The notes beneath the pieces were generated by a model. That model did no database searches. It saw only the letters and a program-made list of their open reading frames with translations, and was not told the origin of the DNA. From Mesaphorura yosii (Eukaryota > Arthropoda > Collembola > Poduromorpha > Tullbergiidae), in contig WIXG01000018.1 in the NCBI GenBank assembly GCA_009869945.1, positions 310,001 through 374,000 of the forward strand: a stretch of 64,000 nt of DNA. The letters run 5' to 3'. A program made the translations under genes and the position numbers. Below are positions 1-64,000 of the stretch, one piece after another; position 1 is the stretch's first letter; each line of letters opens with the position of its first letter.

Positions 1-1563
1 TACAAAGGAGAAAGTGGGTGAAATCGAGCTATGCTCGGATTCTTGCTGCTGCACGGCTCTTACGCAGTGTGGCTGCAGAGCGAGCGAAAAGGGGATGAGA
101 GCGAGCAGTGAAAGGAGAAAGTTTGAGTAATGCGAATGTATGGAGAAAGCGTGCGACTTTCCAAGGGAAAAAAGGATTGGTTTTGGGCGGTGCTACAAAG
201 CTTAGGATCGATTTTCGGAAAGGGTCACGATATAGGCCGACGTTAGTCGGGCTTCAGACCCCTGGAACAACTGTACAATTGACACACAAAGCGAGAGGAA
301 GGAGACAGCAAGAGAGCGCACAGCCGAGCGGGCACTTGCCACTTTCCGTCTCACTGACAGCAGAAACGAGCAGCGAGTTGAGACAGAAGAAGGCAAGAAT
401 TCAAAAATACTGCACGTAAACAAGGTGTGAGTTTCATGTGATAAAATTGAATGTTTTCGTTGCAATTTTTGGCTTAACGTCTCTGTAGCGGTCGTGATTC
501 ACGTGCGAGCGGTTGAGCATGTGTGAATGCAGGACTTCAGTACGAAAATTGGAATAATGACTTGAGTGTAGCTAATTATGGAAAGTAATTAAAGGTAGGT
601 GAAACAAATTCCAGATTCGCGTACCAACGAACCGACATTGTGCAAATGAGCAAGGGCACGCACGCATCGCGGAATAGGAACTCGTGTTTTTTACTTCTTT
701 GCGTGTCGTCGGAGCAAGTGAAGAAGTTTGATCGCGTGAAACGTGCGACGTGCAGCAGTACGAACAAGTGGCTGAGTGTGTGAGTGTGTGACTCAGGTTG
801 TTCTCGTCGTTCCGTATTCCATCGTGCACAAATACCATTACCGTATAAAACATTATTTGCTCATACAGCGACTGTATTGTAGTGCAAAATTCTGGAAGCC
901 CGGAGCTTGGTGACTCCTTCCGAAGATTGCCACACTCGCAGCACGAGCGTACACAATAAAAATTCCCGAACATATCAATACGCTAGAAGACAACATGCTT
1001 TAAGCATTTTCACAGTGGCGACGAAAAAGACAGAAAAGATTAAACTTTTACATTGTCTGAACTCGAAAAGCGAAAGTAAAAGACAATATTATTTGGTTGA
1101 ATGCTTAAGAATGAAAAACAACCATTCCGCCAACGCCAATGTAACTTATGCCGCACTCACACAACTGTATTGTAACGTTTCTTTTCTTTTTAACCACTTC
1201 AGACCGACCGTGTAATTTATAACGTAACAAAGTAGCGACGAGTATTTACATTAGTTTGAGTACATATTTGTTCTGATTGGAATCGCAAACAGGCCATTAG
1301 CTAGTTGAACTCGTATGCAAAGCATTCACGTACCGACGTTTGAATCTCATTAATCCAACTCTGCCCACAAAGCCTGTACTCTTTGGAAGTAAAGTGGAAG
1401 ATTATGACGACAAAGACAGAACAGTAAGCCAAACGCTCAAGAAAAACGAAAGCGAAGAGAAGACAAGACAAGAAGACTCGATGCGCTGCAAGCAAGCTCC
1501 TCTGTAAAATCATCAAAATTTCAGCACAAAGAAGCAGCGCAGGGTTGGCTGGAGGAGTGTGCA
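1..1563. other. 5' flank, no supported gene
   Basis: No open frame here has recognisable protein similarity. Visible items are a short GT-rich tract at 774-794 bounded by GAGT and ACTC, and a TATAAA at 844-849, about 715 bases before the best candidate signal-peptide exon. The region could be 5' UTR, promoter or intergenic DNA. The sequence alone does not decide. Confidence 0.4.
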
Positions 1564-1657
1564 ATGTTGGTAAATTATTTCAGACACAACTGGGTTCGAA
1601 ATGAAACTACAAAAACACTTCTCACACTTTTGGCCTACTTCATTTGTCTTCCAAAAA
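1564..1657 (+). CDS. Candidate exon 1A: signal-peptide exon of the nAChR alpha6-like gene
   Basis: This is a 94-nt segment of 31 codons plus one base. It starts at an ATG and ends at AAAA|gtaagt, a strong donor. It encodes a polar N-region followed by a hydrophobic core (LLTLLAYFICL), as in a secretory signal. It ends in phase 1, exactly what exon 2 at 19865 needs. Joining them gives a Ser codon across the junction and the run [14 protein letters not shown], which aligns well with the Drosophila alpha6 pattern (hydrophobic core, CQG, HEKRLL). Against it: no upstream in-frame stop was seen nearby, the implied first intron is 18.2 kb, and a competitor lies at 13376. The role is inferred from phase, donor and hydrophobicity, not from homology of the exon itself. 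Confidence 0.4.
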
Positions 1658-4600
1658 GTAAGTATTTTCCAAATTCTTAATACCAAATGCAAACAAATTA
1701 TTGAAGAAAAAGCACACGTTCGAATGCAGCGTGCAGACGTGTGTAGAACGGGTGAAAGTAATGTTGAGACGTAATGCAACAGAATTGCTACTTTATCATT
1801 TTGGAGCGGATAAGTATTTCACTGACTGGAATGTTTCATTGCACTTGCAATGGCACTGGCACTACTCAAGCTCATGGTTGCTTGTTAGTAGCTCACGCTC
1901 GCCAACAAGCGCACCCCAGTGTGGTGATCTATCAATATCTGTCAGCCAAGCCGATTCGCTAAATTGTTATAAATACATTATGGTTTCTTGGCTCATGGTG
2001 GATAAATTGAATGATGAATGATGCATCACTCTGTGTATTTGATGTTGGTGCAGCTATCAAGGTGGAAATTGAATTTACTACGAAGTTCAATTAGATTAAT
2101 TACAAGCGCGGCAACGAGAAGGAAGGCACAAGTTTGACAAAGTTACAGAAAACAGGATGTTTAATTATTCTGAAGTGCATTACTTCACATAAGGAGATGT
2201 GTGGAAAGCAGTGTCGAATTTCTTAAAGGCGAATATTCGTTTAACTTGATTCGATGTAGAGCCAGCTGTCGGCGGTTGCGCGCGCACGATTCAGTTCTAA
2301 ATTCAATTTGCATTTCAATTGAATTAGGGCTGTAGAAATGTGATTCGAAACACAAACCAGATTTCGAATTTGATAGAATTCAGGACGTAGTAGTTGCGTG
2401 AACCTCTATCATAACATTGATATCTTCCGACACGAACGTATCGCTTGCAGTGCACAGTTATGGCACTTAACATACATCTTCAAAACAAATGCGAGAGGAA
2501 AGTGAGTATCTTCATAAATAACACATTACAATAGCTGCAAATGCTAAGCGAATACGAAAAAGAGAAAGTCGATGATGAAGGAAATGGCATTACCGTCGCA
2601 GCCGCTGCTGTTACTGCATAACGTCTCGCTCCTGAAGTAAGTGTCAAGAAGAACTAATTTTAGAACTCACAAAAAGAAGAAAGTCAAAACTAAAATCTAA
2701 AGCCGAGGCCAGACATCGTCTGCTTGGGACAATTCTCATAAAACACAACTGCATTGTATCGCATTGGACAACGCAACGCTGAATTTATGAAGCTGGTGGA
2801 AAAATATTTTTAAAGCCTAAAAGGAGGGGATTCAAGTTGAAGTTCTGTTGTGTGCGAATAGTACAACAAGGACACCACAGGAAGAAAGAAAGAAATCCAC
2901 CGGAACAGAATTATTCTCAGCCTGATGTGCTGATTCACAGAGGGATCGGGGTCGAAAAGGTGTCAGTATTCAGTTTCATTGAAGTCATTGGCCCGGATGT
3001 GATGCAAGGATTAATAATATTGTTATAATCCAGTCTATAATATTGTTCCAAGACGGAACTTCAAGTCTGCTTCCCTAGTCAACTACTATGTGCTGATTCA
3101 TTTCGATTGGACTCTTTGCTGCTACTCTTGTGTCACCTTTTAAATTTGAATTCAGACACTTCATTTTTTCTGTAAACTTTAGTTTTTTTCTCCTTTTCCT
3201 ACCATGAAGATGTACTGGCACCAGTGCGGCCAGAACAGTCCTAACTTTTAGAGCCATTCGGCCTAATTGCATGCAAGAATGGCGGTCGAGTGATTACAGC
3301 TAAAAGCATAAAGAAAAGTTTGTTCGCTGCGATGTAGAGAAAGTGAGCGGATGAAACTTCAAATTATTAGATTATTTTTAACCAGAAGTTTAATCCTCGG
3401 AGTCAAAGTAAACTCATTAAAATGTCAGGTGCTTTCAGCTCCTGCTTCCTTGGATCGCCTGCGAGTTTGACTTTTAAGTCGCTGGAACACTATTTAATAC
3501 AATATTCTTGCTTATGTAAATGCGTGGAAAGTTTAGTACCTGTAAGTATTCACGCCGATGCTCGTTCCTTTTCGTAATCAGCGACGACCGCAAATTCGGA
3601 ATGCAAATACTCGTGTTACACAAAGAAGATGGCTCAGGACTAATTTTTAATTTTATCTTCGGGACAGGCTTAAATTACAATGCGAGCAGTTGACATAATA
3701 ATCTGTCGAAGGTGTAAAGGTTTTGCCACTGCTACGAATGTGACATTTGTTAATGTGGTTGATCGGCATTAGAATGGGTTTAGTGTACATGGCCGGATTA
3801 AGAGAGCGGTGAGGAGAGATTTCTCTCTAAGCACCATGTTTCCAACATCCGGCGGGAACAATTGCAAAAGCAGTAACGGAGCTCCATGCATGTTCTACTC
3901 AGAACCAATCTGCAGTCAGCCTCCATTTCTCATCTCATCACTGTAATTACGTTGTTTTATTTATTCATGTAATCGCAATCGTGAACAAGTGCATCGGGTC
4001 TTTCCAAAGCTTTATACTGCTTTCATTTCTACACGATACTCATACACGCGCACGCTACTTTAATTAGTTTTAGTGCCATCGAATTCGAATTCATTTCGCT
4101 TCGCATGTGCCTTTTCCAGTGCCTTGCAGGTTTCCTGTAATTAATTTCAGATTCCCAGCCGATAACACGATGTAAACGTACATTTTAATTATGTTCCCAC
4201 TGTGGAGTGTGGGAATTTTCAGACATCATTTTCCAGAATTCAAAATTCACTTCCGATTAACGTCAGTTTGGAGCACTTTGAAACATTGTGAATGCGGGAA
4301 CAAGTGTGATTGGTTCGACGCTTAGAAAATGAAAAATTGGTCCAAGAAAAATTATTCATCGTGACAATGCTGAACTTAGAACAAGGCGTCTGGAATTTCT
4401 TGCCATGCAATGTTCAAGAACGAACTTGAAAGCACCGAACCACAGGGTTTAGATTAGTTTTTTAACCCATTTTTGGCAGACTCTCCAGGTCTCTCACCGC
4501 AGTTTGTAGGTCGCACGTCGCGTGTTGTGAAAACTTAGCAATTTCTATTTCAGCGTGGGGAAAGAAATTACCATTTCAGACTTTGCACACATAACACAAG

Positions 4601-7600
4601 CTACACTTTTTCAAATTCCATTTATTAGTTGAGAAAAATCCCATTTTCTCCCAAGGCTATAACATTCGCGCAGCATCGAGCAGCACACACTTTCCAGTAA
4701 CAGTCGAGTCTCGCTTAAGTTGATTTCCCTTCAGTGAACTAACCTTTCAAATCGAAAGTCAGTAAAATGAAGTCAATGGCTCGTATGGTGACGATGTAGT
4801 AGAAACGGCGGGCACGATGTCGAGCAATTCCGTGAAAGTAGCGACAGTGTTACTTGTCGAGTAAAGGAACAACATAAAATGGAGAAGCAAATAAATTCTC
4901 GGGTACACGTACGGTTATGCGTTTCGAGAGCAGAGAAGTTAAAGGAGGCGGAATTAGTTGTGGCGAAAGAAATGTATATGAATTCCATTCCCATTCTAAT
5001 GCTTAACATTTTTCTCACTGTTCACCCAAAAAAAATTGTTTGTGGCACTTTCGCAAAGTCTCCTTCCTCTTCAGGATTTATCTCTTAGGCTTTCATCGAT
5101 GTAACTCGAGTCTTGTGTTTAGAGCCAGCACACGGTGCACAGACCAATTTGGTAGCACCCGTTGAGAATACAGCATTTGTAGCCAAGGAGCACGCAATAC
5201 TTTTCAATGCCAATCATTATTGTGTGCCATGCACCAAGCCATAAATCCCTGAATCGGTTGGGACGGGTTCACATGGTTCAGCTTCCCTTTGCGGAGGTTC
5301 GGTTGCTTAGCTTCGGTTGGATTTGATCGGAGCTCAGTCCCTTCGGTGGACCTCTGAGGACTGTATTGACGAGAAAAGGTTTCGAATAACACTCAAATTA
5401 CAAGTCGGAACTGGAATACTTGGACTTTAAACACAATGCGACTCTTTAGCACTTTTTCAACTTTATTTGGCCTTCATTTATTTTATTCAGTTACCTGAAT
5501 AAAAGTCCATATAAGAAACGATAAAGTAGAGCAATTACGGTACGAGTTGCTTCTGAGATGAATTGCTTGCTTCCATTGTCCTTACTTGAGTGTTGGAGGA
5601 AAGTAGTTTTATATACAGAGAGTTTTCTAGTTTAGAGTGGGGAACTCTTTGCCTCTTCACAAGAAGAGGAAATGAAGCTGACATAAAACTTATCGGTCTC
5701 GTATCAGCCTCACTTGAGTTTTAAAGTGCAATTGAGAATCGATGCCAATTTATTTTTGTGTTTCAGTCTTTCCACTTGTTCCAAGAACCAATTCAATCTT
5801 CTTCCTTGCCCTGTGTGTCTGTGCAGCCAAGCGTGCGTGACTCTGATCCTCCTTTTGCTCATCCATCAGCGACTTTTAATTTTGAGTCTTTTTAGGATTC
5901 TGACAACCATTACACAGAGCAGCAAGGGTTGAAATCTTTGCGCCATTTTGTCTTTCCGGTTTTGTTTAAACCACGCAATGAGAAGAATAATGCTATGAAT
6001 AGAAGCCACCACCAGTCGAGTCTTATAAACACACTTCTTCAGTCTTGTTGCAGCAGCCAACATTCCGTCCGAGCGTATTACTGAATTCAGCAATAATGAA
6101 AAACACGTGCGAAGTACTGTATTTAAGAAAACTCTGGCTCACGTTCCAAAATGTAGTCCCCCATCACCTTTCCACTCCCAGGTGCGTAGGTTGGTTTCAA
6201 TTTGATTGAGCTCCCGAGTTTATCGGACATAATTCCCTCGGACAACTTTAACTCTCGCCTGTAAGTCGACGTGAACGTGACGTGCTCCTGCAAGCCGATA
6301 AAGAAAAAGGTTACTTATCTACTTTTTCTGCAACACGAGCTGTAATTTTGTACGCAATGCTCAAAGCGAACTTTTGGCACGGAGCAGGTCGATCCAATTC
6401 ATAAGAACTTGGCTAACAAAACAATTTTTTGATGGTTCACACATTGTAGCACTTCTCGTGAAAGGAAAGGAACACAATGTTTTGCGTTGGCCAACTTTCA
6501 CCCGTCTGAACGATGTAAATCTGTTGGACGTGAACCAAGTTTGCAGGCGTATTGCAGTGGAAGCTTTCAACCGAGTGTACATGCAAAAGAAAGTATTGAA
6601 CTTCAGGTTCGGGCTCCGAATGTTTTTGCAGTTCAGAAACACTAATAATTGTAAAATGCATGAACTCGATTCATTGTAACGGCAGCGGTGGGCTTGTTTT
6701 TCTTACAAGTTCCAACTTCTCCTTTTCGATTTCCTCACATGTCTCTCTCGGGACGGCAAGGCACATAAAATCAATGCTTTTGCCCGAGAGCATCTCGTGC
6801 TGAGACCAAATAACACAACTTCTAGAAAAAAACGGCTGTCCTGCATGCTGCATGCCAGGTTAAATATAGTTCGAAATACGCCATTAACTTTAATAGCGGC
6901 TTATTAGGGTGATTGTTGCTTCAAACTGCGTATTGCATCCCGTTTCTCTTTTCCAAGCACAACATCGGCGACGGAAACTCTAACGACATCATTCCAAATT
7001 CAAATTGGCCATGATTTCAGGTACCCGACTCGATTCAACATTAAACAAGGTAGATGAAAGACCCCTCAGCAATGGAATGGTGTTGGACTTTTATATGCGC
7101 TGAATCACGCTGTCATGAGCGATGCTGATAACAAAGTCAATCGAATAAAACCTTGCGTTCCAGTTTGGCTGAAAAATATCGATTCAGCTTCATGCTCTTC
7201 GAAATTCAGATTTTGCGACCTGAGTAGATTACTTCTGCAATTCAGCCATGCAACTGAGACCACACAAAAGAACACAGAAGACCGAGAATGGAATCTGCGA
7301 TTGAAATTTATTAACTCGCTGTCAACTACAAAGTCATTATTCGTGACTCGGCTGTCATCGCATTCGGCTTACTGTGTGGATGTTCTGATTTTAAAATGCC
7401 CATTCATGCGTGCTACAAAACTTTTCTGACTCAGAGACGAGAGACGCAGACACTGCGATTGTCCACGTACAAAAGTCAATATTTTCGCATTCCTATTTCT
7501 TGGGGAGTCTGTGCGGAAAAATTTATTCAAAATCAAAATTAAATAACAAACGACAGAAAGGACAATATTGGCGAGACGCTTTTGGGAACACTTTTGCTGT

Positions 7601-10600
7601 TTGCTATAACCCATCGCATTTAGTAGTTTCATGCTACAAGGAAGTTGTAACCAGCTTCAAAACTAGCCTGGCAAATTGAAATATGAAAATCATGTGATGC
7701 CTGCTCTAATATTCACCTCACGGTCCAAAAGTTGTCTGCCATTTGCTTAAATACGCACTTTCATCACCCACTACTTGGAGACCTACTTTATCGTCGTGCT
7801 GCTGAACTGCTGATATTCGTGATATTTTACGACTTCCCGAATCATAAATTTCTGTCAAACAATATGCGTTATACATTGACTATATGCACCTCGGTCTGGC
7901 CTGCTCTGGTGGTAGGTGCGACCGAAACTGTTCTCTGGAAGAAACCACTAGAATCAATTTTGCAAAACTCGTCTGGCCTCTCTCATGCTGGAGAATACAC
8001 AATTGGAAAATGAGTGAAAGTTTTCTTTCAACTTGCTAATGAAAATGAAGAAAGTGAAAGTGACAGCCAGGCAAAACAGATGCAGTGAAGATATGCAGAG
8101 TACAGAAGTGGTTCAAGCATAATAAATAGACTTCGTTGTTGCCGTTGCATAGGACGTAGAAGAGACTGCTGTAACAAAGAAAGTAATATCGAGAATTATT
8201 ACAGGCATTCTTCAGAAAGGAGTTTGAGGATGCGAAGTGGGAATAGAAGAGTTGTCACGCTTCTTTTCATATTTCCTTTATAAATAGTGGAACGACTCGA
8301 CACAGAGTGACAGTTAATTCTTTCGTCCCTCTTTCTATTTTGTCTCGGTCTGTGCGCTGCTCCTTTCGCTTTCGCCGGAGAACGGCAGTGGCTCAGGCCG
8401 TTGTTCTTGTTAAGTATTTACGGAGACAAGTCAAACAAAGTAGACAGATAATTAACTTTCTGAAGCTCAAATATAAAAGTTTTTGAAAAAATAACTTTTC
8501 TAGAACAACATCTGCCACACGTACGCCATATATGGCATAGTGCGTGGAAGTCACACCGTGAGTCATGCCCATAAGAGGCAAATCGGGTCATCAAGTTGAA
8601 CAGCGACAGCGCGTGATTCCATAATTAGGGCTTGTACGAACAACACTCAAATTCAAAAGTCCGCACCTTCATTTCGAGGGCGCCGCGGTACTAGCCACGA
8701 TGAATCGAAGAGCTTTCCACGTACCACACTGCATGGCATGTGATTTATGGAAGGCTCCCCTCTTGTGGATTTTAATCACACGTATGCTGCACGATGCCTG
8801 GTGAAATGTGCACGGGATCAAACTTCATAGATTATAAACATGTTTCGCCAGCAGCTGCAAGATGGGAAAAGTTATGCAAAGTGAAAGTACAAGATGAGAG
8901 ACGTTTTATGCAGAAAGATCTGCCATGCCGAGTGCTGTTTCAACGAGGCACTTAAAGATTAGATGATGGTTATCTTTAATCTTCCCCTATCCCGGCCCAG
9001 ATACGAAGTGGAAGTCCGTGCTCAAATAATTTCCGCTCAGTGAGACCAGGCTTTGCTTGGCTGGCTTCTCAGCTCAGCTCAACGAGATCGAGTGCATGCG
9101 TTTTCGCATTCTCTATTACTAATAAACAGTTCGCATATCTTCCTTTGGCTCGTTGCGTAGTTGCAACTGAGTGTAGTGAACTCGGATATCGAATTCCTCC
9201 TCTTCATCTTGAGTGTATTCGAGATCTCTTGATGAGGTGGAAACCCGACGAGGATATCCCAAGTTACCGTAAATATTTCCTGAATACAGATACAAAGCGC
9301 AGAAGCTTGAACCCAGATCCAAGTAAGGCAATAAGGCTTATGTGGCTTCGTCTACCTTCGGATTATCTCTTCTAATTTGAACTCTCGCATCTCCAGGGAC
9401 ACGATCGTTTCCTACTTTCTCTGGTTTCGATCCTCTGATACTACAATGCGGAAAAGTTGCAAAATTTCCATTCACGATATTATCCACGGGTCTCTTCTAA
9501 TCCTTGGCTCGCTCGTTGTTATGCGCACCTGCTTTGCTAATGGCGAGAATATAAATGCAACGCATCTATTGGTGAAAAATGAACCAACTTTGAGAAAGAT
9601 TGAACATTGTTCATTGATAAAGCCAACCAAAGCCCTGCAGATGTACCTTCTAACGGAAGACTACTTGAGAAGATAACAAGTGGTAATGAGTTACATTCGG
9701 CATTCTTTTGTGATTGGGATAAATTCGCCTTTGAGCTATCAAGTATTCATCGTTCGTATTTCCTTGAACAATAGCCATATCGTAAGAATCAGTCATGCAT
9801 TCAGGCGTAACTGGTATCAGAACAAAGCCGAAGCACTGTGCTGCCGTAAAGTCTTGATTCTAGAATAGGCTTCTCATCTCGCTAGCACGTCATCTTCACT
9901 TCGGCTGTGTGAAATTGATGCAGTGGGTGTATTCAGTCGCCTAGTCCTAATTCATAGACAGTTAGGCAGTCACTTCATCTTTTCAAATTGCAACAATATT
10001 TCAAATTCTGCGGTCGTTTGTCAGGCCCGCGTCTATAATTCAGCTTTATCGATCGAATGTGGTGGCGGAGGCGGTCAAATCGTGACAAAGTTACCAAGAT
10101 GTATACCAGCTATTCCCGTTCACTGGCTTCTCTTCCTTCTCCCTGTTTTTGCTTCTATTATGATTAACTTCGACGTTTTGGTGAGAATTCATTGCATTAA
10201 TTGGAGCCGAAGTGATTCTTCCTGTTGTATTTGCCCATTAACTGCATTTCGGATTTCAGATAAAAGGAGCATTGTCCTAAGAAATACGATGCTCCTTTCT
10301 AGAACAGGACGTAACTTCTAGAACAGACCGTAAATCGGAATCAAGAATCTGTTTCCTCGACGTAATAGGAACAAGGATGGTTTAGGTAGAAATGGAGAAA
10401 GCATGTCGATCAAACAAACCAAAATCAAGAAGACAGGATAAATGCTGTTGTGCTTGTCGTCTTGCACAGATGTTTTATTTAACGTGAAGTGAAAGTCGAG
10501 AATGGAGTACGAGTGCGAAAAATTCCATTCCACTAGAGCGAACTTGTAACTTGAGACTACCACGGAATGGTTACGAACATGCTGACCTGCCATATTTGAC

Positions 10601-13600
10601 GGAAACGGAAATAAGACGAAGACTCATGGTGCTTACTGAATCAACGGCTATTCCCTTTCCTTTGTGTTTTATATCTTTTGTTTTGAGGCGAGTTTCTTGT
10701 GTCTTCACTGTCTTTATTAAATCGAAACAGGGCTGTGTGAGTTGGCAATAATGATTTAAAATTCAGGTCAAACTATCGTTTAAAAGTGCAAAAATCGCGG
10801 AGTCCGGCGAGGCGAGCCAGATCTAAGCCCTCTGAAATGTACGCAGTTATGCCGATATCCCCAGAGGTCGAAAGGCGAGGGAGCGGGGAATTAAATAAAA
10901 GACAAGAAAAATGAAGTCAGCATTTACTCAGTCCACAAACTACTTGGAGCCCACAAGTAATCATCTTTAGCAGAACTTCAAAATGGAAAAGGTCAATAAA
11001 AAGGAACGTGACTAGCCTGCGAGATGCAAACTTGGCTATGATGAACCGTTGAACTGTTTGAATTGTTACCTACATACTACATCGTAGTACAAACTCGGAA
11101 CCACAGGGACATCATCGCCACTTGCAAAATTGACACACACGACGCGAAAAATTCAAGGAAACAGCCGAGATGGAGTTGCAATTGGTGCTGTCTATGCTGG
11201 AAGCGCTGCCAGGCTGAACGTACAACTTGAGCAACGCAATTAAGAAGCCTCCCCGATGATAATGTTCGCGCTAACTGCCTCTCATTAAATTATGAAAGTA
11301 CTCGGCAAAGAAATGCTGAAATAAAGATGGTCCAAACTTGGTGCACGCGATTCTTAAGTTTAATCCGAATTTCTTTCTTTGAAAAAGCATTCCACAGCGG
11401 AATGTGTTCAACCTGATTAAATTTTAAAGAGAGGAGCAAATGTAAGTGAGCAGCGAGGAGCAAGCCATTATCAGAGTGGAGAGACAGCACAAATTGAAAT
11501 AAATTCTCGGAAGGCAGCAGGCAGGGGTTCGTTCTTCGCGTCAGCAAATTGAATTTCTCGGCAACGAAGAAGAATTTACTGCGGGAGTTCTGCAATAATG
11601 AATTGAACATACAATTTGAAGATGGAAAGAATTCAGAAAATGTCCCAATCAGTTCAAGTGTGTTCGCTGGATGCTGTTACTTTGGTCCGACTCCACTTTA
11701 CAACCAATTAAGCATTCACAATAGAATGGGCACCACTTAACTTGCTCTAACTGGGAAGACGGGCAAATGTGGTTTATGATGAAGTATTTACACTCTCGTG
11801 ACCTGCAAGCGAATCAGCCATCAACCGCATCAGGCTTCATCCAACGCCCACCCGTCAAAAATCAATGCTCGTTCTTCTATCAATTCCTTTGAAGAATTAA
11901 AGCCGTAGCAATTTAATTGATTTATGATTAATTACTCTTTAAAAGAATTGAAGTCTCTTCCAACGTATCATAATTATATACACTACAGCGCTGAGCGAGC
12001 ATCTGCATTTTCCGCACCCACTTGCTTGCTCACATGCTCACGAAAGAGACTGCACATATTTCCTTTGCCCTAAAGTGAGGAATATTTCTACGTCAAAATA
12101 TGAAGTGGTTGGTGAAGTGGGAATTATTGAGCACGCGGCGGCGGACACTAGTCAACAGTCGTGTGTGCTGAATTCTAAATGCGACGTGTGTGGCGAGGTA
12201 ACGGGTTAAGCAGCTCCTCGCACAGGATACGTGAAAGCCTTCTCTTTCACGTGGCAAGTAGCGTTGGAAGTGTGTGAACTGAACGAGGTAGAGACGAGAA
12301 AGCAGAGTAGGTGGACAAGTTCAACATTCAGCTCGAGCACTTCTTACCCTCGAATCGATTTTTGCGTAGCAGCGGCAGGCTGACACGAGCACGGGCGAAA
12401 GATAGAGCAGAATCCGGATCAGAAGCGAGTGGAGAGTCTGCGTACGAATAAAACATGTACTCACCGCAGCAATGCAGACAGTACGTACGACCAATATAAT
12501 TGTGGGTTCTAAGAACTCTGAGAATGAGAGGAGACGCAGACGAAACGCGACGGGAAAGAAGCTGAGCTGTGATATTATATAACATGTAATTTTTCCTTCC
12601 TCTTCTGGCTACGAACCGCACATGCTTCATCCTTTCATCTCTTTCACTATTTCTCGTACTTGAGCTTAACACTCAACTCGCGCAAGCTTCTTGCTTTGCC
12701 TGCTTCCATTGTATTCTTACCTCCGTTCTTCTACTTCTCGTTCTCGTATTCATGCATAAAAGAAAGAGTTGTACGTGGGAACCGTGCACTATTATCTCTA
12801 CATCGTATATTTTATCCCCGATATATTATTTTTCTCTAAGTTTTCCTAACCCGGACACACAACGACAGGTTATAAGGTCTTTAAGAATAAGAAGGAAGAC
12901 CAGTCGCGAGAGAAGTGGGGTAGAAATTATACATTTGCTTCTCCACTTGATCCTTCTCTCGCTGTATCGGTCCTTTCCACAGCCTCGATTCTTGCTTTCT
13001 ACTCCGCAATGCAGGGCTTTGGCACACTAAAAATTCATCTGCCTATTTTTATTTAGCCAATTTGTTTTATGCTACTTTGTTTGCCAAGCAATCTTTCTAT
13101 CAGAGTCATTACATGGTTCTTCATGGAGGTGAAGTTTTACAATATTTCAAGGGCCGTTTCTACTTATTGCTTTTGTATTATTCACGAAATTGCAGTATAA
13201 ATTACAATATTTACACTCATTTCGAATTGCAAATACATATGAGAACACGGTCGCTTATTATTTATAGAATGTAACCACAATATTTCTTGATTTTTGTTTC
13301 AATGTCCCATTAAGTTCACTTTGAACGAGCCGAACGTTCTTTTTATGTGCCCATAAAAAGAGAAAGCAAGAAGCAATGCAGTTTGCGGTCCAAATGTTTA
13401 TGGTTATCATGGCTGCGGCTCTCCGTATCTATTCATTTCACACCACAAGACAGGCGAGAGTTTATACTAACTTTATGCAAATAAGACCTGCTCATTTGGC
13501 TGTGTGCAGTAACATTATCATATATTGTAATCTTTCATATTATTCTCATGTTGAGAGATATAATCGTTTAATTATATTCTGGATTCCCATGGAAGTTAAT

Positions 13601-16600
13601 GCGACAAGACTCTGCACTCTGCACGGCCATAATTTTGTTCCGACTTCAGACTTCGCACTTAATTTTTTGGTTGGATTAAAATTCAAGCCAGAAATTATCA
13701 TTTCGCTCGCCAAATGTATACAATTATGTGCTATACTATAAATTCTCCATACAATATTTGACCATCTTCTGGAAACATGTCCCAAGTACGGGCATGCACA
13801 GTTTGTTCCCTAACGCAATTAGTGGACCAATCCAACTGGAAGGCGCGCAAACTTCAGATATGCTTCAAAACTGTATGACAATTTAAAGTTGAATGTGGAC
13901 TTCAGACTCGAACCAATACAAGAGATTGGTTCTTTCTTTTTGATATGCTCCTCAGTTTATTCTTCAAGCAGATCGTGCATGAAAATGCATTAGGTTCTCC
14001 CAGTTTCTACCATCAGATAAAGAATGACTTTAATTTCGATTCAGAAGAATTATTAAATCTTACTCCGACTGTCTGCACAAAAAAGTTATTCCAAGAAATG
14101 CTATCGAATTTCTGCCGAAATGTGTGCAGAGAAATCCACGTAAATTATTGGCAGAGCGCAAAAGTTTACGTAATACTGTTTGAGAATACTGAATAAGGTG
14201 AAAAGTTTCAATCAAAGGATGCGAGATCTCGAAAGCACAGACTTTGTTCGAGAAGAATTAAGAATATTTACGGAAGAATTTGCATGAATGACAGCGAAGC
14301 GGAATAAAAATTTATTTTGCGGAAACACATTCGGTTAAATTGTACTCATGCGCATCGTTTATACGCTGGCATGAAATAAAGTTTGTATAACGCAAGGAGG
14401 AATTGTTTTCTAGGAATTTTGAGCGAAGGCACTTTGATATTCAACTCAAAGTTCTTAAATGCAGGATCCCTCTGGTGCCTTTGAGATTCCAAATTCAAAA
14501 TTTTTAGGGTCGGGATTTGCTTGAAGAAGGTTATTTATTAATCTTCTGATGAGAATCCAACTAAAACCGCGAGCTTAATCCCATCGTATGCAGGCGTAAT
14601 TGCTTCAAGCAAGTTTCAGCATCGGAGGGTACTTATCTTGGAAATATCACCCACAAAAGGCGAATTACAAAACCTCATCCTCATTCTACTCGTTCATAGA
14701 CTTCTCACATGGAAAATGGGAACTCATTGACCAATTTTTTGTTCAAGGATTTGGCCTGTATTCTGCACACAAGCTGCCGAAGCCAATTCATTGATTAGGA
14801 AGGCTCTTCGCGCCCAATTAATGAATGTTTCCAAGAATCCATACGCCAATTTCTCTTATGGATGTTGTCCAAGTGTATGACTGTCACTCAAATTCAGCAT
14901 GCGTATGAAATGCATAACGAATCGCCTGTCAAAAACAAATGGAATGCCACATTTCCAATACAATGCAAAATGGATCATAATGGTAATATACTATGTGTCT
15001 GTAGAGCTTGCCATTAGGAAAGGATGGCTGGAAAAGCTGTCAAGCCGAATCCATTGTTTAAAACGACGAAAACAAATCTATGAGAAAAATACGGAAAAGT
15101 TGTTTTGTACGTGAAACTTTTCATCTGCTCTTTCCCCGGTTGCAATAATAATAGATTATTGTTACAGTTAAAAACTTCTCGAGGCAAGCCTTCCGACTGG
15201 GTTGGAAGGAACAGAGAGATAGAAATCGGGAATGTACCTTCCGTTCTCAAGTGAACCTTGCCAACATTCGCCCCAACGTGTAAAATCTCAGACAGGCTTA
15301 TTTATTGGTCGCCGGAGCATACTTCTCTACAAGGAGCGAGAAAAGTACGCAGATACTCGCGAGTCACGCCACTGCATTGGGTCTCGGTTCACCGGCGAAG
15401 CAACAAACAATTAGCTAGAGCACACGTAGATAAAATACGTGCAAGGTACTAATCAATAGGTCCTGAATACCAGATAATATTCCTATTTAGTATGTGCCGC
15501 AATCTTATCGTGAACTTGGGACCCGTCCATACTTCATCCTCGCTCTGTGCGCTGCAATTTTATTCCACTCGCTGGCGATTTTCTGCACAGCTCCATACCC
15601 AACGCTCTGTTGGAATGTGTATTTCCTTGCTCTTGTTATTTTCCTATTTGCTTTTAGTTACACTCATATGCGAAAACTTATTTCTATGTCCGGAGAAGCA
15701 GGAAACTGCAAACTTTGAATATCTCCCATCTGACTAAAAGTTTGGACGCCCATTTCGAGGCGGAACATCAATTCTCCGCTCAGGACGTAACTTTCGTAAA
15801 AGTACAAGCACAGTTCGAGAAAAAGTTTAGGTTAAAGAAGGGATTCATAATAGTTATAACTACCATTATGTTGCTTCTGTTCATCACAATCTGGGGCGAG
15901 CGTATGTGAGTACTTCTTCGTACCACATAAATTTCCATTTCCACTACTGTGGCGAGAAGGAACTAGAATTTCTTCTGCGTATACTGCAAAAACGACAACA
16001 AACTGGGCATCCTGCCCTCTCAGCCCACAGTGTCGCCTCTTAATAAAACACAATTTCGAATTTAAATTGATTCTCATTTTCAACTAATGTCAAACTCCAT
16101 TCCAGGAGCTTCCGTACAATTACTGACGTGCCTATACATGATGGGCGTGCATCGACTCACAAACTAATATAAAAATCGAGCTTTTGACACAGCCTGAGTC
16201 TGAAATCAATTTATGAGCACGTACTTCAGGTCCATATTACGTGTTGGAAAAGTAGTTCAGTATCGCACGATTCAATTAATATAATTTTATTAAACGTGTG
16301 GTACGCAGCTCACATGCAAATGAGAGCATTATGAGTGAGTGCGACAAATGAAGAGAAATGAAACTCAGTCGGTTTAATTCACTTTAAGGCGACTTAATTA
16401 ATTCCTTTCATCTTACGCAATTTCTCATTTTCACAAACAGATGCCCAAATTGGGCGCTTTAATTGTAGTGAAATGAAGTTGGTTTAAATGACTAATCTGC
16501 GTAAGCTTACAAAAATGAAAATAAACTTTTCCTTTTTGTAGAGAATCTGTATGTGCCGCGGGTAATTAAAAATAGGACCAATGAAAACAAGTTGTGCAGT

Positions 16601-19600
16601 TGTGCAGTAACCGAGCTATGGTGCTTCACCAGACTGCTGATGCTGTCTTTTACCATTCCTCGCCCAGAACTCGTGCAAAACATTCTGTCTGGGATTGTGT
16701 GTGCTCAAATGCTAGGGTATGTGACGTATAGAGTTCCGACTTGGAATATGATTGGACGATAGACACGCGATTGGCTCGGGACATTCTCAATTCTTTCATA
16801 TAGAACAGGCCAAAGCACGATCGAAGCTACTAGTACAATTGTAAAGCGAATACACCAAGCACAACTGATTTGAAGAATCTTGTCACGTATGCTGACTTCA
16901 GAGACTGTCATTTTTCTCTCACTAATTTTAATGGTAAAGAGTTTGCTCCAGCACACTACCTACGATAAATAAATTGAGTTTGGTTAGTCCAGAATTTTAT
17001 CATCTTGGGTCCATTTTGCCAGCCTTAGCGCTCTCCACAACAAGACTTAGTCTCTTCATATGAGTCCTTATTGTATATTTCGGTCACACGATCATGAAAA
17101 ACAAATTGAGAGCTACACATAATAACTGCTTGATAAATGCTTGACGCTTACACGTTTCAACATAAGATGTTCAGTTCAGAATGAGTTCGGTATCAATGAA
17201 TGAGTGAATACACTGGAATGCTCGGTTCAATATAATAGAACTGCGATGTCATTGACTCCCTAATGTTAATGTTATGTGCGTCATCTTCAACAAGATAGTT
17301 CTCTCATATTCGCTCATTTCCAAGATTAGTCGCTGCTTTGAGTACAATGTCCGACAGTTACGGTTAATTTGTATGGCGCATTTTTACTATGGTCTACTTT
17401 CATCCTCTCAAACACGATACGATAGCCGGGTGCCAACGTTATAATCTAGCCTGAAGTATGCTACGTATATCTTAATTGTTTTACGCAGTGTGACGAAGCT
17501 TGCTAAAACTTGAAATTACTACATGAAAAAATTTGGCATCCGAAACTGTTCGTAGATGCTGCCCACACAACTCCAAGTTGACTTTCTCTCGCCAACTAAA
17601 TAAAAATTTATGGAGAAAGTAATAAACTCCGCATGAGTCCGAATACTAAGCCAGCAAAAGAACGGGAATGCGCTCGCATACTTGCTTGAGAGTGCTTTCG
17701 CTGTAATCAGCACAAGTGGGTTAAAATTAATTCAGCTTTTTATGAACTACTTTCGCCATTCCGTCCCGGTCCCAGTCGGTCTAGCTGGCTGGAGCCATCC
17801 TTTCCCGTTGAGCACGAGTTCGGTTTCAGCGACGAGCACGAGATTGTATGAAATTCAATTTGTATAAACTTACAAGAGAGCCTGTCTGGGGACAGCTATC
17901 AAGAATTTTATTGGCAAGATAAAAGAAAAAGAAAAATGACAAATAATATGACATTAACTTCAAACCAGCAAACCACTTTTCGACCAATTCCAGTTTTAGC
18001 GCTGTCTCGGGGTTTGCACTGTTATCTTTTATCTGGGTAAGCAACAGAACAACGCCAATTGAAGCGAATTGAATTTATTTATTTAGACTTCTCGACGTTG
18101 TGATGCTCGTTTTGCCATTTTGCACCTGACTTCGTGAACCACACGTCACAGGCCACAGCCTTGCCAATTACGAAAACCTAAAAATAAAAATGGGTTCCAA
18201 TCATTTACGTCGAAATTCTGAGGCCCACCGACACGTATAAATTGCCGAGCTGAATTTGAATTGAGACTGAAAACTTTATGGCTTTAGTCGGAAAAATTTA
18301 ATTCCAAGTGAGTTTCTCTGTGCGCAGCACAGAGTAAAATCTTTCTTTTGTGACACACGAATTTCTTTTCTGCTCAGCAAGAACAATGAGGTACTTTCTT
18401 GAACCTTCCTCTCTTTTGTTTCACGGGGATCGATTGTGCGAAACCTTTCTCTCGAATTCCTCTACTACGAGTTCGTGGTTGGTGCCGCAAAAGGGACATT
18501 CTGCTCTTTCTACGGGTCAGCGCAGTGTATAATTTATTTCCAAGCTCATAAATCATACTTCAATGCTCTTTTATGCTCATGAGGAGGTAGATTATCACAT
18601 AACGAGTGATGTGGACAGATGCTCGTTTGCCGCACTGCACAAATAAGCTGCCATAAGGAGGGGAATGGGAAGTATCATTCCCACTTGACTTCCAGAGTAT
18701 TGAATTTCAAGACGCTCACAAGGCGGACACTGACGGGAGTCCGGAACCTTCAAGTAAAAGTGTCGTAACAATAACAGCACACTCACACTGACAGCGTGTA
18801 CATCGCTAAGACTCGTCCAGAGGCCTTCGCTGTGATAAATCTCAGAGTAACTCATAAGAACACGAAAGCATTGAGGGACACGAATCCACCGGGTAGAATC
18901 GTTTTCTTTCCGCTACATCAATCAGGTTGCATGTCATGTAAAATCTGGGAGTTGAAATAAAGGCATTGAATTTCCACAGTAGCCAAATCGCAGTAAAAGA
19001 GTCTATGTTTGCGATTTTGTTATCTTGACGAAAAAAAGCGATACGATACTCATGACATGGTAAAGGAAAAGAGAGACGTTAAAGTCCGAGCAGTCCGGGT
19101 CGAGTTTGCAATCTATAACTCGCGCCATGATGTTTATTGACGGCTCATGGTTTGCTTTACACATGTATGGCTATCGCAAAAAATTAAAAACACGATCTCT
19201 GTTCAGGACAATGCATTGTGCTTTTGTACTCTGTTGCTCTGCTCTCCTGCCGTTTCGCCCCGCCAAAAAAAGATTTCGAGCTCGTCAAAGAAGAATGGAC
19301 AACAAACACAAAAGAAAAGGAAACTAAAATAGAACATTGCATACTTTTCTTCTACACCGCGTTGTGCTGGTCGCATGTTCGTCTTCTCAACATCCAGCTC
19401 CACAGTCCACAGGATTGTGCGCCATTGCCATTAAGAATGTCACGAGCTGGAATGCTCGACGTCCAAGCGAGTTTCTCTTATTTGACAACTTCCTTATCAT
19501 GACAAAGGAAACCAAGTTGACGGTGTACGTGTACGGCGCAGAGAGAGATTCTCATCTTTATTGCCGGCATGTTGTATGTACGAATCCAAGTCGCTGTTGG

Positions 19601-19864
19601 TCGCTGCTGTAAATGGGATGACGAACTAAGCTACTAAGCAAGGAAGCAAGATGCGCGCCAGCGCCATGTGCAAAAGTAGAGTTGGAGTTGGTTCAATTTT
19701 GTGTCAGGATTTCGGTCACATGATGAGCAATTAGATTGTGTAGTTGTTTATCGAAACGTGGACAAATTCTAATGAACGTGACGACTCCTTGGTCCAATAA
19801 AACCATCGCAGTCGGTAAATGAATCGTCAGACCTTTAACCCAGCTTTCCCTTTTTGTATTACAG
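1658..19864 (+). other. Probable first intron or 5' flank of the nAChR gene, no supported gene
   Basis: About 18 kb without recognisable coding sequence apart from the alternative exon 1 candidate at 13376. Open frames of 60-130 codons occur on both strands at the density expected by chance, and none carries a family motif. The 3' end has a good polypyrimidine tract and acceptor (tttttgtattacag) for exon 2. If exon 1A is right this is intron 1. If exon 1B is right, its first two thirds are upstream DNA. Confidence 0.4.
13376..13424 (+). CDS. Candidate exon 1B: alternative signal-peptide exon
   Basis: A 49-nt segment encodes 16 residues (MQFAVQMFMVIMAAAL) plus one base, a compact hydrophobic signal-like peptide. 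It ends in phase 1 and, joined to exon 2, would give [10 protein letters not shown] in frame. The donor is weak (CTCC|gtatct, no G at +5, no AG before the cut). It is listed only because phase and hydrophobicity fit and it is 12 kb closer to exon 2 than candidate 1A. The two could also be alternative first exons. Transcript data are needed to choose. Confidence 0.17.
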
Positions 19865-20004
19865 GCTCGCTACAAGGACACAATGAGAAGAGACTACTTG
19901 AATTTCTTCTTGGACAATATAATAATCTGGAACGACCCGTTGGCAACGAGTCAGAGGCACTTCAGCTTAGTTTTGGTCTCTCGCTGCAACAAATTATAGA
20001 TGTG
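19865..20004 (+). CDS. nAChRalpha6: nAChR alpha6-like exon 2 (N-terminus of mature subunit)
   Basis: The exon is 140 nt, bounded by ttacag and gtaagg. It opens with two bases completing a codon from exon 1, then SLQG and [20 protein letters not shown], running to QQIIDV. This is the N-terminal helix and first beta strand of the ligand-binding domain. The ERPV and QQIIDV motifs are shared with insect alpha6, and the SLQG start also resembles vertebrate alpha7. A glycosylation sequon (NES) is present. The length equals that of exon 2 in vertebrate alpha7 as I recall it. The exon ends in phase 0, ready to join either copy of exon 3. Confidence 0.95.
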
Positions 20005-23000
20005 GTAAGGCTTTGATTCGTACCTCAAGTGACAATAATATTATCTAACTGTGTTATTCGCAATGTACTGATTGCTTAAGCCAAAATCTTCGATTCGGTA
20101 TCTAACAAGAGGTCTATAAGCTCAATTAATTTTGCAGCGGCCTGAGAGGCCGATCGGTCGAGCTTGAGATTCTTGAAATTCTCACTCCCTTCCTTCATTA
20201 ATGTCGAAACGGCGAACGGGGAAATGTTTTTGAAACATCTCTGATCCCTCAACAGCCTGACGGCTCTGTAATTAACTCAGAACCCTCATTCTTATGGAAT
20301 ATTCGCACCATGGCCATCTTCACTCTTTATCCGGCGTCTCTTGGGATAACCAAAAAATTGCGGAACTCTCACATCCGTGCTCCAAGGGAGTAAGGCAGAC
20401 TCTAACATCATGAATTGTGTAATCTGTTGGAGTGGAAATGAGGAGAGCCACATTTCTTTTCGGAGCCTGCTGTTGACATGAAGGCAGAACCCAGTTCTCA
20501 AAAGTTGAGTGCGTGCGTAGTCACCTCCGTCAATTCATCTCCTCGAACTGTTTTAGTCACAGCCAGACTCTCCTCTTTGATTGCACACCAAGCAACGAGA
20601 CGCTTTCATGCTCAAACAAATGTTCGATCCAACTATGAAATCTATTCTGCAAATTTCACAGGCAGTTTTGCTTTCGAGATTATTTTCAACTCCAATGAAT
20701 TCCAAGTAAGCTCCTCTTTTGTCGAAGTACAACCTAGCATTATACTACTTAGCGAGAAGAAAGTACAAATCTAGACGGACTCGCTCGTGGTAGCTCGCAG
20801 CTTTACCGATCCATTTTTCTACATCAAGGAAAATACTCGTTATGCTTTCGCTTCGATTCTTGGTTGATAAATTTAAAGTTTGGGATAGGAAAAACTCGTG
20901 CCCCTGGCCAAAGTTTCAATTCGGCCATCGGAAGGAAGGCGTAATTTTCCTCCGTCTTGTGCAAAACTTGAGCCAACATTCTCTCATGTGGGATAATGAA
21001 TTCAAGAACATGAAATTGGCTTTCCTGTCCACATTCGAATACGACCTAGTCAATCGTCCTTAACCACGGTCAGTTGCTGGTGTATTTGCCAAACAGAGTT
21101 GGACCAAGTCTGATTCATAATTCATAAATCATTCTCAGATTGTTAATACCATTTCCCTTCAAAGGTCGTATTTTCCAAACTGAAAGACAGGAAATGTCCC
21201 TCGCAGCAACGCTCCGAGACATTGCACTCAGTTTATGCAGAGCTGACATGAACCAAGCCCATACATAAAATGGTATTAATGTCATTATTTATATATCGTC
21301 TCTACTCTCTCATTGGAAACAACCTCAGTATGAGGATAATAGATTTGACTCCACGGCAAATGCACAAGGCGCAGTGGCGCACTTTCACTGATTCAGAATC
21401 CAGTATTCTACTCACTTGAGGACAATCACATCAGAAAGACTCGTCAGTGAATGCCTGATGAAATGAGGTGCGTAGAATAACACACAGCTTCACGAGCTGG
21501 CTGCCAACGACCGTGGAGTTAAATGATATCTGACAGGAGGACTGTTAATCTGGAAATGAATGAAACCATTTCTATGTCAGAGATCCATCATTTAAACACA
21601 GGCGGCAGTATTTTGTATAATATTATACTTTGTATTGGCACATGAGGCATGTGAAATCTAATATCAAACTAAACTGTCACAAGATAAATGATCAGTTGGA
21701 CAACTAAACGGATCCAAATATTAACGGACAGATTCAAATGTTGTCTACTGGCAGATACACTGACCAGCTTTATGCGAAGTGGAAAGCATAAATGATAGGG
21801 AAGTACAATTTCGATATAAACTGAACATCCTAAAGACAATGCACGACGCGACCACTTGATGGCAGAGCCTTCACAAAGATTACATGTATTCAGTTATCTA
21901 GAAAAGGGGAGAGGGTTGAAAGAGTAGACAATGAAACCGCGGCATTAAAGTAAAGACGGTAAATTACGACCAGAAAAGGATTTTTCGGAAAGTGCTTTCC
22001 AAGAAGTATTATTCTGGCTTCGGCATAAAACAAATAGGTCCAAGCAGAAGCTGGCTTCGGTCGTCGTCTTTGGAGAAAACATTCATGACGTTCAGTTCCG
22101 AGCAACGACACTTCTGAATTGCACCGATGAGTAAAGAAGACGAATAAATTCTTCATGGAGAGTAATCTTAGTGCTTCGATTTGGTTCGTGGAGAAGCCAG
22201 TGTTGTGCTGCGCTGCGTGCATCAATCTTCTCTGCTGCCTCCTGAAAGGAAATCTGAAGTAATAAAATCGCAATATATTTGAAAAGTTGGACTTCAAGAA
22301 GACCTGCAAGTTGTGAAATAGTTGAGGGGATTCCTGTAACTAAAAACCACTCTGTTTGCAGAAATGAATAATTTAAACTCATCTAAAGTCGTGAATTTTT
22401 AACATGTTCTTGAATACAACTTCCATTCTCTTTTCATTGTAACGCGTTACTCGTGCCTGGCAGTAGGTACTTCTGTAGCAGAGAACGCGTACGTGTGTGT
22501 CGCAATGCGTCGTTCGCTCAGTCCATCAAAGGAAGAGTTCTAGTCTCAGCGCACGAGGAACCAATATTATGAATAGAGCATAACCCGAAAGGAAGCCTTT
22601 ACTAGCTTGTGCAGACAAATGAAGCCCCACAATCTTTACAAAACAAGTTTCCTCGCAGTCTTTCAGTGCAAGCCACCGAGGCTGAGCCCGTGCATTCAAA
22701 ATTATCCTTTCTGCTTCCTGTCCTAAGAGCAGTCTTGGTCATAATGATGCAAAAGTTATTTTTTTGGAATTGTCTAGAGCATCTGAGAAGCGAGAGCGAG
22801 GAAGAAGGAGCGCAGCTCGCTCTTCAACTGCCGTTTCCTCCAGGAATCTAATTCCTTCCTTAGAATGCTACGCATTTCTTTCGCCTAAAAACATGACTCA
22901 AGAGAAAACTCAGCCTGCCTTCTCTTCTTAATGAAAACTTCAATTACTTTCAAATTCTACTGCTCTTTGCAGTGCCTGTACCGAATTACTACATTCATTT

Positions 23001-26000
23001 CATTTATGCACTTCGATATGCAGCGAATGTACAATTTAACGATCTCTGAGCTGAACTGGCTGAAACTGTCACATTAACGTTTTCACAAAGCGAAGGCCGG
23101 GATTTCCTCCGAAAAACGCGAAGTCTTCACCTGTTTATTTATTAAAATGTGACTTCGCTCCGTGTTTCATCAGACTTTTGCAATTTTCACTTCCAGCCAA
23201 GCAAACCACCTTTTCGACGTGTTTCTTTCTTCTAAAAATTTCAAATGGTAAATGCAGTTCTCTTTGCCGCCGATTCAAATCAAATGGCTTTACAAAAATG
23301 AGGCCATGACTATTGCATAATTCCGGCGATGGGCTAATTTAACTTGGTTCTGTAGTTCTGTTCGAACAAGTTGGCGTACGTGAGTGGTGGCCATGATTAG
23401 TGTGTCCGTGCAGAAGGAAGAAGCGTTCTGAATGCGGCGTAAGTGGCCATTAAGTAATTTCTACCCACACTGGAAGTTCCAAGTGTTCGGGGTTTGAAGA
23501 TTCCACAGTGGTGGTCCTAGGTCTCGCTAAATTTTGTCATAAATCTGTCCCAAGTAACATGTCTGGTTGGAAGAAACAAATTCTGCTTGTCTCATATGTC
23601 AGGTGCACGGGTCTGGTAAATGGTTGGGATCTTCAAGATGGTGTGCCTGAGTAGCGAGGCTGCTGTAGACAATTATTTATTGCGTACATTTAAGTCGGTT
23701 GAGCATATGGAGCCAAAATAAAAACAAACTGGTAAATGGAGAAAAGAAATTCTTTGCATTTGGGAGAATATATTTTCCCATTTATTCGCCTCCTCTTCGT
23801 GAACTGGGTTGATGCTGTTTATATTACCCACTGATGTCGTTATTAAACTGTGTATGTATTATTGTAGGATGAAAAGAACCAAATATTAATAACCAATACG
23901 TGGCTCACTTTGGTAAGTTGGATATTTCCAAAACGTGTGTTTATCTCATTTCTCAAAATCGTCCATTCATTCTCCCATTTTTAATTCTGAAAATTGTAAC
24001 GGTGAAATCTTTCGGAACATAGCTTGCACTTTCCCTGCTCAACACTTTCCCGTTTGACATGAATACTCTGAATGTGTGTGTTTAGATTATTTGCATGACG
24101 CATGCCAGATGCATTTCCTGCCATTTTTGCATGCACTCTGAATCTTGATCGCACTGCACTTGCATGTGGACACGGCATGAATATAAATTTAATCCAATTG
24201 TCATCTCATCAAGAGCATCCGCAACGCTGAACGACAACCAAGACCATTATTAGAACCTGGAGTACCATGCAACCATAACATATTGAACACACCGATACGG
24301 TGGTTCGGCTCGTTTGAGTACACACGCTCGATTAAATCTGTCTCATTACGTTTACCAAGTAAAATTAAGGTGAGACCGAGAAAGGAAGCGATCGGTGCGT
24401 ACTTTTCGGAAGATAAATGGAGAACCCACTGGTGCGTATATAATTACCAATTTGAGTTTATTTGTTTAGTGTTTGAATGCATTGGTTGGTTCAGTTCCCG
24501 ATCGTACAAGCTCAAAGTACTTAAATCATGCGAACCGAAATTCGTCGTAATGATGTAGAACTTTTATTTTGCTGCCAACTCAATTTTTGATGACAGATCA
24601 AATTTTCAATTACTGGCATGCATAAGATGGAAAATAGTTCTTTGAGCATTTCCATAACCCACTTGAAATCCAAGCCCCAACGTATTAGATAGTGATACTT
24701 AGCATGAGTACGATCGGAGTAGTTCTTATACATACATAGAGAATGACTAACACAGGTTTCGACTGGCGCTCCAGGCCAAATCAATTCAGAAGCTAATTCT
24801 GAGGTTTCCGGTTAATGAGTGCCAAGGGAATTTTAGGCAACATGAAAGAAAGTTCCTGGAGAAAAGGCAAAGGCAATTTACTTCAGCCTCAAATTTCGAT
24901 TCGAATTACATGGCAGGCGAAAAAAGTTGCATTGCCTGGCTTGAACAGCGTACTTGACGACGGCGGATTTTAAGTGCAGAGGTCAAATCATGATAAAATG
25001 ATACCGGCACCTGAAAAATCCCGAGAAGGATGGGATAGATTCATAAACAGCACAGTCATAAATGTTATGCTCGAGGGGAGACCCAGCGAAACCACTTAAA
25101 AAATGCCAACAACTTTACTTTTATGACTGCCATTTGATTCCTACCGCAGACTGTGACGATCATCGATAAAAGCATAACTTTTTATTGGCTGCAAGATCTT
25201 GATCTTCGGTGTATGCCGTCTGGTGTCTTCCTATCCATTTCGGCAAGCCCGACTCTCAACTTTGCAACACAGTGTATTGATTTAAGGCCAGAGACCCGTC
25301 ACTCGTTTATACGTATACACTTTTAGCTATGTTAGCTTTTATAGGCCGTCGCAAGTTATGTGAGTCTTAGACCAAAGCGAATTGTGATGCTGGTCACTGT
25401 AATTTATTACTATTATTTATAATCTGTCTCACGAAACTTTTCTTGTTGCATGTCCCTTCCTTTCTCATAAACTAGGACGAGAAGAATCAACTCCTTAAAA
25501 CTACTATCTGGTTACGAATGGTGAGTTTCAACCAGAACACAAAAAATACTGCCTTCTTTGGATACAATCCTCGCGAGAAATCACTTCAGCAAATGTATCC
25601 GTGGTAGTTAGTGTTTTGGTTGTAGAAGTGACCCTTACAAGTGTTTGATTTTACAAGAATAAATACAGACAGGTCTTCAACAGAAGTGTAGATCCAGGAA
25701 TCTGCACTGATTGGCTCCGCCCAGTAATTGATTTAATGCAGGAATGAGAAAACGGGCCTGTTTCTAATCACATGGGTGCATGTGGAGAAAGCGTGACATG
25801 CGTTGCTTCGAATGTAAGCATCTTGCTGCTAGCTGCATGGAATTGGAGCATTGTTAATTATTTTCGCATGTGCACACATTTATAATCTTGTCCATTGGAT
25901 AGTATGATGAAAGATCAAAACTGGTTGCGCCTTCAAATGCTCAGAAAAGAGACGCAAAGATTAAAACAATCATTTCAGATACGACTGATTGAGCAAATTG

Positions 26001-29000
26001 AACAGTCAAGCTAAAGTGTGCGAGTTCAATCCTTGCACGCAACCGCCATAAATCGGCCTAATTTTCCACTTACCTTTACCATCATAATTAATATTTCAAG
26101 TTAACATTCGTAATCGGCCAATTCATGTGGAGCTCATTAATAATTGACGCTCCAAAACTCTGACGAGCACGCATTTGACGTATTCCAACATAATGAGCAT
26201 TCCTTGACTAAACGAATGCTGTGTGTGCGTGACGACTTGTCATACCAATCCGCACAGCACCAACTAACCAGGGCTGCCAGCCAGAGGTTGTATGAACTGA
26301 GTTCCTGAATAATTAAGCTACACGTTTCCCTTCATTCCCTCACTGGCGGGCAGTTTAGCAATGATTGAGTGTGACACACCTGTCCGTCAACCATTTATTG
26401 ATGATTGGTCGGGTGTGAGCCGAAATACGAGGAAATAATTATTACAAGGCATGCAACATGTCCTGCTTAATCACGTCGCCCCGATTAAATCCAAGCGGCT
26501 GCTCAAAATGAAAGCAGCCCTCTCAAGTTTCATTAAAGCGTCAAATTACTTTCACCGGATTACACGGATACACGCACACAGAAGGTGGAAAAGGTGCTCT
26601 CCATTCTGAGCTGCGAGCCTGACCAGTTGCTTGCATGTGGCTGGGAATGTGGATCTTTGTGCTGTAAATTTATTCGTGCATCCCGACCTCTCGCGCAGCA
26701 TCGCGCAACTCCTTATCTTCATCCCAGCCTCCGCTTTCTCTTCCCACTTTCTCCGTGCCATTGCCCTATGCTTGCCTGCTGCCTGGTCCACTCAGATTCC
26801 GATAGATTTCGCCTGTTCACCGGAACAATTTTCTTTACCAGTGCTTCGCTATCGATCCAAGTCCCAATTCTTTTGTCCAACTAAACCTCAAGTCAAAAAG
26901 ACTCAAGGTATTTACTATCCTATATTTAGGAATGGAATGATTACAACCTTAAATGGGATCCTGCTAAATATGGTAACATTAGTGATCTTCGTATTCCACC
27001 ACATCGAATTTGGAAGCCTGGTAAATAAATACAGAATGAACAACAAAGTGAAAAAAAAATTACTAAAAATATGAATTTATTTTCATGATTTTTAGATTTA
27101 CTGATGTACAATAGGTAATGCGGCAAATGCAATTCACGTGGTGAGCCTGACTTGACTCCAACCAACGTTCGCATATGATTTTGCATTGCAGTGCCGATGA
27201 ACAATTTGATGGAACATTTCCAACTAATGTTGTCGTACGACACAACGGAAGTTGCACTTATATCCCTCCAGGAATCTTCAAAAGCACATGTAAAATTGAT
27301 ATCACGTGGTTTCCCTTCGACGAACAAAAATGTGATATGAAGTTCGGAAGCTGGACTTATGATGGCGGGCAGGTGAGCAAATTGCAGAGGTTTTAAATTG
27401 TTCGCCATTTGCTCCAGTACATAAAATGGTAACTACAATTGAATTTGTACTTATATAGTTGGATCTCCAATTGTTCTCTGAGGATGGAGGAGACATTTCT
27501 TCTTTCGTACCAAACGGAGAATGGTCTCTGAAAGGTAAGATCCGACATTAATCATGTCACTGCAATCAAGCGTCTTATGAAAGGTTCGATACTAATGAGA
27601 TGAAAGTCGCAAATTCAAAAGGCAGCGAGAGCACCACGGAGCAATTTTCAGTCGCAGCCTACCGCGCCACCTAAGATAGCGCATCGAGACGATTGTAACC
27701 CGTTTTTACAACTGTGGGTCGGCGAACAGCCGCCGTCTCGAGCTCGCGTAGCAAATTGAATGAAAATGTAGACCGCATGCCGAGGGAAAGTTGTAACAGG
27801 AGCAAGTTCGCTCCTGGTTCGTAAAACCGATTCACGGCGAGGCGATAGTTTTAGGAGACTTTGTAGAGAAAGCGAGTGAAAGTAGACATTCCGGGCGGAA
27901 TCGATTTTCCCACTGCCGAAGATTGAATCAGTTCAATGTACCCAGCAGAGGAAGGGGAGGATGGGTTCGCTCCGCACGAAGACTTTCTCTCAGAAACAGC
28001 TTCTCTCGCTTCAAGTTTCCAACAATGCAATGCAGAAAGGCGCTCTCACGCTCATTCTATCTCTTCGGAACCAGACGTACAAATGGCGAATTCCACTCCG
28101 CGCGCACAGGCCCTTTATAATCACAACTGACTTATGTGAAACTAACATTCCTTTCATCTCACTTTAACCCGCACACTACTTTTTGCTCCACTCTACAGCG
28201 AATGTATTAATATTTGCTATTTTTGAAACTCTGTGAACCAAGCTCTTCTGCTCTCACTGCTCTGTCATTGCATCACCGTTCCTGCTCCTGCTGCCGTGAC
28301 AAATTGTCAAGAACAAGAAGAATGGAATTTGTACCACTAGTCTATTCTCGATGCAACGCATTTTTGCCCTCAAAAACAATATTTTCTCTCGTTATTATTT
28401 TTACAATACTATTCCAGGTATTTTTGTTTTCAAAGTAAACCTCCATGAATGGAAACCTGAACTCTATAAATACACGTTCAGTATCATTTAATGCTTCTTG
28501 ATATGTGCGTCAGCGTCACACACCTTTCATGTCTGGAGCAAACAAGAGAACACGAGCACAGAATTGTTTCTGTTTACTATTGCTTTTCGAACATGCCTTG
28601 CGCGAGGAACACTTTTGATTGGCGAACTGAGAGAAACATCATTCTTCATTTATAATGACTTTCTCTTGGAAGTTTTTGAAGCTCTGACGCGATTTTGAAA
28701 TGCTCACGGTGACTTCTTTGTAATGCGCTCCCGAAGCAATAAACGCGAATGAGATATGAATTTTTGACTCCCTTTTTCTGTACGTTTTGGAAAAATTTCA
28801 AGAATTCAGTGATGCTGAATTTTGAATTTTTAAACCATTCAAACGCGCTCCGAAATGAAATGCGTTTTTGACAAGCGGAATCAACATTTGGTTATCTTTA
28901 TTTTCTTTCTCTTTGTGATTGTAGGAGTTCCAGGCAATAGGAATGCAATTTATTACGCCTGTTGTAAGTTTAATTTTTCATGACATTTTTACACGCAAAA

Positions 29001-32000
29001 TATTCGATTTTTGGATTTTTGCGTGGAGCGCTCAAACTTTTGTCTAATTTCACGAAAATTTTTGTGAATTTTGTCAGGTCCTGATCCTTATGTCGATATC
29101 ACGTTTGTGATTCACATACAAAGACGCACGCTATACTATTTCTTCAATTTAATTGTTCCTTGCGTCTTAATCGCCTCCATGGCTGTGCTTGGGTTTACAC
29201 TGCCTCCAGATTCAGGAGAAAAATTATCTTTAGGTAACAAAACTCTATTTTGTACTACGCACATGATCTTTTGGTTACACATCAATTTTGTGGACAAAAC
29301 CATCATGTTTATTGACATACAATTTTTGTTTGTTATAAACACGATTTTGATCAATCTCCGCACTGCACCTTACCCACTTCCTTTATTTTTGCATCGTCAA
29401 TCCTATTCCAGCGTCTTAAATGGAGTTGAACGAGAAAACAATATATAGACTACTGCCCGAGTAATTGAAAAGATTTACAAGCGGCTCAGACTTACTTTGA
29501 GGAAAATTAATGGTCTAAAATTTGAATATTCATGCTTTGATTAGGTGTGGCCGGGCGAAGGAACATAAAATTTTATCGATGCTGTCCTGAACCGTTTAAG
29601 TGAACCATATCAATATTGCGTGCTGAGCAGTAACATGTTTATTCAATCCTTAAATTTAATGCACAGATACGTAGATGCAATATTTACGGTTCACATACAA
29701 CGACGCACGCTCTTCTACTTAATCAATTTGATAATGCCAGGTGTGATGGTTTCTTCCATGACCCTTCTCGGGTTCACTCTGCCCCACGAATGTGGAGAGA
29801 AACTGACCCTAGGTATATTGTCAGTGCATGCCTTCTCTTATCGGATAAAGTGTACTGAATTAGGAAGTGTACCAAAGACAAGAGACTTAATTACGCTAAC
29901 AAACTCAATCAAACTTGTGCATTCTTTAAAAAGCAACACACCGTATTACTTAATTGAAGTAAGGTAACTGAATTTCACCGTAAAGGACTTTTTGAAAATC
30001 AGAACCTGATCCCGAATCCTTACCTGATCCGCACATGTTTTACTCTAATTTTTGCACACAATCATAAACATGCATGGTGTCCATCAAACGTTGGTGGTAA
30101 TGAAACTGTGAAGTACACAAAGGTAATTAATGATTTATCTTGACAGGTGTTACAATATTACTTAGTTTAACAGTATTCTTAAACATGGTCGCGGAAACAA
30201 TGCCAGCAACTTCAGGTATAGCTGGTGTACACCAGAAGCATTTGAGTAGAATTTTGATCGGGCACATTCTGATTTTGCTATTTCTATCTTTTTACAGATG
30301 CAGTGCCTTTATTAGGTATTTCTACTTATATCAACATCATATTTTTGTAACCTCTGTTTTGAAAAACTGTCATATCGTTTCCTTCTTCTTTCCATTCCTG
30401 TCCGTGACTGACTGATTCCCCGTTCACTTCTCACTTGACTTGCAATAACCGTAACGCATAAGCATAGTGAAGAGATGCTGCATTTTGTGAATGACCTGTC
30501 GTGATTTCGCTAACCATAAAGTTCGCAAGCATTACTGAACGAATGTGTGTTACGTGTGCATAATCGCATAAAATGTAGGTAACGCAGACACTAAAACAGA
30601 ATCAGAACAATAAACTTGAACGAGAACGTTAAAGTTCATTCTTTCCTTTCCGCAATTTATCTCTCCCCTCTTCCGTGTTTCTCTGTAAAATGTGCAGCAC
30701 GTTAATGATCGTATTATAGAGTACATTTCTCGATTCGCTACTCACATTCTATGGAATTGCTTTTGATAGAGTAGCAATAGCGATAGTATAAAAGAGAGGC
30801 GTAACTCGGTGAGTTTTAGTTAACTTTTTTATTCCTCTCACCTTCATCTCATCCGGAGAGTTCCGTACAATGAATATTTTTTATACTTCCGACTTTTATT
30901 ATGTGCGTTTTACTAACAATTTTATGATCAATGTTTTATTGTTCTGTTTAAGACTAACTCGGAGCATGCAAACGAGCTATTTGAGTACTTTTAATGGCTG
31001 CTACAACGCTTTTATTGTTACTAATTAAATTATTCTGCTTTGACATCTGCAGTTTTGCTTCCAACGCATTGCGTTCGCTCAGTTTTGAGAATTTTGCAGT
31101 GACAGCTTCATTTTCATTTGCATAAGAATTTCCTGGCGACAATTTAACCAAGTGTGGTTAAAGTATGCCCAGATCCAATGCAACTTTTGAAATGTTTTGC
31201 GTAAGATGTACCTCCGGCAGTAATTTTACCTTCGACTGCACACGCTATCCAACTGTACACGGATTTTGTACACAGCTGAAAGATAGTAAATGTCCAAAAA
31301 TGCCCCTTCAACCTTTTCAAGATTGACCTATTTGTCAGTCACAAATAATTAATAATCATTTTGCCTTCCAGTTTGTAGTCGTTCTATAGTTCGACTGGAT
31401 GTAGACGCCTTTTCGAAATTTAAAACCATTTAATAACATTGCTATAAGAAATTTCATCCTATGCGCGCAGAAGTGGTGATTGCATGTACAATTCTGATGC
31501 TGATACGTGTCGGGCGTATTCGGAATATTAAAGCGTGTTACGAAGAGTAAAATACTTTGGTACAGTTCCTGAGTTCAATATTGTTGGATATAAGATGTAG
31601 ACTCGAAGGCTAGATTGAGCCGTTGAGCCCTCGCCTGTTTTTCCGGACGACGGAGTACAGAATTCCCAAGTTTCAGGAAGGGAGACAGTTTCCTTCGGAA
31701 TATTTGAGTAAGAAAGTAAGAAGTTGTTGGAAAATAACAAATTGAAGGAATGTTGTAATAACTAATCTTAATGTCAAAGATCAACCGTGTGTAAGTAACC
31801 AAACGCTTCAAGCCGGAGATTAAGCTTTCATTTCATTTTCCCGTCGTGCGATTTCTGCAATCCTCTCCTGCCGTACTGAAATAATAATACCAATAACAAA
31901 CATAATTTTTCTTCCTTTTCTTTTACCATTCTTGTCTTTCTTGTTCTCCAACATTTCATTCCTTCGGTAATAAATTCTCATTGAAACGAATCATTGTCAT

Positions 32001-35000
32001 AAAGCAGCCCACACATTGCAATAACTTTTGATTTTCCTTCACCTTTTCGGGTTTCACGAAATTCAATTTCTTTTCATCATCCGGGCGGTTATTTTCTTTG
32101 CGGATGTGCTCTAAATCGCTCAATCTAGCCTCAACTAATTCCTAGACTAATTTAGTCGTATCTAAAGTTGTGTTGGCTACATTGGCTCCTTGTAATATGT
32201 TATTTCATGTAATAGGAGTCACCATCTTGCTATCTCTGACGGTGTTTCACAATCTCGTGGCAGAGACCTTACCACAAGTGTCCGATGCACTTCCTGTCTT
32301 AGGTGTGTTGCTTTATGACACATTCCGCGATACGCTCCAACCTTTCGACATGCTTCGTATTAAAATTGTAAACCAGCCTAATAAAACCCTCCTTTAGTGC
32401 CCTCCTCGACAGGACTGTAATAAAACCTTCCACTTCTTCATACGCGCTACGAACACGTCAAGAGTGCGAGTTTTCGAGAAACCGTGGTATTTAATTTTTC
32501 ATCAAATTTTGCAGTCAAGCGTCCATTGTGAGTTGTGAAGGATCACAAATATTACATGACCCGGACTGCCACAAGTTCTGCATTCTTGAGAATATGAAAT
32601 CCCGTCCCGTATTGTAACCAGGTTTTATGAACTATGTTGCTGTCATCCGGCAAAATATTTTGAAGTAAGTATTGGATTTGGGTATACGGTTCGGTTCTTT
32701 TGAGGAAAAGCGAATTCCTGGCGCCGTGCTTTCCATTTTAATACGCCTACGTCAGCTTTATGACTGAAACTGAATATGACTCATATTTTGAAGCGTATTC
32801 TCTTTCAGAGCAGATTGTGCGTGTGCACTTCCGTACATGTGCCGGCCTTCGCCTCTTGGCTTTTGACGAGTTGGTTTTCCAATCATTTTTTTGTGCAATT
32901 CATGTAATTTCTTCATGACTTGGTGCTGGCATGTGTGCGTCGTACCGCAGTCTTGCAATCGCTTTAATTATGAGACCTGTGCCTTGCCTGGCCTGTAGTG
33001 ATGTGTTGCTGATGTTCCAAGCTCTTGACTTTTTGATAAGATGTCTTCCTCACGCTACACGCTCCTTCACTCTTCTTTATCTCTTTCTTCTTAAATAATT
33101 AATATTTACCTCCCGTGCAATTTTGTGTTAAAGTTTCCTTGGCCTTATTGAAACAGAAACTACTGCAACCGTCTCCGTTGGCTGATCACATTAATGAAAT
33201 TGCTTTCTCTCGACTCTTGAACCATCTAGGTACATACTTCAATTGTATAATGTTCATGGTAGCCTCTTCAGTCGTCTCAACAATTCTAATCTTGAATTAT
33301 CATCATCGGAACGCTGATACACACGAAATGTCTCAATGGGTAAGTCGCCTTTCTCTTTTCTAATCCGAATCGAAAATTGGCAAATTGTCTTGTCGCATCA
33401 AAGGACTGTGCCGTTTTCAAGTGCTAATTCCATCCTTTGGGCTGAATGAGAACGAAAACAATGAGCATAATTCAAATTCAGGCCTCTAATACCTTCAACA
33501 TTACTATCGCAAACAATCAAGTAGTAAAAGCACGCAGCATCATAATTTCATGGCACTCATTCATGAAGAAGGACATGAGTGCGTTGCACATCTCTTACAC
33601 GAATTTGAAATATGAAAGCACGTCCCAGCACTCTAGACTAGAATGGAACAAGCAAAAGTAAAAGACAATCATGCTTGCATATTTGTAGTACAAAATGTAA
33701 TGTAATGGAGTTCTCGTTCAGATGGGAACTACAGATTGTGATTGCGACCACAATGCATAAGTTTGTTGTTGCTTTTCCTAATTCAATTGTATGGATACGT
33801 TTACTAGTCTCTTGAGAGCAACACGTCGGTCCTGCCAGGCCCTCACTAGGTATAGGCACGAGTATGATGTACCTATATGCTTCATTTGGCTCAGGGTACT
33901 GGCGCTGGTAGAACAACACAAAAGAAATATTTGCCAGTATTTGTGGAAAGAGACTAAACTTTAAATTATCGTGCTCACGTTGATAGTGAAGATGTAGCTT
34001 TAAATTTCACATGAAACCCATTACCATTGCATATCCATCGCATAAACAAACCACGCACCTTCGCATCATATCCATTGCATCACGGCATCAACGTGCTCAC
34101 AATTCAAAAAGATTGCTTCCACAAAACACTGAGACCGAGAAACTGTACCAAATCTCAGCTTGAATTATATTTACAGGTGCGAATTGTATTCTTGCAATGG
34201 CTACCATGGTTTCTGAGAATGAATCGTCCTGGTGATAAGATTACTCTGAAAGCTATGGCTGCCAATGCCAAGATGCGGGATCAGATTCGGGAGCTGGAAA
34301 TGAAGGAGAGATCTTCCAAGAGCCTGTTAGCTAATGTCCTGGGTAAGTCCGCCTGCGCCTGAAAATATTTATTTATGTGAACCTTTAACGTAAAAATGTA
34401 ATCAAAATTATATCATCCACATTCCTGCCTGCCTCAGAGGCATAAATACATAAATAACGCAGTGTTGGCACTGGTGCACCAGAGAAAGTAGAAAGTACCG
34501 TCGGCCCTGGATGGTGCACCGGCCTTCTGGTCCTAAAACAGACCTATAAATTAAAAATCGGGTGAAGCATATTGCGAGATAAGTTGTTCCACAGTCCTCA
34601 GCTTTGGGTTCATCCCATGCTGTTGTGTTGCCTGCCTTCTCGACTTCTTCGTAATAAGGTCCCACGTAACAATTGGCCAGCAAATAAACTATACATTACA
34701 TAAAATGTGTATAGAATGACAAGGGATTTCGAAGAGAACGCAACGCTGCCCTGCGCTGTGCCTACTCTAACGACTTATCAATGCTCCATCTAACTCCCTG
34801 CCTAATAAATCTGAACCAAATCCAATTTCAGAAGCTCTTCAAGCCTTTTCTTGGTCGCGCCGGGCAGTGCTTCTTCTGCTACTAAATTCTTTCCATGATA
34901 CTACACCATTCGAGTCTCGCACCCGGAGAGGCCTTGCAGTGCAGACTCATTTTATGACTAGTTTTTATTGTACCTAGAAGGCTGAAGAATTGTAAATTTT

Positions 35001-35554
35001 ATTCACTTTTATTGCGAGCACGTTCGAGCCTCTCGCATACTCGAGCAATATGACTTCTTTATTTTGTCAAATGAACGGAAAAGAACTGAAATGCTGGCCG
35101 AATTTTCTTTCGGAGTTTGATTCCGAAATCAATGGCCAATAACACCGCTGCATGTCGAGTACGCATTAGTTGACTTAGTCTACTTTTGGAGGGCTAAGAG
35201 TGCTTCTTAATTGTTGCAGATATGGATGATGACTTTCGACCAGCGACTCTACGCAACACATCACTTCACTCAACACCAGGCTGGCGAATTGGTGGGTCTC
35301 ACGAGGACCCGATCGCCACGACGGTGAGTCATCATCCGTGTCTGGGCGCTCATCGGGAGCTCTCCTTAATCCTCAAAGAGATCCGCTGCATCACCGACAA
35401 AATCCGTAAAGATGACGAGGCCTCCGAGATCACCAGTGAGTGGAAGTTTGCCGCGATGGTCGTGGATCGTCTTTGCCTAATCATCTTTACGCTCTTCACT
35501 ATCATCGCAACGGTGGCGGTTCTCGCATCAGCTCCGCAGGTCTTTGTCCCTTAA
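19865..35554 (+). CDS. nAChRalpha6: Nicotinic acetylcholine receptor alpha subunit, insect alpha6-type (spliced CDS span, exon 2 to stop)
   Basis: This pentameric ligand-gated cation channel subunit binds acetylcholine at the neuronal surface and opens a Na+/K+/Ca2+ pore. The assembled frame is exon 2 (140 nt), 3a or 3b (45), 4 as 91+19, 5 (181), 6 (76), 7a as 39+156 or 7b as 55+146, 8a as 69+18 or 8b (87), 9 (110), 10 (166) and 11 (335). That is 481 residues after the split exon 1/2 codon, or 512 with candidate exon 1A, close to the roughly 500 expected. Seen directly: a Cys-loop with 13 residues between cysteines, a vicinal Cys pair in loop C, GEK before TM2, four membrane segments and all reading frames joined. 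Paired copies of exons 3 and 8 are the known signature of insect alpha6 and argue against alpha5 or alpha7. Identity as an alpha7-class nAChR is near certain. The alpha6 label is strong inference. Confidence 0.93.
20005..23867 (+). other. Intron 2, no supported gene
   Basis: A 3.9-kb intron between exon 2 and exon 3a. A 44-nt stretch at 20662-20705 is bounded by a fair acceptor and a gtaagc donor, but it would shift the frame and has no nAChR similarity, so it is not called. No extra exon 3 copy was found by eye. Confidence 0.7.
23868..23912 (+). CDS. nAChRalpha6: nAChR alpha6-like exon 3a (alternative loop D exon)
   Basis: A 45-nt cassette with acceptor attgtag and donor gtaagt encodes [15 protein letters not shown]. 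It supplies loop D of the complementary binding face, with the conserved aromatic Trp in WL-T. Both ends are phase 0, so it is interchangeable with exon 3b at 25476-25520. The 45-nt size is that of the conserved exon 3 in alpha7-type genes. In insect alpha6 two mutually exclusive exon 3 copies are known, and this is one of the pair. Including both copies, or neither, would not break the frame. Confidence 0.93.
23913..25475 (+). other. Spacer between exons 3a and 3b
   Basis: A 1.56-kb intronic spacer. Its length makes simple steric exclusion between exons 3a and 3b unlikely. The minus strand carries a zinc-finger-like fragment at 23981-24178, listed separately. Nothing else coding is seen. Confidence 0.7.
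23981..24178 (-). pseudogene. C2H2 zinc-finger-like fragment, antisense in nAChR intron
   Basis: A 65-codon minus-strand frame contains [11 protein letters not shown] (L-x2-H-x4-H, the second half of a C2H2 finger), a basic linker, then [12 protein letters not shown] (C-x2-C-x3-F, the first half of another finger), and stops a few residues later. The cysteines expected for the first finger are absent from this frame, and the second finger never reaches its histidines. It looks like a decayed or truncated finger pair, perhaps from an inserted gene copy. A chance resemblance, or one exon of a minus-strand gene, is also possible. Confidence 0.2.
25476..25520 (+). CDS. nAChRalpha6: nAChR alpha6-like exon 3b (alternative loop D exon)
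   Basis: The second 45-nt copy of exon 3, with acceptor aactag and donor gtgagt, encodes [15 protein letters not shown]. It shares DEKNQ and the loop D Trp with exon 3a but differs at several other positions, including Thr to Arg just after WL. Phase 0 at both ends makes it a drop-in replacement for 3a. Conservation of frame, length, splice sites and key residues indicates a functional alternative exon rather than a relic. The Arg falls where loop D residues are known to influence neonicotinoid binding in other subunits. Confidence 0.92.
25521..26929 (+). other. Intron 3 downstream of exon 3b, no supported gene
   Basis: A 1.4-kb intron. A T-arm-like hairpin near 26017-26034 with a B-box-like GTTCAATCC was examined for a tRNA and rejected. 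Overlapping open frames near 26.55-26.9 kb carry no family motif. Confidence 0.65.
26930..27020 (+). CDS. nAChRalpha6: nAChR alpha6-like exon 4, first part
   Basis: This 91-nt exon follows tatatttag and ends at CCTG|gtaaat, phase 1. It encodes [26 protein letters not shown] and IWKP, the strand and loop A region, including the W-K-P that precedes Asp in loop A. A sequon NIS is present. In alpha7-type genes this region is a single 110-nt exon that continues D-V-L-M-Y-N. Here it stops after P plus one base, and reading on gives GK and then a stop. The missing 19 nt are found 75 nt downstream at 27096. The split therefore looks like an intron inserted into an ancestral exon. Confidence 0.93.
27096..27114 (+). 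CDS. nAChRalpha6: nAChR alpha6-like exon 4, 19-nt microexon
   Basis: A 19-nt exon lies between tttttag and gtaatg. Its first two bases complete an Asp codon with the G ending the preceding exon, then come L-L-M-Y-N, and its last two bases make Ser with the first base of exon 5. The result, [16 protein letters not shown], restores loop A exactly as in other alpha subunits. 91+19 equals the conserved 110 nt. Without this microexon the phases of exons 4 and 5 do not match (phase 1 into an exon starting with one completing base), so it must be included in a functional mRNA. Confidence 0.9.
27192..27372 (+). CDS. nAChRalpha6: nAChR alpha6-like exon 5 (Cys-loop and loop B)
   Basis: The exon is 181 nt, with acceptor cattgcag and donor CAG|gtgagc. 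It encodes [13 protein letters not shown] (first Ser split), a sequon in HNGSC, the PPGIFKSTC strand, the full Cys-loop (Cys, 13 residues including ITWFPFDEQ, Cys), and loop B with the binding-site Trp in GSWTYDG. It appears to fuse the ancestral 80-nt exon 5 with the first 101 nt of exon 6: 181+76 equals 80+168 plus three extra codons relative to vertebrate alpha7. In Drosophila alpha6 this region is a known A-to-I RNA-editing target. Whether it is edited here cannot be read from DNA. Confidence 0.95.
27459..27534 (+). CDS. nAChRalpha6: nAChR alpha6-like exon 6
   Basis: The exon is 76 nt, follows an 86-nt intron, has acceptor ttatatag and ends at AAAG|gtaaga, phase 1. It encodes [20 protein letters not shown] and EWSLK, the strand leading into loop C. 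The NGEW motif is typical of the family. It can splice to either exon 7 copy, since both begin with two bases that complete a Gly codon (GGA or GGT). Confidence 0.94.
27535..28924 (+). other. Intron 6, no supported gene
   Basis: A 1.39-kb intron before the first exon 7 copy. The part around 27.6-28.1 kb is visibly richer in G+C and CpG than its surroundings. Overlapping + strand frames there have no family motif. No third exon 7-like copy (no CCPEP-type motif) was found. Confidence 0.65.
28925..28963 (+). CDS. nAChRalpha6: nAChR alpha6-like exon 7a, first part (loop C)
   Basis: The exon is 39 nt, with acceptor gattgtag and donor gtaagt. It encodes [13 protein letters not shown] and the first base of the second Cys, so it carries the loop C Tyr and the first cysteine of the vicinal pair that defines alpha subunits. 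It ends in phase 1 (T|GT). 39+156 equals 195 nt, the length of the undivided exon 7 in alpha7-type genes, so the 114-nt intron that follows appears inserted, cutting between the two loop C cysteines. Confidence 0.94.
29078..29233 (+). CDS. nAChRalpha6: nAChR alpha6-like exon 7a, second part (TM1 and inner pore mouth)
   Basis: The exon is 156 nt, with acceptor tttgtcag and donor TTAG|gtaaca. It completes the second vicinal Cys and continues [20 protein letters not shown], then TM1 ([20 protein letters not shown]), and the TM1-TM2 linker [12 protein letters not shown], whose Glu in GEK lies at the cation-selectivity ring. The loop C Tyr after P-D-P is present. It ends in phase 1 for exon 8a or 8b. 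The sequence is very close to the canonical insect alpha6/alpha7 form, so 7a is the conventional version. Confidence 0.95.
29234..29544 (+). other. Spacer between exon 7 copies
   Basis: A 311-nt intronic spacer separates exon 7a from exon 7b. The frame that reads through from exon 7a is shadow sequence. No coding motif is visible. Confidence 0.7.
29545..29599 (+). CDS. nAChRalpha6: nAChR alpha6-like exon 7b, first part (alternative loop C)
   Basis: The exon is 55 nt, with acceptor tgattag and donor gtgaac (TTTAA|gtgaac). With the G from exon 6 it encodes [18 protein letters not shown] plus two bases. It is a diverged copy of the loop C exon and retains the vicinal cysteines, the preceding Tyr and the P-E-P turn. 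The conserved Tyr after P-x-P is Phe. Its intron falls seven codons later than in exon 7a and in phase 2 rather than phase 1, so it cannot splice in frame to the second part of 7a. No open-frame search of ordinary size would have shown it. Confidence 0.82.
29667..29812 (+). CDS. nAChRalpha6: nAChR alpha6-like exon 7b, second part (alternative TM1)
   Basis: The exon is 146 nt, with acceptor atgcacag and donor CTAG|gtatat. Its first base completes Lys with the AA ending 7b part 1. It continues [19 protein letters not shown]1 ([20 protein letters not shown]) and [12 protein letters not shown]. The RRTL, NLI-P, LGFTLP and GEKL landmarks are conserved, and the Cys after the TM1 Pro is Gly. 55+146 is 201 nt, two codons more than 7a. 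It ends in phase 1, matching exon 8a or 8b. Two other AG acceptors, after GAG and CAG near 29626-29630, would also be in frame and add residues, so the exact start is less certain than the rest. Confidence 0.82.
29813..30146 (+). other. Intron between exon 7b and exon 8a
   Basis: A 334-nt intron with no coding signal seen. It ends at cttgacag before exon 8a. Confidence 0.7.
30147..30215 (+). CDS. nAChRalpha6: nAChR alpha6-like exon 8a, first part (TM2)
   Basis: The exon is 69 nt, with acceptor cttgacag and donor TCAG|gtatag, phase 1. It encodes [20 protein letters not shown] and ATS, the pore-lining TM2 helix with the conserved Leu at 9', Val at 13' and Glu at 20'. ETMPATS matches the alpha7-like type and one of the known insect alpha6 exon 8 variants. 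The conserved exon 8 is 87 nt and continues DAVPLLG. Here those residues sit in a separate 18-nt microexon 82 nt downstream. Confidence 0.94.
30298..30315 (+). CDS. nAChRalpha6: nAChR alpha6-like exon 8a, 18-nt microexon
   Basis: An 18-nt exon lies between tttttacag and gtattt. With the G from the preceding exon it encodes D-A-V-P-L-L and the first base of Gly, the TM2-TM3 loop, which couples binding to gating. 69+18 is exactly 87 nt, the length of exon 8b and of the ancestral exon. Skipping it would keep the frame but delete six residues of the coupling loop, so a skipped isoform, if made, should be defective or altered in gating. Confidence 0.9.
   Translation: MQCLY
30316..32215 (+). other. 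Spacer between exon 8 copies
   Basis: A 1.9-kb intron between exons 8a and 8b. It contains a TATAAAAG at 30787-30794 followed by a short open frame, but nothing shows that this is a promoter. No third exon 8 copy was found, though insects can have three. Confidence 0.6.
32216..32302 (+). CDS. nAChRalpha6: nAChR alpha6-like exon 8b (alternative TM2 exon)
   Basis: This is an undivided 87-nt cassette with acceptor gtaatag and donor TTAG|gtgtgt. It encodes [20 protein letters not shown] and [10 protein letters not shown]. It is the alternative to exon 8a, with the same phases at both ends. QVSDA after the TM2 Glu matches the second class of insect alpha6 exon 8 variants. Unlike 8a it has no internal intron. 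Where 8a has Leu at TM2 position 15', this copy has His, next to the binding-coupled top of the pore. 9' Leu, 13' Val and 20' Glu are kept, so it should still form a cation pore. Confidence 0.94.
32303..33229 (+). other. Intron 8, no supported gene
   Basis: A 0.93-kb intron between exon 8b and exon 9. No motif-bearing frame was seen. Confidence 0.7.
33230..33339 (+). CDS. nAChRalpha6: nAChR alpha6-like exon 9 (TM3)
   Basis: The exon is 110 nt, with acceptor catctag and donor TGG|gtaagt. It encodes the second half of a split Gly, then [20 protein letters not shown] and [18 protein letters not shown]3 and the start of the cytoplasmic loop. 110 nt is the conserved length of this exon. The Gly spanning the exon 8/9 junction, at the top of TM3, appears to be the position mutated in spinosad-resistant thrips (reported as G275E). 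Here it is Gly with either exon 8 copy, the sensitive-type residue. Confidence 0.95.
33340..34176 (+). other. Intron 9, no supported gene
   Basis: A 0.84-kb intron between exons 9 and 10. No coding motif was recognised. Confidence 0.7.
34177..34342 (+). CDS. nAChRalpha6: nAChR alpha6-like exon 10 (cytoplasmic loop, proximal)
   Basis: The exon is 166 nt, with acceptor atttacag and donor CTGG|gtaagt. It encodes [19 protein letters not shown], the post-TM3 amphipathic segment, a lysine- and alanine-rich stretch, and [17 protein letters not shown]. The [14 protein letters not shown] motif is characteristic of insect alpha6/alpha7-type subunits and helped the assignment. It starts in phase 0 and ends in phase 1. 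Confidence 0.95.
34343..35219 (+). other. Intron 10, no supported gene
   Basis: A 0.88-kb intron. A minus-strand open frame at 34408-34683 has no recognisable motif and is treated as chance. Confidence 0.7.
35220..35554 (+). CDS. nAChRalpha6: nAChR alpha6-like exon 11 (distal loop, TM4, stop)
   Basis: The terminal coding exon is 335 nt, with acceptor ttgttgcag. It encodes DMDDDFRP (Asp split with exon 10), a variable loop, the membrane-associated helix ([18 protein letters not shown]), then [20 protein letters not shown] and TM4, ending SAPQVFVP and [14 protein letters not shown] is the standard pre-TM4 motif. The C-terminal tail differs from the HIIVQ ending I recall for Drosophila alpha6, so this is not a close relative of the flies. 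A cryptic gtgagt at 35323 is read through, because the downstream residues continue the family alignment. Confidence 0.95.
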
Positions 35555-35720
35555 TATAAGCTTTCATTTTTAAGAAACTTCAAAAAAGGAGAAAATACAA
35601 AAGAAAGACAAACCAAACCAAACAAGAAAATACGACATCAGAGAAATTTGCCCCAGAGAAACTTTTTCGTCGCCAAATGAAGCACAGAAAAGGAAAGGCA
35701 GTAATATATAGAATAAAAAT
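35555..35720 (+). terminator. Probable 3' UTR with AATAAA poly(A) signal
   Basis: AATAAA lies at 35712-35717, about 160 nt past the stop, in an A-rich UTR-like stretch. Another AATAAA at 36624-36629 could serve a longer form. Cleavage sites are not visible from sequence. Confidence 0.45.
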
Positions 35721-38700
35721 GTCAACACCAGAGATAATACAAACTTAGACTCAACGCCCTAATAATGCTCCAGAACAAGACTCTGTCACTGCAGACTGCA
35801 ATACCAACAGCGTCATTTCTACTTCCACGAGCACAAATGCCGGCACAATATTTCTGTGTGAAGTTTTGTTCTTCGATGAATTGTTCGCAGAAAGCCTTCA
35901 ATCCAATCTAGACAAACAACTCGCGACGTGGATCGTCCTTTGGCCTAGAAGCGCGTTCCGTTCAATCTTTCGTCTCCGTTCCTTGAGTTTTATCAAAACG
36001 AAGATTCGGATGAGACTTTAAGTTCCTCTGAAAACTCATTCATCCTCATGATTCGCCGAGCAAAGAAGAAATAGAGCGACTCGTTCCGTCTCTTTATTTT
36101 AAGAAAAGAAATCAAGACAATGTGGACCCGGGCATTGCATCGCGTTGTGTGGTGGGTGCACCAACTCACGTGAAGACATCGATTGGAAAATCACCAGTTC
36201 TTTCTTTATTTCGACACTCTGCAGGCGAAATAATGCCCTCGGTGACTTCTCAACTTTGCCGCTGCCTTTGTTCCTTCATCCATTTCCATTACATATTCTG
36301 AGCCAGCACTTTTCTCCATGTCCTCTGCGCCCTGTCTGTGCTGGACAGTCATGTGAACCCGTGTGCTTAACGTTGAGGATGGAAAAGAGAAGATCAAGCC
36401 AAGTGCAAAGTTCCAACAACTTCGCCTCACACGGTTCGACACTTTGTGTACAGACCCAATCAGCAAATCAAATGTGACGAGGAATGGATTGAACGTGCAA
36501 TCACTTTATGCACACGGCATAGTTTACATTGTTTCTGGACAAATCAGTTGAGCAAACTCTTTCACGCGTTCCGAAGATCGATTTTTCACTCTTGGGTTAA
36601 GAAATATGAATTGTATTCTACAAAATAAACAACATGGCACTGACGAAACAAATGAAGGAATGACAAATGGCAAGGGCGCGCTGGCTGGAACTGATTTATT
36701 TTAATTTCTCATTTTCGTTCGTCGACAACACGCTGCACGCTGATTTAACAATCAAAGTTGTCAATCCTCACTCGCATCACGCGTACAACGTGCAACGCCT
36801 TTACTTTAAAAATTTGCAGATTTCTTGCCTTCTTTAATATTCAGAATGGATCCTTCAATTTGTATAAGCAAAAGTTCTTTAGCGTAGTGTACCGTGCCAT
36901 GGCGTGAGAAGGAGAGTGAAAAGGAAAAAAGAAATCCCTTGCGAAAGAGCATATATCATTCTTAAAACAGAAAGAAGAAATTCATGCTTAAGTTGCAAGT
37001 TGTGTACTTTATCACTTTACTGCAAGAGAGAATATCGTCCTGAATTGAAACGTTCTTGGGCTGGCTGGATCTGGCCTGGGTTTCGTTCCATTTTCGCTAT
37101 CCGATTTGAACTTGGATGAAGGAGCAGCCATGAAGATCTCGTAAAGGAAGAATATACACACAGCGCGACCAATGATCATGCAAGTATAAGTACACTGGCT
37201 GGAATGGATTGCAAATATTAATGCGCACTGCCATGCTACACCTTCACTTCGCCTCCATTGGGATCCCGCTGGCATTCTGGTTCACTGAAAGTTGTCTCGT
37301 ATGTTTAATTCATCAGTAAAAGGAGAATTACAAGATTTGAAGGAAAGAGAAAGACGGAATGGGTAACAACTGTTGGTGAGCACCACTCCACGGTGCCAGG
37401 ATGGAACCTTGAATTCATTCTTTCACCTCAGCGGTATTTTATCATCCTTCTCTTCGATTTCGATTGCTTCTCTTGATTTCTGTCTTCCATCTTACTATGC
37501 CGCGGCGACATGTTGTGATTACAAATGAGAGGATCACGCGCCACGGGCCGTTGAGACAAGACACTAAAAGTTACAGCGAATTTATTTGAGTGGGCTCTCA
37601 CTGCAGATTAACTCAGTACAGAACAATGCCAGCAAATCTCGCCCAGCACATGCCGCGTCGTGATTGTGTTTAACGAAACAAGAAATGAGCTTACTTGACT
37701 TTCATAATCCTCAAAATGAAGCGAATAATCACTGCGTCATTTCACCATCTACAACAACCAACCGCTCGCGCCCTTTGTGCCGTGCCGAAGAATTGAGCAG
37801 CCGAGGTAAGAAAAGGAGAAAGTTTACTCTCTCAGGAAAACTCTTTGCTTTTACTTCCTTTTTGTTTTAATGGACTTTTCGGCCGACTACGAATAACAAA
37901 ACGAAGCTCTTTCTTTCCTGCCGCTACTTTTCAGTGTGTTACGTATTTCTTCTTCAGTACGTTCATGGACCGTGACGAGAAGGATGAGACAACATGTCGT
38001 TATGTCTTAAATTTGCTTAATGATTCAATTGGAAAGTTTTGTGCTTTTACTATGCTATGTTAATGTCATGCTTTCACTGAACCGCACTCTTTGCTTCTCT
38101 CCGCAGGTCTTGCGTTTCGTTCAAATGTCTTACAGAGTTAAATTGTCTGAGTTATCCTTGCGCACATCTGACAAGAATCCAATTCAATCAAGCGTGATGT
38201 AGAATGATTAGCAGGTTGCAATGATAGCAGTTGTTTAGTAACCAATTTAGTGCATGAAGGACCACCCTTGACACGCTTCGTTCAAGATCACACGGCAGAA
38301 GAGCAGAATTTAGGAGCAACGAGCAAGTTTGTATTGAAATATGGACCAATAATGCTACAGTTCGTACCCAGCGATAAGAAAATTGCTCACGAAGGCATTT
38401 AATGAGTGCGCAGTGTTGTTTTCAGATATTTAATTGATATCAGCATCGTGACTTCGTTAGCGATGTTCGTAATACACACATTATTGTTGTCTGGTGTAAT
38501 TAGACCGCTGTTGCATGCCGAAGATGTGCTACTTTCTCCTCCTCGTGAACAGCGACGGTAACAGTTATTAATTACTAGGTGCTCATCGCCATTTCAAGTC
38601 AAGTGTGTGCATTAATTTCGGCAATCAACTGGTGTAATATTTGGTGCCCGCAGTCTAGCCTCTAGTCAGAATACAAAAGTGATACTTCTCTGGTGTTAAA

Positions 38701-41700
38701 TAGTGTTTGGTTTGAATTTCTACGATCTTCTCCTTTCCTTCTTCTCCTGACTCTGCATCACTCATCTCTAATTTCTCTCTCTCTTTCTTTTACCCCTTTT
38801 AGCTTCTATAGCGGATGATTTTTGTTTCAATTTGTTTTCCAACTTTTTGTCTTTATAGCAGTAGTAGCTGTGTAGTTTGTGGTCGTGGTCAGTTAAACAT
38901 TAATCAAGATCACCCAGTGCAAGACACGCAAGAGCAAGACGACGGGAAACACATCAACATTTGTTTTGTGTTATCAATTTACGTTCGACTTCATTCCATC
39001 CATGAAGAGAATGTTCTTTTTTGTTTTGTTTAAAAGCTTTTACATTACCTCATCAAAATCATTATTATCAGACCACGTAACTCAACGTCAGATGCGCGAG
39101 GGAAAAGGAAGACATCAACATCCACCAAGAAGACGAGGAAAGAATAAGTTCGCTTGTGGTGAAATAGTGAAAGTGAAGTGAAGTGCGAGGAGCAAGACAC
39201 ACAGGCATCTATTTTCTTTTCCAGTTCTCTTCAACGTCCTCCTTCTCCAATTAAAGTCAATTCAACTAGCCTACTTCAGGTAATCAATAATGAATTAGGA
39301 TCCTCCTCTCATCTTCTTGGGTTGTCTTTTATTGGGTTCGGCTAATTGAAATTGTGCAAGGAATACCAAGCCGTCACTTGCACTGCAGCTCCTTAGAAGT
39401 GAATCTAATCCTATCGTTATGTTCTAATTGATGGTTTTTAGCTGCACTCCTGTTTAGCCACTCACTTCATCCCGTCTGCAATTCTCATTTACTTGATTTC
39501 TTGTTGTGCTAAATTATTCATGGTTCAATTTTGTTCGCCAAATGGAATTCTATTATTGCATTCGCCAAAGTCGAGTACTTCAGAACAGAATAGAGAACAA
39601 GTACGTGATAATTTAAAAATTAATGACTCTAGGTGAACACCGCCCAAATCGCATCTACTTCGGGTTCAGTATGAGCAACGTCCAAAACAGAATTGCAGAA
39701 TGGCACGCTTTCTCCACGTACAACAGAACTCAACAATGCAAGCACCAATTGAGACCACAGCAGCGCAGAAACGAGAACGAACGGGAAAAGTCACGAACTG
39801 TGGTAAATCATTCAGCTTGATCTGAACCCTTCGCCTCTGTGCTATCGTAATTTATGTCGAGAATTGCTTGCATCAATGTGTTGCAACTCTGCTTTTACCT
39901 TGGCGTCGAGAATGAAGATCATCGTCACTTCTGAATAGCTCGCAATCTCTACGTCAAAAACCGAAGGACCATCACAAAAGTCATCAGCTTGTTCTCAAAC
40001 CGTCGCAATGCAAGAAATTTCAAATGCTAGAAGCGAATTTGTGTTTCCCGTTTACAACCTCACGGAAGATTAGATTCAGTCCTGCTGGAATGTGCAACAT
40101 AATTTTCTGTTTTCTCACACCATATCGGATCAACTGAATGCCAACTCAAGAAAAATGTAATCAATTGAGATGAAGATAACTTCGCTTAATTGTGGATCAT
40201 GCAGGAACACTAAAAGAGGTGATGAGAATTTAGTTTGATACCTGGTCATCGGACTCGTCGTCTCGTGCAAATCTGGGCCTGCTAACTTTGTTTATTATTA
40301 TTCGCAAGTGGAACTTTTCACAGAAAATCGGATTCTCGTCAGTAGCCAAATTTTAGAAACGATAACGCGTAATGCAAATTACTATTTCAAATGTTTTTCT
40401 AATTCCTTAGTTTGGAAAGTTTGCTAATCCTCCGACAATTCAAAGCTTCTCAAGTTTGTTATAATTAACGCAATGTACTCTTCAAATTCAAAGGCAGTAA
40501 ACTTACTACCTGGAAGCCAATACCAACAACGTTAGAGAGTATTTACAATAAGGCTTCACCTCGTGTTCAGGACCCTCGAACCATTAACCAATGATAAAGA
40601 CGAGCATTCTTTGTGTGAACAAGGTTGACGTATTGTGAGCTCGTAGTTCTAATTTTACATTTTTATATGTCGAGTACTCTTAGTTCATTGCCAACCAATT
40701 AGGAATTAGGCACCAAATGTGAATTAGCATAAGCACAGCATACAACTGAATTGATAAAGACATTAATTGCACTTTGTTAAGTAGTTTTTACAACTAGCTT
40801 AAATACAAGGGACCTTTTTGACTAAACTTAAAAGTATTTGATATTCACGTACAAAAAAGAGCCAAACTGCGATGAATTTGGGTTTCTTTATTTTCAGCAG
40901 GTCTGGAAATCGATATTCAAGGCGTGCTGCTCACCAAAGGAATTTGTAAGAGAAGAATTTCGTTCTCTTTCGGTGCATAATGTAAATGTAAAGTATTATG
41001 AAATGTGTTCTTGAATATAATCAATAATTAATTATAGCCTAATCCTATTGTTTAGCCAGTAATTAGGTGCTACTTTCATAAATAATGATCATGCCTCAAT
41101 CCCCACAATGAGTGTCACAGGCAGAGATGTCTTCCTCGTGCCGTGACGTGTCTGACGCTCCTAAGGAAATTGTTAAGTATTGACGCACGTATTTCATGAG
41201 ATTCTAAACTGGTACTAACTGAAAGAGGTGAATAATCCATTTTGTCGTCGCTGTCTGCCAGAAACGAGTAAAGAACTTTGAGATTGTAAAACTTTCGTCT
41301 TCAATTAACGTTAATCCCTGTGTCATTGAAATTAAGGATGTACAAGGTAAATATCACCGACAGAAGAACTAAAATAGCCCAAACTTCTTTGATACAACTT
41401 TTGACGAGCAGTTGCTCAGTTTCAAATTCTCTTTTAGCCACTTTTCCCTTAGCATGTCCCAAGAATCCATTTTATAGTTGTCCGTTTCGTAAGACTTTGT
41501 AATCTAAAACTGTAAACTTAAAAATTACTACTTTGCATGTGAAGAAGTCCAGCGAATAATAATTCTGAAAATTGCTCCGAACAATCAAATGTGTACATAC
41601 GGAATTGACCCTGATAATTACAGACACAGAGTCAACTTATTGTTAACAATGAACTTTGTTATGGGGCATAATTAACGGATCGATTACGATTTTATGTACT

Positions 41701-44700
41701 CTCCTTTCATAAAACCAGTTCAAGTTCAAGCATGTGGTACTTCAGCCAGAACTCCAACAATCAAGCTCTTATGACCTTAGCTATGTATTAATGTTAATAA
41801 AATTATAGACTTGGGACATGAAACCTTTTAATTCATAATATTAATCATCAATTATAATACCGTAACTTAAGAATTATTAAATAAAATGTATGAAATACAA
41901 CCGAACGGAAGTAGCGACTTGTCCACAATTTCCCCCGTGCCTGGGTTCGTGCTCTCGCTCTCATGACCAGTCAACCAACGATCTTGCCTCGGCGCGGCGT
42001 TCGGATGGTGCAATGGCGATGGCGGGTTGTGTTAATACGAACAATTCATCCGTCGCAGGTTCCCACAGAGCTCCTAACCTCGGAGAACCAGTTTCAGCTT
42101 CCAGCATCTGCACGTTGTTGCGGAGGATCGATGGAAAATTCAACCATGTTGCTAAATTTTTCTACACAGTCACATTTTTCTCTTTGGCAACATTGTTCAG
42201 CGTCTGGTCCACATTTGCTGCTCTCGAGTCTCCTTTTCTTACCACAGATTCAGCCTCTCTTTCGCTATAATCGAGAAGCTTTCCCTTATGAGACGGACAA
42301 GTTTGTACACATTTTGACTGCCTGCGTCTAACGTTCACGGTTCAGGCAAGTCTAACAACACAAAGCACAGCACGAGAGGCTTGTACGGCTCCTCAAGTTT
42401 CCATACTCTGGCACACTCTAGAGCAAAGTTAAGAGGATACATTAGATGATTCTTTCCTTGCAGAACGATTCCAACCCACTTTTACGTATTTTCCAACAGG
42501 AGCTTTCAAGTGCCGTATTGCATCTTGCATGCTTCTTGCCTCACTTTCGCGTCACGTCAAGTTCTCGACTTTCAATTCAAATCCAACTCAGCATATTGTT
42601 GAGGTCGAAGTTTGATGATCCCATCCTCGCTTTACGACCTGCACCTTTTTCGATAATTACCTCATCCTCTTGAGTGAATGATTGGTTCAGATTTGAGTCC
42701 ATCAGACTTCGGGAGAGCTTTTGCGTTCGTCTTGAATGCAAAATGCGTTATTACATGTGCTAAGGCAGGTTGTTTGTTCAAATCGCAATTTTCGAGCGCC
42801 GTGCACTTCAGGAAAACAAAACAATCTAATTACATGAGTGGGTTCGCCGCATAGTCGAGTGCTCTTTTCACTTGTCTCTCCTCATTTTGTTTTACCTTTT
42901 CCACGTCTGCAGCCGGAGTACGACTGCCTGAGGTAAGGTATTTGGAAGTCTTTTATGTACTTTCCGTGTCTCGACAGTGCCATAATTTTCTTTCCACTTT
43001 TCAGTCAAATAAAAATTCCACTGGGTTTACATTTTACAACTCCCATCCAGACCGTAGATGCAATCGATGTGTGTCTGCATTCTGTATGTACTTAGGCGTG
43101 CACTACTAAGAGAGGAATCCATTTTAAATTTAATCCCGCAACAGGAGCAAGGCAAAGGGATGTAAACCTGAGACTTGGAAATGCGAATTTAAACAAAAAG
43201 TCCGATCAATAAAATGTTAATAAAGAAAAGTATTCTCGGGAATCACTTCGCAAACAAGAAACGGGCGATGCAGGCTGTAGAATGAATTTTAATTTCCATT
43301 CATACTGTAAATAAATTATTTATTTTAAAAGTGAAAGAGCAGCATAAAGAAATCTTTCTTACGAGAACTCGCAAGTGTTTCTTTCATGCACATTAACCAA
43401 CTTTATTCAAACTCAACTCAATTGAGGCTGTTAGCTGCGTAAGTTATTTTTCGGATAATCTTTTCGGGTCTATCATCATTTCCTCTTTTCATACCAAAAT
43501 TCCCATCACTCACCCGAGTGCCTCCTTATCTGGAAAAGTATCTTCGCTCTCAACGCTTTGCAAGAATCTTTTCACTGCGCAACGACTTTCAGCATGATCT
43601 CTTTTGAATTGAGGAAAATGTGAAAGTTTCAAGTGTCAGAGGGAACGTGTCTTCAATGCTGCACTTCACGTCGTCTCGATTGAGAAAAAATTGGGAACGT
43701 GGGACAGGAGATGGATGGAGTTCAATTTTGTGCACATAAACTTTCACCATATTCATTTAACCATGAACCACCCACAACATGTGCGCGTGGGCATATGCTT
43801 GTTTACATGTCGGTCTACGCGAGCACCATTCGGGGAATACTTCACTTCCAGTCGAGTTCGGACAACCTCTCCACAGAGCGACATGAGCTAGAGAGACCCT
43901 TTTAATTTTAACGTTCATAGACGGAGTTGAAGAACTTGTTCTACAAAGTCGAAACGGTTGGGCATTTGAAACTTCTGAGCCATTTTATCACACGCTTTGT
44001 TCGCTTGTTCCCGAATTAAGCTCTTCGTTTCCACTTCCGTCTGACTGCGAAAATTAACATGAACCAGGGTAGCAGCGGGAGCGAAGCGAAAAAAGTAATG
44101 TATTGCAATGGAGAGCGAAGGTACGTGCCCTCATGAGAAGGTGAATCGTGTCTGGTCGAGTCGTCAGAAGCGGCAGAAAGTTCAAGAAAAGAGGAAAGGA
44201 CTTGAACAAAAGTTTCTTCAAACTTGCGCCATGCAAGAGCGTATTGGACCGGGAACCGAAGCGAAAGCAGCGTATTGTTAGCCGAGTCAAAGTCATTAAT
44301 AGTCAACGGTTGCTTGAGATTAATTAGCAATGTGCTCAAAGATTAATGATGAATTTGCACTCACGCATCACCGCACACAAAGCACGGCATACCAGCACCA
44401 TGCCCAACCGCCTGGACTCATACCACGTCCGCGCTGGTGTGAAGGAGGGCTGGCGACCGGGTGCCCTTCTGCTTGCAAAACTTGGCTGTTAGATCCACTA
44501 ATTCAGAAACTCAATATGCTAATAGTTTAAAGTGACTAGGAACGTTGAACGGAGACGGAAAACTAAATCAGAAAACTCTCACCCGTTTGAAACCCATTTA
44601 CATTGCAGAGCAGAGCGGGCGGTTGTGTCGTCGCATAGAATAAATTCTGAAAACCGAAAACTTAAAAAAGTAACGCGCTAGCAGTTGTTCCATTATTTCA

Positions 44701-47700
44701 GTAATCTGACGCATTTTCGCGTACTTCTGTCCGATTCGTCTACAAATGTTATGAAATAAAACTTCAACATTTCAAAACAATTTTCCACCGTTGAAGAAAC
44801 TTCCATCAGGAGCGAAATTTCCTCACTGCGATCGTGACGTTTGCTTTTTTCTTTTCCCCTCAATCTTTAACTCCTTAGAAGGATAATGAGCGAGTTTCTT
44901 ATAATTGTAGAGCAGACGTCAAGCTTTCATTATGACGACGGTCGCTATAAACCTGAACACCAAGGCGCGTGGCACGCAAGAGAGACTGAGTTTGTGAAGT
45001 GACAGCAAAACTTTAGTCCCTGAACCAATGAAACTCATGAGGCGTATACTGCTTACATCCTCCACATTCGGACGGACGTGGAACGGAAGAGGTCCATTAG
45101 CATTAGAGCAGAATTTTGCTGCTTTCGCTGACTCCTCCGTTAAAATACCGAAACGAAAACTTGGTAAATGCCATCGCGCATTGACGTCTTCCGTCTCGTC
45201 TGGTGCAGCTTATCTCATGAGTGGCAAATACGATGTGTAAGCTTGGCTTGATTTGAGCTTAAGTTCTGAATGCATTAGGTTCATTGCTGTTTTCCAGCTG
45301 CATCGTCTGAATGAGAAAAATTCGGTCAAGTCTTAAGTGTGTTTATGGTGGAAGGAGTGGCAGACAGGCGGGGAGGCAGTGGAGGGAAAGAGTGAAAGGA
45401 TAAAGCCCGGTCGTCATCTTACTGATTAAACTCCTTCCTCTCTCGCGAACGCTTGTACTTGGTTGTCTCTTGCAGCGTTCTAGTGTTCCGAGTGAAGCTT
45501 GTACGAGGAAAAGCATCAGCAGTCGAAATTAGAGTAATCCACGTCTCGTACCCGCTCTTCATTTTACAACATTTCATTCAAATTCCATTCTCCGTGGTCT
45601 GTGTTCGTATAAATAGAACAAAAGGAGAGTCAAACTTTACACGAGAGGCAGAGACAAGCTTATGTCCTCCAAAATACAAAAACTCATTCAAATTCACACG
45701 GAAAATGAGAATGATATGCATATTAAACCGAAGAATAGGCCGAACAAGCGGCACGGCGGTCGGTGCTGTGGGACAGAAGCGAGCACGAGGATGACGACGA
45801 TAAAGCAACTTGGCTGTGGTGATTCGTGGATCGTGGATGGCAACATGTGTCGACCAAATTACATGGTACATGCATAACAAACTTGCCAATATTAATTTAA
45901 CTTTCCCATGTCTTCCTCTTCCAGCTACTTTCATTATCTGGTCGCATAGCATAACAAACAAGCCCAAACAATAACACGAAAACTCCGGCCAACTGATGTG
46001 AGACTGGAAAAAGTATTCGAGGCAAATGGCAAAGTATGTCGGGCGGCACATGGAAGCCCACATTCCTTCGCAATTCTCATCAACATTTTCAGCAGAAGCA
46101 TCGCATGTGCTCGCCCGTCACAGTCTGTTCAGTCTCATCTGCCGCTTGATGCAATCAATTTGAGAAATATCTCGTCAGCTCACACGATGAAATAATAAAC
46201 TGTTACGGATTTGTAGAAATTGTCGAGAAAATCGCAGAAAGTTATCACAAATTGCTGGCGTGTTGGACGTTCAAGGACTCATGAAAAGTGCGAGAAGAAA
46301 TTAAAGAATGAAACGCGGATCACGAAAAGTGTTTTCATGTGAATTCAGCCTGCCTGATGAACAGAGCACGCAAACGAGAGTTGTATAAATGTATGGAATC
46401 AGCGGTACACGTGAAACCAACTTTCTCTCACTTGCCTGCACGGCACGACTTGGCATTGCGTGGTCCACATTCTCTTTTCTCCACTCTCTTCTTATAACCA
46501 AAAGTTTAGACTCTGTAAATACATTTGTGTGGCTTCACTTGCGTGGCGCGCGATGTGAAGTGAATGCGAGCAACCACCTCAAGTGAAAGCTTTCGTGATA
46601 CACCGACACAAAGTGTACGAAGTTTAATACAACCACCAAGAGCAGACATAAAGCCCACGTACAGAGAAAGTTCAGTTCACTCGCAGTCAGCGAGCGCACA
46701 ATGAGACGAGAACTGGGTCGATAGCTGGTCGCATAATGAAGACAAGGAAAGTGTGAGAAAGTCTCGGGCGCTTTCGGCCCGCATGCATACAATATAAGCT
46801 TGTATTTTTTCTCACGACGAGCGTAATGGCTTTTATTTTATTCTCGTTTCTCAATCACACTGGCTGCTGACTGACTGAAGCCGCATAGTGAGAAATTTAG
46901 TTCAAAGCGTAGTATTAGAAAATACTCGTACTCATTTTCATTGGTTCCCCAGCATAGTCACTGCAGGGGAACAGCTCGCGAGTAATTTCGTGCTAGCTGC
47001 TCTTCACTCCTTCGCAGGCAAGGGGGAGTGGTTCCTACACAGCCGAGTGCGGTGCATTCAGGCCGAGACGGTATAGCTGTGCTGTGTGACAGTGGCGGTG
47101 GGAGCCAAGAAAGCAGCCGAGCCGAGAGTATGAGGACACGACTTAAGGTTTGAACTCTGCACCCCAACAAAGTCTGGCCGTGTTCATAAACCCGTACTGG
47201 AAAGCATTTGCCTGTCAGAGTGCCAAGAGAAAACTCCATCGCCAACGATTCCTCTCCCTTCCACTTCCTCTACTCGTGCGTACACACACGACGTGCTACA
47301 CACACGAATAGCGCTCTTCCATTTGGCGCAAAGCAGAAAGACTGCAAACTTACGAGAGGCAAGGCGTGAGTGAGAATGGGAAGAGAAAGTTGAACGCAGA
47401 CACAACACACACACGTTTCTTCTCCACGCTGCATACACGGGCGCACGAGGAGAACTCAATAAACCAGAATCAAGTGTGGGCATATTATAAAATACGTACA
47501 CAAGTAATAATAAAGAAGAATGGCAAATAAATAACAGTAATTTATTACCAATACAGACTCTCTTCGTCGACGCGGCCGAAAGTCGTGTGTGTGCTTGTGT
47601 GTGCGGTGAGTGCATGCAGACGACCTCAAATATCATTAGTTTTAGTGATACACGCTCTTGTGAAATCATATTTTCAACTTTTGACTCACTTCAACTAGCT

Positions 47701-48224
47701 TGGAGTGGTGTGAGTGAGATTGCCCTGACATTTGATACGGCAGGCCAGTCTCTGCTGCATGTACGGCTCTGAGCTGAGCCTGTATGGGCATGTCCGCGTT
47801 CGGGATGCATCTCGAGTTGGACGACGACCATGAACCGTGTGACTTTTGAGTGTGAATGGACGACAACGAAAACGACAAAGGGCGGCAATTAGAATGATTG
47901 CAGTATTATTACGTGTATGATAATTAGAGGATTAGAATAGTGTGAAAGAGAAGAGGGAATTAGTCTGTCATGTTGGAGGATTTATGCGCGCGCCCAGCCA
48001 GAGCAGTGGAGAAATGACACGAGGACGATGATGAGACGAGAGGATGGAATGCAATCGTTCGTCAGCAGTCGCAATAATAATAATAAATTCAGACACCATA
48101 ACGCTACTACCGTTAGAAAGTGGGAGAGGCAGTGAACCGAACTGGCACTGGAGAAGAACGCAGCAGCAGTGAGTGGGACAAGAAGAGATGTACATAAATG
48201 GAGAGAAAACAATGAATTCCTGAT
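35721..48224. other. Intergenic or distal UTR, no supported gene
   Basis: About 12.5 kb without recognisable protein coding. Frames up to 161 codons occur but carry no motif, and similar lengths appear in known intron and antisense positions of this window. Notable items are an isolated strong splice acceptor at 38802, listed separately, and a frame at 41890-42270 with a hydrophobic C-terminus of no known family. Confidence 0.45.
38803..38858 (+). other. Orphan strong splice acceptor with short open tail
   Basis: A pyrimidine-rich tract from about 38721 to 38800 (ctctctctctttctttt, then ccccttttag) ends in an excellent acceptor. Entered in phase 1, the following sequence reads S-I-A-D-D-F-C-F-N-L-F-S-N-F-L-S-L and stops at 38858. 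Phase 1 is what nAChR exon 10 would supply, so an alternative terminal exon lacking TM4 is conceivable. The DDF resembles the start of exon 11 only slightly. No donor or poly(A) signal is obvious nearby, and it may belong to another transcript or to none. Confidence 0.12.
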
Positions 48225-48300
48225 ATGGCCCCAGACAACCTTGCTCGCAATTTCTTATTCTACTTTTTCCTCATCGTTTCTGGTATTCTCTTGAGGCAAG
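48225..48300 (+). CDS. Candidate first coding exon of another secreted or membrane protein gene
   Basis: A 76-nt segment starts at an ATG with G at +4 and an in-frame TGA four codons upstream. It encodes MAPDNLARNFLFYFFLIVSG and ILLRQ plus one base, then a strong donor CAAG|gtaagc. The peptide has a short polar start, an uninterrupted hydrophobic core and a phase 1 exit, typical of signal-peptide exons and the same exit phase as nAChR exon 1. It lies downstream of the nAChR gene on the same strand, so it cannot be that gene's exon 1. It could open a neighbouring gene, possibly another receptor subunit, but no matching second exon was found in the rest of the window. Confidence 0.35.
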
Positions 48301-51300
48301 GTAAGCAAATGGATCGACGTACTCTTCGTATTCGAATGCGCTTCATTACCTTGTTTTCTTTTTCATGCAATTAGCTAAATCAACTTTGAGCATTTATCTA
48401 ATGAGGCAGTATATTGTTGGACCGCAGCATTCTAAGTAGAGAAACGTTCTCTGCAATTGCCGCATTTGACCTAGACAGATCGTTTCTTCGGATAACATTC
48501 TGCATTTTCCGAAAGTGGTGATAGCGACTGTGACAATGAGAAAGTGTCGCCCAGTAAAATTGGCTCAAATGAAGGATTGGGCGAATATTTTACGTTCATC
48601 CGAACAGTTTTCCAATTACTTGAGGATGCAAAAGCATGGGTCTGACAGGAGCCTTCTACAGCATAAGTCTCAATGCATAATACGTAGGCAATGCTCCTTC
48701 ATTCCACCTTGGATCAAGTAGCAATGGAGTTTACAAAATGTGCAGTAAAATGGGTTTCATGAAGATTTACTGTGTTCATTAATCAGGTAAAAATTACGGC
48801 CGTGCGCATGTATCAGTCGGTGTCAGGCGAAATTTATTCCAGGTTCATTTCCATTAATGGCATAGAAAAGTCGTTGTTCTCACGATATTGCAACAAAGAA
48901 TGTGCCACCTAATTATTTATGGAAAGCAATCAAACCGGGGATGAGCCGACCAGAAATGTCAAGATGTTGTGTTTCTTCTTTGTGCCACGGCCCTATTTTC
49001 TCTCTTACCCATTTTGCGATAATAAGGTTGGACTTCTCGCCTGAGAAACAGGAGAAGCCCAGCGTGTACACCGAGCATCGTCTTTCCACTTTACCCTTTA
49101 TACATAATAAATTGAATGGTTTTTGTGTACTCTACTTTCTACATTTTCTTCTCCATTCAATACCAAGTTACGAGGCTGTCCACTTCCCTCAACTTGTGCC
49201 GTCCCGTGCCGAGTCGAAAATGAATGGAAATTGAGACCACTTTAGTTGCGGCCTCGGAACTTCAAGCAAAATAGAAAATGGTCACGAAACAATTACAAAT
49301 TAGTGTGTCGGTGTCCAATTACCAATTCAAGTCCAAACGATCAAGCACGCTTTGTTTAGACGTGTGCGATTCCTTCATGCGTGGTTTATGAATGGTGCCA
49401 TAAATAAGAGAAAGTTTCTTTCTCTTGATTTGTTTTTCGAAACAGGAGTCGATCTTTTGCCAGCGTGCTTCTTTAATGGCTCGGTAATAAGCCCACTTAT
49501 TTAAGTCCGGATAAAATTGCCAATAATCTGAACCATCCGAAATGAGTAAATCTATTTCACCAGGGATCTAAGTTTGATATGGCATTAACCTCACAGCAAA
49601 CCTTGACAAGTTCTCGCTTTGGTAAGAACTTGCACTCTTGTATTGAACTTGCAACGATTGGATGTGGGAACTTGATTTGAAACTTTTATATTTATTACGT
49701 CCGCTGCTGGTTATAAATCAGTTTTCAGTTTGTTATGCTTTTATTTATTTGACTCTCTAGGAAGGAGACGAAAACGGCTTTGCTTGGCTTTATGATTACT
49801 TTGTGAGTTCGAAATAATTTAACATCGATGAGTTATTATTGAGACTTTTCTAGTAAATATTTTGAAGAAGGCACAAACTTTTGCTGGTGAAAGGTTGCTT
49901 TCAATGCATCAAACTTTCCTTTGCACAAGACTAAGATGAAGCTTCCTTTGCCGGCTAGGGGTAATTCACAGCTTGCTAAAACTGATACTCTGATCGATAT
50001 CATCAATCAATTTCAACCAAGTGACCCAAGACAGAAGAATAACCTTAAAACGAAACTCTAACTCTAACGGTAGCAAAATTATAAGGCTACCTAAATGTAA
50101 CGAGTAGTAAGCATCAAAATCTCCTACCTAAAACCAACGTGAATAAGAAAAGACAAGCCAGCCGTCGTCGCGTTGGCATCCGATGAGTAAGAAGTGAGAC
50201 GGAGACGAAATGAGTCTTTGCCATGTGTAAACTTTCTCAAAAATGTTAGCAACGGTACATTAGCCATATTCATTCGGAGATGATGCTGGTGCCATTTTTC
50301 TTACGCTTTCCATGCTTCTCTTTTAAGCTCCCTTCTTCTTTGTAGGTTGTAGAAAGATTAAGTGCAAAATAACGCTTTTGTCTGAACCTTGTCTCTTCTT
50401 TAAAAGATGGAGAGTTAACCGTGAGACGATAAAGAGTTCTCAAGGAGCTGCCCAACCTGTCCCTTTCTGATCTCTTTGATCCCTCTCTCCTGGTTACCCC
50501 GATTTTAAACGGACGGATGTCCTAGCACCTTGTACGAAACCTTGAGGGTGACTAAATCGGAAGAATTATCAATATGACTAATATCATGTTAACTCCGATT
50601 TATCACGTGGTCGCGGATTTTTATCATAATTTGGCCTGCAGATTTTGCGTCCCCTCAATTTCATTTCTGTTGGCTGTTGTCCACAGGTAAATCCCTGCTT
50701 CACCGCTGCAAAAGAATTCAGCGTGCTTTGCATGCATCTTGAATTTTTCACCCTCCCTCCCGAATAAGTCGGGTTCAGTTGAGAGAAACTATTTTTTACC
50801 ATTTTGTTGAAATATAACTTGTCCTATGCAAAGTGGGATTGTGTTTGCTGAATTTTAATAGGAATCGAGCACGAATGTCTGTTGTGGTGTGCGATGTTTG
50901 ATCTTGAGTACCTGAAAACCGAAACCATCTTTGCATGCCAAGCCTGAAGCTTCAGAATTCCAACTTCAGTCTTCGGCCTCGAAATCGGTATTGAATGTGA
51001 AGCACGTACTGCAGTTGAGTGGTATTGGAACCGAGTTGAAAAATATGCGAACAAAATAAAGCGTGCATAAAATTTACATGTTGGGGCCTTTCCTTGATCA
51101 AAGAAGGCAGGGTCGGAATGGTGCATATTTAAGGAGATAGAAATCTCTAACCGAACAATTATTATTCATAAGTCAGTAAATGGATGTTGACGAAGACATG
51201 GTACCTGTGTAGGCTATGCCGAATACGACCAATGCGCCCGAACGTCACTCTCGCAAGAACTAAACTAATTTAAACCACAGAAGATTGACACAACTTATTT

Positions 51301-52580
51301 CGAAGTTAGTCCACATTAATATGAGTTAGCCGAGACAAATGGCGTAGGAAAGTAGTGCTGTCATAATTTGAAACCATAAAATGCACAACTTGCCATTGCG
51401 GCAGAGTGTTTTACTTGAAGCGTACAATTTACCAGCGTGTACATACATTTTGACACACGTCAAGTTGATCAGAACTGAATGCCGCAACAACAACCAGACA
51501 ACTAGAGACAGGCCTATATTTAGTACAGAAAACTGAAAAAACACTGAAGGAGAGCTAAAAACGTGCCAGTGTAATTGGGGAGTGGGCATTGTAACTTCCC
51601 ATGAAGTTACCGGTTACCGCTGTGCGTATCTCATTAACATTGGCCCGTAGACCCACGTCGAGGTTCTTCAACTTTAAAGAACGTCGCGGAATACTTCAAC
51701 CTCGACACGTCCTAACCGAAATCCGCCACACCAACATCAGGCCAGAACCAAGTGAGACTTATCATTTGGTTCACTAAATCCTAGTATGTGAATTAGAAGT
51801 CAATCTGGCTTGGGCTTAAATATAAGTTGCAAAGTATGTGAAATGTCATATTTAACTGACTCTGGTAAGTTCAGCAGCGTAGCGCAGAAGCAGAAGGTAA
51901 ACATCGATCAACAAGAAGTTTTCTTACTGAAAATCGACCGTCGAGCACCTGGTTCTCGTCACACACTTCGCAATACGTCAAATTTGTTGAGTCGGATTTA
52001 AAATCCATTAGTTAATTTCCTATTCGGTTGGATGAATAAGTACATAATTAAGGCATAAGCATTGCCAATCAAGGATAAATCACGTTTAAAATTTTATTTT
52101 ATATTCGCCATACTTTAGCCAGTCCTTCTGAAGCAAGGTACTAGCGAACTGCCAAAATAAACAACATCGATGTGGAAATAATTTCAAGTTCCGCTCGATT
52201 CCTTCTTTGTTTTCGGCTTGTAGTTAAAACTTTTGTTTGCCCAACTTTCAAACAATGTAGTGACACATAATTTGGAAGTATGACAAATGGAATGACAGCT
52301 TGAACCTGTGTCTGCGCTGCGTGGCATGGACTGACTGGTGCCGGAGCGAGTGGGCGACTGCTGCCGTTGTAGCTCATTTCCAACAAACTCAACTGGAATG
52401 AATAATAAGAAAGTACAGATAAATTGCGAGCGCGACATTTTCGAGGGCCGTTTCCTTGTTCTAAATTTTAATTAGTTTTTGCGAAACAGGAAACAAAGCG
52501 GAGGCATACCACCACCGAGGATTCTGCTCAGGTTCTCAAGACGGCCTAAAGCGGCTGAAATAATTAATATTTTCTTGCAG

Positions 52581-52688
52581 CTTTACCTGCCTTCATCACA
52601 CACCTCTCCAGTTTCCTCAGACTCTAAGATTAAATTCGATGAGAGCACGAGTAATTGCTTGGTTGATAATCGAACGAAAGGAATCGTT
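52581..52688 (+). other. Exon-like open segment, unassigned
   Basis: A strong acceptor (tattttcttgcag) is followed by 108 nt open in phase 0 and a consensus donor (GTT|gtgagt). It encodes 36 residues beginning LYLPSSHTSPVSSDSK and ending NRTKGIV, with no domain I recognise. It cannot follow the exon at 48225 directly, because a phase 1 entry meets a stop. It may be an internal exon of an unseen gene, or a chance pairing of splice-like sites. Confidence 0.15.
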
Positions 52689-55600
52689 GTGAGTCTGCCC
52701 AATCAAATCAACTTGAGCATCAATTTATTATTTACCGTCCCGGGATAACATAGCAGATTCCCCGCAGTTCTTCCCCAAATTGCTAAAATAGTTTCCAAAT
52801 GAATTAATATCGCATGAATTCACTTAACTAACGAGCATCCTGGCCAACGTACTTCATTGAAGTACAAATATTGTCACATCGTCATTTGCGAGTTGTGGAA
52901 TTAGACTGGAATGGAAGCTGCTAACTTTTGATACATGGTTTCCCATTTATTTAGTAAATTGTTCTTCCGTCTGATTTACCAGGATTTCATTTCATTATAC
53001 CATGATTGGTGATTCTGATAAATACTATGCTGTGTGAAGCGCCAATTCTTGTTTCGTAGTTCTTGACTGCGCTGTGGTTTTAATTTCCAATTTATTTCAA
53101 GCACGTCCAGTCTAAAGTTTCTCTCTGTTTGTAAATATTGAGCTGTTCCCCACCGCGATATCTCTCGAACCATATTTTGCATTTTGCGAACTCCAAACTT
53201 TGTTCAAGAATGAGTTTGTAGAAGTTTAGATTCACATAGTTGGAAGTTTTCAATTACTCTCTAGCATAATTTTGTTGTCTGTGATCCATGCATAAACTAG
53301 TGAAAATATTAAACAATCAACATCATTATATCATAATTGACTTCCATTGCATCTCTGTTTTTCGTTCCCTATTTAGCCGCACTTTCAGAAATTTGTCGCC
53401 CTTCATGCAAAAGCTGACGCTAGTTCAGCGAGCAAATAATGTGGTTTCTGACAATACTCGCCGCACTAAGCTATTCATATTCCATTTCATATTCTCGAGT
53501 ACTACTTATGAAATGTCCTTGTCGTTAGCTCTAAGCGCAGGGACAACAGTAGCCCGACTCCATTTCAGACGAAATGAGAATTCTTGCCGAGTACTTCGGA
53601 ACTGTGCGAAGTAAGTGAGGAAGGAGCAGCAGCAGTAAAGCTTTCGAGAAAAGTCAAAGACATTAAACACATATCAGTATGTCCAACAAATGAAATTTAG
53701 ACGAAAACTTGGGAGCCTCATTTCAAGTTGAGGACATAAATCTCAACAGAAAAAGGCAGAAACAATGGAAGCTGAGGTTAAGAAACATACTTCTCTCGTT
53801 TCGCTTTCGGTCGCACTCGAGTTCACATTCGTTGTTCGTGTCCCAGTAATGCGATTCTAATGTTGCCAGAAACTTTCCAGATTCCACAGCCTTTTTCTCA
53901 CTTTCCTCTCGCGTTGACAAAATACATTTATTTCTTGGAAGGGATTCCAATGCAATTGAATCGCAAATCACAAATGATAAATTAAAGTGGCCGCACGTAA
54001 AGTAACGCCGGTAGCGCAAATCGAATTTCCTTGTTAACAAGAGAAGCTGGGATACTTCGGTTTCGCTGAAGATAAGCTTCTCCGTCACATTCTATTAATC
54101 TCAAGCCCCTTGCGACAAGGAGCATTTCTGCCCAATACCATTATTATTCATCCAATTAAAATTTGTAGTTGAGACTTTCGAATGGGCTCAGCCGTTCATT
54201 ACTTACAGACTGTGTGCTCGTGCATTTGCATTTCACAGCAACGATGAAAGGGATTCAATTACTTCCAGGAAGCTGTGAACAATGGCTTTAAGAAAGTTGG
54301 GCTATGACTTCAAGATTGAAAGACACAGACAGAGATTAGTTGCACAGCCCAGTCACCCACTTGCTGCGTGCGTGTGTTTTATGAATTGTATGACTGGTTT
54401 AGTCCGCAGGTTTCAAAAAGTGACTTGCTAGTGCAGTGTGGGATAGAATTACATTACATCAACTTGAGTCAAGTCAATCAGCAGTCGAAATTGAAGTTGC
54501 TGTTCTACAATCCTTCAAGTTTGCTTGGATGGCATTTCTCGGAATTCCAAAATAAGCCGAAGATGACCGGCAGCGGAAACTGACGGTCTTCTCGCAAATT
54601 CTAGCTGAACGCGGAGCTTCCATTGAGTATTGAGGGCCACAGACAAGATTCATTTTTGACAAATTAGGCAAAGTTTACTACAAAGAATTTCAACGTCTTG
54701 GAATATGTCAAATCTTTATGAGGTTTTGTCTGATGGAGAAGTTCTTGGCTACTGATCCAAAGCTTCATTTGCTGAGTGAAATACTCAAGTATAGCAGTAT
54801 AGTAGTAAAATGCAGCAGCATGAGACTTTTTGCTTTGAAGCTGAATCACGACAAACAAGAGAGAAAATACTGAAAATGGAATATAACGCATTTGTTACAA
54901 AAAGTTGCAAGTACCAAGCACATCGACGAGGTATTGGAACGGATAAATCCTTTTTCTTTTGCTTGTCTGCTTCGTCTCGCTATCTGTTTCTTTACTCTGA
55001 CCATATCAAGTGCATTTGCTCACTTCTGTGATTTATGAAACGGAACAGAGTGGCGCTACTTCAGGCAATCCTCAAACGAAGAGCCTAAGAGGTTCGGGTC
55101 AGACAGAGAACTAAGCCCACCAAGCCAAGTCTAATCTTAGAGTTCGCGCACAGCATGAAATGAATACGTGGAACTTGGGGAAAGCAAAAAATAGGAAAGC
55201 ACATAAGAAGCAACGAGAAAAACAGCGAGCAGTAGGCAAGAAAGAAATATATAAGCTACAATCATGAAGATATGAGAAATGAGCATCACATCGGCAACCA
55301 GTTTTAAACATTAGCACGTCACTTGGCCGTGCCCTCCATCGCCCATGTCTGCAGCGTAGCAGCCATCAAGCTTGTTATGGCGAAGAAAATCAACACTTTT
55401 CATTCATGTGGCGTATCTCTCAATGGACACGGACAGGATGAGTTTCATCGCGTCATGGTCATGGCAGTCTCACATTACCGTCGTAAAGTACACGGGGCTA
55501 ATGTTTCATAACATTAAGCACGTTATTTTTATTGTTATATTCCTGTTCCATTAGTCAGTTTCGCTTTCACCCAAAGGATGTAACTTCCTGCAGAGAATTG

Positions 55601-58064
55601 ACGCCCGTTTCCCGGCTCCATTCTGAGCAAGACATTATCTTCTGCCTGCGGACTGCGGAGGATTAGAAATCGGGCGTACGGGTTGCGGCCGCTGGTTAAA
55701 CTCTTATTTGTCTACTCCGTTCAACTTACAAGTTAATCTTATTCATGTTTAATCATTTATGAATTAGAAAGTTTAGCGTGCACAATAGCAGCGCTGCAGC
55801 AGGAGCGAGAGGCTCATAATGACTTCATGCTTCCCTTGGTTATAGTATACTCAATCATTTTTCAGAGGAATACTTTTTTGTTCTTAATCTCGTAATATGT
55901 AAAGTTCAGTTGTCTTGGCCAAGTTACTCGAGTGCTGCCAGTCAGAGCCATAGCCAAAGCTAAGCCATAGCTGCGTAGTTCCCGACATTTTTGCTCATTT
56001 AGCAACTGTGTTTTATGGCATTTGTTTCGGGACGTACTTTTCGCATTAACTTTCACTTGATATTTCTCATCATCTCATTCTCAATCAGCAATTCTCTGCT
56101 GTATTCTTTCTCATTATCCGCTAAACTGGAACAGTTCTACTGCACGGCCGTGCAACTCCCTGCTCGCATTTGCAATTTTGAGTTTGAGACCTTTGAAGTC
56201 TGCTTTACTTTATAGTTTAACTTCATTATGGTCATGAAAGTGTGTTGGGCCATTTGTGTAGTGTTCTGTCGCATAGTGTTGTTTCATGCTGTGCGAGTGA
56301 TAATTACACTATCAAGTAGCGTTGTGTTTCTTTGCCGCTGACATGTACAGTCTCAAGGTTTTAAGAGATTAAAGAGGCTTTGGCTCTTTGATTGAAAACG
56401 AAAGAAACTACTTCAATCATTGTGTTGTGAAAGAAAACGGAGTGCGGTTCATTTCACCATTTGTTCATCGTCAACACGATTAGTATTTATAGTACTAGAC
56501 TCATTCAATAGAATGCGAGTGTAGCAGTATCAATCATGAAATCCCTCCGTCGCTGTTGTCCATGCAAGGGAACAACCGACTTTTCTTCATTATTCATTTC
56601 CGCTCGCATTTAGCAAGATCCGCACGAGACCGTGGCGCGAGTCAAAGCAGTCGTGCCAAGTACAAAGGAAAGAGCCAACACGATTATTTACATTAATACT
56701 CGTGCAACTAAGCAGTGAGCGCAATTCCGCTTATCCAGAAGAATAATAATGGCAATGAGTATTTTTGTATCTCGCTCAGACGAAAGCAGAGTCTTACGCT
56801 CTTGTTTCTACCTTATTATAAAATGGCACACGGGTTATCCAGCACGGCGACGGCAGCTACAGCTATGATGTGGTAGCATGTAGAGTAATAGTAATTCAGC
56901 CCAAGAAATATTGCAAGATGTTAATCTTTATGTCTAGTCGCATAAAAAGGAAAAGACATAAGAGTATGCCGGGCGGATGGAGAAGGCGAAAAATTCCGAT
57001 GCCAAGACGTGGCCCTGGCGAGTCCGGAATATAAGTCGGGTCCCAAATATAGAAAATTACTGTATTCATTTATCTCCGAAGGACTATTTCTTGCGTGTTC
57101 AACAGAAACTGCTGCCGCCTCATTCGAGGCAAACACAGCACAGTAAAAGGAAGCAAGATTTTGTGCTTAATGTAATCTTTTTAACCTTATATACCCAAAT
57201 TTATGGTGATCTATTTAGTTGCAGAGGCAGCAGCACCGCAGTAATATTAATACAACTGTTTAGTGCTTCGCATATTTTCATTTTTCTTATTCTTGTGAAA
57301 AGCGTTATACAGACATGATTTAAAATTTAATGAGCCAGGGTAACGATTTGCGGGATGGCTGGTTGAGACTCGCACGGCGTTTTCGACTCGGTTCTTGAGG
57401 CTAGTGACCCAAGTAATGGCCGCGGCTCGGATGAATACTGTAAACAAAGAGGCTTCAGTTTCGCAGTTACAATAACCTTCGAAACTGAGTTCTCTTTGCT
57501 GCACAGTTTCTCCGTCCAATATTATGCTATTCCAACATTGGGGCATTGCCTAGGGATTAATTAATTGAATAAGTCGATGAAGTGGCATCTAACGAATGAG
57601 CGAGGAATGCACTCAAGAATTATTTCAATTATTGTATGCCTAAAATTCATGATTCGTGATTGTCTGATTCCTTTCAGTAACTACGTGTGCTACTTGATTT
57701 ATGTGCTTACGTAATTTGATCAATTGCCTATTGATTTATATCGCGAACATAACACACCCAGATCGAAGTGGCAGCAGCCGGCTCTCCACGACAGGTGTAA
57801 TGAATAGGAATTAATCTGATACGTACGTGTACATAATGCCAATAAATCATCATAACTCGTCTCTACAAATTAGAAAAGTAAACTCGATAGTCTCTTTCTC
57901 TGTTCTGCAGCATAGGAGTGCAACACAACTAGAAAACTTGCAACATAAACTTTGCGCTGTAATTGGCTCATTTCAAGTGTGCAGGCAGAATAGGCTAACT
58001 TCTATTTCTGGAAAGTCGAAAGTTTGCTCGTTCGTAGGTCAGACTGACTGGTCAGATTGATTTA

Positions 58065-58280
58065 TTGTGCAAAGAGTGCACTTTCAACACACAACTCGCA
58101 AGCAACTTTAAATCTAAATATTTCTTCACTAAACACGGAAACATAAAACTTCAAGACGCATTCGAGTGCGAAGTGATTCGAGTGATGCCGCTGAGGTCAG
58201 TACTAAAGTCAATTGGTATAAATCAAGCATTACCACATGAACAGACACTGCACAAGTTCACGGACGACCAGCTGCCTTAA
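58065..58280 (+). other. Open frame with degenerate zinc-finger-like start
   Basis: A 71-codon frame begins CKECTFNTQLASNFKSKYFF and TKHG. The spacing C-x2-C-x12-K-x5-H mimics a C2H2 finger of the CxxCxFxTxxASNLKxHxxTKHG kind, but the first zinc-binding His is Lys. The rest has no recognisable motif and ends in TAA. An in-frame TAG upstream coincides with a possible acceptor (gttcgtag) at 58037. It may be a finger relic, an exon fragment or a chance match. Confidence 0.12.
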
Positions 58281-58282
58281 AA

Positions 58283-58462
58283 TTAAATTGTGCTTGTATT
58301 CGCTTTTGTTGCGAGTATCGAGTTGACGGTTGGGACGTTGAACTCAAATTTTAAGGATTGTTGACGATCGTTCCATGTTGGCCGAGGCGGCCTTTTGATG
58401 CGGTGGCCATGAGTGCATACAAGTGAGGCGGTTAAAAGTAAGAGGTAACATTTCCAAAGCAT
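58283..58462 (-). CDS. Hypothetical small secreted protein
   Basis: A 59-codon minus-strand ORF starts MLWKCYLLLLTASLVC, a convincing signal-peptide-like N-terminus. It continues THGHRIKRPPRPTWNDR, with a Lys-Arg pair that could be a processing site, and ends in TAA. No family is recognised. The frame is also open upstream of this ATG, so the start is a guess based on the signal-like sequence. Short hydrophobic starts arise by chance, so this is a weak call. Confidence 0.17.
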   Translation of the reverse strand: MLWKCYLLLLTASLVCTHGHRIKRPPRPTWNDRQQSLKFEFNVPTVNSILATKANTSTI

Positions 58463-61400
58463 TCGCCTATTCGCGTTTGTAAACTCTTGAAACGGTATAT
58501 TATAATAATATATGGACAAAGTTTGCCCTGCCATTTTAAAGTTGAGTTGAAAAAGCGGACCATGTTTGGAGTACGCCATGTTTTATCATTCATCACTGGT
58601 CGTGGACGGCACGTGTTAAACTGAAAGCAGATTTAGTTGGCTGGCCGGTGCGTTAGCTGGCAGGCGAGTGCGAAATGATTCGTAACGTGAATACACGAGT
58701 GCGAACGCAGCATTGCAGTTGGCATTGCCTTTTGCACAGATTAAGAGTTCTGCCCAAAACCTGAATCAGTCGTCGAGGTTGCAAAACTCATGCCTGGTAT
58801 CATAAAGCATTTTCAGGAGATAAGCCGAAGACTTTTATTCTTTGGGAAAATTCTCCTGTTCACGTTTCACTTTCGTGTATCTCCCACGAGCCTCATCTCG
58901 TTTCTTTCGTTCTGTAGTACTGAAACCCTGCCTTCTGCATTGTCTTTTCTATGCCACACCACGCAGCAACTGAAATGCCAAACACACCGACTGCAGTTGA
59001 CGCAGTCTCCACAAGTCTGAAGTCTTTGGATATGATTTCATCGAACCCATAAGATCGGTTCATACTCGTGCTCCGATCGGGATTCTTACATTCTTTGGCA
59101 ATCATTTATACGACATTACCACCTTCACACAGCAAGAATGGTGACGATGGTGGATAAGAAATGAGAAAAGGTGGTGAGAAAAGTGAGTGGTTAGAATTCT
59201 TATTGTGTCGCTCAAGTCTCTAGAGAACTGTCTTTGGACGTTTTACGGTTTGGTTACGAGAACAGTTAATACATTCCCGTAGGGCTTCATCCATTTGATT
59301 TTCTGCTGATTAAAGTGCATTCAGCAGCAAACTCACTTTAATTAATGAAACGAAGTTGAAAATGCTTCCCGGTGAAGCGATTGTTATTATCTTCATCGAT
59401 CCAGCTCACACTTCGGTGGCTTCCAACACTTTGACCGGCCGTGTGAACCTTCTCACGAGGCTGACCTACGCGAAGGGTGTCCTCACATATCACCAAAACT
59501 CAATTTTGCATTTTACACTTGACCATTAAAAGTTTAATGGCCCATTAAATTATTAGACATTCAATTTGTCTTTCATAAAGTGCTTTTAGCTTTCCGCAGG
59601 CACTTTCTGCTACGGAATTTGGTGAGTAAACAAGAATTGACAAATGGTCCATGATGGCCAGCATCCGCAGCCTCTCTGCGCTCCGGCTCCTTCTATCTCT
59701 GTGAAGTTTCATTCTTGCAAGAGTAATGGGTGAAAAATTGATTTCCTGATTGTTATCTTTGTGTCTGTCTGTGTATGGCGGAATACCTTTCCGGTTTCGC
59801 TGCTTTTATGAATTTCATGTTTCTCTTGTTCCACAATACATAATCGACTTCGTCCTTATTACACATCCGTGTATGCTAATGATAATGTTGGTTTGGGCCA
59901 ATACAACACATAATATCTTGGTACTTGTCCAGTTGAAGCAGTGTCTGGTAGAATATTCCGCCAAAGGATGCCTGAAGATTTCCTTCTTAAGATGAAGGAT
60001 GACAATTTTGCTTTCTCTGAAAGGAGGTAATACCAGAGATGCTAGAAAGGCAAAGGACGTCATTGTTGCGGTGGGAAGTTTGTGGTACGGAGAATTTTAC
60101 TCCAACTGCTTCCATTTTCCTTCAAACCGCAGTTACATGTCTGCCTTGCGATGCTCATCTGCAGTGGCAACTTCGATCTATGAAAGCATTGTTCGAAGAT
60201 TTTCCAATCCTACTCTCCATTGTTGGGACATAAATCACTGGCGGCTCTCTAAGGCAAGAGCAGAATCTCAGACGATGCCGTTCTCATCCATTCAAATTAC
60301 AGTCTTGCTGTGGTGGGCGAGTGAGCAAAAATGCAGAGTAGAGTTGCCACATTGCGTCGCGTAACCCGATAATATAAACTCGCGGCGCACAAAATTCGAT
60401 TAAAGATTTCATAATTCCTTTCCTTGCAGAGATTTTCCTATGAAAGCACAGCGTACAATCTTGCACAAGAGTCAAAATTGTAGTAACCTATTTGCACTGC
60501 TGGAATGACTAAACTTTCTCCTCGTTTTAATCAAAGCAAAGTTTCTTTGTTATTCATCCAACCGAAAAAACGTCATTTTTAACTAATTTGGAACTCACGC
60601 ACTAACGAGCCGGGCCGGGAACTCCTAATGCGATAAAACCCAAACCGATTAAATGGAGGTTACCGTTCAGTAAAGAATTGCTTTGCATAATTTGTTTTTG
60701 CAAGCGAGCAAGCCTTCGTACGTAAACAGATGTTAATAGGGAATAATATAGAGTTGTTTTCACGGTGGTTGTGTAGGACGACGTACTTGTGACTGCGTTG
60801 TGAATGAAGAATGAATGCCATTTTCAGAAGTTCCAACCAAACGAAATAGCTGCCACAGCACTGGAAGATCAATATTAATTTCCGGCTTGGGAGAGATCTA
60901 TGATGATGCCTGCGGTTTAATTTCATAAGACACCATATTCACGGAACGCTTCGCTTTGCTGCTCAAAGCATACTGTTTCCGAATAAGCGACTTACTTGTG
61001 CCCACGACAGACACAAGCCAGCTCACATTTTGCACTCTTATTTTAGAGCTCAATCTATGAAGTGCAAGTGGTTTAATCCTTTTGAAAAATGTGTGCTCAC
61101 GAGTGGAGCGGACTCGACCGCCTTGCTCCGTGTGTACCGTACATCTCCTCACAATCAATATTGTTACTGGTTGCTGGAGATCATTAACATTATCTTACGC
61201 GATGTCGATACATAAAGGCACTTCACGGAACGAGTCGTGAATCGTCACGTGGATCGGAGGAGAGTGGAAAAATGTTAGCTCTTCTCCATTCTTCTCTGCA
61301 ACCTGTTATTTCGTTCCTTTCTCTCTTTTCTGCTTCACCGTCGCAGTGAAAAAGAAAAGTTCAACTAAGCGAAAACATGAAGCACAAAATTGGCCTTTCT

Positions 61401-63222
61401 CTTCGCATCCACACACGAGAGCATGAGACACATTCTGGCTGGAATTCCTTTGAGGGAACCTGATTATGTACCTCTAACTGCGAGCAAGATTCTTCCTCCA
61501 TTCTAGTTACTACGTCATACAAATAATATTCTCTAATGGTATCTCTTATAAGTCATCTTGTTTGATCATCCAAGGGATCATCTAATATTTCATTCCTCCT
61601 CGTGCCTCGTCTTGTTCTCTTCCAGGCCGGCTTCGTTCTCCTTTACGCTTCAACTTCCTTCCTATTTCAGTGGCTCGTGATCCCAAAGCATTAAAGAATC
61701 GAATTTCAGAGTTAATAAAACCGGGATGGTTATAGGCGCAGTACGGCGAAGAACCAAGACAAAAATAAGAGGCAATTTCGCTCTCCGAAACCAGGTTACG
61801 CGTTATTCCGCATGCCAGACGCAATAATACGAGCCTTAAATAATGTAATAATTCCTAGTTCAGAAATACGAGAAAAGAATGCACTTGACAATATAACAAG
61901 GGTTCTTGGAAAGTAGGATGTCGTTATTATTGTCTTAGATGCTCTGCGCAGCTCTACTTTCTGCGTTGAGGAAAGTAGAGTTGGAAAAATTGCAATAAAT
62001 GTTAAGCTTTCCGCAAATATTTACAAAACATTTCCTGCTAACGTGTTTATAGTTGGAAGATAATAGCACACGACCCAACCAGGCATCCTGCCCACCTCAT
62101 TTATACTCATTCTGAGTGAAAGTTGGACGAACAGCCAGCAACCTCCTCATCCATTTCCTTGCCCTTACCTTTTCCTCTAGGTTTCCTTCAAATTGTAATT
62201 CTTCGTGACTGAAATTCGTAGTTGGTCAAACTTATCCGCTTTGCAGCCGAGAATGGTGTGGACGTTCGTGGTGGCTGCGGTGGAAATACAAAAACAGAAA
62301 CAAAATTGGCAGCTCAACTAACTTGTCTATTCTCATTCGCCTCCGTTTTCGTTTCGTACTTTCACTGTGAATTGTATCTGCGTCTGCATTGCACATCCAA
62401 ATGCGGCTCCTGCCTCGACTGTACTTGAAGATAAAAATGAATACTGTAGTACAGTGTACTTTCCATACAGTCGACTATTATCGTTATATTGCAGCTGCGA
62501 AGAATATCTTACCGAGTCTCTCGACCGCTTGCCTGGCTTGGGTCTGCAAGAGAAAGGCAACGAGTCTGGAAACAATTCGTGGCGCGTCACGCACGGTTTT
62601 ATAGTTTTAAGAGCTGGCAAAGAAATGAAGGAGAAAGCCCGCAAGACAGGGCAACTAAAACAAAAAACTGAAATCTGAGTGAGATCTGCGGACTCCAATG
62701 AAGGCGAAGTACAAAAACATAATGGCTTTAATGGAATGGTGCAATAGGGATGGCAGGACGAGGGCTTAGTGTGGAAATTGTGAGCCCAAGGAAAACATTG
62801 AAAAATGGAAAAAATTGGTTCTAGAACCAAGTCAAAGAACTTATGACTCATACGACTTCACGCTGTTACAGCAACTTTGTTTCACAAGGAAAATTCAACC
62901 CTTTTAAGTGGCATGTGAGAAAGCGGTTTGTCAGACCCGGCGCGATGCCACACTGAAATGACTGATATCGTATCTTGTGTCTACTTGAAAAAATCAGCAG
63001 TAGCAATTCGCAGTTTAAAAAGTTCCTGCGAAATAAAATGTGTGGTTTTGCGTTTGAAATCCAATCATTCTGAATAACACTAACAATGGTAAACAATAGC
63101 GGCTTCTGGTTACTCATATACGTGATGCAGGATATTAGTTTAACGTAAATGAGCACAAGTGGGTCTCAATTTGATCTCGCGCTTCACGAAATTCTGTGTA
63201 ATTAAAATCCAGTGTTGATGTA

Positions 63223-63240
63223 CGTATCGTATACGATACG
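63223..63240. repeat. Perfect 18-bp palindrome
   Basis: CGTATCGTATACGATACG is self-complementary over all 18 bases. It could be a dimeric protein-binding site or chance. No gene is adjacent. Confidence 0.6.
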
Positions 63241-64000
63241 ATGGAGTCAACTACCGAACATGGAAATGCTTCCAGCGAATGGAAGGTTCGTAATTAATTT
63301 CTGCGCCGAATTTTCAAGCGTGAAATTGTAAAGTGTTGTAAATTAAGGGAACGACATGAAAGAAGCATCAAAATATTCGGCGGGCGGGCTGTTTTCTGCG
63401 CATTCATTCGCAGTCAAGCACGTGAAGATAAATTCAAAATTCGGCAGCATCATCGCCTTTATCTCCATTTCTATGCTCATTGTCGTACGAAATTACAAAT
63501 TCAATTGCGACAAGTCAAAAATGAAGCTGTTCAGCACCTGTACTGCACGAGCACAGATGCTGGATAAAATATGGCGCGAGACAATGCTGGGCTTCAGCCA
63601 TCTTTTAAGTGGAATTGGATCTTGAAATATTAATAAAAGCCTGTCCAGTCTGGCTTTCACGCAAGTAAGCTTTTGTGGAGCAGAGACGAAAAGTTTCAAG
63701 AATAAAATATGTGATGTGATCAATTCCATTATACCATGCTCAAAAATATCTCCCACACTTGCACACTGCAATTTATTATCAGACTTTCAGTCCTCACACA
63801 CCGGTAATCGTATAATTCACGACCCGCTTGTGCAAATCCAATGTTGGCGTTCCAAGCATGCTTCCAAGAAGGAGTTTTCACATTCTTGGCAACATCTTGT
63901 GAAAGGTGACCTCATACTTAGCACTAGCACTTAACACAGCCTCATGTTACGTTGATATTGCTGCCTTTGCGCCCATTTGTCGCTACTTTCGGCCAAACAA

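Follow-up and report, generated by a model that had tools for sequence, protein, structure and literature searches.

A candidate alternative loop C/TM1 exon in an alpha6/alpha7-like nicotinic acetylcholine receptor gene of Mesaphorura yosii

A second full exon encoding loop C and TM1 (exon 7b) lies 3′ of the canonical one (exon 7a) in a nicotinic acetylcholine receptor (nAChR) gene of Mesaphorura yosii, and sequence analysis supported its reading as an intact, old copy with signs of constraint at the protein level. Exon 7b is probably a tandem duplicate of exon 7 that was kept as an alternative exon in an alpha6/alpha7-like gene, and two receptor types could probably be made through alternative splicing.

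The gene and its two copies of exon 7

The window analysed was a stretch of 64,000 nt from contig WIXG01000018.1 (positions 310,001 to 374,000, forward strand), and all coordinates given here are positions in this window on the + strand. The gene was read from exon 2 to the stop codon (19876-35554), the 5′ limit being arbitrary and not a splice site. LBD and TM Pfam domains of Cys-loop channels were present, human alpha7 was the best solved relative, and the vicinal cysteines of loop C (YxCC) were found in the translations of both 7a and 7b; the gene appears to encode an alpha-type nAChR subunit like alpha6/alpha7 (insect alpha5/6/7 group). A paired exon 3 and a paired exon 8, characteristic of alpha6-type genes, were read within this one gene.

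Exon 2 (19876..20004, 43 residues) is followed by two alternatives of exon 3 (23868..23912 and 25476..25520, 15 residues each), exon 4 (26930..27020), a 19-nt micro-exon encoding DLLMYN (27096..27114), exon 5 with the Cys-loop (27192..27372), and exon 6 (27459..27534), which ends in phase 1 and is the 5′ partner common to 7a and 7b. Exon 7a consists of a 39-nt part 1 (28925..28963), covering loop C to the second Cys codon, and a 156-nt part 2 (29078..29233), running from CPDPY through TM1 to GEKL with a Pfam match. Exon 7b consists of a 55-nt part 1 (29545..29599; loop C, donor alternatively at 29593) and a 146-nt part 2 (29667..29812; beta10, TM1, and GEKL, with Pfam and PDB matches). Downstream lie exon 8a, composed of part 1 (30147..30215; TM2, ending in VAETMPATS) and an 18-nt micro-exon as part 2 (30298..30315; DAVPLLG), exon 8b (32216..32302; 29 residues), exon 9 with TM3 (33230..33339), exon 10 with the intracellular loop (34177..34342), and exon 11 with TM4 and the stop codon (35220..35554). 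Whichever exon 3 (two), exon 7 (7a, or 7b with either donor), and exon 8 (8a or 8b) were combined, the frame stayed open to the stop in exon 11 (12 combinations).

The original prediction of a complete second copy was borne out: 7b was open and shared 40 of 65 residues with 7a in register, and the predicted equality of outer phases was likewise found, both copies being entered in phase 1 (after 27534) and left in phase 1 (to 30147 or 32216). The 7a peptide has 65 residues and the 7b peptide 67 when donor 29599 is used, and 7b retains the alpha-subunit motif YxCC as well as RRTL and GEKL. The Pfam LBD/TM scores were 240.6/108.8 bits for the 7b isoform versus 243.2/115.8 bits for the 7a isoform, and the top PDB match of both was the same human alpha7 chain (120.0 bits for 7b, 140.6 bits for 7a). 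Among the matches listed (at least 27 and at least 32 in whole-genome searches with the exon-7 peptides), this was the only gene with two copies of exon 7. Judged from the shared residues and the Pfam and PDB matches, the resemblance of 7b to 7a is not due to chance. It is very improbable that 7b is an assembly artefact, represents a second allele, or was misplaced from another gene: at the identity given above the third positions of 7a and 7b are saturated, the stretch lies on a single contig with a 127-nt piece (73%) as the only other DNA match, and among the matches listed the 7b peptide came closest, apart from itself, to 7a. No sign of an artefact was found at the 7b locus; elsewhere, two nAChR loci (C167 and C528) looked near-identical in the compared stretch.

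Constraint on exon 7b and age of the duplication

Because synonymous sites were saturated, a codon likelihood test on three sequences was indecisive (neutrality on the 7b branch not rejected, 2dlnL 0.73), and a simulation of neutral decay was added, in which 2000 runs were started from 7a and 2000 from a paralog, each continuing to the number of residue changes seen in 7b. The similarity score of 7b to human alpha7 was 191, and the neutral runs scored 119±16 (7a start) and 111±16 (paralog start), with 0/2000 runs reaching the score of 7b from either start. With the paralog as the start, 21/2000 neutral runs attained the similarity of 7b to that start.

These results bear on the explanation that 7b is a decaying exon, formerly functional and now rarely or never spliced, whose frame has yet to be broken. 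Decay is unlikely, although the three-sequence codon test is compatible with neutrality and 7b carries about three times more unique residue changes than 7a (16 vs 5), including Pro-Cys to Pro-Gly in TM1 and PPDS to PHEC. Against it, the similarity to human alpha7 exceeded that of every neutral run from both starts, and 65 codons were free of stops and frameshifts; the open frame by itself is weak evidence, since 20% and 14% of the simulations also stayed stop-free. Polarised synonymous changes were about equal in number (7b 8, 7a 7, paralog 9).

An eight-row tree built for exon 7 grouped 7a, 7b, and the neighbouring paralog apart from human alpha7 (97/98). The inner order 7a+7b received 61/37, its alternatives were not rejected (p 0.28 and 0.097), and the order of 7a, 7b, and the paralog was likewise undecided in a 12-row tree.

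Splice sites, intron phases, and possible products

The internal introns of the two copies were in the predicted phases, phase 1 in 7a and phase 2 in 7b. The 7a intron lies inside the codon for the second vicinal Cys, and the 7b intron is placed 16 nt (5 codons + 1 nt) farther 3′ in its exon, not the seven codons first given. Two donor candidates of 7b part 1, both in phase 2, were found 6 nt apart: 29599 (|gtgaac) is the better site but adds FK to loop C relative to 7a and human alpha7, and 29593 (|gtttaagt) gives the colinear CCPEPYVDAIF with a very poor score. Donor 29599 was the poorest of those scored (1.44 bits; weakest of 14 others, 4.57), and so was the acceptor of 7b part 2 (-0.77; weakest of 13 others, 1.07), which scored -1.36 in a rerun including exon 11. 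These two weakest sites agree with the decay of 7b; the strong outer donor at 29812 (8.13 bits) argues against it.

The proposal that the unequal phases lock the halves in pairs held for the joining of 7a part 1 to 7b part 2, which is blocked by frame. The lock is only partial, because tandem inclusion of 7a and 7b, joining of 7a part 1 to 7b part 1, and skipping of both copies all stay in frame despite the phases. Joining of 7a part 1 to a cryptic AG before 29675 would also be in frame, with loss of the second Cys and a very poor acceptor (-5.99), and the mis-splice from 7b part 1 to 7a part 2 is in any case impossible in linear splicing. By hand reading, intron positions in loop C differ between paralogs of the same genome; the unequal phases of 7a and 7b are therefore most simply explained by independent intron gain or sliding, probably after the duplication, and would suppress one mis-splice rather than constitute the switch.

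In some mutually exclusive pairs, the use of both copies is blocked by frame or sterically. Exons 7a and 7b share with exclusive pairs their neighbouring homologous exons, equal outer phases, and open frames; neither kind of block was found, as the tandem is in frame and the spacer measures 311 nt. The spacer would be too long for steric exclusion, in keeping with an additive or poison form in which 7b is joined with 7a or enters truncated products and yields a non-channel or dominant-negative subunit instead of a substitute; 7a part 1 followed by both parts of 7b is in frame, as is the tandem 7a+7b, which is open to the final stop. Such a form is nevertheless quite improbable, since two TM1 helices would be expected to wreck the topology and a 7b in which loop C and TM1 are conserved suits a working channel.

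Under the preferred reading, that of an alternative exon, exon 6 would be spliced to one of the two exon 7 copies and this copy to 8a or 8b; loop C, beta10, TM1, and the segment preceding TM1 would vary between the resulting subunits, with the remainder in common. We infer that 7b is used in RNA, in mutual exclusivity with 7a, and that the channel is affected. Exon 7a is presumably the main form, because its internal splice sites are better and its sequence is more conserved, and 7b would serve as a minor or regulated variant whose agonist affinity and gating are changed. The suggestion that the agonist lid and TM1 are switched as a unit thus stands as a possible exchange, from the intact 7b, the paired exons 3 and 8, and the signs of constraint.

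A predicted stem and comparison with known systems

A 37-pair stem was predicted between the introns flanking 7b, with its left arm in the 7a-7b intron (29274..29315) and its right arm in the 7b-8a intron (30062..30101), ending 45 nt before exon 8a. Its energy was -37.6 kcal/mol, with 0/200 shuffles as low, and the outer 34 pairs had mean probabilities of 0.96, 0.89, and 0.96 in three contexts. Raw energies of this size were common in the window (36/341 tiles as low; 3/341 after GC correction), and the whole 913-nt stretch was not unusually stable (z -1.06). Pairing of the last 500 nt of intron 6 with later introns was not above shuffles (39/60 and 16/60 as good), the left arm with its surroundings matched only itself in the genome, and an Rfam scan of the window gave no match at the gathering threshold. 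In RNA-looping (docking/selector) control of exclusive exons, strong intronic pairing spans the skipped exon. The role we infer for the predicted stem is that it could loop out 7b and favour the joining of 7a to 8a. A-to-I editing is extensive in insect counterparts of this gene, and the stem, as a long double-stranded RNA in such a gene, could be tuned by editing. The fuller proposal, that one splice choice set by this stem and tunable by editing swaps loop C, the downstroke strand, and TM1 to give two modes of transmitter sensitivity and gating, is doubtful.

Loop C is a determinant of affinity for agonists and neonicotinoids, and TM1 takes part in coupling binding to the gate. A natural pair in which both are swapped would be a ready-made test of how they act as a unit and, if the exchange is real, at least eight subunits would be possible from this gene together with the paired exons 3 and 8.

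Duplicated nAChR exons are already known. In insect alpha6, the target of spinosad (PMC5111602), exon 3 has two and exon 8 two or three alternatives (PMC1919356). That gene is of the same type, with tandem homologous exons and, as here, two exons 3 and two exons 8; it differs in that its exon 8 versions alter TM2 and the TM2-TM3 region (PMC2064938, PMC10906874), and exon 3 belongs to the N-terminal domain (position as read in the present gene). A word search of PMC1919356 gave no occurrence of 'exon 7' or 'TM1'. According to the original prediction, a duplicated exon 7 is not known; no duplicated loop C/TM1 exon of a nAChR was found in full-text searches of open-licence PMC papers. Relative to that literature, 7b would add a binding-site segment to the parts of nAChRs exchanged by exon switching.

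Bombyx alpha8 has alternative exons 7 at TM2 and TM3 whose copies are 86% identical, which indicates a recent duplication (PMC2045683); these are also named exon 7, duplicated, and alternatively spliced, but belong to another subunit and another position than loop C/TM1. Alternative duplicated exon 4 of nAChR alpha4 resembles 7b in altering ligand-binding parts (PMC2045683, PMC2064938, PMC10906874). In Tribolium GRD and pHCl, loop C of a Cys-loop channel is also diversified by splicing; there, residues are inserted through alternative splice sites in other subunits, without a swap of a whole exon with TM1 (PMC2064938). The 6-nt ambiguity of the 7b donor would resemble these loop C insertions.

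The receptor gene and its second loop C/TM1 exon

The nAChR gene in the window was reconstructed on the forward strand from exon 2 to the stop codon (19876-35554; window coordinates unless a contig is named), the 5′ limit of exon 2 being arbitrary and left out of splice-site scoring. As in insect alpha6, for which published accounts describe alternative exons 3 and 8 (PMC1919356, PMC2064938), exon 3 was present in two versions (23868-23912 and 25476-25520, both +) and so was exon 8 (8a, 30147-30315, and 8b, 32216-32302, both +). Exon 8a is in two pieces, interrupted by an 82-nt intron that sets off an 18-nt micro-exon (DAVPLLG); 8b is a single, undivided piece. Another micro-exon (19 nt, DLLMYN) lies between exons 4 and 5 at 27096-27114.

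The canonical loop C/TM1 exon, 7a (28925-28963 and 29078-29233; 39 + 156 nt), is followed by the predicted second copy, 7b (29545-29599 and 29667-29812; 55 + 146 nt), and the equal outer phases were borne out, each copy being in phase 1 on both sides. Whichever exon 3 was taken, together with 7a or 7b (the latter with either of its candidate internal donors) and 8a or 8b, the frame stayed open up to the terminal stop (12/12 combinations). Both Cys-loop channel domains (Pfam) were matched in the 7a and 7b isoforms, and human alpha7 was the best solved relative (PDB) of each. The vicinal cysteine pair, the aromatic residue in front of it, RRTL and GEKL are retained in 7b. In its TM1, Pro-Cys is replaced by Pro-Gly; PPDS reads PHEC in 7b, and TLYY reads TLFY.

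Divergence and apparent constraint of 7b

The copies were compared with each other and with the single exon 7 of the neighbour paralog, an alpha7-like nAChR gene located before the window on the same contig (C18:253836-268489, locus L069, - strand, opposite to the window gene). In the colinear reading, 7a and 7b were identical at 40/65 residues (19, 11 and 40 differences at codon positions 1, 2 and 3), 7a and the paralog at 50/65 (16, 7 and 45), and 7b and the paralog at 39/65 (19, 12 and 43). Third codon positions look saturated in all three comparisons, which argues that the 7a/7b duplication is old.

Neutral decay was simulated in 2000 runs per start, with stops barred; 25 residue changes were introduced when 7a was the start and 26 when the paralog was. 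The BLOSUM score of 7b to human alpha7 (191) was reached in 0/2000 runs from either start (simulated 119±16 from 7a, 111±16 from the paralog), its identity to human alpha7 (33) was matched by 2/2000 and 1/2000 runs, respectively, and its similarity to the starting sequence was attained in 0/2000 runs from 7a and 21/2000 from the paralog. Unique residue changes numbered 16 in 7b, 5 in 7a and 6 in the paralog; at the 34 codons whose residue is common to all three, unique synonymous changes numbered 8, 7 and 9 in the same order, six of these codons differing in all three sequences and four being unchanged. From these simulations and counts, 7b appears to be constrained yet evolving faster. Against constraint, its internal donor and internal acceptor were the weakest among the sites scored. 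A three-sequence codon model, with synonymous sites saturated, did not separate constraint from neutrality (2dlnL 0.73 for omega = 1 on the 7b branch). We regard 7b as probably an old tandem exon duplicate retained as an alternative exon, a confidence slightly reduced by the codon test and by the simulations started from the paralog, both of which make decay somewhat more plausible.

Internal introns and a predicted stem

The internal intron of 7b lies 16 nt further along the exon than that of 7a, not seven codons later as originally proposed. Its donor is uncertain: 29599 gives CCPEPFKYVDAIF, two residues longer than 7a (HMMER gaps those two against human alpha7), and 29593, also in phase 2, gives the colinear CCPEPYVDAIF. 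On a scoring matrix built from the other 14 donors of the gene (leave-one-out scores 4.57 to 11.2), the two sites reached 1.44 and -8.19 bits, respectively. In a simple history, an intron would have been gained at CC^A and its donor afterwards moved by 6 nt. A parallel ambiguity was seen in loop C of the neighbour paralog, whose intron is in phase 0 and further along: a GC donor right after the Tyr codon gives the colinear reading, used in the paralog comparisons, and an ordinary GT donor 21 nt downstream (5.03 bits) gives seven extra loop C residues.

The original prediction held that unequal intron phases lock the halves in pairs. Joining the first half of 7a to the second half of 7b at the main sites does meet a stop at once (YT*), but the 7a-7b tandem, the first half of 7a followed by both halves of 7b, and skipping of both copies are all in frame, so frame alone cannot make 7a and 7b exclusive. 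The first half of 7a could likewise enter the second half of 7b in frame through a cryptic AG ahead of 29675, whose acceptor score is only -5.99. As read by hand, a paralog on contig C7 resembles 7a in having a phase 1 intron that separates the two cysteines, and in a gene on contig C528 the intron falls within the Asp codon. Since intron positions in this stretch vary from gene to gene, the unequal phases need no selection.

The 7a-7b and 7b-8a introns were predicted to pair, both as whole introns (-92.3 versus -77.7±6.0 shuffled; 0/60 as low) and in their best local duplex (-37.6 versus -25.0±2.8; 0/200 as low); of the three intron pairs tested, the two that involved intron 6 (last 500 nt) showed no pairing signal. 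Tiles of matching geometry were drawn from the window outside this locus: the raw duplex energy was equalled or beaten in 36/341, in 3/341 after GC correction and in 0/23 matched for GC. The whole 913-nt stretch was not unusually stable (z -1.06), and a repeat search with ungapped arms did not list the stem as such. The duplex comprises 44 pairs, 37 of them inside arms at 29274-29315 and 30062-30101, and its outer 34 pairs had mean predicted probabilities of 0.96, 0.89 and 0.96 in 913-, 1451- and 1951-nt contexts. The arms flank 7b alone, with 45 nt from the end of the right arm to exon 8a; if formed, the stem would loop out 7b and favour 7a-to-8a joining. This folding model makes the stem a possible 7a/7b splice switch, a lead rather than a result.

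Related exons in the literature and the genome

Duplicated nAChR exons are of a known kind, including exon 4 of alpha4 (PMC2045683, PMC2064938, PMC10906874) and exon 7 of Bombyx alpha8, described with copies 86% identical (PMC2045683). The latter covers TM2/TM3, whereas exon 7 here covers loop C/TM1. Insertions are reported to diversify loop C in Tribolium GRD and pHCl (PMC2064938), and extensive A-to-I editing is described for insect alpha6 transcripts (PMC7017565). An exchanged loop C/TM1 exon in a nAChR was not found in searches of open-licence papers; the position and extent of this duplication appear to be new.

The genome (93.0 Mb, 1127 contigs) appears to be that of an arthropod, with 66 matches to Chitin_bind_4, an arthropod cuticle family. 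Four weak PBP_GOBP matches were obtained, and a search for 7tm_6 odorant receptors that likewise recovered no control gave none; an arthropod other than a winged insect, possibly a springtail, would be consistent with this. In this genome, the exon-7 peptides matched at least 27 (7b query) and at least 32 places (7a query). Among the matches listed, more than one TM1 match fell on contigs C18, C24, C79, C261 and C528, where genes had their own ligand-binding-domain matches, with two exceptions: the window gene, which carries two copies, and the neighbour paralog, in which both TM1 matches come from a single exon, one per half. Further nAChR-like exon matches lie just past the window (C18:374991-386289, +), so this contig holds a receptor gene cluster. 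The two Pfam channel domains had 115 and 154 matches genome-wide, which suggests a large Cys-loop channel family. Several of its genes look intronless, a single open frame (about 410-470 aa) covering both domains (e.g. C17:455552-456421, C8:395769-396668, and on C523, C561, C574 and C351), and two nAChR-like genes (C79:104514-104702 and C382:10213-10380) combine a canonical loop C (YYxCCPxP) with a strongly diverged TM1.
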